Assembly: GCF_021513275.1 (NCBI RefSeq) | Contig: NZ_CP090978.1 | Coordinates: 3,720,001-3,784,000 of the forward strand | DNA: 64,000 nt | DNA from: Paenibacillus hexagrammi | Lineage (GTDB): Bacteria; Bacillota; Bacilli; Paenibacillales; NBRC-103111 | Reading direction: 5' to 3' | Notes under the pieces: generated by a model | The model's input: the letters and a program-made list of their open reading frames with translations, nothing else | Databases searched by the model: none | Told to the model about the DNA's origin: nothing | Position numbers and translations under genes: made by a program | Shown: piece after piece, positions 1 to 64,000 of the stretch | How the letters are laid out: each line of letters starts with the position of its first letter | How positions within the stretch are numbered: position 1 is the first letter of the stretch

Positions 1-274
1 TGAGTCCTCCCCATTTCCTTCTCGTCGTTTACATCCAGTCGTACATCGAACGTTTCACGTCTTTCCTCTCAGAAGAGAAAATAAAAAGAGACCTCCATGT
101 ATCTCCGGAAGATAAGGGTGTCCCATACAAATAGACAGAACCTTCTTCTGGAAATATAGGAAGTCTCCGGTGGTCCGGTAGACAAATGCATTATTCCGAT
201 GAGTTTACTTAGTATTATTTACGATGAATTCAATATACAACCTGCCTGGCAGGTCGTCAAGACATTCTGCTGCA
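1..274. other. Left edge, no gene recognised
   Basis: No coding frame here has a ribosome binding site, a plausible length and a recognisable product. The window is cut at base 1, so this may be the flank of a neighbouring gene. A short perfect inverted repeat (ACCTGCC/GGCAGGT, 240-254) lies just beyond the end of the leftward yezD gene, but it has no T-run and I do not call it a terminator. Confidence 0.4.
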
Positions 275-478
275 TCATTTTTGTTTTTTTTCGGCTTTTA
301 CCACTTGCAGCTTTTCTCTACCAGGAGACACCGCTTCAAATCGTTTGCGTTCTGTTTTATCAATTTGCGCAATTTTACCATCGTGAACAACGATTTGCAC
401 AGATCCATACTCTAGGCCATTCAAGCTTTGTTTAATACGATCCAGCCATAATTCATCCAACTCCAAAGGTTTTGCCAT
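275..478 (-). CDS. yezD: YezD-like small protein (DUF2292)
   Basis: This encodes a 67-residue soluble protein that resembles the YezD/DUF2292 family, whose function is unknown. The start chosen is the internal ATG giving MAKPLELDE, because GGAGGG lies 9 bases upstream; the upstream in-frame ATG lacks such a site. The protein has an amphipathic first half, then a basic lysine-rich tail (KAEKKQK). It is transcribed divergently from the sulfate transporter operon and shares a roughly 240-bp intergenic region with it. Family members are often found near assimilatory sulfur genes, so co-regulation by sulfur status is a reasonable inference. The family call rests on length and the pattern W-x-x-x-x-x-x-x-L-x-x-L-x-x-G-x-V-x-I-x-V-x-D-G-x-I. 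Confidence 0.7.
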   Translation of the reverse strand: MAKPLELDELWLDRIKQSLNGLEYGSVQIVVHDGKIAQIDKTERKRFEAVSPGREKLQVVKAEKKQK

Positions 479-530
479 TTCATCATCCCTCCGCTCTATT
501 ATGTAATCATGGATCAAAGTAAAAGCTCAT

Positions 531-668
531 CGAATTTTATATTCCGATGCGGTTACTTGGTTTAATAAGGCAAATGTTATCACTGTGCTTGATTTACTGT
601 CAATGACGAATTTTATGTTCATATACCGCTGCAACTATCAACAAAATTTATTCGATGCATAAAATTTA
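531..668. promoter_or_regulatory. Repeated AT-rich motif between yezD and cysT
   Basis: The 10-mer CGAATTTTAT occurs at 531-540 and again, identically, at 607-616. A third related copy lies in the opposite orientation (TAAATTTTATGC on the minus strand, 657-668), just upstream of the cysT -35 box. Repeated half-sites in a divergent intergenic region next to a sulfur operon suggest an operator for a regulator such as CymR or a LysR-type activator. The repeats are seen directly; the regulator is inference. Confidence 0.4.
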
Positions 669-672
669 ATTA

Positions 673-701
673 TTGACAAACATGTTTTACCGCTGTTATA
701 T
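673..701 (+). promoter_or_regulatory. Sigma-A promoter of cysT operon
   Basis: A perfect -35 box TTGACA (673-678) is followed after 17 bp by TTATAT (696-701), in the context TGTTATATT. The predicted start site lies about 50 bases before the cysT ATG, whose ribosome binding site is AGGCGGT at 744-750. Confidence 0.7.
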
Positions 702-755
702 TCAATTTTAAATCCGAGTAAAACAATGTGAATAATATATTTTAGGCGGTGCACT

Positions 756-1562
756 ATGGGTAACCCAGTTTTTAGAGCTACAGTTCGTTCTGTGCTTATA
801 GGCTATTTAATCGTACTTCTTCTGCTGCCGATTGCCTCTATTTATGTAAAAGGCTTTTCGTTAGGATGGGAAGCATTCCTGCAGGAGATCACAGGTCCTC
901 TAGCCTGGAAGTCTATTTTACTTACGGTGAAGCTAAGTATTGTTTCTACAGCTATCGAAGCTGTAATCGGTACGATCATCGCATATGTACTGGTGAGGTA
1001 CTCCTTCAAGGGGAAACATCTTTTAAACAGTATGGTAGACCTCCCTTTCTCTCTGCCCACCTCAGTAGCCGGTCTTATGTTTTTGACCTTACTGGGTCCT
1101 CAAAGTCCTATCGGTACGTGGCTCAACCATATAGGGATTTCTCTTCTATATAATCAAACCGCTATTGTCATCGGACTTGTTTTCGTTACCTTCCCCTTCG
1201 TCATTAGAACGGTTCAACCGCTTCTTGAACAGATTGACCTTAGTGAAGAGCAAGCGAGCTTCACCCTTGGTGCAGGCAAATGGTACACGTTTCGAAGAAT
1301 TATCCTTCCCGCCATGATCCCAGGAATTCTTGCAGGCAGTATGCTGACTTTCTCCCGATCTCTTGCCGAATTTGGCGCCATTTCTCTGATATCCGGTAAT
1401 TTGCCCGGTAAAACAATGGTTGCCTCTGTCTATATTTATGGCGAAACACAAAACTACAATCCGGAAGGCGCTGCCGCCATTTCCATTGTCTTACTCACAC
1501 TTTCACTCATCATCCTGTGGGTCATTCACATACTCACACGTGGAAAGGGGCGGTTGGCATGA
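756..1562 (+). CDS. cysT: Sulfate/thiosulfate ABC transporter permease CysT
   Basis: This is the first membrane subunit of a sulfate/thiosulfate ABC importer. The 268-residue protein has about six membrane helices. It contains the EAA-type cytoplasmic loop that docks on the ATPase (EEQASFTLGAGKWYTFRRI...LP), and the C-terminal stretch around SGNLPGKTMVASVYIYGE is typical of CysT/CysU. The ATG is 5 bases after AGGCGGT and a consensus promoter lies upstream. The stop codon overlaps the cysW start (ATGA), indicating translational coupling. The gene leads a four-gene operon that encodes both permeases, the ATPase and the binding protein. Confidence 0.93.
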   Translation: MGNPVFRATVRSVLIGYLIVLLLLPIASIYVKGFSLGWEAFLQEITGPLAWKSILLTVKLSIVSTAIEAVIGTIIAYVLVRYSFKGKHLLNSMVDLPFSLPTSVAGLMFLTLLGPQSPIGTWLNHIGISLLYNQTAIVIGLVFVTFPFVIRTVQPLLEQIDLSEEQASFTLGAGKWYTFRRIILPAMIPGILAGSMLTFSRSLAEFGAISLISGNLPGKTMVASVYIYGETQNYNPEGAAAISIVLLTLSLIILWVIHILTRGKGRLA

Positions 1563-2362
1563 GACGTCTTTTAATCGGTATCTCATTTGCAGTCATTATA
1601 CTTCTCATTGTGTTACCGTTCCTAGGTATCACGTTCGGTGCTTTTCAAGATGGATTCGGCGCTTTCCTTGATTCACTGGTACGGCCCGAAGCCGTGCATG
1701 CATTTATGATTTCTCTCATCATTGTCGTTGTCGTTGCGGCGCTGAATACGATTGTGGGTATTTATCTTTCATTAGAGCTTGTTCGAGGCAGTTGGATCTC
1801 CAGATGGATGAAGCCTTTCATCAACGCTTTGATCGATTTGCCCTTCGCCGTTTCGCCAATCATCGCCGGATTAATGGTCATCCTGTTGTTCGGTCCCAAT
1901 ACAGTACTCGGTACTTTTTTCGAAGATCACCATATGAAAATCGTATACGCATTGCCAGGCATGATCATGGCTACAACGTTCATTACTTTCCCGCTCATGG
2001 TTCGGGAGGTTGCCCCGCTTCTGCAGGAGATCGGCACCCAATCGGAAGAAGCATCAGCTACGCTAGGTGCAGGATCTTGGCGAACCTTTACTCAGGTTAC
2101 TTGGCCGGCCATTCGTTGGGGAGTTATGTACGGACTCATCCTAACTATAGCCAGATCGTTGGGGGAATTCGGTTCCATCCTTGTCGTTTCCGGCAATATT
2201 ATCAACGAGACACAAACCGCAACAACACTTGTTTATCAGGATGCTGAGAATTTCAATATGGTTGCCGCCAACAGCGTCGCTTTCGTTCTCGGAATTGTAT
2301 CAATAGGCACTTTATTATCCTTAGAATGGTTGAAGCACCGCAGTGAGCTTTTGCGAAAATAG
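1559..2362 (+). CDS. cysW: Sulfate/thiosulfate ABC transporter permease CysW
   Basis: This is the second permease subunit of the sulfate importer, and forms a heterodimeric channel with CysT. It is 267 residues long with about six transmembrane segments. It has an EAA loop (SEEASATLGAGSWRTFTQVTWP) and the CysW-like ending SGNIINETQTATTLVYQDAENFN. I chose the ATG that overlaps the cysT stop because GGAAAGGGG lies just upstream and the protein then begins with a membrane helix (MRRLLIGISF). A further upstream in-frame start would add a histidine-rich, non-homologous leader. Confidence 0.93.
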   Translation: MRRLLIGISFAVIILLIVLPFLGITFGAFQDGFGAFLDSLVRPEAVHAFMISLIIVVVVAALNTIVGIYLSLELVRGSWISRWMKPFINALIDLPFAVSPIIAGLMVILLFGPNTVLGTFFEDHHMKIVYALPGMIMATTFITFPLMVREVAPLLQEIGTQSEEASATLGAGSWRTFTQVTWPAIRWGVMYGLILTIARSLGEFGSILVVSGNIINETQTATTLVYQDAENFNMVAANSVAFVLGIVSIGTLLSLEWLKHRSELLRK

Positions 2363-2388
2363 TGAATATGAGTTGGAGGTCTTGTCCC

Positions 2389-3474
2389 ATGCAAATAGAA
2401 GCGAAGAATATCAATAAATACTTTGGAGATTTTCACGCAATCAAGGATGTGAATTTCAGTATTACCAAGGGGCACCTGGTCGGCTTAATCGGTCCGAGCG
2501 GAGGAGGGAAAACATCCATTCTTAGAATGCTCTCCGGACTGGAACGTCCGAGCACCGGCGATATTTATTTTGACGGCAAAGTAGCTACGAATCTTCCGGT
2601 TCAGGAAAGAGGGATCGGATTTGTGTTCCAAAGCTATGCGCTCTTTAAACATATGACTGTGTTTGACAATGTAGCTTACGGCTTAAGAGTCTTGAAAAAA
2701 CCGAAAGAAGTGATACACGATCGGGTCACCTACCTCCTGCGTCTAATGGGCTTAGCTGGAAGTGAGCGTAAGTATCCTCATCAATTATCCGGTGGGCAGC
2801 GTCAGCGGGTAGCTTTCGCTAGAGCTCTTGCACCAGAGCCCGGTCTGTTGCTGCTTGATGAACCCTTTGCGGCAATCGATGCAAAAATTCGTAAAGAACT
2901 GCGCGTTTGGCTGCGAAATCTGATCGATGAGTTTAAAGTGACTACTATTTTTGTTACTCATGATCAGGACGAAGCCATCGAAGTTGCTGATGAGATCATT
3001 ATCGTGCAACAGGGGAAAGTCGAACAACAGGGCACTCCTTGGGAGATCTATACCAAGCCTGCAACCCCCTTCGTTGCTTCATTCATAGGTGAATCCAATA
3101 GGGTGGAATCGTATGTTCCGCTCAAGGGCTTCCCTTATCTGAAGGAGATTCAGCAAGAAGGGCGCTGGAAGAAAGATGTGCATGTACTCGTAAGACCTGA
3201 AGCCATCGAGGTGCGTCCGTCTAACACCACACATCTCCCTTCTGCCGGTGAAACTGGCACGGTTACCCACGTTCATTTCCGCGGAGATTCCTGGTATCTG
3301 GAGATCGAGGCAGGGACTCAGAAGCTTTTTGCTTATCAGTCTCTTAAAGAGAACGCCTTTCAAGTCGGAGATGAAGTTAATCTGCTGATTCACCAAATTT
3401 CCGTTTTTACACAAACAGATAACAAGCTGTTAGACAATCAGGCCAAGCAAGATCCTATGCCTGTTTTTATATAA
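2389..3474 (+). CDS. cysA: Sulfate/thiosulfate ABC transporter ATPase CysA
   Basis: This ATPase subunit powers sulfate/thiosulfate import. It is 361 residues, normal for CysA. The Walker A motif is GPSGGGKTS (residues 35-43), the signature is LSGGQ (133-137), Walker B is LLLLDEP (153-159) and the switch histidine lies in VTHDQDEA. A C-terminal TOBE-like regulatory domain follows (LVRPEAIEVRPS...). The start is the ATG 9 bases downstream of GGAGG; an upstream GTG overlapping the cysW stop lacks a site and gives a non-homologous leader. It is co-transcribed with cysT and cysW. Confidence 0.93.
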   Translation: MQIEAKNINKYFGDFHAIKDVNFSITKGHLVGLIGPSGGGKTSILRMLSGLERPSTGDIYFDGKVATNLPVQERGIGFVFQSYALFKHMTVFDNVAYGLRVLKKPKEVIHDRVTYLLRLMGLAGSERKYPHQLSGGQRQRVAFARALAPEPGLLLLDEPFAAIDAKIRKELRVWLRNLIDEFKVTTIFVTHDQDEAIEVADEIIIVQQGKVEQQGTPWEIYTKPATPFVASFIGESNRVESYVPLKGFPYLKEIQQEGRWKKDVHVLVRPEAIEVRPSNTTHLPSAGETGTVTHVHFRGDSWYLEIEAGTQKLFAYQSLKENAFQVGDEVNLLIHQISVFTQTDNKLLDNQAKQDPMPVFI

Positions 3475-3506
3475 AATCACTTACCATTAAAGGGGAGTTG
3501 GAATTC

Positions 3507-4628
3507 ATGAAAAACAAAAGATCATTCAGCCTACTTACAGCAACATTATTCACTGCGAGCTTAGCACTAACGGCATGCGGTACCGCCAACCAAGCGGCTT
3601 CATCATCGGCCTCGTCTGCTTCATCGGTAAAAGCCTCTTCAGCCTCTTCAGCCTCTCCAGCAAATTCAACCCCGAAAGCTGCTGAAGGAGGAACCGTCAC
3701 CATCACAATTGGCGCTTACTCTATTTTGAAGGACTCCTTCGATGAATTATTGCCTACATTTAAAGAGGAATGGAAAAAGAAAACCGGACAAACGGTAGAA
3801 TTCAAAGAATCCTACCAGGCCTCAGGCTCTCAAGCAACAGCCATCATTCAAGGTTTTGAAGCGGATATCGCGCCTCTTTCATTGGAGGGGGATATTCAAA
3901 AAATCGTGGAGAAAGGCTTGATCACAAGTGATTGGAAAAGCAAACCGCATGGCGGCATGATGACGGCCTCAATCGCAGCGATTGGGGTGCGGGAAGGTAA
4001 TCCTAAGGGCATCAAAGATTTTGCCGATTTAGCGAAGCCAGGTGTTGAAGTTTTGATCCCAAATCCTAGTACCTCCGGAGGCGCAAAATGGGATATTAAC
4101 GCCATTTACGGTGCAGGACTTAAAGCCTCCGAAGCTTCAGGCAAAAAAGACCCTGAACAAGCAAAGCAATTGCTTACAGGCGTCTATAAAAATATTAAAG
4201 TGCTGGATAAGAGCGGTGCTGACTCCCTGGCTACCTTTGACAAAGGTGTAGGCGATGCCATCGTCACTTATGAGAATGAATTGATTTCACGCATGCAAAG
4301 CGGCAAAAAATATGAGGAAGTCATCCCGACGTACACAACCTCCATCCAAAACCCAGTAGCCCTCGTGGATAAATACGTCGACAAGCACGGCAATCGGGAA
4401 GTCGCTGAAGCATTCCTGAACTACCTGTGGAGTCCCGAAGCGCAGAAAGTTTTTGCTGAAAAGGGCTTTCGGGCTGTCGATGAAACCATAGCCAAACAGT
4501 ACGAAAAGAACTACCAAACACCAGAAGGCTTATTCGACATCAATTACTTGGGCGGCTGGACACAGGTAAACAAAGAGTTGTACGGTAAAGGCGCTTTGTG
4601 GGAATCGATTTTGGCTCAGGGAAAGTAA
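3507..4628 (+). CDS. sbp: Sulfate-binding lipoprotein
   Basis: This is the extracellular substrate-binding protein of the importer. The 373-residue precursor has a lipoprotein signal peptide with lipobox LTAC (modified cysteine at residue 24). A serine/alanine-rich tether of about 30 residues follows, then the periplasmic-binding-protein fold. Family markers include the anion-binding stretch NPSTSGGAKWDINAIYG and VGDAIVTYENE. The start is the ATG after AGGGGAG (3491-3497). It ends the operon and is followed by a strong terminator hairpin. Whether sulfate or thiosulfate is preferred cannot be read from the sequence. Confidence 0.9.
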   Translation: MKNKRSFSLLTATLFTASLALTACGTANQAASSSASSASSVKASSASSASPANSTPKAAEGGTVTITIGAYSILKDSFDELLPTFKEEWKKKTGQTVEFKESYQASGSQATAIIQGFEADIAPLSLEGDIQKIVEKGLITSDWKSKPHGGMMTASIAAIGVREGNPKGIKDFADLAKPGVEVLIPNPSTSGGAKWDINAIYGAGLKASEASGKKDPEQAKQLLTGVYKNIKVLDKSGADSLATFDKGVGDAIVTYENELISRMQSGKKYEEVIPTYTTSIQNPVALVDKYVDKHGNREVAEAFLNYLWSPEAQKVFAEKGFRAVDETIAKQYEKNYQTPEGLFDINYLGGWTQVNKELYGKGALWESILAQGK

Positions 4629-4644
4629 TGATGAACGTGGAAAA

Positions 4645-4673
4645 AGGTTGAACAGGGAATAACTGTTCAACCT
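4645..4673 (+). terminator. Terminator of cys operon
   Basis: A perfect 11-bp stem (AGGTTGAACAG/CTGTTCAACCT) with a 7-base loop lies 17 bases after the sbp stop and is followed by a T-rich stretch (CTGTTTGTTG). Confidence 0.75.
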
Positions 4674-4775
4674 CTGTTTGTTGATAACGTAGGTTCCATT
4701 TCGAGCATCAGTAGCTTTTCTCCGATCGCTGTTGCCATTTCGTTATTTCATTGAAATCAAATAATCATACACACA

Positions 4776-5558
4776 TTAAAGCTGTCTCCCCAGCCTACCG
4801 GTGTCACTTGCCCAATAAATAAACTTGGCCTTTCCAATGATTAATGATTCAGATATTGGGCCGAAGATATGACTGTCTAAACTATTGTCCCGATTATCAC
4901 CCAACACAAAATATTGTCCCTCAGGTATTTGGGCAGGTCCCCAGTGCGTGTTCATTTTAGGCGTAGTGATATAGGACTCTGATATCTCTTCACCATTAAC
5001 AAACACCTTTCCTTCTTTCATTTCAATTGTGTCCCCCCCAATCGCTATAATTCGTTTCACAAATTGTTGCTGTCCCCCGCCTGGTCGCCAAAATACAATG
5101 ATATCCCCTCGCTTGAAATGTTTCGTTCGAGTATCAATAACAAATCGTTCATTTGCTTGGAGGGTAGGAGCCATGGATGAACCAGAACTAATTTCTGCCT
5201 TCCTTCCTATTACCATGCTAGTGTCAATAAAATATGAATAACCACAGGCTATCATAATAATAAGTAGGTAGATATATATCCGTTGATATTTACGTAACAC
5301 TACTTTTTTTCTAACTATGGATATGACGACAGCATCAATGATAGCAAACAAGCAGATACATATTTCGATTAGCATTAGACTTACCATGCCATAATAATGA
5401 TCAAGCATTCCAGTAAAAAGAAAAACATACAATAACGCTAATCGTAGAAAAAGTAACATGCTGGCTTTACGAATTTGTCCGTTATAAAACTGGCATAATC
5501 CAGGTACCAGGATAGATAATAGAGAGGCGATTGCCGGATATCTTCTTTTTTCTCTCAT
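4776..5558 (-). CDS. lepB: Signal peptidase I with extra N-terminal membrane domain
   Basis: This membrane-bound serine protease cleaves signal peptides from exported proteins. It has the Ser/Lys catalytic dyad of the prokaryotic type: Ser128 in SGSSMAP and Lys168 in FVKRIIAIGGD. The later box LGDNRDNSLDSHIFG is also intact. At 260 residues it is longer than a minimal Bacillus enzyme (about 180), because about 110 residues precede the usual single anchor. These form several extra helices and begin with a motif like small TM2-type proteins (LVPGLCQFYNGQ). The gene overlaps the upstream beta-propeller gene by four bases (ATGA), so the two are translationally coupled. A dedicated role in processing that partner is possible but unproven. 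Confidence 0.88.
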   Translation of the reverse strand: MREKRRYPAIASLLSILVPGLCQFYNGQIRKASMLLFLRLALLYVFLFTGMLDHYYGMVSLMLIEICICLFAIIDAVVISIVRKKVVLRKYQRIYIYLLIIMIACGYSYFIDTSMVIGRKAEISSGSSMAPTLQANERFVIDTRTKHFKRGDIIVFWRPGGGQQQFVKRIIAIGGDTIEMKEGKVFVNGEEISESYITTPKMNTHWGPAQIPEGQYFVLGDNRDNSLDSHIFGPISESLIIGKAKFIYWASDTGRLGRQL

Positions 5559-7153
5559 TTCGGATCATTCGATTCAGAATCGATAATTTTTACTACCTTA
5601 TTTGTAGCATCCCACTCTACATTGCTTCCGAGTGCTTCGGTAACATATCTTAGCGGCACATAGGTCACTTCATCTATGAGTACTGGCGCAGCATCGAGTA
5701 CTATAGCAGTGTCATCTACGTATGCATCATTAGAGCCAATTTGAAATGCAATCTGTTTCCCGTTTCTCTTGGCCAAAATTTGTTCATTTTCTGCTTTCCA
5801 CGTAACCTCCGCCCCAAGCATTTCAAAAATTTCACGAAGTGATATCATAACTCGACCATCTTTCATAAAGAGCTTCTTCTTCATGAATTGTTCTTTTCCG
5901 TTCAACCATAAAGAGATATCGCTTTGTTGATTGTCTACTCTTTCGAGACAGAGAACATTTCTATTGTTCGTGATGACAATATTATTCGGATTGAGCGGAA
6001 TGATTTGAGAGTACCCAATGATTTTATTCGTAATTTGAAGAGTAAATCTTGGATTTCCCTGATTATCTAGAGAATGAATTGTTCCGCCATTTGTTGATAC
6101 ATAGACGTTCCCTTCATCATCTGCCACCAAATTCTGATCGAAATTTCCTGCCATATTGTATCCTGCCGATTGTTCAGGATCGCTTAACTTATAGCTCCAA
6201 AGAGTTGTGTTGGCTTGAAAGCTTTTATCCATTAGAGTAGAAGTGTTCTCATCAACTTGGTAATAACCGCCATGATGGTCACTAGCTCTGCCGCTTAATT
6301 CAACAGTAACTTCTGGGTCTGTCACTTCTGTAATGCCAGTTGATGAAACCTTGTATATGTTTTCCCCAATCACAAGATAGTCCTTATTTATTTTTATTTG
6401 GGTTTTCGAATTTTGATAGGGGATATTCCATATCACTTTTCCATCATCATTTAAGCAAAATAATTGTTTATCACTGGCAACCAATAGATGGCCTTGGGAA
6501 TCAGAGAGAAGTGCTTTTACCTGAGACATACTGTATGAAACATCGTTGACCTTCAACTCTTTAAATTGCCATTTGACACTTCCATCCTGTCGAAGCATCG
6601 TTAGTCCATTTTCCAACAACGCTATCAAGTTGCCCTTCCAATCAATTGTATAAAACCGAGCTGCCGTAAAAGTACTACCAGGACGAACAATTGCTAAAGG
6701 AATATCTTTATACTGGTTAAGGATAGTTCCGTTGTTATTAAAACGGGTAATCGTTGCCTTCGATGTTTTAGCCTCTGGATCTAGGAAAGCAAAATCGTCG
6801 GTAGCCGTAAAAAGATTTCCATCCACACTTGTTTCAAGCTCATGACTAGAGCCATCTTGCTTCCATAAGACATGGCCATTCTCATCAACTGCAAACACCT
6901 CGTTAAAGCTATGTATAATGATTGTATGTTCGTTTACCTTCCTAGCATCAAAATGATCATATTGACTATCACTTGTATATGACCACTTCAATCGGTACAT
7001 GTTATTCTCATTTAAAAGAGACCAATTGTGTCCGCTATCATCCTTTAGCGGTAGGACAATCGGATCCGGCACATCAGTATTCGCAAAAGCCATCGTTGTT
7101 GGCATGCTGCTCAAAATTATTAATCCTGATAAACCTAATAAAAATTTCTTCAT
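5555..7153 (-). CDS. Secreted PQQ-like beta-propeller protein with stalk domain
   Basis: The 532-residue protein has a signal peptide (cleavage near AFANTD). A series of about 40-residue repeats follows, of the PQQ/quinoprotein propeller type: the pattern 'G...W' with phrases such as DENGHVLWKQ, RQDGSVKWQF, NDDGKVIWNI and DNQGNPRFTL recurs. The last 110 residues match the copper-amine-oxidase N-terminal-like 'stalk' domain common in Paenibacillus (MISLREIFEMLGAEVTW, YVPLRYVTEALGSNVEWD). No enzyme active site is evident, so it is more likely a surface binding or scaffold protein. The ATG follows CAGGAGG. It is co-transcribed with the overlapping signal peptidase gene. Confidence 0.8.
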   Translation of the reverse strand: MKKFLLGLSGLIILSSMPTTMAFANTDVPDPIVLPLKDDSGHNWSLLNENNMYRLKWSYTSDSQYDHFDARKVNEHTIIIHSFNEVFAVDENGHVLWKQDGSSHELETSVDGNLFTATDDFAFLDPEAKTSKATITRFNNNGTILNQYKDIPLAIVRPGSTFTAARFYTIDWKGNLIALLENGLTMLRQDGSVKWQFKELKVNDVSYSMSQVKALLSDSQGHLLVASDKQLFCLNDDGKVIWNIPYQNSKTQIKINKDYLVIGENIYKVSSTGITEVTDPEVTVELSGRASDHHGGYYQVDENTSTLMDKSFQANTTLWSYKLSDPEQSAGYNMAGNFDQNLVADDEGNVYVSTNGGTIHSLDNQGNPRFTLQITNKIIGYSQIIPLNPNNIVITNNRNVLCLERVDNQQSDISLWLNGKEQFMKKKLFMKDGRVMISLREIFEMLGAEVTWKAENEQILAKRNGKQIAFQIGSNDAYVDDTAIVLDAAPVLIDEVTYVPLRYVTEALGSNVEWDATNKVVKIIDSESNDPK

Positions 7154-7277
7154 TGTGGCCTCCTGAATGACAAAAGAATATACAAAGTTATTCTTTATTT
7201 ACTAGAAAATCCCTTCACAAATATTCGACAAAATATTTTTTTTGCAATAGATTACTCGGTTTAACACTGCCAATGCA

Positions 7278-7314
7278 AAAAGGGTAAGCAAGTGATTCAA
7301 TTGCTTACCCTTTT
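7278..7314 (-). terminator. Terminator hairpin
   Basis: A perfect 14-bp inverted repeat (AAAAGGGTAAGCAA/TTGCTTACCCTTTT) with a 9-base loop lies just past the end of the small membrane-anchored protein gene. The A- and T-rich arms could make it bidirectional, but only leftward transcription reaches it. Confidence 0.75.
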
Positions 7315-7342
7315 CTACATTTAACTTTTCATTCAACCTCTC

Positions 7343-7750
7343 CTACTCACTAATCGGCGCAATCTTTTTCCCATTGGAGTCATAAGCTGTAAAACCGCCA
7401 CGAACTGTGATCCAGATCTCATTGTCTGTGTTCGGGTCGGCTTTGAGCCCGCGAGTGTCCTTCGGGAAAAATAACAAGTGGTTGTCAGCGACTGATGTAC
7501 CCGGCAGCAAATCTTTTCCGGCAGTTAGATCGGGAATCCCTTCGTTGTCTGTACTGACGGCAATTGTTTTCCCCATTCGAACGATCATTTGTGCGCCAGG
7601 TATTCCATATACGGATTGGCCATCCACCAATTCAATATTCGTGATTTTGTTCGAGTCCTGAATGGATTTCAAGGCCATTGCTCCTGTTATTACCCCAGCT
7701 AAGGCAATCAGAGCGACGATCCCTATAACAAGTTTAACTGATAGCTTCAT
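7343..7750 (-). CDS. Small membrane-anchored protein, unknown function
   Basis: I do not recognise a family. The 135-residue product begins with one hydrophobic helix (VKLVIGIVALIALAGVITGAMAL), suggesting a signal anchor with the rest outside the cell. The extracellular part is rich in beta-prone segments and glycine/asparagine turns. The start is the internal ATG giving MKLSVKL, because AAGGAGAG is correctly spaced before it; in-frame upstream ATGs give an arginine-rich leader without a site. It stands alone between two terminators. Confidence 0.65.
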   Translation of the reverse strand: MKLSVKLVIGIVALIALAGVITGAMALKSIQDSNKITNIELVDGQSVYGIPGAQMIVRMGKTIAVSTDNEGIPDLTAGKDLLPGTSVADNHLLFFPKDTRGLKADPNTDNEIWITVRGGFTAYDSNGKKIAPISE

Positions 7751-7881
7751 TGCATCTGCTCTCCTTCTCATTCCGTGTACTCCCCTTCTCATGGCGTGAT
7801 TGATATGTCTTATTTTGAAGAAAGTCGTTACATTCTGCAAGTTTTATTCATTTTCTGTTAGAAAAGAGCTGATTCTAGAAC

Positions 7882-7919
7882 AAAAGCAGCCCTTCCTCTG
7901 TAGAGGATGGACTGCTTTT
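7882..7919 (-). terminator. Terminator of the efflux pump gene
   Basis: An 18-bp imperfect stem (AAAAGCAGCCCTTCCTCT with AGAGGATGGACTGCTTTT, two non-Watson-Crick positions) has T-runs on either strand. It lies 90 bases downstream of the leftward efflux gene. Confidence 0.7.
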
Positions 7920-8009
7920 TCCATGTTAGATGTTTCGTTTTCCAGCAAGAATTCATAACTGGATCTGATCGTGATGCCCTTGCCTAATTCAACCTTTTTA
8001 AGCCCAACT

Positions 8010-9239
8010 TCAAACCGTCGCCTGCTTTTCTTCGCCGCTATCCGCCTTTTTAACCCCTTTTTTCACTAAAAGGAAGTAGGACAGCATTGCGATTGCACTC
8101 GTGCATAAAATAATGACACCCAACGGAACTGCCGTGTCTTCTCCAGCGATACCGACTAGTGGAGAAACGACAGCGCCGAGCAAAAAGGGAATGACGCCCA
8201 TCAGCGCAGCCGCACTTCCCGCCATATGCCCCTGGCTCTCCATCGCAAGTGGAAATGCCGCCGTGGATGTAATCCCGATGGAGGCTACAAAGAAAACGAG
8301 CGGAATTACGAGCGCATACAGTGGTCCGTGGAAATAGGCCACCAATAAGACGGTAACGCTGGCAGCAGCGGCAATCCATAGTCCGAGCTGCAGGAAGGTC
8401 TGCTCCGACACACGGTGTGCCATACGACCGACTAACTGCGAGCCAATAATCAAGCTGATACCGTTGGAACCGAACAACAGAGCAAATACCGTAGGAGAAA
8501 CGCCGTAAATATTTTGATAAATAAAAGGGGTCCCGGAGACGTACGCGAATACCCCCGCGATCATGATCCCCTGCGCAAGCATATAGCCCGTAAAGGAGCG
8601 GTCGCGCAAAAGAGATCCGTAGTTGCGTAATTGCTGAACAAAATTACTAGGACTACGGCGCTCGACAGGAAGCGTCTCCTGGAGCTTCCACTTCGTCATG
8701 GCCAGAAGGTAGATCCCCAGCAGCGACAAGGCAACAAAGACACCTACCCAGCTAGAGACCGCTAACACTCCGCTTCCCGTTACAGGTGCTACAAGAGGCC
8801 CCAGATTCCCGACAAGCAGGAGCATTGAGAAAAATTTGGTGAGCTCGTGGCCGCTAAACATATCGCGTGCGATTGCACGGGATATCACAATGCCCGCCGA
8901 CGCCACGAATCCCTGCACGAGCCGCGAGAGAATCAGCAGCCAAATACTTGGCGAGATCGCACAAGCTACTGATGCCGCAACATAGATTGCCATGGAAATG
9001 AGCAGCGGCTTGCGTCTGCCATGGACGTCGCTGAGCGAGCCCATGACCAACTGGCCAACGCCAAGTCCCAGCAGACATGCAGTCAAACTGAGCTGAACGA
9101 GGGAAGCTGTTGTCCCAAATTGCTTGACGATCTGAGGAAAAGCCGGTAAATACATATCAATGGTAAAAGGCCCGAGTGTCGAAAATAAACCGAGCAGCAG
9201 CGCCAGCCTCACGGTATTGTTATTGCTTTTGTGACTCAT
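8010..9239 (-). CDS. Bcr/CflA-family multidrug efflux MFS transporter
   Basis: This is a 409-residue proton-driven major facilitator exporter with 12 predicted helices. The first loop carries the family-A motif form GSLSDVHGRRKPLL, and the N-terminus (GLFSTLGPFTIDMYLPAFPQI) is characteristic of the Bcr/CflA drug-resistance subgroup. The tail is charged and cytoplasmic (KKGVKKADSGEE). The ATG follows GGAGAAGGAG. The gene is monocistronic. The substrate is unknown; relatives export bicyclomycin, chloramphenicol or sulfonamides. Confidence 0.88.
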   Translation of the reverse strand: MSHKSNNNTVRLALLLGLFSTLGPFTIDMYLPAFPQIVKQFGTTASLVQLSLTACLLGLGVGQLVMGSLSDVHGRRKPLLISMAIYVAASVACAISPSIWLLILSRLVQGFVASAGIVISRAIARDMFSGHELTKFFSMLLLVGNLGPLVAPVTGSGVLAVSSWVGVFVALSLLGIYLLAMTKWKLQETLPVERRSPSNFVQQLRNYGSLLRDRSFTGYMLAQGIMIAGVFAYVSGTPFIYQNIYGVSPTVFALLFGSNGISLIIGSQLVGRMAHRVSEQTFLQLGLWIAAAASVTVLLVAYFHGPLYALVIPLVFFVASIGITSTAAFPLAMESQGHMAGSAAALMGVIPFLLGAVVSPLVGIAGEDTAVPLGVIILCTSAIAMLSYFLLVKKGVKKADSGEEKQATV

Positions 9240-9400
9240 TCTTTGATGTTCTCCTTCTCCAAGTTTGATTCCATTTTCAGAAATCTGATCTATTTGTTGT
9301 TACACCATATCATAACTGTATAGAATTTGACAACAGTTTTTATTGTAAGGAACAAAAGCGCGGAGCGGCCCGCTACATGGGTTCGGAGTCTAATTATATA

Positions 9401-9443
9401 GAAAAAATACAGACCAACCGCGAGTTCGGCGGTCGATCTGTAT
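9401..9443 (-). terminator. Terminator of GH30 gene
   Basis: On the minus strand a 15-bp stem (ATACAGATCGACCGC paired with GCGGTTGGTCTGTAT, two mismatches) is followed directly by six T residues, five bases after the GH30 stop codon. Confidence 0.8.
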
Positions 9444-9447
9444 CAAA

Positions 9448-11961
9448 TTATCCAAGTATCTTGGATGCTGCAAATGTGAGATCCTTAATATCAATCTTTT
9501 GATCTCGATTTAGATCAGCTATCTTAGCCGTTGCCCAATCTGCACTGTTAGAATCCTTGCCGTAATGATAAGCCACAATCGCTAGATCGCCTACACTTAT
9601 GTGTCCATCTTTGTTGAGATCAGGAGATTTAATAGCTGCTGCCTGAAAGAGTTCTACCGCGCTGCCCAATGCTGCTAAGGCAGTGTCCACCTGAGATTGC
9701 GTCGCATTTGCACTGTCTTTTACCACTTCTGCTGCATCAATCGCAGTACCGAAGGCATCTTTGGCCGCCTGTGGGTATTGGCCTGGTTCTGTGCCAACGA
9801 CAGCAGCTTCATAAAGACTTTGTGCATTCATAATGGCCGTTGTCAGAGCGGACTTATCTACATTTTCTTCTACACTACCAATCGAAATTCTCTTGCTGCC
9901 AAGCGCTGCCTGAAACACGGATCCATCAGAATTAGCAAGTTCTGCCTTAGAAGCTTCAATCGTGCCAATCGTGTCTTGAACACCCGCTTTTACTTTAAAA
10001 TTTAAATTCAAAGCCGGAATGCTTGCTCCAGTTATACCTCCAATGTTAGCTGCAATAAGCCTGACTTTGCCGGCCGTTGTTTTGTCCTCTCCGACAATTT
10101 CAATGTTACTATTTGCCCCTGCCGCACTTACATAGTCAAATTTATCGGCATCATAGGTCAATGTAAGGTCTTCGGCATAAACACGATCTCCCAAGTTGTT
10201 CAAGCTAACTCCCACTGTAAAGCTGCTACCAGGCGTCACACTGTTGTCAGCTGAAAGTGCTGCTGTTGGTACTAGGGTGCCGTTATTCAAATCCGCAACA
10301 AAAGTCGTAACGCTTTGGGCAGGCAGCTCGGCCGTAAAGGAATTATTCGACACATTGAGGGGCGCTCCGGCAACAAGATTCCTAGTGCCATCCGTTAACC
10401 ATGAAGCTACACTCGTTGCGGTCTCGTTTTGCAGAACAAATTTTTGACTCACGGCTGAATTCCCCTTATTTACTGCTACAATAACCGCTTTATTGCTGCC
10501 TTTATATGCAGATATAAATACCTGCGGATCGGGATTTTTAGTGGCTTCTACCCTAACATAGCCGGGTCGGATAAATTTCGAGTATTGGGCCATCATGTAT
10601 CCACGCTTACTTATCGTTCCGTCTTCTTTCATGGGACCGTATTGTCTTCGTATATACCACCATACGTATGTTTGGAAGTTCCCTTCTACCATGGCATTAT
10701 ACATATGCTCTGCAACGCCTAATGCCTCGGGCCAACGATCCGCTGAATTATTCTCACTATTTGGATAGTACACTTCCGTCATCCAGAGTTCTTTACCCGA
10801 ACCTTTCTGTTCAAAAAGCGGGTACGGGAAATCTTTATAACTTGTGCCATACGTGTGAGCGCCTAGAATATCCAAATTTGCTAATGCTTCCGGATCGTTC
10901 AATATCGGGTCTGACATTTGCTTCACGTAAGAAAATGACTCCGGTGCGATAACCCTGTTATGGATAGCTCCCGCATTTTCTTTCATAAAGCGCAGCATTT
11001 CTTCGGGACTCCACCACGTCCAATCGTATGCATAATCAGGCTCATTTTGAACAGAAATCGCATACAGATCCACACCATGACTCTTCATGTATGAATCGAA
11101 TTCATTCAAATACTGTGCATATTCATCGTACATATCATGTTTAAGGCGTTTCGCTGATGGAACTTCAATATATGCAGTTAGGTTGATATTATCGATATTC
11201 GGTCCATCTGCGCCGGTAGTTACCAGTTTTAACGTATTGTTCCCGCTATTCATAGGAACTTGAATGGATCGTTCTCCCCAAGTTGACAGGCTGCCGGTAG
11301 TTGCAAAGGCTACATTAGAGAGCACTTTCGCCCCATTCACATAAACATCTAGATTGCTTGTTTCTTCCTGTTGAGCGTACCGAATCTTTACGTTTTTCGT
11401 GCCTGTACTGCCAATTCCAATATTCCCCCACTGAATGGCCGCACCCGATGCTGCTTGAAAGTTGACATATCCTGTGCCGGAATAACCGGGCTGGGTCGCT
11501 TCCGTTGTGGAACTGGTTAGAGTTGTTCCCGTCTCCGCTTCATATGTGGTGCCGCTCCCTGAGCTCATCCCGAGGGTGAAGGTCTCGAGCATTTCACTTG
11601 GAGGGTTCCATGGAGATGCAAACACGATTGCTCCCCGCTCAATCGCTTTTTTAGCTGTTTCCAGTTCTTTATACCAGTTATTCTTATCTGGATCGATAAA
11701 AATCCTTAAAACAGAAAAACCCAACTGATTCTCTCCGTTACCAAAAGCGGTTTCTCTTTGCTCAGGTGTCAAATCCCCGATCCGCCGGGTGGTTAATCCC
11801 ACCAAATCCACGAATCACTTGCTTCTCTGCCGATAAATTAACAACTACATCATTAGCTTCCGAAGCGGCTAATGCCTCCGTCGATAAGGGGACGAGGAAT
11901 AACGGCAGTGCGGTTACACATGCCAAGAGAATGCTACATGTTTTTTAAAACGTAAATTCAC
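9448..11961 (-). CDS. Secreted GH30 glucuronoxylanase with CBM, cohesin-like, FIVAR and dockerin domains (frameshifted)
   Basis: This is a secreted endo-xylanase of GH30, probably subfamily 8 (XynC-like), which cleaves glucuronoxylan next to methylglucuronate side groups. The acid/base Glu is in VQNEPD and the nucleophile Glu in WMTEVYYP; IRRQYGPMKEDG matches the glucuronate-recognising loop. A CBM6/35-like module of about 120 residues (YEAET...) is inserted inside the barrel, between WNPPSEMLETF and AKRLKHDMY. After the barrel come a cohesin-like domain (VYAEDLTLTYD), a FIVAR domain and a dockerin with two calcium loops (DLNKDGHISVGD, DLNRDQKIDIKD). The frame is broken twice near the start: A6 at 11941-11946 needs A7 to join the GTG start and signal peptide, and two bases are missing from a Trp codon near 11781. 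The GTG follows AAGGAG. Confidence 0.88.
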
Positions 11962-12163
11962 TGATTTCAACTCCTTGAGTAGTTAATAGGCTATTCCTTG
12001 CCAATAATGTCTATCACCATTTCCCTTCTTTTTTTCATACGTTCCCTCGAATTTGCTGTTAATGAAATTTTAATCAAACATGGATAGGAATTATATGGAA
12101 TATTTTATTAAAAAACTATAAATATTTTGTATCTTCCTTACTTCCTTAAAAATAGAATAATGA
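11962..12163. other. Upstream region of GH30 gene
   Basis: This AT-rich stretch separates the xylanase from the ABC transporter operon. The ribosome binding site AAGGAG (11971-11976, minus strand) precedes the GTG start. I see no confident promoter or cre box. Confidence 0.4.
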
Positions 12164-12194
12164 AACTCGGTTCCCCATGGGGAGAGAACCGAGT
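12164..12194 (-). terminator. Terminator of ABC sugar operon
   Basis: A 9-bp perfect stem (ACTCGGTTC/GAACCGAGT), extended by partly paired inner bases, lies 20 bases after the solute-binding protein stop and is followed on the minus strand by TTTCATTATTC. Confidence 0.6.
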
Positions 12195-12214
12195 CCGCTA
12201 GGCTGGTAAAGATA

Positions 12215-13819
12215 TTATTTCTTGTAGGTTTGCTGATATGCCTCTCTTCTTTCTTTCATAACGGCTTCGCCGCCTGCATCTTTCCATTCCTTGACCTGCT
12301 GGTCATAGATATTGTCGACATCCGAAGACTTGGCCGTAATAATCTTTGCGAGCATCTGCTTAACCTTGTCGGTCAGTATCTGTGAATACTTGATTTCCGC
12401 TTGAATGGGAATGTCCACACGTGGACCTGTGTAGCCATCTCGGGCACCAGTCTTAATACTGTCAATGGTAAAATCTTTAAATTGCGGGTCGGTTGCATTG
12501 GCCGCCATGTTCTGTTCCGGGTTGTCCGTGCTCACGTATTTGCCATTCATAATCATGGCATAATCTTGATTATTAAAAAGAATCTGATTGGCTTCAGGCG
12601 TTGTCAAGGCAAATGGAATGCCATCATCACCTGTTTTGTAAGAAACGTCTTCTTGTCCGAATTGAAGTGCGATCAGATTCTTCGGTTCCGCCATCCAGTT
12701 CAAATATTTGATAACCGAATCAACATTTTTACTCGCTGCTGGAACCATCAGATAAATACCGCTAGGAGAATACATCGGTTTAGGATACTTGCCGTTCGAT
12801 GCTTTGAATGGATCAATCGGTGCTAGAACAGCCTCAGGATTATTTTTCTTCAGGTTTGCATAATACCCGCTGTAAACAGGATCGTTTGTGTTCGGGGTAG
12901 CGGACCCTGCTAGGCCACTGACGACTTGCTTGTTGAAAGTCTGACTGAAATCTGCCTCTAGCGGGAAGTCTTTATCGATCAGGCCTTCATTGTACAGTTT
13001 GTTTAAAAACTGGAAGGCTTCCTTGTTGCCAGGTAGCGTCCATCCGTCTGGATCAGCAAATAAGTCTTCTTCGGAGATTTTACTCCAGTCCCAGAAGGAG
13101 TTGGTTAGCGGTTTAATATGGAACATATCGATCAATGTAAAAGGAATGACTTTACCGCCAGTATTCCCCGGATCCTTCTCCTTAAAAGCTTTCAATGCTT
13201 GATACCATTCATCCCTTGTCGTCGGCAAAGGCAGGTTCAACTTATCCAGCCAATCTTTACGGATAATACTTGTCGTTTGGGATTGGATGACCCGGAGTGC
13301 CGGAATGGCATATTGCTTGCCGTTAAAAACGCCATCCTTCAGTGTTGGAGCAAGCACTTTCTTCAACTGCGGTCCGTATTTCTCAATCGCCTGCCCCAGA
13401 TCCGCAATGCCGCCATTTTGCACATAGCTTTGAACGGTTGGCTTGTCATACGTAAAGACGAGATCCGGTGCGGTTCCCGACGCCATTAATACATTGAGCT
13501 TCTTGACTTCCTCGGAGCGAGGGACCGTGACAAACTTCACTGTGATATGATTCGGATCTCCGAAGTTTTTCTGCACGTATTGTGTCATGAAATTGTCAGT
13601 GATGGGCGGAGCCCCCGCTGGTGCATTACTCCGATCAAACAGCTCGACTGTTAACGTGATTGGCGGACCCTTAGGATTCTCGCTCGCACCTGCCGAACTT
13701 CCCGGCGAAGCTGAGTTACTTGAGCTGTTTGGTGAGCTGCTGCATCCTGCAAGCGCGATAGCAGTCGTCGCTAATACTGCCATAGCTGCGTTCAATGTCT
13801 TGCGAAATTTTACTCGCAT
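12215..13819 (-). CDS. Extracellular sugar-binding lipoprotein of LplA type
   Basis: This is the substrate-binding component of an oligosaccharide ABC importer of the Paenibacillus/Bacillus LplABC group. The 534-residue precursor has lipobox LAGC (Cys26) and a Ser/Asn-rich tether, then a long type-1 solute-binding fold (MASGTAPDLVFTYD, ending in KERREAYQQTYKK). The chosen ATG is 8 bases after GGGAGG. An upstream extension would overlap the permease gene and has no homologous look. It is the last gene of the operon after the two permeases. No ATPase is encoded here; members of this group usually share an MsmX-type ATPase encoded elsewhere. Confidence 0.9.
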   Translation of the reverse strand: MRVKFRKTLNAAMAVLATTAIALAGCSSSPNSSSNSASPGSSAGASENPKGPPITLTVELFDRSNAPAGAPPITDNFMTQYVQKNFGDPNHITVKFVTVPRSEEVKKLNVLMASGTAPDLVFTYDKPTVQSYVQNGGIADLGQAIEKYGPQLKKVLAPTLKDGVFNGKQYAIPALRVIQSQTTSIIRKDWLDKLNLPLPTTRDEWYQALKAFKEKDPGNTGGKVIPFTLIDMFHIKPLTNSFWDWSKISEEDLFADPDGWTLPGNKEAFQFLNKLYNEGLIDKDFPLEADFSQTFNKQVVSGLAGSATPNTNDPVYSGYYANLKKNNPEAVLAPIDPFKASNGKYPKPMYSPSGIYLMVPAASKNVDSVIKYLNWMAEPKNLIALQFGQEDVSYKTGDDGIPFALTTPEANQILFNNQDYAMIMNGKYVSTDNPEQNMAANATDPQFKDFTIDSIKTGARDGYTGPRVDIPIQAEIKYSQILTDKVKQMLAKIITAKSSDVDNIYDQQVKEWKDAGGEAVMKERREAYQQTYKK

Positions 13820-13889
13820 GTTTCGTACCTCCCTTTCATCCTCTAGAGTATATAGTGAATTCAACCGCTTGAAGCGGTCGAGACAGCTA

Positions 13890-14762
13890 TCAACCTTTAA
13901 CTGCACCAACAAGCATGCCAGATATAAAATAACGTTGAAGCCAAGGGTATACGAGTAGAATGGGCACAGTTGCAAACATAATGCTTGCGGCCTGTAAGCT
14001 CTCCGGAACCGGCGCAGAACCTCCAAATCCCTCCTGTGCCGTGGCGTCATTCACCTGACTGTTGATCACGATCTCATAGAGCTTCTGTTGAATCGGGTAT
14101 AGGCGTGAGTCATTGATATAGAACAGAGCATCCTGAAACATGTTCCATCGGTCGACAGCGGAATACAGAGCCAATGTAGCCAAAATCGGCAGTGACAGCG
14201 GCAGCACGATTTGCATTAAATAACGAAAATGACCGCAGCCGTCCATCCAAGCGGAATCTTCCAGTTCAGCAGGGAGCTGCGTGAACGATGTTTTCAGGAT
14301 AATCAAGAGGAAGGCGTTGATAAGCAGCGGTAAGACCAGCGACCCTACGCTATTCAATAGATGAAGCTCTTTAATCAATAAATAGTTTGGGATAATGCCC
14401 GGATTAAAGAACATGGTTATGATGATCATTGCGAACAGAATATTTCTTCCCTTAAAATTCCGTCGGCTAAGCGGATACGCAGCCAGGATCGTAGCGATCA
14501 AGCTCACAAAGGTGTAACCGACAACAAGGCAAATCGTAAACAGCAACGAGCGAATCATGCTCAGGTCACCAAATACGTTCTTATACGGTTCGAAATTTAA
14601 ATCTATCGGCCATAATGTCACTTCGCCGGACATGATTGCCCGATTACCACTTAGAGATAACGCGAACATATGGATCATGGGCACCACGCAAAACAAACAG
14701 AAGATACCCAGCAAAAGCATAATAATTGTATTGCCTATTTTCTCAGCCGGATTTTGAGTCAT
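13890..14762 (-). CDS. Sugar ABC transporter permease, LplC/MalG type
   Basis: This inner-membrane subunit has 290 residues and six predicted helices. The EAA loop (ELEDSAWMDGCGHFRYLMQIVLP) contacts the ATPase; the usual Ala-x-x-Asp-Gly pattern is present with Cys in place of Ala after the Gly. The long C-terminal extracytoplasmic loop and the ending QRYFISGMLVGAVKG are typical of the LplC branch. The ATG lies 6 bases after GGGGGT and 14 bases after the upstream permease gene, so the two are in one operon. Confidence 0.9.
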   Translation of the reverse strand: MTQNPAEKIGNTIIMLLLGIFCLFCVVPMIHMFALSLSGNRAIMSGEVTLWPIDLNFEPYKNVFGDLSMIRSLLFTICLVVGYTFVSLIATILAAYPLSRRNFKGRNILFAMIIITMFFNPGIIPNYLLIKELHLLNSVGSLVLPLLINAFLLIILKTSFTQLPAELEDSAWMDGCGHFRYLMQIVLPLSLPILATLALYSAVDRWNMFQDALFYINDSRLYPIQQKLYEIVINSQVNDATAQEGFGGSAPVPESLQAASIMFATVPILLVYPWLQRYFISGMLVGAVKG

Positions 14763-14776
14763 AGATGTACCCCCAT

Positions 14777-15738
14777 TTAGAAAATGCCCTGATTATTGAT
14801 TTTTCTCGAAATGAACTCTGCCGACAGCAGAAGAATTAGTCCTACTACGGATTGGAACAAGCCGACAGCAGTTGCAAGTGCGAATCTTGCCGACTGAATC
14901 CCTACAGAGTATACATAAGTGCTGATTACTTGAGCGTAATCCATCACATATGAGTTCTTCAGAACATAAGGCTGTTCGAAGCTGATATTCGCCATATTCC
15001 CGATCTGAAGAATGAACAGGACGACGATGGTCGGCTTAATCCCTGGCAAAGTAATATGCCAAATCTTGCGCATCCGGGTTGCACCATCCACTTCTGCCGC
15101 TTCATACAGCTCCTTATTAATTCCTGTAAGCGCTGCCAAATACAAAATCGTTCCCCATCCGGCATTGTGCCAAACCCCTGTCCCAACATAAGTAGCAATC
15201 CATAGAGCCGGTTTTTCCAAGAATGGAACGGGGGAGCGCCGATTGCCATCAGCATATGATTAATCGAACCATTATTCGTTGAAAGCAACTCGATGGCCAT
15301 TCCCCCAACGATGACCCACGAAATAAAATGCGGCAAATACATCAATGTCTGGCTTACTTTCTTGTACCACTGCACCCGTAGTTCATTCAGAAGAAGGGCT
15401 AATAGAATAGGAACCGGAAAGGTAAGCAATCCGAGCACGTTCAACATCAGAGTGTTGCGTAGTGCCTTATAAAATTCGGGCATGGTGAAAATTTCTTTAA
15501 AGACCGCGAAGCCTACCCAAGGACTGGCCCAAACCCCTTTAAAAATGTTGTAATCCTTGAAAGCAACCATAACGCCAGCCATCGGAATATACCTAAAAAT
15601 GATAAAGAATGCCATGGGTATGGTCATCATTGCGTAAAGTGGCCATTGTCTTTTCAAGTAGGCGACGCCACCTCCTTTAACTGCAAGAATGGAGGTTGTA
15701 GTTCTTGCTTCTGTTTTCATTACATCATTCCTCTCCAT
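14777..15738 (-). CDS. Sugar ABC transporter permease, LplB type (frameshifted)
   Basis: This partner permease would be about 320 residues. The N-terminal two-thirds (FRYIPMAGVMVAFKDYN...) is in one frame up to GAPP, and the rest (VPFLEKPALWIATYVGTG..., with EAA loop ELYEAAEVDGATRMRKI) continues in another. The switch falls at a run of five G (15230-15234, plus strand). One extra base restores an unbroken family sequence, so this is either a sequencing contraction or a fresh mutation. Two ATGs (15738 and 15720) both have acceptable ribosome binding sites. If the break is real, the importer would lack one channel subunit. Confidence 0.85.
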
Positions 15739-15844
15739 CTGGTGTACTCACCTCTTTGTAACTATTGGTATTGTTGCTTTCATCAGATGCGTCAGATACA
15801 AACAATCCTGAGCTCCTGAAGATTTTTTTATATTTGCATTGTAG

Positions 15845-15859
15845 TGTTAAGCGCTTACA
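15845..15859. promoter_or_regulatory. cre-like operator upstream of LplB operon
   Basis: The sequence TGTTAAGCGCTTACA is a near-palindrome around AAGCGCTT, the core of LacI-family and CcpA operators. It lies about 110 bases upstream of the permease start. It deviates from the 14-base cre consensus by one extra base on one side, so CcpA binding is plausible but not certain. Confidence 0.45.
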
Positions 15860-15917
15860 AAATCCATGGACAAACTTTTACCCATTTGTACTAATTATGG
15901 ATAACATTTTTTGCATG

Positions 15918-15953
15918 GAAAAAGGACCTATCGCTATCCTCGATAAGTCCTTT
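15918..15953 (-). terminator. Terminator of AraC gene
   Basis: A 13-bp stem (AAAGGACCTATCG/CGATAAGTCCTTT, one G-U pair) is followed on the minus strand by a T5 run. It separates the AraC regulator transcript from the ABC operon. Confidence 0.75.
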
Positions 15954-15957
15954 TATC

Positions 15958-16779
15958 TTACTTGTTTATGATATTTAACTCCTGCCGATCGGACCTGCTA
16001 TTATGCAGCAGAAGTCTGGAGGGGGGAAATCCCTTTATTTTTTTGAATAACTTGCTGAAATAATAAATGTCTTCAAAACCGCATTTATAGGCAGCCTCCT
16101 GAACGGTAAACTCACCGCTAAGGAGGATATTCTCAGCATTGTTGATTTTCATTCTATTGATATATTCTTTGACGGATGTTCCCATGTTTTTCTTGAATAG
16201 CGTTCCAAAATATGCGGTAGTCAAACCACTAATAGATGCTAGCTCTTCAACCTCAATTTGTTTCTGCAAGTTGCTTAATACGTATCTAATAGCTCTCTGA
16301 ATACGTTTGTCTATATTCAAATTGTTGCCTTTGTAATAGAGAGACTTGAAATAATAATGAAGAATGAGAAGCAGTAATGCACGCGCTTTCAATTCATAAC
16401 CTTCGTTTTTCTTTAACCATTCAAATGTTAATTCATTGTATAAGGATTGCAATTCCTCCTGCTCACCGATATGCGAAATGAAAGGAAACGGTAAGCGAAT
16501 GTCTCTGCCTTTCAAATCATAGAGATGAATGTTCAGTGCATAACTGGTCATCAAATTAGTTGGGTCGGTGGTTGCGCTTCGGCGGCTGCCTTTAGGAATA
16601 CATATGAGATCACCTTGATTGACTTCATACACGGTGCCGTTAATAGAATAATAAGCTCTACCTTTGAAGATATAGGTTAAGTCGATAAAATCTGTTGTGG
16701 CATCTTCAATAATCCAATTGGGTGTGGAGTGTCTATTGATGAATAATTCAATTTGAGGATTAATTTCGATATATTCCAT
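15958..16779 (-). CDS. AraC-family transcriptional regulator
   Basis: This 273-residue protein has an N-terminal cupin-like sensor domain (residues about 20-100, with the GDLICIPKGS turn) and a C-terminal double helix-turn-helix of the AraC/XylS type. The latter includes ELASISGLTTAYFGTLFKK and the second-helix pattern AAYKCGFEDIYYFSKLFKK. It is encoded upstream of and co-directionally with the LplB operon, but ends in its own terminator. The most likely role is sugar-responsive activation of that importer and perhaps of the xylanase. The ATG follows GAAAGGATG. Confidence 0.88.
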   Translation of the reverse strand: MEYIEINPQIELFINRHSTPNWIIEDATTDFIDLTYIFKGRAYYSINGTVYEVNQGDLICIPKGSRRSATTDPTNLMTSYALNIHLYDLKGRDIRLPFPFISHIGEQEELQSLYNELTFEWLKKNEGYELKARALLLLILHYYFKSLYYKGNNLNIDKRIQRAIRYVLSNLQKQIEVEELASISGLTTAYFGTLFKKNMGTSVKEYINRMKINNAENILLSGEFTVQEAAYKCGFEDIYYFSKLFKKIKGFPPSRLLLHNSRSDRQELNIINK

Positions 16780-17110
16780 AAGAAATCATCCTTTCTACAA
16801 GCAATATTATACAAATAACCCAATACCTGATTATTGATTATATTCTAATATGAGATATTTCTAGATTCAAGAAACTTTAGTCTGGAAAGTAAAGAACATA
16901 CTTCGAAACGTACAGAACATTTATATATAAAGTGAGAACTCAGCTTCAATGAAAGAAAACAGTGATATTCCAGAGTTATTTAGAATCCAAGGGACTCCGC
17001 GAGTAAATGATGGTTTGTTGCAAGGACACACTAAACAAAAATAAAATGCCACCCCAAAAGGTGGCACAAATGAAAAAAAAGAAAAGAAAATCGTAAGTAA
17101 AAGTAAATAA
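16780..17110. other. Intergenic region with a small hairpin
   Basis: No coding frame is supported here. A 7-bp hairpin (TGCCACC/GGTGGCA, 17047-17066) followed by A-rich sequence is present and could be a weak terminator on the minus strand. The 16780-16900 part must contain the AraC promoter, but I do not see a convincing -35/-10 pair. Confidence 0.4.
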
Positions 17111-17111
17111 A

Positions 17112-17144
17112 AATAAAAAAAAAGACCAGGCTCCCGCCTGGTCT
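17112..17144 (-). terminator. Terminator of nrdJ
   Basis: A perfect 9-bp stem AGACCAGGC/GCCTGGTCT with a 4-base loop is followed on the minus strand by nine or more T residues. It lies 6 bases after the last stop codon. Confidence 0.85.
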
Positions 17145-17149
17145 TCCCC

Positions 17150-19844
17150 TTAGCTACATCTACTATATCCGCAATTTGCGCAATTTTTGCAGCCTTCGCT
17201 GTTGATCAGCGAAGCGGAGCCGCACGATGGACACAGGTCCTTCGTCGAAGAACTGGCCGCCGAGCTGGAGTAGCCCTGGCCCTGGCTTCCAGCACCGCTG
17301 CTTACTGGAGCTGCTGCGACAGCTACCGGTGCGTCGAGCACCTCGCTGGTCGCGGTGACGTAGTTGCGAGCGTCGTCCGACTCGTTCATGACTTCGTCGT
17401 GCTGCTCAAGGCTTTGGCAACTGCGTCGGCGATGGACTCGACACGGTTGTTGCCGAAGCCGATGGCGCCGGAGCCGCCGATGCCTTTGAGGTGCTTCACG
17501 AGAAGCTTCACTTTATCGCCGTGGTCACCATAGCGCAGGAACAAGGAGCATACCCGACCGAGCGCCTCGGACATGGCGAACACGTCAGAGCCTGCTTTCC
17601 CTACGTTTAAGAAAATTTCACTTGGTGTGCCGTTCATATCATTAATGGTGATATACGCCATGCCAAACGGCGTGTTGACTTTATAGGTAGCCCCGCGTAG
17701 GATTTGCGGGCGGCGCTTGTACTGCTTGTCGAAGACTTGCTCCGTCTTCGCATCTACGTCGACAGCTAGCTGATTCGAGATAGCTGAGAATGACGCTGAC
17801 TCCTGCGCTGCCGAAGCTGCAGCAGTCTCAGCGACCGGAGTCGGGGCTGTCTCAGCCACCGGAGAAGCAGCAGCTTCCGCCGAGGATTGTGCAGCTTCCT
17901 CTTTCTTCTCTTCTTTCTTGTCTGAGCTTGTGCTCAACACCTGCACGTCACGGCTTCCGTCACGATAGATCGTTACGCCTTTACATCCCAGGTCAAATGC
18001 CAGCTCGTAGAGACGCTTGGTCTCTTCGACTGTGAAGTCAGCCGGACAGTTCGCTGTTTTGGAGATAGAGCTGTCTACCCACCGCTGAATAGCGGCTTGC
18101 GCGCGAATATGGTCTTCCGCAGTCAAGGACATCGCCGTTACGAAGTAGTCCGGCAGATCCTGATCCGGATGCTGGTCCTTCCATTCCTGCGCGATTGGCA
18201 CGTACTGCTTATCAAAGCCAAGGCGGCTTTGGCGGTAATATTCAAATGCGAAATAAGGCTCGATTCCCGTTGAAGTCCCCACCATGGTACCCGTACTTCC
18301 TGTAGGGGCCTGGGTAATCACGGTAACGTTGCGCATTCCGTTCTTTTGAACAGCTACACCTACCTCTGGAAATTCTGAGGTCATGTTTTTCATAAATCCG
18401 CTTTGCAGGAATTTTTCGGCATCAAACTGCTTGAAAGAGCCTTTTTCCGCTGCAATTTCTGAGGATGCCAGGTAGGCTTCTTTCGCCATAAAACCATAGA
18501 TTCGATCAAGGAAGTCCAAGGATTCCTTACTTCCGTAACGAATTCTCAGCTTAATCATCAGCTCGGCTAGTCCCATCGTCCCCAGTCCTACGCGGCGCTC
18601 ACTTTGCTGGTTTTCCCGGTTTTCTTCGAAATGGTACGGCGTCTTATCAATGACATTGTCCAGAAACCGTGTCGAGTAGCGGACGACTCTGCCCAAATCC
18701 TCCCAATCCACATCATGCTTGGCTGCATCGTAGAATTTGGAAAGATTGATTGCGGATAAGTTACATACCCCCCAAGCCGGCAGCCCTTGCTCACCGCATG
18801 GATTCGTACAGATGATCGGGTTAAAATACCAACTGTTGGACATCTGGTTATAGTACTCCATAAACACAACGCCAGGCTCTGCGGATTTCCATGCAGATTC
18901 GATAATGGTGTGCCACACATCACGCGCGCGAACCGTACGATAATGCTTCACGCCCTTACCGAGCTGCTTCCACGCGTCCAGATTGCCGTCCCATTTATCG
19001 TTGTAATCAGGATCCGTCGTATCCGGGAATACTAGATCCCACTCTAAGTCTTCTTTGACTGCTTTCATAAACCCATTGCTGACGCAAACCGAAAGATTAG
19101 CGTTCGTAATTTGTCCCATGGTGGACTTCACGGTAATAAAGTCTTCCAGATCCGGATGCCAATCATTGATCATCAGCATGAGTGCGCCGCGTCGGCTGCC
19201 TCCTTGCTCGATCAGGCCGGTTGTATAGCTGAATAGACCGCCCCACGATACGGCGCCGCTTGAAGATCCGTTCACGCCTTTCACGATAGAGCGTCTTGGT
19301 CGCAGTGAGGATAAATTAATACCTACGCCCCCGCCGCGTGACATGATCTCTGTCATTTCAGACAATGTATTCATAATTCCGCCACGGCTGTCGTGAGGCG
19401 ATGGAATGACATAGCAGTTAAACAGCGTTAACTCATCACTAGCATCAGCACCCGCTGCAATCCGTCCTCCCGGAACGAGCTTCCAGTCATTTAGAATATA
19501 ACGGAATTTCTCAGTCCATTCCTGTTTCTTCTCAGGTGCCTCTACAGAAGCCATTGCTCCTGCGAGCCGATCCCACATTTCTTCAGGTGTTTTTTCTATA
19601 TTTAAAGTAAGCTTCTCCACAGCGGATTCCACAACATGACCGCTGCGTGTTCTCACTTTGACCATTTTTTCTTCACGGCTGATGATTTCGCCGACTTCCT
19701 TGGCTGGGAATTTGGGATCATCCTTCGTAAGAACAAGCACAGTATCGCCGACCTTGGCCAGGTTCGTATCCGCGTTCTTGAGCGCGTAACGATCCAAAAA
19801 ATCTTCTCGCTTAAGCCTTCCAACTTCCTGCTTGATTGCATCAT
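17150..19844 (-). CDS. nrdJ: B12-dependent (class II) ribonucleoside-diphosphate reductase NrdJ (frameshifted)
   Basis: This enzyme reduces ribonucleotides to deoxyribonucleotides using adenosylcobalamin. The catalytic core holds the redox cysteines in [16 protein letters not shown] and [10 protein letters not shown] and the thiyl-radical cysteine in NPCGEQ. A TSCPD domain follows near the C-terminus, and a CxxC/CxxC zinc-ribbon tail (CPSCGS...[12 protein letters not shown]). The tail lies in another frame from 17389 on. One extra base near 17407 would join it through a charged linker ([15 protein letters not shown]), so I treat it as the same protein, not a separate 79-residue gene. At the 5' end, T7 rather than the T6 seen at 19796-19801 would connect the ATG region (EGLSEKIF) to [15 protein letters not shown] precedes the start; ATG 19844 or a TTG just upstream is possible. 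Upstream are two NrdR boxes. Confidence 0.9.
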
Positions 19845-19924
19845 TTCCAACAACAACACCCTCCCAATAAGCTCCATGATTTGCAACAATATAGATAAAA
19901 TCTGTGTATGAAGTTTATGTAAAA

Positions 19925-19973
19925 GCACTATATATTGTGTGCGTTTTTCATTATACAGCACTATATGTTGTGT
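19925..19973. promoter_or_regulatory. Tandem NrdR boxes
   Basis: Two 16-bp near-palindromes, GCACTATATATTGTGT (19925-19940) and GCACTATATGTTGTGT (19958-19973), are spaced 33 bp start to start, three helical turns. Both match the NrdR consensus acaCwAtATaTwGtgt. They lie about 80-130 bases upstream of nrdJ, so dATP/ATP-sensing repression by NrdR is expected. Confidence 0.88.
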
Positions 19974-20252
19974 ATCGAATAGGTTTTCAACCAAATTTTA
20001 CGATTAGTCCAAGCCTAGATGCAGTTTTCGTCGATTTTCTACGGATTGCTCGTTATTTCAATATAATCCGATAAAGAAATTCGACAATTTTCGCAGACAC
20101 TAAGACTATGTTTCTTACATGTAGTATATCATAACCTGCCTCTAAATAGAACATACGTTTGTATATTTTTAGAATATAACCTTCTTGAAGGATTTACGCC
20201 TAGTTTGTGGAAATCTGATATGAGAATTCATTATCGGCAGGAGGCAGCCCGC

Positions 20253-21083
20253 ATGTATTTTTATAAGGATTCATTTGTCGAGAAGACGGACCGAATGATT
20301 TCACCAGATGATAGAGGGTATTACTTTGGAGATGGGATCTATGAGGTGTTTCGTATATACCATGGCAAGGTTTATGAACAGGAAGCACATTTGGTAAGGT
20401 TAGTCCGGAGTGCTAAAGACGTACGCATTGAGCTGCCATATTCCTTAGAGCAAATTAGAGAGATCATTACCACACTTGTCAAAAAAAGCCGTATTTCCGA
20501 AGGCACACTATACATGCAAATCACCAGAGGTGAGGCTCCGCGGGCACACTCGTTCCCTCAGAACGGCAAGCCTGTCATGACCGCCTACTGCACAGATGTC
20601 CCGAGACCGACCGATGCCATGGATAATGGCATCCGCGCCATCTCCCAAGACGATATCCGATGGCTGCGCTGCGACCTCAAAACACTCAATCTGCTGCCTA
20701 ATGTGCTGTCCAAACAAGCGGCCGTGGATCACGGCGTTCAAGAAGTTGTGCTGCACCGAGGCGGCATCGTTACGGAATGCAGCGCTTCGAACCTGATGAT
20801 GGTCAAGAACCAAATTCTGCACACACACCCGGCGAACCACTTAATTCTGCATGGCATTACCCGCATGGTTGTTCTGCGATTAGCTCACGCTTTGAAGCTG
20901 GAGGTGCGCGAAGAACCGTTCACGCTTGAGGATTTGTACCAGGCTGATGAAGCGTTCATTACCGGAACTACAGTCGAGATTACACCACTTGTAGAAATCG
21001 ACAATAAACCGATAGGCTCCGGTATTCCCGGAACCATCACCAAGCAATTGCAGCAGCAGTTCGAACGTACTTTTAGCAAGTGA
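20253..21083 (+). CDS. dat: D-amino-acid aminotransferase
   Basis: This is a fold-type IV PLP enzyme that interconverts D-alanine and D-glutamate with their keto acids, supplying D-amino acids for peptidoglycan. The product is 276 residues (Bacillus enzymes are about 283). The PLP lysine is Lys143 in the motif WLRCDLKTLNLL, and YYFGDGIYEV and TECSASNLM match the family. I chose the ATG giving MYFYKDSF because AGGAGG is properly placed; an in-frame upstream start adds 16 non-homologous residues. It is divergent from nrdJ. Confidence 0.9.
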   Translation: MYFYKDSFVEKTDRMISPDDRGYYFGDGIYEVFRIYHGKVYEQEAHLVRLVRSAKDVRIELPYSLEQIREIITTLVKKSRISEGTLYMQITRGEAPRAHSFPQNGKPVMTAYCTDVPRPTDAMDNGIRAISQDDIRWLRCDLKTLNLLPNVLSKQAAVDHGVQEVVLHRGGIVTECSASNLMMVKNQILHTHPANHLILHGITRMVVLRLAHALKLEVREEPFTLEDLYQADEAFITGTTVEITPLVEIDNKPIGSGIPGTITKQLQQQFERTFSK

Positions 21084-21419
21084 TCGTGAAGCCCGTCCCT
21101 AGCAACATTCAACCAGAAGGCGACTAGCCCAAGTTCGGGACTCTCACCTCAAAGATGACGCTTGTCCTGGGATATGTCCTCGTAACCTCACCTATCTTCA
21201 CTTACAAATTTTTATGCTATGCTTCAGCTATACACTTCGGCTTCCTTACGGTATGCAGAAGATCTCACTCCTTAGTCGGAGCGCTGCCAAGCGAACTAGC
21301 AAAAGGCGCCTGCCCCTTCCCGGGCAAGCGCCTTTCTCTATTTCCTCTAACTCAACTCCCACGCGAAGCTCCCAGCTCGCGGTGTAGCATCGCTAGATGG
21401 TCGTCCGCCACATTCCAGC
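21084..21419. other. Convergent intergenic region with terminator
   Basis: No gene is supported here. The clear element is a 14-bp hairpin (AAAGGCGCCTGCCC at 21302-21315 with GGGCAAGCGCCTTT at 21322-21335, one mismatch). It has T-rich flanks on the plus strand and TTTT on the minus strand, so it can terminate both dat and lipM. Confidence 0.6.
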
Positions 21420-22259
21420 TTATCTGCGCAAATTCCACGCATCCGTGCCATATTTCTCCTGAACCAGCTGTGCTGCCAATTCCTCTTCCTCCGGCGTGGG
21501 AGCAGATGGTTCCAGCTCGACGCCAAGTCCAGTTGCGATCCCGCTGCGGAAGGCCTCCTCCACCTGCTTGAGCGTAACAGCTGCCTTGCCCTGCGCCCGC
21601 AGCAGATCGTTGATCGCCACCGCTTTTTTCACAAAGCTCGCCTTCATCCGTTCCGCCACTTTCTCATTACTGAAAGTCAAAAGACGAAACAACTGATCGA
21701 TGTCCATGTCCAAAAGGATCGAGCCGTGCTGCAGGACGACATCCTTCTGCCGGACCTGGGCGCTGCCCGCCACCTTGCGTCCTTCCACGACAAGCTCGTA
21801 CCAGGAAGGCGAATCGAAGCAAGCGGACGAGCCTACGGACGCATATTTCTCCTTCTCTTCTTCCGAAGCGAGCTGTACCATTTCCGCATCTAAGCCTAAC
21901 CCGCGAAACCCTTGCAGCAGCCCTTCACTAAGCACCCGGTAAGCTTCCGTTACATTACGCGGTATGCCCGGATAGGTCTCCGAGACAATGATACTGTAAG
22001 TCAGTTCCTTGTCGTGCAGCACGGCTCTGCCGCCTGTCGGACGCCTGACAAAACCAATTCCTTCTGCAGCGACTGCCTCTTGGTTCACTTCCGACGCCTT
22101 CTGGAAATAGCCGATCGACAGCGTAGCCGGGTTCCATCCGTAAAAACGCACTGTAGGCGGTACCTTGCCTTGACTGTGCATGGTCAGCATTGCCTCATCC
22201 ATTGCCATATTTTCAGCGGGAGAACGATCTCCCGTATGTACGAAACGCCACTTTTCCAT
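21420..22259 (-). CDS. lipM: Octanoyltransferase LipM
   Basis: This enzyme transfers octanoate from acyl carrier protein to the GcvH lipoyl domain, the first step of lipoate synthesis in Bacillus-type bacteria. The 279-residue length equals that of LipM. Hallmarks are RFYGWNPATLSIGYFQ, RRPTGGRAVLHDKELTYS and the catalytic Cys147 in SSACFDSPSWYELVVEGRKVAGSAQ. I chose the ATG giving MEKWRF, with GGAG 10 bases upstream. In Bacillus subtilis the homologue (yqhM) lies near yqhH and yqhG, and those two are also nearby here. Confidence 0.92.
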   Translation of the reverse strand: MEKWRFVHTGDRSPAENMAMDEAMLTMHSQGKVPPTVRFYGWNPATLSIGYFQKASEVNQEAVAAEGIGFVRRPTGGRAVLHDKELTYSIIVSETYPGIPRNVTEAYRVLSEGLLQGFRGLGLDAEMVQLASEEEKEKYASVGSSACFDSPSWYELVVEGRKVAGSAQVRQKDVVLQHGSILLDMDIDQLFRLLTFSNEKVAERMKASFVKKAVAINDLLRAQGKAAVTLKQVEEAFRSGIATGLGVELEPSAPTPEEEELAAQLVQEKYGTDAWNLRR

Positions 22260-22402
22260 CAGCATGCAACTCCATTTCGCTTCACTAACTATATCTACAA
22301 CTCGTCCATCATACCACAATCTCTGAGAAAAAATCCCGCACACGCAGCATCAATCCCTTGAAATCTCCAACAAATAGCCCCTGTACCATCGACCAAATGG
22401 CT

Positions 22403-23557
22403 TCACCTGCCAGAAGTTAACCGCGTAATCAACAGCTTGTCCGTTACATAGGGTGATCCTGCATTAATTCTTTTGATCAGCTTCGCTTTATTGGTGTTAA
22501 AACCATCGTCCCCAGTGAAAATGTAAGGAATATGCACCTGCGCCGCAATTTCGTTCACTTCCGAATTCGATTGTCCATGAGGCAAGCACAGCAGATTGAG
22601 CTTATTCCCGAGCTTGTCTGCAAGAATCTGGTCAGCTTTCTCAAGATCTGTCCGAACCCTCGTCCTATATTCTTGATCCGTTTCCAGCTTGTTTGTTGCC
22701 GAACTCACGATTTTGGCGGTAAGCTGCGAATATTCTTTTCCCTTTTGCACCACCGTGTCGTGGGAGTTATAGGTATGCGAGTAGAAGCTAAAGCCGTTAC
22801 GCTTCATCTCCGTGATTTCCGACCAATTTAAAATAGCGGGTTTTCTAGCCGTACCGTCCTCGACATAGCCAACGATTAAGAAGACCGTCGCCGGCATCCC
22901 TTCCGACTTCAGAATCGGATATGCATACCGGTAGACCGATTCGTAACCATCGTCAAAGGTGAGAACGACCGCGTTAGCTGGCACGGATTTTTTCTTCTGC
23001 AAGAAATCTATGAAATCCTCAATGGAAATCACATGAAATCCGTAGGCTTTCAGTGCATCCATATGAGCTTTGAACCGTTCAGGTGTAATGGTGACGGAGG
23101 ACTCTTCGCTATCCAGATGATGGTACGTTAAGACAGCAACCTTGTTCTTGTAATACGTTTTGGGGGTGACGTTCGTTAGAGACAACGTCTGTGCTTTATT
23201 GATTGAAGGCAAGGCAGGCTTTAGAACAGTTATTACGTTTCCGCCTTGTTGTACTGGCAGAGCTGCCGATCCACTTCCTCCCTGCTGCTCCTGCAGAACT
23301 GCCGATCCACTTCCTCCCTGCTGCTCCTGCAGAACTGCCGATCCGCTTCCTCCTTGCTGCGACGGTTGGACAGCCGGTTCGCTTCCTCCCTGCTGTCCGC
23401 CCGCATCCGAAGCGCCTGCCGGCACCTTCTCCGCTTGAAATTCCATTGTACTAGGCTTACTCCATGTCATCACATGCTGCGCAACGCCAATTGCCGCCAC
23501 TCCCAGCACCAAGATCAAGAGCAGTGTTTGCCAGCTTCTCATCCGCCATCGTTTCAT
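22403..23557 (-). CDS. Membrane-anchored polysaccharide deacetylase
   Basis: This is a NodB-fold (CE4) deacetylase displayed on the cell surface. Visible motifs are TYHH, the metal-binding TFDDGYES box and the SHTYNSHD box. The likely substrate is peptidoglycan or another N-acetylated wall glycan. The roughly 384-residue product starts with a single membrane anchor (LLLILVLGVAAIGVAQ). A low-complexity linker follows with repeats of QQGGSGSAVLQE, which places the catalytic domain at a distance from the membrane. The start is uncertain: ATG at 23557 has AGAGGA 12 bases upstream, while the ATG at 23569 is too close to that site. Confidence 0.85.
   Translation of the reverse strand: MKRWRMRSWQTLLLILVLGVAAIGVAQHVMTWSKPSTMEFQAEKVPAGASDAGGQQGGSEPAVQPSQQGGSGSAVLQEQQGGSGSAVLQEQQGGSGSAALPVQQGGNVITVLKPALPSINKAQTLSLTNVTPKTYYKNKVAVLTYHHLDSEESSVTITPERFKAHMDALKAYGFHVISIEDFIDFLQKKKSVPANAVVLTFDDGYESVYRYAYPILKSEGMPATVFLIVGYVEDGTARKPAILNWSEITEMKRNGFSFYSHTYNSHDTVVQKGKEYSQLTAKIVSSATNKLETDQEYRTRVRTDLEKADQILADKLGNKLNLLCLPHGQSNSEVNEIAAQVHIPYIFTGDDGFNTNKAKLIKRINAGSPYVTDKLLITRLTSGR
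23263..23372. repeat. 36-bp minisatellite in deacetylase linker
   Basis: Two identical 36-bp units (23263-23298 and 23299-23334) and a third, degenerate copy encode the QQGGSGSAVLQE linker repeats. Copy-number variation by slippage is expected at such a site. Confidence 0.85.
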
Positions 23558-23809
23558 TATAATCGTCATTCCTCTTGTCGTCTGATTAGGACCGTACGTT
23601 TGGCACGAATATCCATTCAACAGCCATTCTAGCACAGGCCCTACCTGCAAACATTAATCTAAAATTAACTTATGAACGTAAGATTTCACAACTCGCAAAG
23701 ACAGCTTTTTTATACCTGAGCCCCAGCCCGGAGCCAGTGGAAAAGTTATGAAATGGGTCAAAAGCGGACATACTAACACGTATTCGCACGATCATAAGGA
23801 GGCACGCCT

Positions 23810-25587
23810 ATGCGTCAGAATGAACAGCAAGAGAACATTCGCCCCATTCATGATCATCTTCATATGCATTTTGACCGGGAATGGTCTACGGAATTAGAGA
23901 GTCGCATCCGGGGAGGCGGCCCCTGGGACGACTGGACGCTATATCAGCTTGCGTATGAGTCGGAGGAATCCGCTTTAATTCCGAGCTTCGACGAGCTTCA
24001 ATGCCTTGTCCATCTGGGACAGCTCGAACCGATGCCGCATCAGCTTCAAACGGCCAAGAGAGTTCTGAACGAAATGAGAGGCCGCGCGATTTTGGCCGAT
24101 GAGGTCGGGCTGGGTAAAACAATCGAGGCTGGCTTGATTCTGAAGGAATACATGATTCGCGGCTTGGTGCGAAAGGTGCTGATCCTCGTCCCCGCTTCTC
24201 TCGTCCTGCAGTGGGTCAGAGAGCTGAACACCAAATTCGGCATCCCGGCAGCCGCGCAAAAGAAAGCTTACATGTGGGAGAACTGCGATATTGTTGTCGC
24301 TTCTATGGAAACAGCCAAACGAGATCCGCACCGTGATATCGTCATGGGGCTTGAATATGACATGCTCATTGTCGACGAAGCACACAAGCTCAAAAATAAG
24401 AAAACGACGAACTACACCTTTGTCAACGGTCTTCGAAAAAAATACTGCCTGCTGTTAACCGCTACACCGGTTCAGAACGATCTGAAAGAGCTTTACAACC
24501 TTATTACACTCCTCAAGCCGGGTCAGCTCGGGGGGCAAAGCAGCTTCAAATCCAACTTTGTCGTCGGAAAACGGATGCCGAAGAATGAAGGTCTCCTGCA
24601 GCAGGAGCTGTCTAAGGTCATGATCCGCAACCGTCGCGGTGACGGCGGACTGCAGTATACAAAGCGTGTGGTTAAGAATATACCGCTCACCCTTTCTCCG
24701 GACGAGCAGGCGCTCTACGACGGTGTAACGGAGTTCGTTCGCTCCCGCTATCAAGAAAGCAAGGGGGACGCGACCAGCATGCTGTCCTTGCTGACGCTTC
24801 AGAGGGAGGTCTGCAGCTCACGGGATGCTGTCTTTATAACACTCGTGAATTTATTTAAAAAGACAGCTGAAGATTCGCCGATACGAGCGAAAATCTGGGA
24901 GCTTGTGGAGCTCATACGCAGCATCAAGGCGAATTCCAAAGCGGAGAAGACGGTCGAGCTCATTCAGGATATCGGGGAGAAGGTCATCATTTTCACCGAA
25001 TACCGCGCATCCCAGGAATACTTAATGAATTATTTGAAGGAAAAGAAAATCACAGCCGTTCCTTATCGAGGCGGCATGAATCGCGGCAAAAAGGATTGGA
25101 TGATGGACTTGTTCCGCAACCGCGCCCAGGTCCTTGTCGCTACGGAAGCAGGCGGTGAGGGTATCAACCTGCAATTCTGCCACAACATGATCAACTTCGA
25201 TCTTCCATGGAATCCGATGCGTGTAGAGCAGCGGATCGGCCGCGTCCACAGGCTCGGGCAAACACATGATGTCAACATTTACAACCTATCAACCCGCAAT
25301 ACCATTGAAGAGCATATTTTGTCTTTGCTGCATGAGAAGATCAACATGTTTGAAATGGTGATTGGACAATTGGATACGATTCTGGAGCGGATTGAGAAAA
25401 AGGCTCTCTAGAGTCCTCCTTATTCCGCATGGTTATGGAGTCCGGCTCTCAGGAGGATATTCGAAGAAAGCTAGATGAGTTGGGCTCTTCCTTCTCCGAA
25501 ATTCAAAGCGAAGTTGAGAGCGACGGCGCTCCTCTCGCCGCTATACTGGATGCCGTAGGCAGCCACAACATCGAGGTCAGACCATGA
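23810..25587 (+). CDS. yqhH: SNF2-family helicase YqhH (C-terminal frameshift)
   Basis: This is a Swi2/Snf2-type ATP-dependent DNA translocase of the bacterial RapA/YqhH group. The motifs in order are DEVGLGKTIEAG (I), DEAH (II), LLTATPVQN (III), GGEGINLQ (V) and QRIGRVHRLGQ (VI). The uninterrupted part is 533 residues. Just after KKAL, near 25408, the frame shifts; in the other frame LESSLFRMVMESGSQEDI and further residues continue to a TGA that overlaps the ATG of yqhG. The full protein would be about 590 residues. AAGGAGG precedes the ATG. The function in Bacillus is not well defined. Confidence 0.88.
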
Positions 25588-26556
25588 ACAAACGAAACAT
25601 CCATACTTTCGTCATGAGATTTCTAGAAGCTTACGACTGCACCATTATGGAAAAGACACCCGCTTACGTCACCGTAAAGCTTTCACCTGAAGCAGATAAG
25701 GAATTGACCGGCAGGCCTTATTATTGGAGCTTTGTGGAACGAACAGGCGCTCAAGCGGAGACGATGACTTACAAATTCATCTTCGACCCGGAACAGATGA
25801 AAGCGGAAGCAAAGCCTAAGCCGCAAGCGGTCACCCCTGCAGCTGCACCCGCTCCGCCTGCAGAAGGTGCTGCGCAGGGGAGGCTCCGAGAGCATCCTCG
25901 GCCGATATTTCGGCTTCGTTCCGACGGCTGTTACAGCCCGCGTCCCGCAGGATGAACTCACGTTCGGGAGCCGCAGACTGGAGCAGCTCTTCGGCATTGT
26001 CAGACAACGCGGAAGGTTCGTTCATTTATTTGAAGAGCCATTCCCGATGCAGGCTCCTTCGTCGCAAGCGCTCATCTATGACCGCTGGTTTTGCGTGAAT
26101 TACAAGGTAGAGCTGGCCTGCGACCGCAAACGCAGTGAGATTCACTCGCTCGGCATTCAGCTCAACAGCGGCGAAATCCGGGAAAACTTTCATAAGCAGA
26201 TGCTGAACAAGAGTCTCTCGCCCAAGCTGCCCATCGGCTGCCAAATGCTGCCCGATACTCTCACAATCCCTAAGGCCGTCAATGCGCTCGAGATGCTTCT
26301 AGAACGCAAAATCAGCCGCTACGACCATACATGGGCCGCTGAAGCGAATGATCAGCACCGCAGCGAAATTAACCGTGTCGAATCGTACTATGATGGACTA
26401 CTGCTCAGTGCCGAACCTGAGCAGCGCCCCGAGATCGAGCTTCAATGCCGCAACCGTCTGCAGGAAATTGATTGGCAATATAAGCCAAGAATCGTCGTTT
26501 CTGTCATCAATTGCGGATTGTTTCACCTGAACTCAGGCAGAGCAACCAGAAATTGA
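25584..26556 (+). CDS. yqhG: YqhG-like protein (frameshifted)
   Basis: The first 95 residues (MNKRNIHTFVMRFLEAYDC..., GRPYYWSFVERTGAQ) and the later 225 residues (ESILGRYFGF..., DELTFGSRRLEQLF) are in two frames joined around 25865-25880, next to GGGG. Together they give a soluble protein of about 320 residues resembling YqhG of Bacillus, the partner gene of yqhH, but with a longer proline/alanine-rich linker at the junction. The start codon overlaps the end of yqhH (ATGA). The function is unknown; tight coupling to a SNF2 helicase suggests the two proteins act together. Confidence 0.75.
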
Positions 26557-26675
26557 CGCCAGTCGCTAAAACCTTTCAAATACATCGCTACAGGTTCTAA
26601 CATTCTTTTTAACGCATATCTATTAAAATAAAGCATATCTTGATAGGTTACAGATAGGTAGGTGAACGATTCCAG

Positions 26676-27725
26676 ATGAAATGGCTAATATGGACGACAG
26701 CCTGCCTGATTGGCATAGGCGGCCTCTTGCAAGCCCCTGTCCGCAGCTCGGCAACGGATGATGCAAGCCGGACAAGCTTGATTCAAAGCAGCAAATACAC
26801 TGAGGAACAAGCACCCCGTGTTCTTGTAAATGAGATCAATGAGGCATCTATACCCAGTGATCCTGCAAACCGCGCAGAAGCCGATCCCGAACAGAATTCC
26901 GCAGGAATGCAAGAAAACAATCCCGCTGTGTCGAGCGAAGCTGCGTTTACGAACACCGTCAACAAATGGCAAATGGAACTGTCGAAGGAGCAAGGCTTTG
27001 AGAGCTGGAAGGATGCTGCATGGAAACAATATCCGCTTGGACCAGGCACACACGGCTGGGTGGTTATCTTAAACAGCGGCCAACAGGAAGTCGGTTACAT
27101 GGTCATCAGCGCCGCGGAAAACGGCTCTCTCCAACTGACCGAATACGGCAGCGGAGATCAACCCTTATTCAGCTTGAATACGCTGTATCGCACGTTGATA
27201 CAGCAAGAACTTATACCTCCCACAATCAGCTTCATGCAGTTCAGTGAGAGCGGCATGATAACTAAAGAACGGTTATACATGGATGGTTTCACATCGGTAT
27301 GGAAAGTACAGCTTCCTGACCAAACCTATTATGTAGATGCCAAGACTGGCGAGCTGCTGCCTATACATGAAGATCCCGCATCAAGCTCACTCGCCGCAGA
27401 GCTAAGAACGGGAACCTCGCTGAACGGCTCCATTCAAGAAAGACGGGTACCGAGCTTTGATCCCTATGAAAACATGTCATGGATTGTCGGAGAGCCTCTA
27501 GCGATAACAGAGCTGAAAGACCTCCAGAACCAACTGGATCAGCAGTCTAAGCTTACTTATGTAGCAGAGCTCTATGATCATCAGGTTACCATACCCCTTG
27601 CTGTGCTAGGCTACCGGCAGTGGGACTCCGAAGAGCCATACCTCATTGTTGATCAAGAGGGGCCGCGGTTTATCCTGCTCCATAATGCCGTCCGCCAAGG
27701 ACACATTTCTCTTAGCTCAATCTAA
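26676..27725 (+). CDS. Secreted protein of unknown function with PepSY-like segment
   Basis: This 349-residue protein begins with a signal peptide or signal anchor (WLIWTTACLIGIGGLLQAPV). A variable acidic linker rich in Asn, Glu and Ala follows, and then a globular extracellular part. The stretch VWKVQLPDQTYYVDAKTGELLP resembles the strand-turn of PepSY-type domains. I do not recognise a specific family. AGGTAGGTGA precedes the ATG and a strong terminator follows, so it is monocistronic. Confidence 0.7.
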   Translation: MKWLIWTTACLIGIGGLLQAPVRSSATDDASRTSLIQSSKYTEEQAPRVLVNEINEASIPSDPANRAEADPEQNSAGMQENNPAVSSEAAFTNTVNKWQMELSKEQGFESWKDAAWKQYPLGPGTHGWVVILNSGQQEVGYMVISAAENGSLQLTEYGSGDQPLFSLNTLYRTLIQQELIPPTISFMQFSESGMITKERLYMDGFTSVWKVQLPDQTYYVDAKTGELLPIHEDPASSSLAAELRTGTSLNGSIQERRVPSFDPYENMSWIVGEPLAITELKDLQNQLDQQSKLTYVAELYDHQVTIPLAVLGYRQWDSEEPYLIVDQEGPRFILLHNAVRQGHISLSSI

Positions 27726-27741
27726 TAGCATGAAAAGAAGC

Positions 27742-27784
27742 AAAGCCCTTGAAGCGCGTTCGTCACGCAGACTTCAAGGGCTTT
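27742..27784 (+). terminator. Terminator
   Basis: A 13-bp perfect stem (AAAGCCCTTGAAG/CTTCAAGGGCTTT), with inner partial pairing GCG/CGC, lies 16 bases after the preceding stop codon. Confidence 0.8.
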
Positions 27785-27846
27785 TGAGGTTTTATGGAGT
27801 CATGATCGACGTTTTGTCACGACCGTATAGTCAGCTCTCATCTCGC

Positions 27847-28497
27847 TCAGTTCCACTGAAAACCGATTCCACGCAGGAAAGCATTCGCGAGCACCGTATG
27901 CCCCACATGATTCGGATGGACACGGTCCCATGCCAGATAAGCAGCATAGTAAGATTTCAGCACCGGCTCAAATGCCGCTTGTGTATCCACCATGACCGAC
28001 CCGGTCTCATGGGCAATCCTTTTGACGACTTCACCATATTGGTCCATTCTGCTGCGCATAGCGTCTTGCGGATTAGGCTCTATGTAGAACGGAGTCATGA
28101 GGACCATGCCCTTAACCTGCGGCTTCGTCGCTTGAACCAATTCTCTCAGTGTAGATTCATAGGTCTCCAGATCAACCATTAACTCGGGCTGATGCGGTGA
28201 ATCAAATTGCCGCCATACATCATTGATCCCGATCATCACGGACACCCAGTCAGGCTTCAAATCAACGACATCCGTCTGCCACCGCTTTTTCAAATCCAGA
28301 ACAGTATTTCCGCTTGTGCCGACATTGATCACTTTCAGGCCTAATTCCGGATAAAGTGCATTCAATTGACCGTCGACTAACGAGACGTAGCCTTTGCCCA
28401 ATGCCCCAAACAATCCTTGTCCAACAGGCCTTGCCCGCTCACAATCCGTAACCGAATCGCCAATCATGACGAGCTTGTCCCCGCGTTCCAGCTTCAT
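27847..28497 (-). CDS. SGNH/GDSL-family esterase
   Basis: This 216-residue cytoplasmic hydrolase has the four SGNH blocks: block I GDSVTDCER (Ser15), a Gly in NVGTSGNT, Asn in GINDVW, and the Asp/His pair in WDRVHPNHVGH. The enzyme probably deacetylates a sugar or other small ester; relatives include xylan or rhamnogalacturonan acetylesterases, but no signal peptide is present here. GGAGGGG precedes the ATG. Confidence 0.88.
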   Translation of the reverse strand: MKLERGDKLVMIGDSVTDCERARPVGQGLFGALGKGYVSLVDGQLNALYPELGLKVINVGTSGNTVLDLKKRWQTDVVDLKPDWVSVMIGINDVWRQFDSPHQPELMVDLETYESTLRELVQATKPQVKGMVLMTPFYIEPNPQDAMRSRMDQYGEVVKRIAHETGSVMVDTQAAFEPVLKSYYAAYLAWDRVHPNHVGHTVLANAFLRGIGFQWN

Positions 28498-28556
28498 GCT
28501 TCAATACCCCTCCCATCATTGAATCGTATTATCATTCGCGGCTTAAATAAAAAAAA

Positions 28557-28595
28557 CCTCCTACATCTATCAAAAAGTACAAGATAGACAGGAGG
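28557..28595 (-). terminator. Terminator of yqzE
   Basis: Inverted repeats CCTCCT/AGGAGG and TCTATC/GATAGA form a long stem with a small bulge, followed on the minus strand by eight T residues. Confidence 0.8.
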
Positions 28596-28606
28596 TGATT
28601 CTATCA

Positions 28607-28822
28607 TCAGGATTTTAGCCTTCGTAGGGCTTGCTTAATAGATTTGGTTTGGTCTATAAGCATTTTTGTTGATAAAGGGATCATTCCGAACCAACGAGTC
28701 TGCCAGGCTTCCCTTTGTTCTTTACTGCTGGCTCTGACCTGTCTGCGTACATCTTTGGGCGTTTCTATGTAAGTAATAACCTGCTGCGTAATAAATTTGA
28801 CAAGATCATCGCTTTTCGCCAT
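28607..28822 (-). CDS. yqzE: YqzE-like protein
   Basis: This is a 71-residue basic protein with the YqzE pattern: DLVKFITQQVITYIETPKDVR near the N-terminus and WQTRWFGMIPLSTKM in the middle. In Bacillus subtilis the homologue ends the comG competence operon and lies near yqhG; no comG gene is present here. The function is unknown. GGTGGCGGA precedes the ATG closely. Confidence 0.7.
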   Translation of the reverse strand: MAKSDDLVKFITQQVITYIETPKDVRRQVRASSKEQREAWQTRWFGMIPLSTKMLIDQTKSIKQALRRLKS

Positions 28823-28906
28823 TCCGCCACCTGTCCTTCCCTTTTCCTCTCATTATTACCTAGGAAATAAAGGATTAAACTGGTCGGACAGGCAGAGGCT
28901 GGATGC

Positions 28907-29188
28907 TTAAGCTATTTTGCCACCGCTTTCGGTTACGATCTTATCGGCGAACGATTTAATCGTGCCGCAGCCAAGCAGCATGGGCTTGTTGACACACTGC
29001 AGCAGCAGTGTTTGGCTGTTCATATCCCACGCATATTGAAAGCCTACATTCAAGCCTGCTACCGATATGTTGAATTTACCTGAAGGCGCATTCGGGATGG
29101 AAAAGCCTTGCTTTCTTCCTACACTCTGAAGTCCTTTAAATACCGAAGACGAAATACCTTTATATGTCCATGTGCTGCACGCCGCCAT
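28907..29188 (-). CDS. Small protein, unknown function
   Basis: I do not recognise a family. The 93-residue product has four cysteines, no signal peptide and alternating hydrophobic/glycine segments (FNISVAGLNVGFQYAWD, TLLLQCVNKPMLLGCG), suggesting a compact beta-rich fold. The ATG has a good site (GGGGAG, 8 bases). It is flanked by non-related genes and looks monocistronic. Confidence 0.6.
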   Translation of the reverse strand: MAACSTWTYKGISSSVFKGLQSVGRKQGFSIPNAPSGKFNISVAGLNVGFQYAWDMNSQTLLLQCVNKPMLLGCGTIKSFADKIVTESGGKIA

Positions 29189-29346
29189 AGGTCATCTCCC
29201 CTTCACCCTGAAGTCTCAATAAATTGTATGAAACTGGGAGCCAAAAAAGTGCTTGTCTAGAAAAGAAATCCAGTTTCAATCCTCACCTTCTCTACATTCA
29301 CTTCGACACCTCTTGGGGGTTGCCGCGGGATTGAATATTGTGCCTG

Positions 29347-29376
29347 TTGGCAGGCCTCCGCTCCGTCCCGTATAAT
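29347..29376 (+). promoter_or_regulatory. Sigma-A promoter of yjdF
   Basis: TTGGCA (29347-29352) and a perfect TATAAT (29371-29376) are separated by 18 bp. Transcription would begin near 29383, giving a structured leader of about 110 bases. Confidence 0.75.
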
Positions 29377-29379
29377 AGA

Positions 29380-29493
29380 ACAAGCGAAAAAACACGGTCC
29401 GGTTGGTAGTCCGGATGCATAGCGGACGCACTATGTCGTATCCTTCCCCCCTCGGGATGTCCATCGCGATATGTAATCAGGAGGGGAATACCT
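29380..29493 (+). ncRNA. Candidate yjdF-type (azaaromatic) riboswitch leader
   Basis: The leader between the promoter and yjdF is GC-rich and folds into hairpins: TCCGG/CCGGA around a short loop and GCGGAC followed by complementary stretches. The unpaired segment AGCGAAAAAACACGG is also present. Genes of the YjdF/DUF2992 family are commonly preceded by the yjdF RNA motif, which senses azaaromatic compounds. The position, the promoter distance and the leader length fit. I could not check it against the covariance model. Confidence 0.6.
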
Positions 29494-29904
29494 ATGAAAT
29501 TAACGGTATTTTTTGAACAACCATTCTGGGTCGGCGTCGTCGAAGAAGAGCGAAACGGCAGGTTGCGGGCTGTCCGCTACGTATTTGGTTCAGAGCCTTA
29601 CGATGCTGAAGTCCTAGACTTCGTGAATACCAAAATGACCGCTTGGCTGGAACGCGTCCAGAGGTCAACAGAGGTTGCTCCGCTCTCGGAGCGCAAGTTG
29701 AATCCCAAACGGATCGCGCGCCTCGCCGCGAAGGAACTGGAACGTAGAGGCGTATCTTCGGCAGCCCAGGAGGCGCTAAAGCTTGAGCTTGAGCATCGGA
29801 AAAAGGAACGTAAAGTTGTCTCCCGCGAGCAGCGCGAAGCAGCCAAGGAGATGAAACGTGAAATGGCCCGGCTTAAAGCCAAGGCGAAGCACAGAGGCAA
29901 ATGA
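29494..29904 (+). CDS. yjdF: YjdF-family protein (DUF2992)
   Basis: This is a 136-residue protein. The N-terminal half (MKLTVFFEQPFWVGVVEE, RYVFGSEPYDAEVLDFVN) is the conserved YjdF domain. The C-terminal half is a highly charged Lys/Arg/Glu helix, probably coiled coil or nucleic-acid binding. The biochemical function is unknown; control by an azaaromatic riboswitch in relatives hints at a role in tolerance to such compounds. GGAGGGG precedes the ATG, and a strong terminator follows. Confidence 0.85.
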   Translation: MKLTVFFEQPFWVGVVEEERNGRLRAVRYVFGSEPYDAEVLDFVNTKMTAWLERVQRSTEVAPLSERKLNPKRIARLAAKELERRGVSSAAQEALKLELEHRKKERKVVSREQREAAKEMKREMARLKAKAKHRGK

Positions 29905-29931
29905 ATGAAGGTAAACATTGAATCCGCAGAC

Positions 29932-29967
29932 AAGAATAGGAGCCAATTTCGGCTTCTATTCTTTTTT
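29932..29967 (+). terminator. Terminator of yjdF
   Basis: A 13-bp stem (AAGAATAGGAGCC/GGCTTCTATTCTT, one G-U) is followed by six T residues. Confidence 0.85.
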
Positions 29968-30015
29968 GTCCTGCATATACTAGAACAAATAGATTTGGAA
30001 GAGGTGTTTGCTAGA

Positions 30016-30258
30016 ATGTGGAAACCAATGCTGCACACGGATAGAATGGATATTCAGATGAACACGGAAAATCAAATTATGGAGATTAAGCTTGCTGCTC
30101 AAGATCCCTCCTCCCCCGTGTCGATTCAGCTCAATCATGCTGAAGTGATAGAAATGATTCAGGCCATGCTGGAAATCAACCGAAACTTCCGAGGCGACAA
30201 GGCTTACTTTGAGCCGGCTCCACTAAACGGTCCTCCCGAGTCGGACACACATTTATAG
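30016..30258 (+). CDS. Small acidic protein, unknown function
   Basis: This is an 80-residue soluble protein of no recognised family, with a beta-rich first half (RMDIQMNTENQIMEIKLAAQD) and a helix (HAEVIEMIQAMLEINRNF). The start ATG is about 10 bases after GGAAGAGGTG. An in-frame upstream ATG at the yjdF stop would run through the yjdF terminator and is rejected. Confidence 0.6.
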   Translation: MWKPMLHTDRMDIQMNTENQIMEIKLAAQDPSSPVSIQLNHAEVIEMIQAMLEINRNFRGDKAYFEPAPLNGPPESDTHL

Positions 30259-30267
30259 AATGAAAAA

Positions 30268-30312
30268 AAGCACCTTCTTGGTTGTACACGATGGCACAAT
30301 AAGAAGGTGCTT
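30268..30312. terminator. Bidirectional terminator
   Basis: AAGCACCTTCTT and AAGAAGGTGCTT form a perfect 12-bp stem with a long loop, located between convergent genes. The minus strand is followed by seven T residues. Confidence 0.8.
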
Positions 30313-30323
30313 CTACAGATGAA

Positions 30324-30977
30324 CTAATCTCTGCTTGCTCCTGCAATAGAAGCGATGAAGCGCAGAATATACAAGAACAAATTGATGAAATCCAGGTAAA
30401 TGTTCAGCGCCGCAAGGGGAACTTCCTCAGCTGCAACCCCATCTCGATATTGAGATACATCGTAAAGGATCCATCCGCTAAAAATAAGAATGCCGATCAT
30501 TGACCACACTATGCTCATCGCCGAACCGAAGGTGAAAAAGAGGTTTACTAAGCTCATGATCACTAGACCGATTGTAGCGGCAAATAGGAAGCCACCTAAG
30601 AAGCTAAAATCTCTCTTAGAACGGTGTGCGTAGAGAGCAAGCCCCCCAAATATGGCGGCAGTAGCTAAGAAAGCTCCAGATACAAGGTTAGCACCCAGCA
30701 AACTACCATAGTTCATAATGACCGGATACAGCGTCACGCCTGATATCGCGGTGAAGGCATAGAGGAAGCCATAGCCGATATGTCGGCCGCGAATTCGAAT
30801 GACGAATGCTGCCACGAGCATCCCAAGTTCAGCAACTACAAACAGCATGATCATCTGCGGCGGCACGACCATAGCGCCTATGAGCATGCCGATGAAGGAA
30901 ACCAGCAGCGATATGGCAAACGTCTGTAGTACATGAGCAAAACTGCCTGTATGAGAAGCTGTTATCGTTCTTTCCAT
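30324..30977 (-). CDS. Bax inhibitor-1/YccA-family membrane protein
   Basis: This is a 217-residue integral membrane protein with seven predicted helices, matching BI-1/YccA proteins such as Bacillus YetJ, which are pH-sensitive calcium leak channels. Characteristic parts are RIRGRHIGYGFLYAFTAISG and the C-terminal WILYDVSQYRDG and AALNIYLDFINLFLYILRFI. The start is the ATG giving MERTITAS (AGGAG 9 bases upstream); a TTG just upstream overlaps that site. Confidence 0.88.
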   Translation of the reverse strand: MERTITASHTGSFAHVLQTFAISLLVSFIGMLIGAMVVPPQMIMLFVVAELGMLVAAFVIRIRGRHIGYGFLYAFTAISGVTLYPVIMNYGSLLGANLVSGAFLATAAIFGGLALYAHRSKRDFSFLGGFLFAATIGLVIMSLVNLFFTFGSAMSIVWSMIGILIFSGWILYDVSQYRDGVAAEEVPLAALNIYLDFINLFLYILRFIASIAGASRD

Positions 30978-31108
30978 GACTTTCAACTCCTACTAGTTAA
31001 ATTTTGTACAACCTATACTATGCATTATATCCAGAATTCATGTAAGTAGCTACCCAAAGCATGAATTCAGAATTCAGGTTGGCGGGGCTTAGCAGCTATC
31101 ACATCCCG

Positions 31109-31270
31109 TTAGCCATGCATGAGTGCTTTGACTATCGCAGTAATGAGCCTGAAGCCTCCCCGAACCAGTAGTTCCGAAATCATTTCTCCGATAGCTTCCA
31201 TTTCAATGTCTTGAAAACGTTTAAACCACCTACGGTTACGTTGCGAAGGGTTCTTGCGGCGTACTAGCAT
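31109..31270 (-). CDS. Small basic protein, unknown function
   Basis: This putative product of 53 residues is strongly basic at the N-terminus (RRKNPSQRNRRWFKRF) and has a hydrophobic C-terminal helix. GAGGTG is 8 bases before the chosen ATG. No family is recognised and coding is supported only by the ribosome binding site and amino-acid composition. Confidence 0.4.
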   Translation of the reverse strand: MLVRRKNPSQRNRRWFKRFQDIEMEAIGEMISELLVRGGFRLITAIVKALMHG

Positions 31271-31338
31271 GAGCATCACCTCGGAATAGAGTAAACTCTT
31301 CATCCCATACGAAATTCGGCTTTAACGCGTTTCAAAAT

Positions 31339-31380
31339 AAAATAGACCCTTCAGAAATGATGTTCTGAAAGGTCTATTTT
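31339..31380 (-). terminator. Terminator of tRNA-Leu
   Basis: An 18-bp stem (AAAATAGACCCTTCAGAA with TTCTGAAAGGTCTATTTT, one mismatch) lies five bases after the tRNA and ends in a T-rich tract on the minus strand. Confidence 0.85.
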
Positions 31381-31385
31381 GAGTA

Positions 31386-31469
<84 letters not shown>

Positions 31470-31591
31470 TTGTCGTAGTGACAAAATCAAATATATCATG
31501 CAACCTATATGAAGTCAAATCCAAATGATCGATGGCTGCATACTTCACCCACTAGCAGCAAAACCTAACACAAAAAGGAGGTAGACAACCC

Positions 31592-31771
31592 ATGGATCAA
31601 AAAGAAATTGACGCCCTAGAACCAAAATTCACGGGGAATCAAAGGGATCTAACAGAAGGCGAGGCGCAAGCTATCGTGCATGATCCCGCCAACCAAATTG
31701 ATTCTGACGATGATTTAACTGCAGATGTACCTGCTGCCGCAGCTGCTTATGGTCTGTTTAGAAGAACATAG
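31592..31771 (+). CDS. 59-residue acidic protein, unknown function
   Basis: A strong site (AAAAAGGAGGT) precedes the ATG at ideal spacing. The product is short and acidic (MDQKEIDALEPKFTGNQRDL and a C-terminal DSDDDLTADVPAAAAAYGLF). It has no signal peptide or membrane helix, and no family is recognised. A terminator follows 30 bases later, so it is probably a real monocistronic small gene. Confidence 0.65.
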   Translation: MDQKEIDALEPKFTGNQRDLTEGEAQAIVHDPANQIDSDDDLTADVPAAAAAYGLFRRT

Positions 31772-31803
31772 AGTGAGACTGATCAGCTTCATATGACCAA
31801 GAC

Positions 31804-31837
31804 GCCCTGGTCACTTATCTCCTTACAAGACCAGGGC
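31804..31837. terminator. Bidirectional terminator
   Basis: A 9-bp GC-rich stem (GCCCTGGTC/GACCAGGGC) lies between the converging small gene and cbiZ. Confidence 0.6.
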
Positions 31838-31842
31838 AATAG

Positions 31843-32600
31843 TCATATACACAGCCGACCAGAAGCTATCAGGCCATCGTATACCGTTTTGCCTAGCAAG
31901 TAACCTAGCTGAGTGGCTGTGCCCGCATAATGTAACACTCTGCCACGCCCTGTCGCTGCGATAAGAACTGCATCCGTAGTAGTGCCCGTTGCCGACTTTC
32001 CGTTGTCTAATGTAACGCCTAGATCCTGAAGCGCTGCTGTTTTGGCTTCTGTAGCGGTTATGATGGCATTGGCCATACAAGCGTCGGTCATACAACCATT
32101 CACAATTACCATAATATTAATCGTTCCTGGGTACAAATCATTCCCAGTCCTACTGCCTGCCCGTGCTTTATTGCTGAATCCGGAGGTTACACACGAAGTT
32201 ACCTGAAGCCTGTTATCCTCATCGGAAACCGACTGCACAGTTCGGTCCGTTTCAATATCAATGGTGCTCAAAGTAAAGCAACCTGCTTGTTTTACATAGG
32301 CCGCGGTTAACATACTTGCACAGTCCTGAGGATTGAACCCCTCTAACGTAAGAAATTCGTTCATCTCGCCCACGGGATCCTCGGCTTGATAATGCTTGTC
32401 CACCTGTCTGTTAATTAAAGTGCGGTGATAGCCAAATCCGCCCCCCAAGGCGAGGAATTCAACGTGTACAAAGGTGCTTCACTTTGGGCTATGAGATACT
32501 CTCCGCGAGAGGAACTGATTCTTTTTAAATTTATGCCCGGTAATGGTATGTGCAAATGATGTTTCATCATTCCAGCGGGCTCCCGACCGAGCGCATGCAC
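31843..32600 (-). CDS. cbiZ: Adenosylcobinamide amidohydrolase CbiZ (frameshifted)
   Basis: This enzyme removes the aminopropanol side chain of adenosylcobinamide so that it can re-enter B12 synthesis, a salvage step. The N-terminal part ends in SSPWG and the main part starts GGFGYHRTLINRQVDKHY. They are in two frames joined at C6 (32441-32446, plus strand); seven bases would give the uninterrupted family motif. Other CbiZ features are SVTSGFSNKARAG-like TSGFSNKARAG, TINIMVIVNG and GTTTDAV. It overlaps the end of the upstream small gene. The start is uncertain (GTG 32600 or ATG 32570). Confidence 0.8.
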
Positions 32601-32601
32601 G

Positions 32602-32853
32602 TTACTCCTCATCCTCTAATACGGCCGACTCTTGGGGAAGCATGTATTCAGGGGGTCTTGGGTCCGTAAAAGGCTGATAGACATAGCCGCGTCCCAGCTT
32701 GACTACACGCCTGTTTTGTTTGCGAATCAACACACTTTCGTCATCCCAAGCTACTACGATTCCCTTGACATCGTTGGCCGGATTCACATCACGTACCACC
32801 CGCAATACGATATTCTCGATTCTGTATGTATCCAATTGATCATCCGAAATCAT
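32602..32853 (-). CDS. Small protein upstream of cbiZ, unknown function
   Basis: This 83-residue protein has a beta-rich central segment (VKGIVVAWDDESVLIRKQNRRVVKLGRGYVYQPF) that could form an SH3-like barrel, and an acidic tail. No family is recognised. GGAGGT is 10 bases before the chosen ATG; a TTG two codons upstream is an alternative. It overlaps or abuts cbiZ, so they may be co-transcribed. Confidence 0.55.
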   Translation of the reverse strand: MISDDQLDTYRIENIVLRVVRDVNPANDVKGIVVAWDDESVLIRKQNRRVVKLGRGYVYQPFTDPRPPEYMLPQESAVLEDEE

Positions 32854-32966
32854 TCCCAATCATACCTCCAAAAATGAACTAGCATCAAAGCTTTCGGGCC
32901 TAGAAGCTGCCATTACTAGCATACATGAATTTTTCCGCAGATCAAACTTGCAGATGCAAGCAAAAC

Positions 32967-33002
32967 AAAAGACTTTGATCCCAGAAGGACCAAAGTCTTT
33001 TT
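32967..33002 (-). terminator. Terminator
   Basis: An 11-bp perfect stem (AAAAGACTTTG/CAAAGTCTTTT) follows the next leftward gene; it carries T-runs on both strands. Confidence 0.75.
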
Positions 33003-33024
33003 ATAAGGTAAATCCGTTCATCAA

Positions 33025-33351
33025 TTAGCTTACATGTTCCTTGGAATCATTGGTTTCAAACCAGAAATCAAGGACCTTACTGGACATGACTCGTTTCTTA
33101 ATGTACTCGACTTGCTGAGCGGAGAACTGCTGCTCCCACTCCATAGACAATTCCGTACACAGCTTAACGATTGTCAGCAGCTCTGACCAAGCTACATAGC
33201 GTTTGTACCAGAAAAATTGAGGGTGTTCAATCATATAGGGATACAGATCATCGAACTCTGTATGCTTACAATCGAGAGCACGTTCAAAGTGATTCTTAGC
33301 CTCAGCCAACTTGGTCATAAAATATTCGGCGGAACCATTTTCAATACCCAT
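33025..33351 (-). CDS. Conserved-looking cytoplasmic protein, unknown function
   Basis: This is a 108-residue helical protein rich in aromatic residues (HPQFFWYKRYVAWSELL, KVLDFWFETND). No signal peptide is present. GAGGAGG is 9 bases before the ATG giving MGIENGS; an upstream in-frame ATG lacks a site. No family is recognised. Confidence 0.6.
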   Translation of the reverse strand: MGIENGSAEYFMTKLAEAKNHFERALDCKHTEFDDLYPYMIEHPQFFWYKRYVAWSELLTIVKLCTELSMEWEQQFSAQQVEYIKKRVMSSKVLDFWFETNDSKEHVS

Positions 33352-33431
33352 AGATGTCAGCCTCCTCTCATACCATGTAATCATTATAAAGGAAAATTCG
33401 CTTACAGGGAAGGCATTATCCTTATGAAAAA

Positions 33432-34001
33432 TTAGTCAAACGCGATCTGGCCGTTAGCCAGCGATGAGATTCGAGCCAGTGATTCCACGCGAATACCGCG
33501 CTCGCGAATCGATTTACCGCCTGCCTGGAACAGCTTCTCTACAGCAATGCCTACACCTACCAGCTCTGCCTCGGCTTTTTCAATAATTCGAATCAAACCG
33601 CGAGCAGCATCACCATTGGCGATAAAATCATCAATCAGCAGGACTCGTTCCCCTTTGTGCAACAAGTGAGATGATACCATAATATCCGTTACGATTCCTT
33701 TGGTAAATGAAGGGACGCGTTCACTGTAGGTATCCTGGTCCATCGTGAGCGTCTTTTTGCGTCTGGCAAATATCATTGGAACCTCTAGATGAAGAGCTGT
33801 TGCAAAGGCGATTGGAATCCCCGAGGACTCTACAGTTAGTACCTTATCCGGTCTTGTCTCGCGGAACAGCCTAGCGAACTCTCTACCCATCTCCATAATC
33901 AGCACCGGATCCACCTGATGATTCAAGATGGCGTCCAGCTTTAATACTTGATCCGATACGACGACACCTACTTCTAAGATCCGCTGCTTCAGTAATTCCA
34001 T
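33432..34001 (-). CDS. xpt: Xanthine phosphoribosyltransferase
   Basis: This is a purine-salvage enzyme that makes XMP from xanthine and PRPP. Its 189 residues are normal length. The PRPP-binding loop is VLLIDDFIANGDAARG, and TVESSGIPIAFATA and ARRKKTLTMDQ are Xpt-specific. GGAGGG precedes the ATG. Many Firmicute xpt genes have a guanine riboswitch; I see none in the leader. Confidence 0.92.
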   Translation of the reverse strand: MELLKQRILEVGVVVSDQVLKLDAILNHQVDPVLIMEMGREFARLFRETRPDKVLTVESSGIPIAFATALHLEVPMIFARRKKTLTMDQDTYSERVPSFTKGIVTDIMVSSHLLHKGERVLLIDDFIANGDAARGLIRIIEKAEAELVGVGIAVEKLFQAGGKSIRERGIRVESLARISSLANGQIAFD

Positions 34002-34023
34002 ATGTAACCCTCCATACCAGTGT

Positions 34024-34051
34024 ATTATGAGTAAATTACCATATTGATCAA
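34024..34051 (-). promoter_or_regulatory. Promoter of xpt
   Basis: On the minus strand TTGATC (34046-34051) and CATAAT (34024-34029) are separated by 16 bp, 20-30 bases upstream of the xpt start. The short leader argues against a riboswitch. Confidence 0.5.
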
Positions 34052-34232
34052 CTAGGTTTCAAGTCCCAATTTTCCGAAATAGGACCATAGAAGTGAAACT
34101 TTTTCCCATTTCAAACTGTCTATAATGATATAAGTCTCTAAAAGGACTACCTTTGCGATGAAAACACGATCGTGAAAATGAAAATCGTCCGTTTTCAAGT
34201 AAAAATCCTACTTTTTTGCGCTCATTTGACGA

Positions 34233-34261
34233 TTGAGATTGAAAGACCAAAACATTATGAT
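34233..34261 (+). promoter_or_regulatory. Promoter of lipoprotein gene
   Basis: TTGAGA (34233-34238) and TATGAT (34256-34261) are separated by 17 bp. A 7-bp inverted repeat AACATTA/TAATGTT (34251-34271) overlaps the -10 box and may be an operator. Confidence 0.5.
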
Positions 34262-34313
34262 AAGTAATGTTGTGCTTCTATAAGTAGAACTTAGAAAGAA
34301 AGGAAAGATGACG

Positions 34314-35026
34314 ATGAACAAGCAATGTAAGGTTATAGTTCTTAGCTGCATGCCAATCGCATTCTCTGCAATGCTGTTATCCGGCTGCCAAAAGTCATCT
34401 GTTCCGATTGTTCAATCGCCTGTACAGACTACCTCCCAAGGTCAGTCTATGGCAGCAATCCAGACACCCCCGACCATTAGCAACCCGTCTCCGGAGCCGA
34501 CATCTACACCTGTAGAGGATAAGAGTCAGCATGAAGCTCAGGTAGCCAACAGTGTGAAAAGCGACGACCCGACCCTAGGCAAGCCTGCAGCACCAACCGC
34601 TAAACCTACACCTAAGCCGAAAATTGACGAGGAAGATGCCTACCAGCAGGAGAAGCCGACACTTATGGGTCTTAAGCTGGGAGCTGCGAAAGATAAAGTC
34701 TTGGATAGGTTTGGAAAAGCGAAGAAACAATTCGTAATGGATGAGGATGAAGATCCTGTAGATGTCTATGATTATCAGGACTTTTCGATAGGCTTCAACC
34801 AGAAGAATGAGCTGGAGTTTGTCGATATTCATTCCGAAGATATTGATCCTGGTCTCCGCGGCGTGCGGTTAGGACAAAAATCGAAGATGCAGTGGCTATA
34901 TTAGGGAAGCCTGACACGAACACGACGTTCGTTCTTTCTTATAAAGCACAAGGTACGATTCTTAAACTCGATATCGACCCAAAGGAAAACACAATCCAAT
35001 CGATTAAGCTGTTTGCTGATCGTTAG
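34314..35026 (+). CDS. Lipoprotein of unknown function (frameshifted)
   Basis: The signal peptide ends in lipobox LLSGC. A proline/threonine/serine-rich tether follows, and then a C-terminal domain with two similar halves: LMGLKLGAAKDKVLDRFGKAKK and LRGVRLGQKIEDAVAILGKP. Each is a helix-turn that precedes a beta-strand pair, as in SmpA/OmlA-like folds. The second half lies in another frame. Six A rather than the five seen at 34876-34880 would connect it and extend the protein to a stop at 35026. The start ATG has AGGA about 9 bases upstream. Confidence 0.65.
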
Positions 35027-35030
35027 CAAA

Positions 35031-35070
35031 AAAAGCCTTCATTTCCACGCAAGCGGATTTGAAGGCTTTT
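35031..35070. terminator. Bidirectional terminator
   Basis: AAAAGCCTTCA and TGAAGGCTTTT form an 11-bp perfect stem between convergent genes. Confidence 0.8.
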
Positions 35071-35082
35071 ATGTTGAACAGA

Positions 35083-35688
35083 CTATACCGTCCGACGTTT
35101 ACGTAATCGTAGATAGATGTAACAACCGATGCCGGCAAAAACGGCAAGAACCAGGAAGCTCATCCCCATGTAGCGGTGAAGCAAATGAAAGATCCCTTCC
35201 AAATTACGCCCAATAAAGTGCCCAAGTGTCAAAAACGTCGTACACCAAAGCATGGCACCTGTGCCCGCATAAAGCAAATACTTGTAAAATTTCACACCGC
35301 TCACGCCTGACAAGTAACAGGTAAAATGACGCACCCCCGGCACGAAATAGCCGAAAAACACCGTCCACAAACCGTACTTTTTGAACCAGCCCTCCGCACG
35401 TTCAATACGCCCCGGCGTCAGCTTGAACCATTTGCCATAGCGGTACAGCAGCGGCTTGCCGACACGGTGTCCCAGCGTATAGCTGACGATCATACCTGTC
35501 ATGGTGCCCGCATAAATGACCATAAGTGCAGTAGTGAATCGAAAAGGCCCTCCAGGCGCCGTCAGGGAGCCAACAATGGCCATTAGGGTCTCATCAGGCA
35601 CAGGCACTCCTACGATACCCGCAGAGAGCAGGATATACAGCGCAAAGTATCCGTAATGATTAATAAACTCAAACATGGTTTGCTGCAC
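35083..35688 (-). CDS. DedA/SNARE-associated family membrane protein
   Basis: This 201-residue inner-membrane protein belongs to the DedA family, which is implicated in lipid translocation (undecaprenyl phosphate or phosphatidylethanolamine flipping). Motifs are PVPDETLMAIVGSL, GYFVPGVRHFTCYLSGVSG and the C-terminal helix with a basic end. The start is GTG with CGGGAG 9 bases upstream; the internal ATG four codons later is an alternative. Confidence 0.85.
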   Translation of the reverse strand: MQQTMFEFINHYGYFALYILLSAGIVGVPVPDETLMAIVGSLTAPGGPFRFTTALMVIYAGTMTGMIVSYTLGHRVGKPLLYRYGKWFKLTPGRIERAEGWFKKYGLWTVFFGYFVPGVRHFTCYLSGVSGVKFYKYLLYAGTGAMLWCTTFLTLGHFIGRNLEGIFHLLHRYMGMSFLVLAVFAGIGCYIYLRLRKRRTV

Positions 35689-35831
35689 GCAGACACACTC
35701 CCGAACAGAATCCAAGAAACTGTATTCATATTAGACCTACAAATTGAGGGCTTGACCCCAAGTTCCAGTCATGCTTGTGTCAACAAGAACATACCTTGTA
35801 CTATATCAAAGGACAGGGAGTGGAGCAACAA

Positions 35832-36866
35832 ATGCGAACAGGGCTTGCAATCATGCGGGTTGCTTTTACGTATATCGGAACGATCGTTGGAGCAGGATTC
35901 GCTTCCGGTCAGGAGATCCTGCAATTCTTCACCCGGTATGGATGGATGGCCTCCGTGACCATCGCATTGTCTACCCTTCTCTTCATAGGTCTTGGCATTA
36001 AGCTGATGCTGATGGCGCATGAGGTCAAAGCAGCCTCGTATGAGGATTTGAATAACCTGCTGTTCGGTAAAAAAGCAGGCAGATGGGTCAGTCTTTTTAC
36101 CATGCTTGTCTTGTTCGGAATTACAACGGTCATGCTGGCTGGCGGAGGCACGATTTTTCAGGAACAGCTTCATCTGCCCTATCAAATCGGCCTGCTCATC
36201 ACGCTCGTGCTAGCCTATATTATCCTCTCCAAAGGCATACAAGCCATTATGACCGTCAATTCGATCGTGGTTCCTATCATGCTTTTCTTTAGCCTTGTAC
36301 TCGTTGTTTATACGTCGCACTCGCCGGACTCATCCAATTGGATTACGGCCCCTACCCAGCATTCACTTCTAAAGGTATGGACGGCGCCGATTCTCTATAC
36401 CGCATTTAATCTGGCAATGGCGCAAGCCGTCCTTGTCCCCATGGGTGCCGCAGTTGCCAACAAAACCGTGCTGGTATGGGGCGGACTTCTAGGCGGAGCC
36501 GGCATCGGTCTGCTTCTGTTAGCCGCACACTACTCCCTAGCGGCGCAAATGCCTGGAATCGCCCACTATGAAATCCCCATGGGACATATCATTACGAAGC
36601 TGGGGTCCGTTCCGCAAGTCGCCTATATCCTCGTGATCTACGGTGAAATATTTACAACCTTCATCGCGGATGCCTACGGGCTGTCCCTGCAGCTTCAACA
36701 GCGCATGAATATCCGTCCTAACGTGCTGATCATGGGAATTCTCGCTCTCAGCTACTGTGTGAGCCTGATCGGATTTAAAGCACTGCTTTCTGCACTCTAT
36801 CCCATTTTCGGCCTAATCAGCATGGTTTGGCTGGTCATGATGGTCTGGCGAAACCGCACTGCTTGA
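35832..36866 (+). CDS. ykvI: YkvI-family membrane transporter
   Basis: This 344-residue protein with about ten membrane helices belongs to the APC-like YkvI family. It begins with AFTYIGTIVGAGFASGQEILQFF, the unwound-helix motif shared with amino-acid transporters. The substrate is unknown. I chose the ATG giving MRTGLAIMRV (GGAG just upstream). Its end overlaps that of the convergent membrane protein gene by 54 bases. Confidence 0.82.
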   Translation: MRTGLAIMRVAFTYIGTIVGAGFASGQEILQFFTRYGWMASVTIALSTLLFIGLGIKLMLMAHEVKAASYEDLNNLLFGKKAGRWVSLFTMLVLFGITTVMLAGGGTIFQEQLHLPYQIGLLITLVLAYIILSKGIQAIMTVNSIVVPIMLFFSLVLVVYTSHSPDSSNWITAPTQHSLLKVWTAPILYTAFNLAMAQAVLVPMGAAVANKTVLVWGGLLGGAGIGLLLLAAHYSLAAQMPGIAHYEIPMGHIITKLGSVPQVAYILVIYGEIFTTFIADAYGLSLQLQQRMNIRPNVLIMGILALSYCVSLIGFKALLSALYPIFGLISMVWLVMMVWRNRTA

Positions 36867-37235
36867 CACGGACGGCTGTTTGAAACCAAGAACGACAAGC
36901 AGACGGACAACCAAAAGCAGCATACCCATGAAAGAGAGAAGAATGCCGGATAATAAATAGGCAAAATGGAAATTCTCCAGCGCCGCCTTGTCCCGAAGGA
37001 CGGCTACTAATTCAGCAAGCAGCAGCAGCATACCGATGATAAATACACCTACGGTAGCGAAATCGAGAAATGTCCATCTGGATAAATATTGCGCAGCAAT
37101 TTGCGTTTGACTGGAAGGCTTGGGAGCAGCGGCCTGCTGCTTCCAAAGCTGGTGGATCAACCAGGCCGTGTATACCGCCACACCTGTGATAAACAACCCC
37201 AGCATCCCTCCGAAAACTGCCAGAAATCCATACAT
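36813..37235 (-). CDS. Membrane protein, unknown function
   Basis: This 140-residue protein has three predicted helices. The ATG overlaps the stop of the upstream gene (TAATG), so they are coupled. The C-terminus is hydrophilic and overlaps, antisense, the 3' end of ykvI. No family is recognised. Confidence 0.6.
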   Translation of the reverse strand: MYGFLAVFGGMLGLFITGVAVYTAWLIHQLWKQQAAAPKPSSQTQIAAQYLSRWTFLDFATVGVFIIGMLLLLAELVAVLRDKAALENFHFAYLLSGILLSFMGMLLLVVRLLVVLGFKQPSVSSSAVSPDHHDQPNHAD

Positions 37236-37522
37236 TAAGATGGCCCCCTTAACTCATATACAAGAATTAGTGTAGCTATGAATAAGACAAGAGGCAACCC
37301 GTAGAGCAGTGGAAGCAGCATGCCTTCCGGCAAGGAAGGAGCCGCTTTCCATAACGTCAGCAGCCGTATGTGCGCAGCTTGGGCGTGCGATTGATCTAGC
37401 TGCTTATCTTCCTTCGAGTCCTCCCGTACAGATTCCTCTTGATAAGCGATCTTGCCCTTTTTCCAGCCTACCTGATACGTAATCTCTCTTGGTTCTTTTC
37501 TTTTTTCCGGACCGGATTCCAT
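37235..37522 (-). CDS. Small C-tail-anchored protein, unknown function
   Basis: This 95-residue product has a very hydrophilic charged N-terminal part (KEPREITYQVGWKKGKIAYQE) followed by one membrane helix at the end. Its stop overlaps the next gene's start. No family is recognised. Confidence 0.55.
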   Translation of the reverse strand: MESGPEKRKEPREITYQVGWKKGKIAYQEESVREDSKEDKQLDQSHAQAAHIRLLTLWKAAPSLPEGMLLPLLYGLPLVLFIATLILVYELRGPS

Positions 37523-37609
37523 CGTCCTTCACCTCGGTTCTCCGAAATTTCATTCATAATCTTATGTGTCAAATTCGATGCTCCTGCTTCTCAATCAGGT
37601 TTCATACAT

Positions 37610-40600
37610 TTAGAGATCAATGAGTTGACAAGTAGCAATGAGCTTTGCCGCCGCATCCCGGACATGACTGTGGCAAGTGAAAAGGAGAATCTGGTGACGG
37701 CGGCTCAGCTCCTCAATCACCTTCAAGCAGCTCTCCATCCTTTTCTCATCGAAATTAACCAGAATGTCGTCCATGACCAGAGGCAGCACGACCCTGCCCG
37801 CATATTCCTCTGCGAGTGCGAATCTCATAGAGAGATAGAGCTGTTCAGCCGTTCCCCTGCTTAGCTGACTCGTATCTACCGCTTGACCGCTCTCTCTGAC
37901 AGCGACCAGCCTCTGCTCGCCGAAAGGCGCTTTGATCCAGCGGTATTTGCCATCCGTCATGATGGCAAAATAAGCGCCGGCTCTGAGCAGCACATCGGGC
38001 TGGCGTTCCCGCTCGTACACATCGCGTGCCTTCTTGATCAAAAGCGACGCGAACGAGGCAGCGGCATATTGGTCCACAAGCCGCCCCATTGAGCTTCGCA
38101 CCGTTTCCGCCTGCAGCCGTCGGTCGGCTTGCGCTGTACCTTGTTCCAAGGCGCTGATTTCAGCTGCTAATTGGCCTAGACTTTCTCTGAGGGTATTGCA
38201 TTCTTCATGCAGAAGAGCCGCTCGGGTCTCCAGCTGCTGCCTGCTCGTCTCCAGCTCCTCTTCGCCTTGTGATTCAAGAATGCCCGTGAGCTCTGTTACG
38301 TGGCTGCCTCCTGCCAATGATTCAAGGAATTCTTCGGCAGCAGCTTGCTCCTGAAGCAGAGCGGCATACCGCTCCACCTTCCTCTGCAGAGAGCGCAGCT
38401 GCTCGCCGCTTTCAGAAGACGCCTCCTGAAGCAGGGCATCGATACGCGCCTGGACGAGTTCAAGCTGCCGTTCCAGCACCTTGTACTGCTCACTGCTCTC
38501 CGAAAGCAAAAGCAAAAACTGCTCTTTATGGGAGAGAAGCTTGCGCTGCTCTCGCTCTTCTTCTTTCCACCGCTTAAGGAGAAGGGGGAAATCGCGTTTC
38601 TGTTGCGGCTGTACTTGCAAGCAGGACATCACATCATCTTCAAACTGCTGAATAAGCTTTCCAAGCTGCTCGCGCTTTCCTTCTGCCTTACGCAGCTGGC
38701 GGAGCAGCTCGTGTCCCTGTTCAACAGCTTGCACGGTTTCCAGCGCCGCTTCAGGAGAAAGCTCCTCATGCAAATCGCGTCCTCTTAGCCACTGCTTCCA
38801 CTGATCCTGCACGGCATCGGTCATCAAATCGTACTCTCGCAAATCATGGAGCAGCTGCTCCTCCTGTTTGGCAAGAATGTGCCACTCATGACGCGAATCC
38901 GCTAGCTTTTCCGCCTTGAGCTTCAGCTCTCCGCTTAATCGCTGCTTCTGTTCCGCTTCTCTGATCCAAGCATCAAGCTGGGGCTCAAACTCACGAAGAA
39001 AGGCCGAGAATGGCGATGTCGAGGTACCTCTGCTGCTGCTGGTACTGGTGTCAGTGCTTCTCGTGCCGTTACCTGTGTATCGGCTTGTAGCTGAACCGCT
39101 CCTGGCGGCATCAACGATGCCAATTAACGGACTCGCGCCTTCAGCAGCTGCTGCTGCCTCCTGAACGGAAAGCTTGGAGAGCCGTGAGTTCGTCAATGAG
39201 CTCCCCGTGTGTCCTGGCTGTTCGGGCAGTTCAGACTCATGTAGCCCTGAGTGTCTGGACAACCTTGAAGAATCTGCCTGGCCGGACAATCTTGACTGTC
39301 CTGGCTGTTCGGACAGCTCAGACTCAGGTAACCCTGAGTGTCTGGACAGCCTTGAAGAATCTGCCTGGCCGGACAGCTGCTTCTCAATTTGCTCGCGCAG
39401 TCTTGCCTCCAAGTCCGTCAGCTGGTCGTTCAGCCTGCCAAGCTCCGAGCCGGGCCCCCCTCGTGACTCGACGCTGGATAAAGCGAGTGATCGGGAGGAC
39501 CTCTTCTTCGCTTCGGGGCGGCTGGCGATCCATAAATAGACGGAACCCCCAGCAAGAAGCAAGAACGCAATAGCTCCTGCGGCAATATCCCCCTCCAGAA
39601 TTAACCATAAGGGCAGCAGCACCGCCATCACCGCAGCAGCGAAAGACAATCGAAGTAGCATTTGCCTAAGTTTAACTTTCCCCTGCACTGAAAGCTCCTC
39701 CGCCATGCGAAGATGCTGCAGCCTGTCCGCTTCCCGTTCCTGCTGATGCTCGGCGTCCTTCATCAACATCCGCCAGCGGGAGTAATCTTTTGCTAGATGC
39801 TGCAGTACGGCCATTTCATCGTTCTCAAGACCATAATCGGCTGAAACCAAGGGAATTCCTTTTTTCTTCAATTCTATCTCCAGAGCCTGAATCAACTCTT
39901 GCTCTCTTCGCATCTGCAGCTGCAGCCCACCGAGTTCAGCTGCCTTCTGCTGCCGTTTCATGGACAGCTGCTGCAGCCTTCCTTGAAAGGAACGGATTTG
40001 TTCCTAAGTGAAATCGAAACGGGAAATGCTTCCAACATCTGCATCGTCCACTCCGCATCGATATGCTTCAGCATGCTGCCCACTTTCTCTTGCAGATGCT
40101 CCAGCTCCACGTCCAATTGAGCAGCTGTTCGCAGCTGTTCATCATAGACCGGGAGCTGCTCCAGCAGCGCATTCAGCGCTGTCGCATGCGCCAAGAGCTC
40201 CGGCCGGATATCGAGGCCGGCCAGCTCTTCCTGCAGCGCGCGCTGCTTCACGGCTGCGCGCGCCAGCTCGCTCTGGATGCGCTCCTGCTCCGCTTCGAGC
40301 GCATCCAGCCTCGCGGACGCTTGCTCCGGGAAGCCGCCGGGCTGCGGCAGCGCCGCAAGCTCCTGGCCGATTCTCTTCAAGCGGATCCATCCGCTTCGAG
40401 CCTTCCCGGCCAGGTCCAGCCAGCGCTGCTCGGCGCGCAGCGCCTCCAGCTGCCGCTCAGCGGCAGCGATGCGCTCCTCCGCCGAGCGGCGTTCCTCCTG
40501 CAGCCGATCATAGTCGGCTGCCTGGTCCCGGCTGCGGCGCAGCGCCTGCTCCAGCCCCTCAAGCTCCCTCAGGAGAACATTGATCTCCTGATTGCGACCG

Positions 40601-41154
40601 CGGGGCTTGTACAGGCTCTCCGCCTGCGCCGCCAGCTTCCGCTGCGCGTCCATGATCGCGGAGCCGCTTACGCCAAGACCGGCGCTGTACAGATAGCCGC
40701 TCAGCTCTTCCGTCTGCAGAGTGCGAAGCTCCTGCAGCTCCGTCAGCCCGAAGGCGAACAAGCTGCGGAAGAGGTCGGCCGAGAGGCCGCCCAGCAGCGT
40801 GCTGAGCAGCTCTTCTCCCCCGGTCGTACCGTCGGGGAGCGTAACTAGAACGCGCCCGGACGAGGCGCGTCTGCCGCCTGCGGCCGGCGCGTCGTACCGT
40901 TCGACGCGGATCTGCTGACCCTGCTCGTTCTCCAGGGTCAGCCAGCCGCCGTGGGCGCCTCCGCCCTGCGGCTCATAGCGCTCGGCCCGGCTCGACCTCG
41001 CCGGGAAGCCGAACAGCACGGCACGCACGAAGCCCATGAGCGTGCTTTTGCCCGCTTCGTTGGCGCCGTAGAACAGCGTAAGCGGGCCGTTCGTATACAG
41101 TGTCCTCTCCCGGAGGACACCGAAGCCTTCCACATGGATGGAGATGATTCTCAT
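37610..41154 (-). CDS. yhaN: YhaN-like SbcC/Rad50-type ATPase (frameshifted)
   Basis: This is an SMC-like ATPase of about 1180 residues. The N-terminal Walker A is YGANEAGKST (after RIISIHVEGFGVL). Long heptad-type coiled coils and a membrane-like segment (LLPLWLILEGDIAAGAIAFLLLAG) follow, and the C-terminal signature LSRGTAEQLYLSMRFALAEE and Walker B VMDDILVNFDE. The frame changes at 40003 (a G pair where three are needed: ISLREQIRSFQGRL). The start ATG overlaps the stop of yhaO (ATGA). YhaN with YhaO forms an SbcCD-like repair nuclease complex in Bacillus. An 87-bp tandem duplication enlarges the linker. Confidence 0.85.
39211..39384. repeat. 87-bp tandem duplication in yhaN
   Basis: Two copies (39211-39297, 39298-39384) with few differences encode two 29-residue units containing SGQADSSRLSRHSGLPESEL. 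The period is a multiple of three, so the reading frame is kept. Confidence 0.85.
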
Positions 41155-42429
41155 CCATCCCACCCCCCATCCGCGGATAACAGGTCCGCGGCCAGCTCTT
41201 CCGCAGCGCGCAGCCACTCGCGCAGCTGCTCGGGGCTTCGCGCAGCCGGGCCTCCGGCTGTCTGCGGCAAGCCCTGCAGCGCAGCCAGCGCCTCGGCTGC
41301 GAAACCGCTGAGCGCTGCGCTATCGGCGCGCAGCTCTTCAGAAAGGCGCAGCAGATCGCCAAGAAAGCTCTTCTGCTGCCTCAGCGCATGTAGATCGAGC
41401 TCCCCGCCCTGTGCGGTCCTCGATTGATTCAATCCAGACGAAGCGGCTGCGCTCCGCTTCGTCCTCCCGCAGCTCGGCGGTCAGCTCGTCCAGCGCCCGC
41501 CCCCTTCGCAGCAGGCCGTGCACGGGACCACGGCCTTCCAGCACGATGCGAACGACGGCGTCACGGCCGTCCGCTTCCGCCCTTACCCGCTCGAGGAGCT
41601 CCCCGAGCCGGTCCTTAAGTTCTTGCTCCGTCTGCATACCCGCGACGGACAAAGACTCTCGGAACCAACGCACTTGGTCCAGCGCGTGAAAGGTGAGCTC
41701 CGCTCGACCGTCTTCCTGTATGTCCACGATGTAGCAGCCGCGAGGGCCGGTTTCGCGAATGCTGCGCCCTTGAAGATTGCCCGGGTATACGATGGCCGGA
41801 CTTTCATTCAGCACTTCGCGGGTATGTACATGACCAAGCGCCCAGTAATGCATCCCGGCTGCGAGCAGATCGGATTTGCTGCAGGGCGCATAATTGTCAT
41901 GTGAAGCATCGCCATCGACATTGGTATGAAGCAGTCCAATCTGGCAGATGTCCTCTGCCTTTGCACGGAAGCGCTGCGCCAAATTCTCGGTAACCGCAGC
42001 AGTTGCATAGGAGATGCCGTGAATGTGAGCAATGACGCCGCGGCCCGGCTTTACCACCTCGGCGGTTTCTACCCGGTCGCATGCAAAAAAATGGACGGCA
42101 GCCGGCCATTGTAGCTTCGCTGCGCGTCCATCCTCGGGGTCATGATTGCCATGAACGATATAAGCGGGAATTCCTTCCTCCGCCAGATGACGCAATGCTT
42201 TTTGAAATCGAATTTGAGCGCGAAGGGAACGATCCGCCAGATCGTACACATCCCCGCTTATTACGATAAAATCGACCCGCTCTTGAATAGCTAAGTTCAC
42301 AAGTAGGCTTAAAGCCTCAAAAGTAGATTCCCGCACACGCTCGCGAACGGTTGCGGGAATCTGGTTCATACCTTTGAACGGGCTATCCAGATGCAGATCG
42401 GCGGCATGCAGAAACCGCAATCTCTTCAT
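41151..42429 (-). CDS. yhaO: YhaO-like metallophosphoesterase (SbcD-type; frameshifted)
   Basis: This nuclease subunit, paired with YhaN, is about 425 residues. Metal-binding motifs in order are DLHLD, GDVYD, GNHDP, LLHTN and GHVH. The final 95 residues (LDLHALRQQKSFLGDLLRLSE...) lie in another frame; the shift is at a run of four C on the plus strand (41402-41405), where three would restore TGRELDLHAL. The stop overlaps the yhaN start. AAAGGCGGTG precedes the ATG. Confidence 0.87.
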
Positions 42430-42466
42430 GATTGCACCGCCTTTCTTCCGGTTGTATGTCAGTTTG

Positions 42467-43600
42467 CTATGATTTCTTCACTCGGTACAGCTCATATACG
42501 CCTTTCAACTGTTGGAGCACTCGGTTCAGCGAGTAGGTTTTCTTCGCTTTATCCCAAGCGGCACGCGCCATATTGTAGCGATAGGTCGGATCAATGATGA
42601 CTTTCTCTAACGCTTGGCTTAACGCATGGGCATCACCTACAGGAACGAGCAGTCCGTTATGACCGTGTTCGATTTGCTCGGCGATCCCTCCAACATTCGT
42701 TCCGATCAAAGCGAGCCAGCATAGCGCCGCTTCCGCAAACACGGAGCCGAACGCCTCCGCTCTGGATGGCAGAACGAACACATCAAAGAACGGCATGAAT
42801 TCCTCCGGGTGCAGCATATAGCCGTAAAAAATGGTATCTTCATAAATATTTTGCTCGATTGCGAGCTTTTCCAGCTCTTCTCGGCTTGGGCCGTCGCCAA
42901 TAATATGAAGGACAAACGGATGCCCTCGTCTTTTCAATTCTCCGCAAGCGAGCAGCAGCGTATCCAAGCCCTTTAGCCGGAACCAGACGGCATACGGTAA
43001 TAAATTGCGTTACTTTATTTTCGTGGGAAATGGGACGAAAGCGCTTTTCATCATAGCCGTTGGGAATGACGCCCACCCGTTCTGGGTCCTGCACATAGTC
43101 CGACACATAATGCTTGAATGAATTCGAGACCGTAATCAGCTGATCCAGCTTGGCTTCCAGCTCGCCGTAAATCAGAGTTAGAAATTGATGCTCCGGTCCG
43201 TTCTCCGGAATTCGCCCGTTCAATATCAGCTCCCGCTCGAAGCTGGAGTGGATGGTCATAATAACCGGAATATCCGGGTACAGCTGCTTCATGACGAGCG
43301 CCGCGATCGGATGATGGGCATGAATCAAATCATATTGCTTTTTAATTCTGAGTTTGGTCCACCATACATAATCTTTATAAGTTTGTATGTATCTATCTAC
43401 GATAGGATGTCCGGCATATTCTCGCCAATCAAAGGTAGCAAACTCCACTTCCTCCGTACCTTTGCCCCGAATCCGCTTCGGCAGCGAGAATAAATCCATT
43501 TCCCAGCCTTTTCTATTAAAACGTTCCAAAATATAGGGAACCATGGATGACACTCCGCCCGGCTGTTCCGGGGAAAAAATAAAGCTTGCAAGATGTTCAT
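42467..43600 (-). CDS. GT4-family glycosyltransferase (frameshifted)
   Basis: This is a retaining GT-B glycosyltransferase of about 378 residues. The pieces are the N-terminal start (MNILQA...SPEQPGGV), the middle (SSMVPYILERFNRKGW, IHAHHPIAALVMKQLYPDIPVIMTIHSSF, VIPNGYDEKRFRP) and the C-terminal domain (IIGDGPSREELEKLA, VFVLPSRAEAFGSVFAEA with the E-x7-E motif). Two frame changes occur: near 43581 (one T short) and near 42965-42971 (one G extra). The ATG has GAGAGGGG 9 bases upstream. The acceptor is unknown; wall glycan or spore-surface polymer is plausible. Confidence 0.82.
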
Positions 43601-43732
43601 TGCATGAGCCCCTCTCCCAATCCTTGAGCTTTCGTTCTTATTGTAACGGATTCTATCCCAATCTGTCATTTTCCTTTATAATAGAACATGGTAGAACCTA
43701 CCCAGCTTCAGACACTTGGAGGAAAGCACAAC

Positions 43733-44867
43733 ATGACCTATTCTGACTTCGTTTCAGGCAGCAGCGCCTCTATTCTGTCCCAAACGATTACTCTTGTGAT
43801 CCTCGTGCTCATCTTTGTCGTTTCACTGCGGCTCTTCTTGGACAGAAGGAAAAAAGGATACTTATCCATGACGATCTCGCTCGTCATCCTCGGCATTCAT
43901 GATATGTTTCAGCTGTATGTACTGCTAACCCCTATACATACAAGTATGACGGCTTACATATCGCTCATGCTCAAAATCATATCTTTTATTTTGGTCAATA
44001 TGGGAATTTATCAGCTTTACAATCGGACTAGCAGAAGACAATATGTATTTTTTTACGGACTTATTATTTTAGGCTTTGTCGTCTCCATGCTGCACTTCTA
44101 TGTTCCCCGGATTTATCAAGGAGCCCCCGACCAAGTCCTTCTCTTGCAAAATATCGGACTTGAACTGTACATATTCGTGCTTATTTTCTTATGCTTCTAC
44201 ATGGTACCGCCTCACATCGGGCAGCAAATCAAATATCAGGTAGCGCTCACCGTCTTTTTTCAGACAAGTAGCCCACCTCTTGAATACTTATTTATACGGG
44301 GATTCGAAGGCGTGGCTGTCCATTGCCGACAATGTACTTCCGATCGTGTACTACTTCTTGTTGTTCCTCATACTGTTTGAGCGGGTGGTCGAGCTGATGC
44401 AGGCGATCTACAATTCTTCCATCACTGACGGATTAACCCGGCTGTACAACCGCAAATATTTTTATAACCGGGTCACTCAACATGTACAGCGGCACCTGCC
44501 GATTTCCGTTTTATTCAGCGATATTGACAATTTCAAGAAACTGAACGATACGCAAGGGCATCAAAAAGGTGACGAAGTACTCAAGCAGGTGGCGCAGATC
44601 TTAAAGGATGAGGTGGAAGAATACGGCATCGCCGGACGGTACGGCGGAGAAGAGATGGTGGTCATGGTGACCGATCCCGGCATCAAGATGGATGCTTTCG
44701 CCGAACGCGTCCGCAAGCGGATCGAGAGCGAAACCATCGTTACGGCGAGCATCGGATACAGCAAGTACAAGAAGGGGCTTAGTGCCGAAGAGCTGATCAA
44801 GCAGGCGGATGAAGCCATGTACAAGGCGAAAACCACCGGTAAAAACAAAGTCGTCAAATATGAATAG
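43733..44867 (+). CDS. Membrane GGDEF-domain protein, probable diguanylate cyclase (frameshifted)
   Basis: The N-terminal part has about seven membrane helices; the C-terminal GGDEF domain begins at SSITDGLTRLYNRKYF. The signature is RYGGEEM: GG-E-E as required, but Met in place of the last Phe. An RxxD inhibitory site is not obvious. The frame changes at T6 (44255-44260); five T would join FFRQVAHLLNTYLYGDS. The ATG follows GGAGGAA. If active it would make cyclic di-GMP. Confidence 0.82.
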
Positions 44868-44893
44868 GCTGCGGGTGACCGCAGCCTTTTTTT
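44867..44893 (+). terminator. Terminator
   Basis: An 8-bp stem (GGCTGCGG/CCGCAGCC) with a 4-base loop is followed by seven T residues and overlaps the stop codon of the GGDEF gene. Confidence 0.85.
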
Positions 44894-44905
44894 ACTCCCA
44901 AGTAA

Positions 44906-45568
44906 CTATTCCTGTCGTTTTTCCCCGCTGTAGTAGGTAAAGACCGTTTCGATCGGTTTAAAATACAAATGACCATCGTCCCAAGGCTGAAAATGCAAAT
45001 CCATGCGGGAATCGTTCCAGTTGGCCGGTGTTCCCTGTGTATGCAGCTTCTTGGGAAGGAGCGGTTCCTCCACCACTTTCGGGAATTCCTGATAGCCAAA
45101 GAGCAGATTCTCATGGATCGCAATGATCTCATACTTATCACCCAAGAACGCCCGCTCCTCCTGGAGCTGGTAATGATAGTAGATATAGCTGCTGATCATG
45201 TCCGGCTTCAAATGAGCCACCCTCCCGACACGGCGCTCCACTGGTTCCTTGCGCATCCAGTGTTCAAAGCTTGCCGGAGCATTAAAGTGGAATACATCCA
45301 CCATAGGCACCCATTTCCGTGCTGGAGCCTGGCCCCCCGGCCAATCCACGAGATACGCCTCCATTCCAGGTAGCAGCTCTTCTGGTGCAATATCCCTCTC
45401 CACACACTCATAATAGATGAATAATTGTTGATTCCAGGAATAGCCCGCAGCCGTCATGAGCAGCCCCGCTGCTGCCAAGGCTGCGGCTGTGTGGTTTTCT
45501 TTCATGCGATGCAAACCTTCATGCTCTAGTCCTTGCTGCAACTGGGCTCTATACATCCATCTTTTCAA
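44906..45568 (-). CDS. Membrane-anchored protein, unknown function
   Basis: This 220-residue protein has one helix near the N-terminus (TAAALAAAGLLMTAAGY) and a Tyr/Trp/His-rich extracytoplasmic domain (PVERRVGRVAHLKPDMISSYIYYHYQLQEE). It starts with TTG, supported by AGGAGG 8 bases upstream; no alternative ATG has such a site. No family is recognised. Confidence 0.6.
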   Translation of the reverse strand: MKRWMYRAQLQQGLEHEGLHRMKENHTAAALAAAGLLMTAAGYSWNQQLFIYYECVERDIAPEELLPGMEAYLVDWPGGQAPARKWVPMVDVFHFNAPASFEHWMRKEPVERRVGRVAHLKPDMISSYIYYHYQLQEERAFLGDKYEIIAIHENLLFGYQEFPKVVEEPLLPKKLHTQGTPANWNDSRMDLHFQPWDDGHLYFKPIETVFTYYSGEKRQE

Positions 45569-45692
45569 AACTTTCGCCTCCTGTTGAGAACAAATTCGTT
45601 CTTCCGATATATCTACTATAGTAGCAGGAGGTTCTAGCAGATGATATCATTTTATGAGGCAGATCTAGAAAAGAGGAAGGGACCACATGCAA

Positions 45693-46690
45693 TCAAAAGT
45701 TTCCACTGTGAAGTCGGAAATAATTGTGGTTATATTTCATTCCGTTGTCTTTCAAAAATTGCACTATTTCTTTTTTCCGGGGATGATCCAGGAGTAAAAT
45801 TCCATCTGCTTTATTGTTCTTATACAATTCATAAGCATATTCGTAATGGTTATCGGTGATATAGGTAATAATTTTCACCTTTTTCCTTAGTTCTACATGC
45901 TTCTGAAACCGGTAGCACCCTTCTTCTCTGCCAATGACAACGAAGCGAACCGGAAGAGTGTGATTCGGAAAACGCAGCTCCTTTATATATCGAACCGATA
46001 TACTCATCATCTCATTACAGGTTTCCTTCCAACTCATGTGTGATAATGATTTCGGGTGCAGCCGATATACATATAAGATTTCGGGTACCTTTTCCACCTC
46101 GCCTAGTTGAAAAATCCGTATCCACAAGTCCCAATCATACGCGATCTTGATTTTGGGATTGTATCCCCCTGCCCGCTCAAAGTGCTCTTTCGAGTACATA
46201 ACAGAACCGTGACAAAGCGGACAGCCTCTTAGAATCTCCCTCCGCATTGATCTCTGTGAGAATCTATTTTTATTCCAGTATTTTTTTACCGCTTCAATTT
46301 TTGATTTTAATTTCCCCCTTCGTCCCCCGAAATGCAATCAATCTTCGATCCTACTAGTACCAGCTTCGGATTCTTTCGAATATGTTCAACTTGAAGCTCC
46401 AAACGCCGAGGCAAGCTGATATCATCTGCATCCTGTACGGCTATCCACTCCCCTGTAGCATGTGAAGCAGCCAGATTCATGCAACGTGCTGCGCCTTGAT
46501 TTTCGGGTAGATGAATGACTTTAACTCTTGGGTCTTGAATTCGATCGAGGATTTCCCTCGTCTTATCCGTTGATCCATCATTCACGATGATATATTCCAA
46601 ATCGGTGTAAGTCTGACCTAGAATGCTATCAATTGCTTCTTGAATATAAGCTTCTCCATTGAATACCGCTGTAATGACCGATACCTTCAT
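45693..46690 (-). CDS. GT2-family glycosyltransferase (frameshifted)
   Basis: This is an inverting GT-A glycosyltransferase of about 330 residues. The N-terminal part shows KVSVITAVFNGEAYIQEAIDSIL, IIVNDGSTDKT and the DXD-type motif VQDADD. The later half (RRGKLKSKIEAVKKYWNKNR, CPLCHGSVMYSKEHFERAGGYNP, YDWDLWIRI) is in another frame. The shift is at one of two G5 runs (46314-46328). The start has GGGAGGGTGA. The substrate is unknown. Confidence 0.82.
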
Positions 46691-46885
46691 CCGTTCACCC
46701 TCCCTTACATATCTCAAAAGCCCCTCATGCTTTACATCTTATTCGTTATGAGATTTTTATCCACGGCAGGTCACCAGTTGCCCTATAGTCTAATCGCTTA
46801 TCACATCGAACTAGGTCAACAACCGTTGCGTTCCCCTTCGAAATGAATACTCTTAGAACAAGAGTACATTTGACGAGGTGATTGT

Positions 46886-47930
46886 ATGGGTATTGATTTT
46901 TCCGTGGTCATTCCAAGTCATAACCGAATCGAAGAATTAATTCTCACTTTAACTAGCTTCGAGCTCCAAACCTATGATCATAGCCGATTTGAAGTTGTCG
47001 TCATTAACGATGGATCTACCGATCACACCGATCAACTGTTAAAGAATTACCGCCCGTCCTATCCTTTTATTTATAAAACCATCCGCAGCACAAGAGGTCG
47101 ATGCCATGCCCGTAATGTTGGTATTGAACTAGCCCGCGGAACCTATATCATCTTTTGTGATCTTGATTTCTTGGTCACCCCCGACTTTGTAGAAACGCAT
47201 GCCAAATACCATTAACTGTACCCGAAAACAGCTGTTTCTGGGAGCCCATTAAGCTTTTTGAAAAGTGTATTTACTAATTTTTATCCGGAATTTAGCAGCT
47301 GGCAATAAAGAGATGCTTAAATCTTTGTTAACCAAAGCCGGTCTCTGGAAAGAAAGCTTCCTGCATGTATCGAAAGTAACGCCGATCATTACGCAAGAAG
47401 ATATTCGCAATAACTTTAACATCGTAAACTCGCTTCTATGGTCATGGGACGAATTTTTTCCTCAAGGAATCGAAAATAACGAGTTTAACCGGTTGGATGT
47501 CGCTCCCTGGGTGATGTTTATTAGCCGCTGTGCTTCGGTTGAGAAAGCATATTTGCTTAAGGTTGGTTTATTTGACGAAAAGCTTATATACGGAGGAGAG
47601 GACCAGGAGCTAGGGTATCGTTTGTATAAATACGGATTATCTTTCGCACACATTGATAGAAGTATTGGCTACCATCAGGATCATCCTGCCGTAAAAAAAC
47701 AGGTAGCCGACGGCGGAAAGACCTTTTTTACTAGACTTTATGAAAAGTACGGTGTTGAGGATCCAGAGCTAACCCTGATGAGTGTCCTCGATCCTATTAG
47801 GGATATACGAATCTATCACAATACATTGCGTATACTTCAAAATAATGGTCATACACAAGAGCAGGCTGATCTCATTACAGCTCTCAAGAGTGCTTGCAAG
47901 ACATCTGCCGAGCGCTACTTAAAGCATTAA
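46886..47930 (+). pseudogene. GT2-family glycosyltransferase, nonsense and frameshift
   Basis: The N-terminal half (DFSVVIPSHNRIEELILTL, VVINDGSTDHT, DLDF) ends in an in-frame TAA at 47214-47216, and the same frame then continues with plausible sequence (LYPKTAVSGSPLSFLKSVFT). Further on, near 47290-47295, the frame changes and a C-terminal domain (WVMFISRCASVEKAYLLKVGLFDEKLIYGGEDQELGYRLYKYG) follows. CAT-CAA-CTG would remove the stop, so one substitution and one indel break the gene. The gene is more damaged than its neighbours, so a genuine pseudogene is possible. It leads directly into galE. Confidence 0.75.
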
Positions 47931-47945
47931 ATGGAGGGAGTTTGT

Positions 47946-48936
47946 ATGGTAAATAGAACGGTCCTGGTCACCGGAGGGGCGGGCTTCGTCGGCTCCCATA
48001 CGTGTAAAGAATTATCTAAGAACGGATACAGCGTTGTTGTTTATGATAATTTAAGTATGGGACACGCAGAGTTCGTAAAGTGGGGTGTGCTCGAGATCGG
48101 GGAGCTTTTGGACTTGGATAAACTAAAGTTCATCGTTGGCAAGTATAAGCCTCTGGCTGTGCTTCATTTTGCGGCATCCGCTTATGTAGGAGAATCCATC
48201 AAGAAGCCCTTTCTCTATTATCGTAACAATGTAGTTGGCACCTTGAATGTACTGGAAGCTATGAAACATATCGGCGTAAATAAGCTGGTTTTTTCTTCAA
48301 CGTGCGCAGTTTATGGCAATCCTATTGAAACTCCCATCACAGAATCCCATCCGCAACGCCCTATTAATCCCTACGGCCGTTCAAAGTCTATGATTGAAAC
48401 CATTCTGGCAGACGCAGATGCGGCCTATGGGATCAAGAGTATATCACTTCGTTATTTCAATGCCGCAGGCGCAGACCCTGATTTGGATATCGGTGAGAAC
48501 CATAACCCAGAGACACATCTTATCCCCCTTATACTCGATACTGCCGCAGAGATAAGACCTCATGTTCATATTTACGGAAACAATTACAATACGAAAGACG
48601 GTACTTGTGTCCGGGACTTTATCCATGTTACCGATCTTGCAAGAGCACATGTTCAGGCCTTAGAAGCCTTGAATGACGGACACCCAACGGATAGCTTTAA
48701 TTTAGGCAGCGGTACCGGATATTCCATTCTAGATATTATCGCTGAAGCACGAAGACTTACAGGAAACCCATTCCATACCACATACAAGAGAGGAGACCCG
48801 GGATCCCGATCTATTGATAGCGGATACGGCTAGAGCCCGACGTGCTCTCACATGGAAACCGCAATTCTCATCCATTCGCTCGATCATTGAACACGCTTGG
48901 AGATGGCACCAAAAATTGCACAGCTTAGAACATTAA
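47946..48936 (+). CDS. galE: UDP-glucose 4-epimerase GalE (C-terminal frameshift)
   Basis: This short-chain dehydrogenase interconverts UDP-glucose and UDP-galactose. It has the NAD motif TGGAGFVGSH, catalytic Ser in FSSTCAVYG and YxxxK in NPYGRSK. The length with the tail is about 330. The main frame ends early at RSIDSGYG; one extra G near 48797-48799 explains this. The other frame continues LIADTARARRALTWKPQ to a stop at 48936. The ATG with GGAGGGAG is preferred over one 15 bases upstream. Confidence 0.9.
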
Positions 48937-48945
48937 AAAACTGCA
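48937..48945. terminator. Left half of a terminator hairpin split by an IS
   Basis: AAACTGCAG here is the exact complement of CTGCAGTTT at 52586-52594 on the far side of the IS element. Without the insertion the two arms, with inner TCTC/GAGA pairing, form one hairpin between galE and the convergent rhamnogalacturonan genes, with T6 on the minus strand. The IS sits in its loop. Confidence 0.7.
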
Positions 48946-48955
48946 GGCTCTCACT
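48946..48955. repeat. 10-bp target-site duplication, left copy
   Basis: GGCTCTCACT is repeated exactly at 52568-52577 immediately outside the other inverted repeat of the element. Ten base pairs is typical of IS4-family insertions. Confidence 0.88.
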
Positions 48956-48999
48956 CAATGTCATTTAGTTATGCTTTGAGATATAAAAATGGAATCTGG

Positions 49000-49028
49000 A
49001 ACGGCACGGGAAAAATCTCTGTGCCGTT
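49000..49028 (+). terminator. Inward-facing terminator at left IS end
   Basis: AACGGCAC/GTGCCGTT (8 bp) is followed by TGTTTTCTG on the plus strand. It would stop transcripts entering from galE. Confidence 0.6.
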
Positions 49029-49113
49029 TGTTTTCTGTTCAAGCTAGGAAAAAAAGTGAACAGCAAACAAGCGGATGGAATATCCACTTAAAAAAATGTT
49101 CAGATGAGCTGAA

Positions 49114-49472
49114 TTATGCTACTCTGTAGACGAAGCTAACAGATGATTTGTAGCGGATTTTGCGCATATTCTGCTGTCCTGGTCGGATGGGTCGAATTGG
49201 CAAAATGTTTTTGCGAATCAGCGCTTCAACATCGGGCGGGGGTTCATCATCTTTTGAGCGCAGGTAATGTCTACAAACATGAACGGCAACCGTGAAATTG
49301 ACTTGGTAGTGGTGCCGCTTATCCATTTGGGAAATGACGACGTGCGAGGTCATCATTTCAGCGAAATTGTACATGATCATTCTTGCGAAAATCTCTTGGA
49401 TGATGGACTCTTGTTTCTTTGCGTGAAAACTCGTCAATCCGACGGTGTACTTCAACGCTCTGAAAGAGGTTT
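49114..49472 (-). CDS. IS4 transposase, 3' exon
   Basis: This C-terminal part of the transposase (TSFRALKYTVGLTSFHAKKQES...) supplies the lysine of the YREK motif. It joins the 5' exon (51444-52407) after removal of the intron. The first two bases, AA, complete the codon for the catalytic glutamate (G+AA). Together the exons encode 440 residues without interruption. Confidence 0.85.
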
Positions 49473-49530
49473 GTCGGGTAAAGAATTGGCGCGGTGTCGT
49501 TTGCGACCCGTTTCCAGCCCCTCCCCATAA

Positions 49531-49563
49531 GAACTGCTCGTGAGGTTTTCCCTCAAGCAGCTC
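49531..49563 (-). ncRNA. Group II intron domain V
   Basis: The minus strand reads GAGCTGCTTGAGG then GAAAACC and CTCACGAGCAGTTC. This is a 33-base hairpin with a GAAA-type loop, the catalytic core of the ribozyme, located about 60 bases before the 3' splice site. Confidence 0.85.
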
Positions 49564-49616
49564 ACCCAGTAAACTTCTTCAAAAGGGTTATGAGACCTAT
49601 CAAATGGCGATCACTT

Positions 49617-50930
49617 TCATCGGTATCCTTCTACGTTCTTGAGGGGATGGACTTTCCAATCCCAATATAGTCCCAATACACCGTAGAGGTACTCATTACT
49701 CCATCTTCGCCATCCGACACTACGCTTTCTTCTCCGTTTTCTTCTCGTCAGCAAGGTTCGTATTTTCATCTCCGTGTAGTCACGCACCTCGCTAAATGCA
49801 TCACTCGAATTGCCAACCCGAAAATAATTCACCCATCCAGCTAATACGGCATTGATCCGTTTCACCATGTCTTTTGCCGGGGTTGCCCCGCCATTTTGGA
49901 TTAGCTCGCGGATTCGCGCCTTGACTGCAATGCGTGCTTTCTTCTTCGGTGTCATGAGGATGAAGTATCCAGTTCCACTACGGTTTGGTACTCGCCTTAA
50001 GTCAAATCCAAGGAAAGCAAATGCCTCGCCTTTCAGGACGTTAACCATCCGAGTTTTCTCCAGATTTAGTTCTACACCCAACGGTTTCAGCTGTTCCTGA
50101 AGTCTTTTAAGAGCTAGTTCAGCCCACCCTTGTTTGCTGGAGTGTCCGCTTACGGTGATCACCATATCATCGGCAAATCGATGGTAATTGACCGCTTCGT
50201 AACTGCCTTCTGCCGTTTTACGCCGAATGGCATCAAATGCCCAGTCTACCTCATTCAGGTAGATATTCGAAGCTAATGGAGAAAACGGCCCACCTTGGGG
50301 TACGCCGATCTTTCCCGCCGCTTTTATCACCTGTTTGATCAGGTGCATCACTTGTGGGTCTTGGATGCGCTTCGACATCTTCTCCAGTAGAATCGAGTGC
50401 CGGATTGTATCAAAGTATCGGGATAAATCGACATCGATTACATTGGTCATGCGTCGCAGTACACTTCGTCTCACTTCGGCTAATGCTTGGTGAGGTGAGC
50501 GCTTCGGTCGAAATCCATACGAATTTGGGCAGAAGTCAGCTTCAAAGATCGCTTCGAGAATCAATTTTAGAGCACCTTGTACAACGCGATCCCGGATTAC
50601 GGGAATTTGTAAAGTTCGCATTTTGCCGTTCGCCTTCGGTATATCTAACTTCCGGTTGGCTTGAGGTTGGTACGTTCCCGTTTGGAGTTCTTCTTGGATG
50701 CCTTCGAGAAACGGGATAACACCCTCTTTTTCCACGTCTGCGAAGCTTTGTCCGTCTGTGCCTGCGGCACCGCCGTTTTTCTTCGCATGTCGGTACGCTT
50801 CATGGAGAGTCGTTATGCTGGTTATGTGGGTAAATAGACCCCAGAACCGATGCGTAGGTTCAGACTTCGCCTTTTGATATATCCGTTGCCTCAGTTCCTG
50901 CAGACTGATGGGTGTTTTTGTCATTTTCAC
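49617..50930 (-). CDS. ltrA: Group II intron reverse transcriptase/maturase
   Basis: This 437-residue protein splices and mobilises the intron. It has RT blocks (GTDGQSFADVE, SYGFRPKRSPHQAL, VIDVDLSRYFDTI, GVPQGGPFSPLASNIYL, the catalytic box HRFADDMVI) and a maturase/X domain (GWVNYFRVGNSSDAFSEV, WRRWSNEYLYG). The active site reads FADD where YADD is usual. No HNH endonuclease domain is present. The start is an ATG inside domain IV; no strong ribosome binding site is seen. Confidence 0.92.
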   Translation of the reverse strand: MKMTKTPISLQELRQRIYQKAKSEPTHRFWGLFTHITSITTLHEAYRHAKKNGGAAGTDGQSFADVEKEGVIPFLEGIQEELQTGTYQPQANRKLDIPKANGKMRTLQIPVIRDRVVQGALKLILEAIFEADFCPNSYGFRPKRSPHQALAEVRRSVLRRMTNVIDVDLSRYFDTIRHSILLEKMSKRIQDPQVMHLIKQVIKAAGKIGVPQGGPFSPLASNIYLNEVDWAFDAIRRKTAEGSYEAVNYHRFADDMVITVSGHSSKQGWAELALKRLQEQLKPLGVELNLEKTRMVNVLKGEAFAFLGFDLRRVPNRSGTGYFILMTPKKKARIAVKARIRELIQNGGATPAKDMVKRINAVLAGWVNYFRVGNSSDAFSEVRDYTEMKIRTLLTRRKRRRKRSVGWRRWSNEYLYGVLGLYWDWKVHPLKNVEGYR

Positions 50931-51443
50931 CCTTGCCTCCTTTGGTTATACGGATTTGTTTACCGGTCCGGACCCTTCCCTCCCCGCGCGTTTTGCTGCA
51001 CGCGGATCTAAAGTACTACGGTCCGATCCGCCACCCTGACATCTGCATGTCCCATTTCCCGATCACGGTTATAGGGAATGCCTCCTCGGTGAGCTTTCTT
51101 CACCGGATGCCGAGGGCTTCTCCAGTTTCCATAACATCTTTCACTCCATGTCGCCGCTGATACCCCGCCGGTGAGAACTGCCGTTTCAGACTCTTTCGGT
51201 CAGTTCTTGCTGCTTTCGCGCGTTATCGACCGTCTCAGCCACCGGAATTGCGTGTAACGAGGCTACGTCTGCGTTCACTGTACGTTACAACCTGGAATTT
51301 TGCCCATGCTCCTTTTGAGCGTGATGTCAGAGGGCTTCACCGTCTCGCTTTCGCTCCACGGCGCCTCTCAGGCTACGGGAGTCTAGTCTTTTCTCCCGGT
51401 CGGACTTTCACCGACTAGATGTTGTGTCCTTAACTGGACACGC

Positions 51444-52407
51444 CAATGCCCCAGCGCATGTTATAAATGGACTTTAGTTCATCGGGTGGGAAGTCTGCGG
51501 CTGAAAGATTCGTGATAACAGTTTCATAAGCGCCACTTGGCAGGACGAAACGAACAACCCGAAAGGAAATTGGATAATACAAGTTTTCATGTAAATCCAA
51601 ATAATCAAATGTTGACTTGGACGGGATGAACTTGTACATCTCGGGATGAGCCTTAACCTCTTTCGTTTGTTTTTTGGTGAGTGTCAAATGAACCTCCTGA
51701 TCAAACTCTCCGCTAGAGGGCAAACTCAAGCCCGAAAGAATACCATTGGAATCCAAATCTTTTACTCGAATGATGTAGTTCCACCCTTTACGCTCAATAT
51801 GCGCGAAATTGTTGTAACTTTCATAGCCTCGATCGGAAATAACGATGATTTTGCCTTTTATAGGGGAACGATCAACCATAGCTGCCAGTGCTCTTCCCTC
51901 GTTACTTAATCTTCGCGGCTGAACAATGGCATCCACGTAAAGTCTGTTGCAGAGGTCATAAGCTGCGTTCAAATGCAAAAGATTGTAGCCTTTCGTGTTC
52001 GGTTGATTTTGAAAGTAGGTGTCCTTGTCCGTAGGATCCGTTGCGATATGTAAATCCGAACCGTCAATCGCAAGCAATCGATAACCACGGTAGTTTTTGA
52101 TATCCGTTTGTGATTGTGTAAATTTGTGAAACAGGAATTCCACAGCAGACGGTAGGATTTTATTCCTCTGCTGAACAAAAGCAGAAGTGGTTGCGGTGTT
52201 TACATCATAACCCTGGGATTCTAAGAGTTCCTTATAGATACTGTTACCGCCCATGGAGATCAGGAGCTGCATGACCGTTTCAAAGGGCAGCTTCTTCTTT
52301 CGGGTAAAATCTCTTTCTGGGTTTTTGACATAGGGTGCGGGTAGCGCTGACATTTCTCGTATGAGGGATGTCAGCGTTTCTTTTAGCGAATTCGCGTAGG
52401 CATTCAC
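51444..52407 (-). CDS. IS4 transposase, 5' exon
   Basis: This N-terminal 321 codons contain the first two catalytic aspartates (AIDGSDLHIATD and VISDRGYES) and end in YNMRWGI of the YREK motif. The start is GTG, 8 bases after GAGGAGG. Translation of the unspliced message would run into the intron and stop after two or three codons (GVSS), giving an inactive protein. Confidence 0.85.
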
Positions 52408-52488
52408 AGGCGTAACCTCCTCGTTTTTTCAAGGGGCTTCGCCACATACTTCCAACTGATTGTCAAGTCCTATTTCTCATTTTGGCGT

Positions 52489-52527
52489 AAAAAAAGAGCG
52501 GGCTATCATTTTGATAACCTGCTCTTT
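52489..52527 (-). terminator. Inward-facing terminator at right IS end
   Basis: A 15-bp stem (AAAGAGCAGGTTATC paired with GATAGCCCGCTCTTT, two wobble pairs) is followed on the minus strand by T7, just upstream of the transposase. It should block readthrough from the PL4 gene into the transposase. Confidence 0.75.
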
Positions 52528-52567
52528 CAGTTGATATTTAGCACTGCATCTTAACTAAATGACATTG

Positions 52568-52577
52568 GGCTCTCACT
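52568..52577. repeat. 10-bp target-site duplication, right copy
   Basis: This is an exact copy of GGCTCTCACT found at the other end of the element. Confidence 0.88.
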
Positions 52578-52585
52578 TGGAGAAC

Positions 52586-52594
52586 TGCAGTTTG
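52586..52594. terminator. Right half of the split terminator
   Basis: CTGCAGTTT complements AAACTGCAG at 48937-48945; the IS separates the two arms. Confidence 0.65.
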
Positions 52595-52636
52595 GCATGT
52601 CATATGAATCTTGAAGCGCAGCTTCAAAAGCCGGTT

Positions 52637-52747
52637 TCATTTCAATAGGGTCCGTAGTTGATTCAAAACGGCTTTGTCATTATCATCCGGTTCCTGGTCA
52701 GCGAATTGATTGCAGGGAAAGCCAAGGATCACAAAGCTAGGTAAACC
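52637..52747 (-). pseudogene. Glutathione peroxidase remnant
   Basis: The minus strand encodes 36 residues including FVILGFPCNQFADQEPDDND, the glutathione peroxidase signature, and then a stop. The catalytic N-terminal and C-terminal parts of a normal 160-residue enzyme are missing. It lies between the PL4 stop and the IS. It is a decayed fragment, with no start codon or ribosome binding site. Confidence 0.7.
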
Positions 52748-52761
52748 CGCATGCCCTTATT

Positions 52762-55700
52762 CTATTCCATCCCTAGAATCAATCGTGCGATTTGAGCCAG
52801 ATCTTCAATTCCAATCTTACCATCGCCACTCAGGTCCGCTGCTTTGTAGGTAGCCCAGTCCGCATCGCTGCTGGTTTTGCCGTAGCCGCTTGCCACGATA
52901 GCCAGATCCCCAACGGTTACATGACCTTCTCCGTTCATATCTCCCGGTATCGAAGGATTAACAGGTATGATCGCGATCGATTTCGCAGCAGCTGCAAGTT
53001 CCGTTTCATCGCCGTTTCCGTTAGAAATAACTGCTTGAGTTAAAGTAATGACAGTGCTGGCTGAAGCGGCATCTGACTTTGCTTTGAATTTCAGCTTCAC
53101 GAGATCTCCTGCTGATTGCACAGCATTCTCCGAGCCCAAGCTTGCGAGCAGTAGCCGCACCTGACCGGAAGCTTCCTTCTTGCTGATGATCTGAAGTCCT
53201 TCCTTGACGGATTCCGCTGAGTCAAATTCAACTGCGGACGGATCATAAGTGAAGGTCAGATCTTGAGCATAGACGCTATCTGTGACACTCTCTAGACCAT
53301 AAGCAACTTCGAATTCCGCACCGCCGGTAACTTGATCCGAGGCGTTCAGTACTGCGCTGATTGGGCCTGCTGGAGCCGCATCATCCGCTACCTCTAACCG
53401 AATGGCATCATACATGATGCTGGCCATAGGGTTCATCCAATCGTCGGAGGTCGGGGCAGTAGGAGTTTGATGCGGCGAGAGCGTTATGATGTTCTCTCCC
53501 TCATGAATCAGATTTGCATCAAATTGAATGGGATCCAATTGTCGGTACACACTGCGAACAGCCAATCGGTATAAGGCGTTGTCTCCAGGGGGCCCCGGCA
53601 GTGTTTCAAAGCTCCCGACGGGGGTACCGTTCAGCTTTACATCGAGAGAACCGAATACAGAGCTTGCAAGGGCAATATTCAAGGTTGCGGTACCTTCCTG
53701 ATATCCATCCGAATCAAAGCGGATTTTCCATTCGGTTAGCGACTGGTCTTCCGTTGTGCCTCGCAGATCCAGCTGAGTTGGGGTGCCTGGTGTCTTAAAC
53801 ATCGGCTGGAAGTAGTTCCAGTCTGTTTTCGGATCGCTTTCTCCGATTTTAAAGTCAACACCATTCGGGAATTCATACGGATACTCCAGCCAGGTCAAAT
53901 GCTTTCTAAAGCCCTCTTCTCCGCCGTATACATGGAATTCCTCGGCTGAGCGGTCCGGTGTACCGATCTGCCAGACCAGGTCTCCATATTTTGCAGGTGT
54001 CCATCTTATCGTACCAAGATCAAGCGGAGTGGCGCTTCCCACCGTGATATTTTCTTGTTTATATTCTCCCATTACGCCATCTACAAAGGCCGTCAGCGTA
54101 TAGGTGCCCGGACGTACGGCAGGAATCGTAAATTTACCGTCAGCACCGGCGCGAGCCGAATATGTATAGCTTTCTGTATCCAGCTGCCAATCTATGCCAG
54201 GACGCGATAGAATGACATGTGCCTCGTTTGCGGAGGAGCCGTCGGAAATTTCCAGCTTTCCGCTCACATCAGATCGGCTGGACGCCGCATAGGTCGGATC
54301 GGTAATCCAGGTATACGGCCATTTGGCTTGCTCCTCGCTTGCTTTCGCTTTGGCGTCCTCCCACATCTCCTGCACATTGGCAACAGATGCATCCGAACCG
54401 GAGCCTTCATTTACATACAAGTAGAAGGGGCCATAGACCTTTTCCCAGCCTTTCGCAGGCTCGATTGCAGGAGTTCCGTAATGGCCGGTATGCTCATGCC
54501 ACAGCAGAATTTCCCCGTTATAGTAATCATGAACCGTTAAATCCTGCTTGGTTGGTCCGCCGTCCACATATTCCTTACTCGCTTGAATGATGGATACGCC
54601 GACCTTGCCGTTGGAAGCCATAAACACATGATTGTCGCCTTCCATATTCGAGATATTCTGATATTTTGAATAGATTCTGCCCTCAGGCAAGTCGGCGCCT
54701 GGCAGCAGATACGTAGTATCTTGAAGCGTAGTATCGTTGCTCAAATCGTCAATGGTCGGTCTTTGCTGAATACCGCGCTGATCGTCCACGGCAAAGTAAG
54801 TAAAGGAAGGATCGCCGAGCGCAAAAGCATATCTTAATTGACCGATGCTTAAGCCGTCAGGCATCGTATCGGGATACTTATAAACCGTGTAATAATAGAA
54901 GCCCGGTGAGTCTTTCTCCAGCACCATATGAACTTCCAGGTAGAATTGAAGGGTGCTCGGATCATTGACCGTCATGGAAATCTCTGCGCGTTCAGGCGTT
55001 TGAGAGACCACCTTGAAGTCGGCTCCCGATATGCCTTTCTGATAGGATGTGCCGTCAACACTATAATTGGCCAGATAATAGCCTCTGCCGTTTTGGCCTC
55101 CTACTAAGTTGAAATAAGGATTTTTACTGTCGGTAAAAAAGATCGATGATATATTTGCCGTTGTTTTATTGACATCGAAGGAAATTTTGGAGTTCTTCAG
55201 CGTAACGGTGCTGCCGTTATCGACGAGTGTAACATCTTGCGGAGGTGTGTTGTCTCCGTCCCCCGACCTGCTGATCTCAATACCGTTCAGACGTCCGTCG
55301 TTCCCAGTGATCGTGAACACCATCTTGCCTTCCGTAACAGGAACGGAAGCGTTCAGTTCTGCGAACTGTCCTTTTGGCGTGCTTGTCGACCCAAGATCAA
55401 TACCTTCTGCAGTAACTGCCGTTCTGTTCGACGCAATGTCGTCTCCTGCGATTACCTTCACATTATATACATCATTTGGCAGATCAACCTGAAAGGTATA
55501 GGATTGGCTTGAGATCACAAAATCTCTCAGCAGAGAATTCGAATTGGTCGAACGATCGCGAGAGTCGATCGCTTGGTTTAGCCCGTAGCCTTTCTCCGCC
55601 GTGTAGATCAGTGAAGGCCCAACTCCTATATAGCCGTCGGCCACCACACTTGATGACGTGCCGAAATCAAATTTTAGAGGAAATTGCTGCTCGGCAGCAA

Positions 55701-55791
55701 ACGCTGATTTGGGATTGAAGCTGCCTAGAATAAGAGTGAACATAACGGCCACCATTATCATGATGGATATTGAGCTTTGTTTTCGTTTCAT
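52762..55791 (-). CDS. Secreted PL4 rhamnogalacturonan lyase with cohesin-like and dockerin domains
   Basis: This 1009-residue exo-enzyme precursor probably cleaves the RG-I pectin backbone by beta-elimination. A signal peptide (residues 1-33) and an N-terminal beta-sandwich module (37-175, PLKFDFGTSSSVVADGYIGV) come first. The PL4-type catalytic domain (about 187-530) includes HEHTGHYGTP and GWEKVYGPFYLYVN. Then follow an Fn3-like domain (VSGKLEISDG) and a jelly-roll module. The C-terminus is a cohesin-like domain (VYAQDLTFTYDPSAVEF) and a dockerin (DMNGEGHVTVGD, DLSGDGKIGIED). The ATG with GGAGGG 6 bases upstream was chosen over an ATG 53 codons earlier. It lies 68 bases after the CE12 gene, in the same operon. 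Confidence 0.88.
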   Translation of the reverse strand: MKRKQSSISIMIMVAVMFTLILGSFNPKSAFAAEQQFPLKFDFGTSSSVVADGYIGVGPSLIYTAEKGYGLNQAIDSRDRSTNSNSLLRDFVISSQSYTFQVDLPNDVYNVKVIAGDDIASNRTAVTAEGIDLGSTSTPKGQFAELNASVPVTEGKMVFTITGNDGRLNGIEISRSGDGDNTPPQDVTLVDNGSTVTLKNSKISFDVNKTTANISSIFFTDSKNPYFNLVGGQNGRGYYLANYSVDGTSYQKGISGADFKVVSQTPERAEISMTVNDPSTLQFYLEVHMVLEKDSPGFYYYTVYKYPDTMPDGLSIGQLRYAFALGDPSFTYFAVDDQRGIQQRPTIDDLSNDTTLQDTTYLLPGADLPEGRIYSKYQNISNMEGDNHVFMASNGKVGVSIIQASKEYVDGGPTKQDLTVHDYYNGEILLWHEHTGHYGTPAIEPAKGWEKVYGPFYLYVNEGSGSDASVANVQEMWEDAKAKASEEQAKWPYTWITDPTYAASSRSDVSGKLEISDGSSANEAHVILSRPGIDWQLDTESYTYSARAGADGKFTIPAVRPGTYTLTAFVDGVMGEYKQENITVGSATPLDLGTIRWTPAKYGDLVWQIGTPDRSAEEFHVYGGEEGFRKHLTWLEYPYEFPNGVDFKIGESDPKTDWNYFQPMFKTPGTPTQLDLRGTTEDQSLTEWKIRFDSDGYQEGTATLNIALASSVFGSLDVKLNGTPVGSFETLPGPPGDNALYRLAVRSVYRQLDPIQFDANLIHEGENIITLSPHQTPTAPTSDDWMNPMASIMYDAIRLEVADDAAPAGPISAVLNASDQVTGGAEFEVAYGLESVTDSVYAQDLTFTYDPSAVEFDSAESVKEGLQIISKKEASGQVRLLLASLGSENAVQSAGDLVKLKFKAKSDAASASTVITLTQAVISNGNGDETELAAAAKSIAIIPVNPSIPGDMNGEGHVTVGDLAIVASGYGKTSSDADWATYKAADLSGDGKIGIEDLAQIARLILGME

Positions 55792-55859
55792 AGTTACCCT
55801 CCGCATCTTGAACATTTGAAGAGCGATTCTGCGCCCACAAGCGTCAGAATCGCCACTCC

Positions 55860-58800
55860 TTACTCCAGTATTTTGCTGGCAACAGCCGCCAAATCCTGAA
55901 TATCGATGATACCGTCTTGGACAATATCGGCTTCTTGATAGCTGGACCACTCCGCATCTGCGGATGTCTTGCCGTAAGCGGCTGCCACAATAGCCAGGTC
56001 ACCGACCGTGAATGCTCCGTCTCCGTTCATATCGCCAGGAGATGCCGTATGAACGGACGACAGGAAAGCTTGAACCGCCGTATTCAGCTCTTGAACGGCC
56101 TGCTCTACCTGCTCCTGCGTTGCCGAAGCATCATTCACGATTGTCTTCGCTTGATCGATAGCCGTTTGGAGTGCAGCTTTGGCTCCGGCAGGATATTGAC
56201 CGGCATGATCACCTTCTATGGCCGAATCATGCTTCGCCTGTGCGTCGGCAATCGCTGTAAGCAAAGTCGTTTTATCAGCTGTTGCTTGAATCTGTATGGT
56301 TTTGGAAGTACCGAGCGCAGCACTCTCCGTACCCTCGCCGTTTGCAAGAATCGCCTTGCTCACAAGGATGGCTGCTTCCCCCGACTGGGACAGCGCCTTC
56401 CAGTTCAGCTTCAGCAAGTCTCCTCCTGCTTGAAGCGCACTGTCCTGCCCCAGAGCGGCTGCAATGATGCGCACGCTGCCCGGAGTCGCTTCCGGGTCGG
56501 AAACAGCAAGCATTTGATAACCTTCCTGGAGCGATTCCGCAGAAACGAATTCCACCTGGTTAGGATCATACGTGATGGTCAGGTCCTGGGCATACACATT
56601 CTCTGTGATGCCACTTAGTCCATATGTCAAATAGAAAGGTTGACCGGATGCGACAGTGGATGAGCCAGTTAATGTCGTTGACGTCTCATCAGAGACAGGT
56701 GACTGATCCAGTGGAGTAAGCTCAACACCGTTGACAATACCGGTTGCACCGCCGAACACAAAGTTGATTTGACCGTCAGTTACATTTACTTCGTTAATCA
56801 CCTTTTCGGTTACAGACTTGCTAGGCGCTGATACCGTACCGTAGCTTTGACCTTCAACTGTAACATCCGTTTTGGCGGTTCCCAGATAATCGCCCACATA
56901 TAACTTCACTGCGTAAGTTCCGTTAGGAACATCGACCTTAAACTCCCAGTTGTTTGAAAAATATCCCAGCCAGTCGTTTGTCAATTCGTTGCCGCCGGTA
57001 CGCTCACGAGTGATCATGCCCTCCGTAGAGGTGATCCCGTAGCCCTTCTCCGGTGTATAAACCGAATCGAAAGTAATCGCTGTGTATCCTTCCATGACGG
57101 GACTCGTAACTGTTCCCATGTCGTATTTATACGTTGCTGACTTCGTTGTAATGGAAAGCCTATCAGACATATCCGATTCGCCACGCCCGTTCACCGCTGA
57201 AATCCGAACATCATAAGTCGTATTGTCCTGCATACTTCCTATGCTTGCGGTTGGGATTGTAGACGATCCTACCATCGTATAATCTGTATCAGTGGCAAGC
57301 TTGCGGTAAATTCTGTAGATATCGGCGCCAGTAACTGTATCCCATTTGAGCACGGCAGCCGCATTGCTGATACTGCTTGCAGTTAAGCCTGTCGGCTTCG
57401 CCGGCACTTCAGCGGGAACCTCAATATCCTTGACATACCCCGATAATGGCAAGCTTAACTCTCTAATGCCTCCCGAGAGCAAGCGGGCTAGCTGGATCGC
57501 GCCATATTCCTGGAAATGCGTATCGTCTGCGTCGCCGTTAGGGAATGCGGCATAGACACCTGGCTCCACATGCAGGAATACGGATAGTGATGCGGCGGGA
57601 CCAATTGAATCATAATAAGCCACGCTCAGCGTGCTTAAATCCACCAACTTCACGTTCAATTCTTGGGCGACCTCTTTCATGCCCGCTACATAACCAGCGA
57701 AGCTTACATTGAACTTGCCTGTGGCTTCGTCGAAGCTGCGGCGTCCCATCGGCGTGACCAGAATCGGTGTAGCTCCGCGCTGCCTCGCTCCGTTCACATA
57801 GCTTTTCAGATATACTTTGTAATCGGCAACAGAAGCGTAGCGCTCAGGTACGCTGATGGTGGAATCATTATGACCGAACTGGACAAGGAAATAATCCCCC
57901 GGTTTGATCTCGCGAAGAATCTCGTCCAAACGTCCTTCCACGATAAACGACTTCGAGCTTCGGCCGCCGATTGCCTTATTCAAGAAATGGACATCATCTG
58001 TGAAAAATTTCGGAATCATTTGCCCCCAGCCGGCTTGCGGCCGCCAATATGGATCATAGGTCTGAACGGTGGAATCTCCCGCGATGTAGACATCCGGTTT
58101 CTCTCCCGCTTGCCTTTCCGGCAGCTTCGTGATGACAATCGCATTGATTTTCGGCGCTGTACCGGAGAACTGGAGATTCAGCTGTCCGTCTATAAGCGCA
58201 ATGTCAAAGCTTGTTTCGAGATACTCGCCGGCTTCTTTACTTGTTTCCTGAACTTTTTGAATCGTTTCGGCTTTAATGGCAACGTCCGTGGCTTCAGATT
58301 CATCCCCGGCAATTAGCGATACGGTGTAATCGCCATTAGGAAGATCCACAGCAAAGGATGTATCGGCAGGTGCGGCAAAATCGCTCTTCAGCGGGTCCGC
58401 TCCCCCCTATCTTCAGCGCTGACCTTGCTTGGATCAGTAAATCCATATTGTAACTGCTCGTTGTATGCTGTCGTAGAAGCTACCCCGATATATCCATCGG
58501 CCACAGCACCGGATCCAAAATCAAACTTTATTGGGGTGCCTTCCGGCAGCGGCTGCGGTGCGGAGTAAGGCGTACTCCTTGCAGCGCTGGAGAATAGTGA
58601 CAGCCCGCTGACATTCACTGCTTTTACTTTGTAATACCAAGCTGTAGATGTGTCTGCCGTGGTGTCCGTGTAATTCGTCGAATCCGTCGTTCCGATTTCT
58701 ACGTAGTCACCGTTTTCCTCATCGGATCTGAAAATCGTGTAGCTCGCCGCATAGTTCACTGCCGTCCACGATAGACTAACTTCATCTTCTGCTATATGGA

Positions 58801-59680
58801 TGATTGACACGTCCGCAGGTGCTGCGGGAGCCTCACTTGGCGGCTTCACCTCAACCGTAACCGCGTCGCTGAATGCGGATTCAAGACCAGCGGCATTTAC
58901 CGCAGATACCTGATACGAGTAACGATTGTTGAACACAGCTGTAGCATCCGTATAAGCGGCCGCGTCAGTCGAACCGAGCTTGGTATACTCTTCGCTGCCG
59001 AAGGTAGCCCGATACACATTGTAGCTTGCAGCATCCGGCACATTGCTCCACTGCAAGCTTACAGCGGATTCATTCTCGCTTGCAGAAACGGAGCTTACAG
59101 CAAGTCCTTGCGGAGCAGCAGGCGGCTCCTGAGTTACCTGTTCAATGACCATACCATTGACATATCCGCCCGCGCCGACCCCCGTGATACCAACTGTTAA
59201 TTGACCGTCCGTAACTGTGGTATGAAATGTCTCTTCAGCCACCGCTTGTTTCGTTTGGATGGTCCCTTTCGTCTCACCCTCCAGGGAAACCGTCGTCTTG
59301 GTCGTTGAAGTTCCCGTCAGCAGATCGCCTGAATAGACCGTCACATCATATTCTCCGTCAGGTACATCCACCATAAAGGTATAATCCGTACCTAAAATAA
59401 AATCGTTGTACAAATCATCCGATCCTGTACGAAGTCTGGAAATAACCGACTTATCCAACCCGTACCCCAGCTCCGGCGTATAAAGCAGCCCGTCATGCAC
59501 CTGATGATATCCACTCATCACCGGACTTGATTGCGTACCAAAATCGAACTTCATAACGCCTGACAGCGTTTCGGCATGAACTGTATTTACTCCCTGCGGA
59601 GTGAGCGGCAATACGCTGGAAGCCAGCATAAAGGCGCCAATGGATACGGTCAATGCACGCTTAGTTTTTCTTCTTGTCAT
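55860..59680 (-). CDS. Secreted CE12 rhamnogalacturonan acetylesterase with Fn3, CBM, cohesin-like, FIVAR and dockerin domains (frameshifted)
   Basis: Reconstructed length is about 1273 residues. Order: signal peptide; beta-sandwich carbohydrate-binding-like module (FDFGTQSSPVMSGY); two Fn3 domains; a second FDFGSG module; a CE12 SGNH esterase domain (AGDSTVQTYDPYWRPQAGWGQ with Ser, GGRSSKSF, GHND, DDTHFQEYGA with Asp/His); a third Fn3; another sandwich module; a cohesin-like domain (VYAQDLTITYDPNQVEF); FIVAR; and a dockerin (DMNGDGAFTVGD, DIVQDGIIDIQD). The frame changes at C6 (58402-58407, plus strand), where seven would be needed. Substrate: acetyl groups on RG-I, making it accessible to the lyase encoded next. 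Confidence 0.88.
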
Positions 59681-59763
59681 TATCTACTAAACCTCGCTTT
59701 CCCTTTTATAATGAAAAGCCAAAGAAAGAAATGGATCTGGAATCCGTACGATACCCCCTCACA

Positions 59764-59777
59764 TGTAAGTGCTTTCA
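59764..59777. promoter_or_regulatory. cre-like box upstream of CE12/PL4 operon
   Basis: On the minus strand TGAAAGCACTTACA differs from the cre consensus TGWAANCGNTNWCA at one of its fixed positions. It lies about 84 bases upstream of the start codon, where catabolite repression of pectin genes would be expected. Confidence 0.4.
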
Positions 59778-59833
59778 TTCCTATCTTACTTTTCCCCCCT
59801 AGATAATCCCACTTAAAAAACAGATATAAATGT

Positions 59834-60162
59834 TTAAAAAACAGATACAAAGTGTATCAAACATATAGATTTCTCCGCAGTGCTTTTAAAAATCCTATCA
59901 CATGGGCAGTTGCCACGCTCCAAATTTTTGACCTTCCATACAACCCTTTGTCGCGCGCTGAGCTCGGGATCTCCATATAGAACATGTACGCTCTGATCCG
60001 AGAGCACGCCCCCGATAATACCGGAGAAAGCCAAACTTGGTCCGGCTCTAGAGCACCAATTACGTTACCGATCAGAATCCAAGTCCGACTGCGTCCGAAC
60101 TATGAGCTTTTTCAACAGCGATACGGGCTTACACCGAAAGAATACAGGATCAACAAACAGCC
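59834..60162 (+). other. Region with a possible AraC-type C-terminal remnant
   Basis: One frame ending at 60181 carries YELFQQRYGLTPKEYR, resembling the last helix of an AraC-family DNA-binding domain. The upstream residues do not fit the family and there is no start. I treat it as a possible decayed fragment and see no intact gene in this stretch. Confidence 0.3.
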
Positions 60163-60192
60163 AAAAAAGCCCTTCCTATGAAAGGAGGGCTT
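60163..60192 (-). terminator. Terminator of the DUF4317 gene
   Basis: A stem of nine pairs around AAGCCC/GGGCTT, followed on the minus strand by six T residues. Confidence 0.7.
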
Positions 60193-60216
60193 AGACTGTT
60201 ACATAGGGTTATGTTC

Positions 60217-61380
60217 CTACAACGTTTCCGTGTTCAGTGTAAATCCTTCGATCACGACATCCTCATCAACCTCGATGAGAATGCATCGTTTTCCTTGAAA
60301 GTTGACCTGTCTCACGAACTTTAAATCCTGCGGACTGACGGAAATGGTGGCGACTTTCGTATCAATCTTAATCGATTTCGAAGTAAACTTCGGCATGACG
60401 CTGCTCGCTTTGATTTCATAGTTCTTATCGTCGATGACGTTTTGAAACGCTCGTTCCACTTTTTCCTCTGTCACGTGCTCCACGCCGCTCACGGTCAGCA
60501 TACGCTCCACATCTTTATAATCGAGCTTGGGAGGTTCTTCTTCTTCGTTAGTCTCGATGACACGATGAATTTCCTCATAGACATGAGCGATCGTTGCAGC
60601 ATCAAGCTGATCCCCCGCTACTTCCTTCACAATATCCTCAAAATAGGTTCTCTCCTCGAGTGCCGTCACAATCATCTCAGCATTCAAGACCTGCTCAATG
60701 AATGGTACATTCGGCTCATGGGCTTTGCCCGCGCAGTACAGAACGCGATTCACGTCCGAATAGTTATCCGTCACACTCGGATAGAAGAACCCTTGCTCCG
60801 GCGTGTTTAATTTAATGATCGGATCCACAAAGACATTATACTTGAATTCCCGTTCAACGTAATCAAACATGAGCGTTTTCCGCTGCTGTTCTGTAGAATT
60901 CACGCTGCACAAAATAAACGGATTCGCGAACATCTCGTCCTTTTCGCTCTCCTCGGATTCCTCAGTCCTGACCCTAGTCGGTTTGAGATACTGTCCGTGG
61001 ACGAAAGTCACGACCATATCCTTTTCATATTTGGTATCCGCCAGCATCTTGTCCACCAGCAGAAGCATCAGATCCTGCCATTCTTCCGGATTTCCCGTCA
61101 CCAGGCCTTGATGGAGAAGCACTTGTGAAGGCGACTCCGCTTCCTCCTGGAACTTTAATTCGAACATTTTTTGATCCAGTTCACCGGTCATCAGCTTTTT
61201 GAAATTCGCCATATAAAGCTCCTGCTTCTCTCTGTCCAACAGGGCGAACGGCTGACGTTCAAAATGATAGATTTCGTTACTTTCCTTCATGATATACACG
61301 TTGAGAATCGTAAAAATTTCAAGCATGTCGTGGTCCAGCTTCAGCTGCTTGCGAATGTGCGCAAGTTCTTTCTTGTTCAT
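60217..61380 (-). CDS. DUF4317-family protein
   Basis: This 387-residue cytoplasmic protein of the uncharacterised DUF4317 family matches its typical length and pattern: MNKKELAHIRKQLKLDHD, IYHFERQPFALLDREKQELYMANFKKLMTG and the central NPFILCSVNSTEQQRK. The acidic C-terminal half is likely helical. AGGAG is 13 bases before the ATG, somewhat far. It is monocistronic. The function is unknown. Confidence 0.85.
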   Translation of the reverse strand: MNKKELAHIRKQLKLDHDMLEIFTILNVYIMKESNEIYHFERQPFALLDREKQELYMANFKKLMTGELDQKMFELKFQEEAESPSQVLLHQGLVTGNPEEWQDLMLLLVDKMLADTKYEKDMVVTFVHGQYLKPTRVRTEESEESEKDEMFANPFILCSVNSTEQQRKTLMFDYVEREFKYNVFVDPIIKLNTPEQGFFYPSVTDNYSDVNRVLYCAGKAHEPNVPFIEQVLNAEMIVTALEERTYFEDIVKEVAGDQLDAATIAHVYEEIHRVIETNEEEEPPKLDYKDVERMLTVSGVEHVTEEKVERAFQNVIDDKNYEIKASSVMPKFTSKSIKIDTKVATISVSPQDLKFVRQVNFQGKRCILIEVDEDVVIEGFTLNTETL

Positions 61381-61450
61381 AGTCCGTCAAACAACTCCTA
61401 AGAAGTGAAATGGATTTGCTCTTTCCTTGACCAAACGTCGACAAAAACAA

Positions 61451-61477
61451 ATGCCCTTCACCTCATGAGAAGGGCAT
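61451..61477 (-). terminator. Terminator
   Basis: A 9-bp stem (ATGCCCTTC/GAAGGGCAT) with a TTTGTTTTTG tail on the minus strand. Confidence 0.7.
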
Positions 61478-61588
61478 CCCACCGTTTCATTTATTTATGG
61501 TCGTTCTAAGTCGTTTCAAGCGAAAATAGATCCGTACTCTGTCGTATGATAATGCAATTCGGACGTCTTGGCAATCTATTATTCTTGG

Positions 61589-61792
61589 TTACATAATTTC
61601 AATCCGAAACAAATCCTCCATGCTCTTCTCCAGCAATTCGCTGAGCTTCTTGGCTGTAGCAGGTCCGACCGGTTTCACGGAGCGCTCCAAGAGGCTGATA
61701 TACGCATGACTTAATCCGGAATGCTTGGCCAAATCCCTCTGTGAATATCCCTTCATAATCCTTGCTCTGATGAATATATCGGTCTTTGCCAT
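61589..61792 (-). CDS. Small XRE-family HTH regulator
   Basis: This 67-residue DNA-binding protein consists of a single Cro/C1-type helix-turn-helix (RARIMKGYSQRDLAKHSGLSHAYISLLER) and a short helical end. Proteins of this type often regulate their own operon or a linked toxin; no partner toxin is visible. I chose the ATG giving MAKTDIF, with AAGG 12 bases upstream. Confidence 0.8.
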   Translation of the reverse strand: MAKTDIFIRARIMKGYSQRDLAKHSGLSHAYISLLERSVKPVGPATAKKLSELLEKSMEDLFRIEIM

Positions 61793-61882
61793 GATCTTCA
61801 TCGCCCTTCTGCTTCCTCCGTTCTCCTCCTGTTCTCATATTTTCATTATAACACGGTTTTTTACTAATGCAACCAAATATGT

Positions 61883-62746
61883 TTACCTTAGTATATTTTC
61901 CTTGCTTTCGGTTATTCTGCGCATTAAGCCTCGCAGCTTTTGCTCCGTTTCACTTTCGGGAGCCGGTGTGTATACGCTGCAGCGTAAATCCGTCGGCCCT
62001 TGTACGTGCAGCGTAGTCAAGTCAAACAGCATTTTTCCAACCTTCGCATGCCGAAATTCAACCAGTACTTTGGGGGCGGAGCTAACATCATTGTGATTCC
62101 AAAAGGTTTTGAACTCTGGATTCGTATCCAGCATCTTCTGGATAAAGTCACTATACCAGTTATCCCCGGCATACTGGCCGTAGAAGGCTCGAAACATGCC
62201 AAGGAAGCCCCGAACGAATTCATTCCAGTTGGCGGCCAATGCCTTGAGCTCTTTACGTGTGAATAACAGCCAGATCATATTGCGCTCTTCCGCGGGAATA
62301 CGTTCGAAATCGAGAAAAACTGTTGCCGCAGCCTGGTTCCAGCCTACGATATGACATCTTCTATCAAATACAATGGCCGGACACTCGCGTAGCTCGCTCA
62401 AAATCCGATGCAAGGCGGGGCTGATCGCCGGAGGGCTGTCCACTACCGCTGCAGGAGCAGGCTGTTCTAAAGCCAGCATAAACATATACTGCCGCTCGTC
62501 TTCGTTGAGTTTTAGCGCATAAGCGATGCGTTCGAGCACTTGAACGGACATTTTGATCTCGCGGCCCTGCTCCAGCCATGTATACCAGGTCGTGCTTACG
62601 TTGGCAATTTGGGCTACTTCTTCCCGGCGAAGTCCCGGGGTTCTCCTTCTCGAGCCGGCCGGCAGCCCCACATCTCCCGGCTGAAGCCTAGCGCGATGGG
62701 CAATGAGAAATTGAGATAAGGCTTCTAAACGTTCTTTCGCATTCAA
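61883..62746 (-). CDS. XRE-family regulator with MmyB-like ligand-binding domain
   Basis: This is a 287-residue repressor or activator with an N-terminal HTH (GSRRRTPGLRREEVAQIANVSTTWYTWLEQG). The C-terminal MmyB-like PAS domain (ALHRILSELRECPAIVFDRRCHIVGWNQAA, VEFRHAKVGKMLFDLTTLHVQG) binds fatty-acyl-type ligands in related proteins. The start is a TTG, 7 bases after GGAGG; the upstream ATG would place that site inside the coding region. It is divergent from fabF, so a regulatory link to fatty acid synthesis is conceivable. Confidence 0.85.
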   Translation of the reverse strand: MNAKERLEALSQFLIAHRARLQPGDVGLPAGSRRRTPGLRREEVAQIANVSTTWYTWLEQGREIKMSVQVLERIAYALKLNEDERQYMFMLALEQPAPAAVVDSPPAISPALHRILSELRECPAIVFDRRCHIVGWNQAAATVFLDFERIPAEERNMIWLLFTRKELKALAANWNEFVRGFLGMFRAFYGQYAGDNWYSDFIQKMLDTNPEFKTFWNHNDVSSAPKVLVEFRHAKVGKMLFDLTTLHVQGPTDLRCSVYTPAPESETEQKLRGLMRRITESKENILR

Positions 62747-62892
62747 AGGTTTTCCTCCTAGCTGCAGCATGTGCTTCATCTGTATCTGTCATTGTACCTG
62801 CACCTACACCAATACCCTATGGCATTTGCGTGTGGCTGACGACCGTCAAGCCACGCCACACCTCTCGATGGGAGCTTCGCGTGGTACGAAAG

Positions 62893-62921
62893 TTGACTTA
62901 CATAGGCGGCGCAGCTATATC
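62893..62921 (+). promoter_or_regulatory. Promoter of fabF
   Basis: TTGACT (62893-62898) and TATATC (62916-62921) are separated by 17 bp, about 85 bases upstream of the fabF start. Confidence 0.6.
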
Positions 62922-62931
62922 ATGGAACTAA

Positions 62932-62945
62932 TTATACCAGTATAA
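62932..62945. promoter_or_regulatory. Palindrome downstream of fabF promoter
   Basis: TTATAC and GTATAA flank two bases, a perfect inverted repeat about 10 bases after the -10 box. The place fits a repressor that blocks initiation; it only loosely resembles the FapR operator (TTAGTACC-type), and the divergent XRE/MmyB regulator is an alternative binder. Confidence 0.35.
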
Positions 62946-63009
62946 ACTCTAACTTGTAATAGGATAAATTATATGACAATCTATAGAAAAATCGTTGGAG
63001 GTTATGGAG

Positions 63010-64000
63010 ATGAAGCGAGTTGTAATTACAGGCATGGGGGTTCTGACACCTCTTGGCAATGATGTGGAGACATTCTGGGACAAACTGGTTCAAGGAAAAT
63101 CAGGCATCTCTTTCATTGAATCGTTTGACAGCAGCGACTATAAATCCAATATTGCCGGCAGCATCAAAGACTTTGATCCCGAAGCGACTGTAGGGCGACG
63201 CGATGTGCGGCGGATGGACCGCTACTGTCAATTCGCCGTCGCAGCTGCCAAAATGGCGCTGGAGGACGCCTCACTTGTGATCGACGATACGAATGCGGAG
63301 CGCATCGGCGTCTATATCGGCTCAGGTGTCGGCGGCATCCAGACGATTCTGGACAACTACCGGACACTTCTGCAGCGCGGTCCAGGACGGGTGAGCCCTA
63401 CCGTGGTGCCGATGATGATCGCCAATATGGCTGCAGCCCAGGTCAGCATCATCTACGGCGCCAAGGGCCCGGTCCTCGCGCCGGTGACTGCTTGCGCGAC
63501 CGGCAATAACGCCATCGGCGAGGCGTTCAAGCTGATCCAGCGCGGAGGCGCCGATGCTGTCATTGCCGGCGGAGCCGAAGCGTCGGTCACCGACCTCGCG
63601 CTCGCCGGCTTCGGCAATGCGACGGCGCTGGCCGGCCGCACGGACGCGCCGGAGAAGGCGAGCCGCCCGTTCGACGCGCAGCGCAGCGGCTTCGTCTCCG
63701 CCGAAGGCGCGGGCGTGCACGTGCTCGAGTCGCTCGAGCATGCCGAGCGGCGCGGTGCACGTATCCATGCCGAGCTCATCGGCTATGGCTCAACTGCGGA
63801 CGCCTACCACATTGTGGCGACCGACCCGGAAGGCGCGGGAGCGTACCGCGCCATGGCTATTGCGCTGGAGGACGCCGGTCTCGCCGCTGAGGAGATCGAC
63901 ACGATCAACGCTCATGCGACGAGCACGCCGGCAGGCGACCTGTCCGAGACGATGGCAATCAAGCGGCTGCTTGGCAAGAAGAGCGATCAAGTGCCGATCA
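63010..64000 (+). CDS. fabF: 3-oxoacyl-ACP synthase II FabF (partial, runs off the window)
   Basis: This is a condensing enzyme of fatty acid synthesis that elongates acyl-ACP with malonyl-ACP. The first 330 of about 412 residues are present and the reading frame is open at the window end. The catalytic cysteine is Cys162 in VTACATGNNAIGEAF, and the histidine in NAHATSTPAGD is present; the second histidine lies beyond the window. GGAGG is 8 bases before the ATG. The 3' part (63450-63960) is GC-rich compared with its surroundings. It is divergent from the XRE/MmyB regulator. Confidence 0.93.
   Translation, partial: MKRVVITGMGVLTPLGNDVETFWDKLVQGKSGISFIESFDSSDYKSNIAGSIKDFDPEATVGRRDVRRMDRYCQFAVAAAKMALEDASLVIDDTNAERIGVYIGSGVGGIQTILDNYRTLLQRGPGRVSPTVVPMMIANMAAAQVSIIYGAKGPVLAPVTACATGNNAIGEAFKLIQRGGADAVIAGGAEASVTDLALAGFGNATALAGRTDAPEKASRPFDAQRSGFVSAEGAGVHVLESLEHAERRGARIHAELIGYGSTADAYHIVATDPEGAGAYRAMAIALEDAGLAAEEIDTINAHATSTPAGDLSETMAIKRLLGKKSDQVPI

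Follow-up and report, generated by a model that had tools for sequence, protein, structure and literature searches.

The question raised by this locus, a window of 64,000 nucleotides from Paenibacillus hexagrammi analysed as a whole, is what a secreted enzyme would do with a cohesin and a dockerin on the same chain. Three enzymes in the window, a PL4 lyase, a CE12 esterase and a GH30 xylanase, had been reported in an earlier note to carry both modules, and a C-terminal cohesin-(FIVAR)-dockerin tail was indeed present in all three, with the FIVAR module found in CE12 and GH30 and absent from PL4. All of these features lie on the reverse strand. The PL4 rhamnogalacturonan lyase (52762..55791, likely start 55791) ends in a cohesin (52975..53337), recognised by a profile match and by a predicted model with a fold match, and a dockerin (52774..52947) that follows after 6-9 aa. 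The gene of the CE12-type GDSL esterase is split over two frames by a break near 58405: an N-terminal frame (58388..59680) encodes a signal-like peptide, a galactose-binding domain and fn3, and a C-terminal frame (55860..58349) encodes the esterase, fn3, a galactose-binding domain, the cohesin (56289..56675; profile match, predicted model and fold matches), the FIVAR module (56067..56276) and the dockerin (55866..56039). In the GH30 glucuronoxylanase-like frame (9448..11811), the N-terminus of which is in a different frame upstream, a CBM6-type module lies inside the GH30 domain and is followed by the cohesin (9919..10245), FIVAR module (9655..9858) and dockerin (9472..9621). The catalytic identities of GH30 and CE12 were obtained by PDB match.

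The search for further proteins with the same tail, a check set beforehand, was extended to the whole 6.64 Mb genome, where Pfam gives 48 dockerin and 53 cohesin matches; from these matches alone, 41 same-frame cohesin-dockerin pairs were obtained in 40 frames. Tail HMMs, based on an alignment (A1) of 40 of these tails, the one with a 164-aa gap being excluded, and run on stretches taken around all Pfam cohesin and dockerin matches, placed both modules on one frame in 45 open frames with 46 pairs, far beyond the window, two of these frames (1496491 and 2804554) having just part of one module. Chance matching as an explanation of the co-occurrence is ruled out by these 45 two-module frames. A further three cohesin-only and five dockerin-only frames were detected by the tail HMMs, which, unlike Pfam, miss the divergent dockerins and part of the SLH-cohesins, and seven of the eight are fragments of frame-broken genes that lie next to one another or to a two-module frame. 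A crude signal-peptide rule was passed by 21 of 48 frames, a count that is no measure of secretion because the 27 failing frames include some in which a signal-like stretch is visible to the eye, besides many that start mid-gene at frame breaks.

In every pair of this genome the cohesin is N-terminal of the dockerin, and the last dockerin lies within 10 residues of the frame end. The gap between the modules is stepped, at 3-14 aa (n=8), 79-84 aa with one FIVAR (n=35) or 147-164 aa (n=3), corresponding to none, one or two FIVAR modules with little free linker; FIVAR thus separates the modules in 38 of the 46 pairs and is missing from eight, PL4 among them. Catalytic partners recognised by Pfam comprise GH2, GH3, GH9, GH10, GH27, GH28 with CE8, GH31, GH43, GH51-type arabinofuranosidase, GH67 (C-terminal part), GH92, GH115, GH127 and PL4, the targets being mainly hemicellulose and pectin, and several tail frames have no recognised catalytic domain. 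One protein of 535 aa consists of Coh-FIVAR-Doc-Coh-Doc and could act as a chain extender or branch point.

A second genome of the same genus (G014) has at least 101 dockerin matches (150 of 220 candidates scored) and 120 cohesin matches (119 over the Pfam cut-off). A cohesin is on the same open frame for 94 of the 101 listed dockerins, always on the N-terminal side (94 of 94), and a dockerin is on the same frame for 95 of the 120 cohesins, with gaps of 4-29 aa (28), 81-102 aa (61) and 161-172 aa (5). Cohesins were found in 29 and dockerins in 27 of 30 genus genomes, and the two counts rise together across this sample (Spearman 0.97, with lower-bound cohesin counts for two genomes). At E 0.001 the tail profile matches at least 89 of 104 family genomes, a number that includes partial matches, not all being whole tails, and often rests on 24 scored candidates. 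From the phylum, 398 genomes were drawn evenly, and two match at 1e-20 among the six or fewer candidates scored per genome, namely the P. hexagrammi genome and one genome with a FIVAR-only stretch; with the whole tail found in the P. hexagrammi genome only, a wide spread beyond the family is ruled out for this sample. Homologues with a named source are nearly all from Paenibacillus among the matches listed (120 of 269 in one list), the exceptions there being one Bacillus sp., one Cohnella and one Paenibacillaceae bacterium. A scan of genome contigs with PL4 gave no confirmed relative.

Comparison of the tail profile with the PDB indicates what the two modules are. The best match was the FIVAR-dockerin 2jnk (also in 2ozn; E 3e-28), followed by the X82 cohesins 2vo8, 2jh2, 2o4e, 2ozn_A and 2w1n (5.6e-15 to 1.7e-13), and the best matches of the two tail halves are the partner chains of one crystal complex, 2OZN, described as the NagJ-NagH complex of a Clostridium perfringens X82 cohesin and FIVAR-dockerin. 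Predicted structures of the CE12 and PL4 tails (pTM 0.76 and 0.72) gave fold matches in agreement with the X82 cohesin/FIVAR-dockerin fold, the dockerin part being hardly covered in the PL4 list. Residue 37 of the modelled CE12 tail is an invariant aspartate of the cohesin. Residues at the expected contact surfaces were examined in 230 unique tails. In dockerin loop 1, position 10 is I or V (0.99) and position 11 is G (0.94); these are recognition positions, at which the C. perfringens dockerin carries IG. For the cohesin, mean column entropy was compared between outward residues, taken as the more hydrophilic ones, and core-facing residues: the exposed residues are more conserved than the core on strand 3 (0.73 vs 1.11) and strand 6 (0.85 vs 1.47), outward entropy is the higher on strands 1, 2, 7 and 9, and on strands 4 and 5 the two classes do not separate clearly. 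In solved complexes the dockerin-binding face is formed by cohesin strands 8-3-6-5, so strands 3 and 6 fit this face; strands 5 and 8 do not, no conserved outward face being seen on either by entropy in the 230 tails.

Since the two halves match the two chains of one complex, head-to-tail or mixed assembly, as proposed in the earlier note, is the natural reading of two modules that are both real. The 2OZN match, the pairing on the same frame, the spacing and the conservation of exposed residues on strands 3 and 6 argue that the modules are probably complementary and that the enzymes probably join in trans. In C. perfringens itself, according to the available text of PMC12997984, three cohesins bound three dockerins strongly, and the cohesins of GH31 and GH3 bound no dockerin by ELISA. 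The GH31 result is a caution for the binding reading, because GH31 carries both modules, as the sole such C. perfringens protein in that text; AF3 predicted dockerin binding for it (PMC12997984).

A possible route to the cell surface is provided by proteins that combine cohesins with SLH domains. By Pfam, five of nine proteins scanned (642, 885, 615, 347 and 1181 aa) carry both, the 885-aa protein with two cohesins, and a sixth of 1899 aa has a cohesin, FIVAR and then SLH, without a dockerin. The tail-cohesin HMM scores the 1181-aa protein at 69 bits and the 1899-aa protein at 40 bits, and only these two look like natural partners of the tail dockerins, because the remaining four score 14, 20 and 17 bits or, in one case, have no match. 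The 1181-aa protein is a GH53-Big4-CBM-cohesin-SLH protein, an architecture encoded in full by 5 of 30 genomes of the genus, with YAQD, YAED or FAED as the motif. Two dockerin proteins of another type (L002 and L003) adjoin SLH-cohesins of another type, with which they look like a separate pair. The absence of a scaffoldin noted earlier therefore stands for the window but not for the genome, as the six SLH-cohesin proteins lie outside the window, and they rule out the statement that the organism has none. Assembly without any scaffoldin was likewise not borne out, given the SLH-cohesins and the 535-aa protein, and the soluble chains then envisaged need not be soluble where SLH-anchored cohesin proteins, one of them GH53-cohesin-SLH, could serve as anchors for enzyme chains.

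The reading that we favour, at somewhat better than even chances, is that the tail acts as a self-complementary docking cassette for joining in trans, mixed oligomers and anchoring by SLH-cohesins. It draws on the modules, their order and stepped spacing, the homology to 2OZN, the conserved exposed residues and the presence of SLH-cohesins. Each secreted enzyme would present its cohesin as socket and its dockerin as plug, with one specificity shared among the paralogues, and the cohesin of one enzyme would bind, in a trans geometry, the dockerin on another member of the set. Dozens of hemicellulose and pectin enzymes could in this way form mixed oligomers or chains without a multi-cohesin backbone, and SLH-cohesins lacking a dockerin, such as GH53-cohesin-SLH, would take a free terminal dockerin as anchors and keep the assembly attached to the cell. 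A bolder version, to which we give a little less than an even chance, is that the 40 to >90 secreted proteins per genome share one specificity and assemble, in whatever order, into head-to-tail fibres of mixed enzymes, fixed to the cell by SLH-cohesins, free of a backbone and family-wide. If this is true, the product would be a combinatorial copolymer with a composition set by expression, not by a backbone gene.

Three other outcomes have to be weighed against the docking cassette. Each tail might satisfy itself, through cis docking, closed reciprocal dimers or small rings, so that it stabilises or pairs enzymes and no extended chains arise. A plug and socket of the same specificity on one chain should favour closure thermodynamically, and the pTM values of the two modelled tails suggest a fairly defined module arrangement; against this, the gap of 3-14 residues in 8 of the 46 pairs, and of 79-84 residues in total including FIVAR in 35, would appear to leave little slack for folding back, and we regard self-satisfaction as rather unlikely. 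Also to be considered is that the tail switches types, its dockerin going to SLH-cohesins, which do exist in this genome, and its cohesin, of different specificity, recruiting other dockerin proteins, perhaps those of other microbes, as the available text of PMC11557425 suggests for P. guangzhouensis. Such an adaptor seems improbable here: the nearest matches of the modules are the partners of a single cognate complex, a homology that speaks against type switching, and few dockerins are found outside cohesin frames (7 of the 101 listed in G014, fragments at contig ends included).

That mutual binding has been lost altogether, leaving the modules to serve as spacers or to bind polysaccharide or cell wall, is the outcome on which the covariation of the two modules bears. 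A mean-field coupling analysis of 230 unique full tails (Meff 169 at 80% identity), retained from 552 aligned stretches after removal of 322 as partial or duplicate, showed no excess of cohesin-dockerin pairs, with 31 among the top 200 where pair numbers alone predict about 46. This absence of inter-module coupling, like the two C. perfringens cohesins negative by ELISA in the available text of PMC12997984, agrees with lost binding, but it would also be expected from one shared specificity. Exposed residues of strands 3 and 6 and dockerin loop 1 have been kept across the 230 tails, and 94 of the 101 listed G014 dockerins still have a cohesin on their frame, which makes such a loss very unlikely.

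The description of the assembly as one not well described holds in part. The C. perfringens pair is known (PMC12997984) and 28 P. guangzhouensis proteins had been noted (PMC11557425), as far as the available text of both goes, and the system is in this sense partly known; what is new is a reading of the tail as self-complementary, its stepped spacing and its distribution within one family, and a genome with 120 cohesin matches. The self-complementary reading was not found in the literature searched, although this search was limited and the absence is weak evidence. A soil bacterium here bears plug and socket together on the tails of dozens of plant-polysaccharide enzymes. If the docking cassette is real, soil Paenibacillus would have a multi-enzyme machine without a backbone gene, which a new enzyme could join by acquiring one tail. 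Non-classical enzyme assembly becomes testable in this system, and self-assembling enzyme tags would be of biotechnological use.

Among known systems, the cellulosome shares the cohesin and dockerin folds, as in the Coh-X-Doc end of CipA (PDB 3kcp, 4fl4), where cohesin, X module and dockerin follow on a single chain in the order seen in the tails, entries that also appear among the fold matches of the PL4 and CE12 tail models, and dockerin-bearing enzymes are present in both. It differs in that the tail enzymes themselves bear the cohesins: cohesins and enzyme dockerins are not on separate proteins, as seen in the 45 frames and for 94 of the 101 listed G014 dockerins. No scaffoldin with three or more cohesins was found in the P. 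hexagrammi genome, where a frame has at most two Pfam cohesins and frame breaks could hide a longer protein. A classical cellulosome is ruled out by this limit of two cohesins per frame together with the same-frame cohesin and dockerin in both genomes. With its 120 cohesin matches, G014 exceeds the 79 of Pseudobacteroides cellulosolvens, called the most complex cellulosome in the available text of PMC11557425.

Closer likenesses are found in two other organisms. The C. perfringens NagJ-NagH pair (2OZN), an established X82 cohesin/FIVAR-dockerin pair according to the available text of PMC12997984, has by profile and fold the same modules as the tails, likewise on glycoside hydrolases and without a multi-cohesin backbone; the tail cohesins are X82 homologues, and the FIVAR-dockerin pair is present in 38 of the 46 tails. 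In P. guangzhouensis, the available text of PMC11557425, a 2024 survey in which the words FIVAR, X82 and perfringens do not occur, describes 35 cohesin proteins, 28 of them with one dockerin and one cohesin and often with a GH, beside five SLH-anchoring proteins, and suggests an enzyme-rich surface or the scavenging of foreign dockerin proteins. That survey differs from the reading preferred here in taking the proteins as monovalent adaptor scaffoldins, possibly scavenging dockerin proteins of foreign origin. The tails likewise have a single dockerin and a single cohesin per protein, proteins combining cohesin and SLH occur outside the window, and the P. guangzhouensis dockerin-cohesin proteins in all likelihood represent the same type of system.

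Elsewhere in the P. hexagrammi genome, a 535-aa protein encoded at locus L001 (1412-3016, minus strand) has the architecture cohesin-FIVAR-dockerin-cohesin-dockerin with no recognised catalytic domain, and represents a possible chain extender. FIVAR modules were also found outside the enzyme tails, in the Paenibacillus NEAT-domain SLH proteins P0096, P0117, P0141, P0168 and P0176, for which the precomputed Pfam list contains no cohesin or dockerin domain.

Two other loci of the P. hexagrammi genome (L003:3864-9963 and L002:616-5591) share a two-gene arrangement, in which a dockerin protein with Ig-like domains adjoins an SLH protein that carries either a single cohesin or two. This arrangement looks separate from the tail system, with SA or PA in the first dockerin loop of the L002 and L003 proteins as opposed to IG or VG in the tails, and comparable neighbour pairs are also present in further genomes of the genus.

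Within the window, the sequence at 49617-52407 (minus strand), directly past the PL4 gene on its 3' side, encodes a reverse transcriptase of the group II intron type along with a DDE transposase. Many long enzyme genes in this assembly are interrupted by frame changes, including those at loci L005, L009, L010, L016, L036 and L037 and, in the window, the CE12 gene (58388-58420) and the upstream end of the GH30 frame (~11811); these may be assembly indels.

The GH30 domain of the window frame (9448-11811, minus strand) is split by a CBM6/CBM35-like module according to PDB matches, which place the module at stretch 82-212 and GH30 at stretch 218-511. The top CBM match of this inserted module in PDB is the module of Xyn30D itself, which occupies a C-terminal position in that enzyme.
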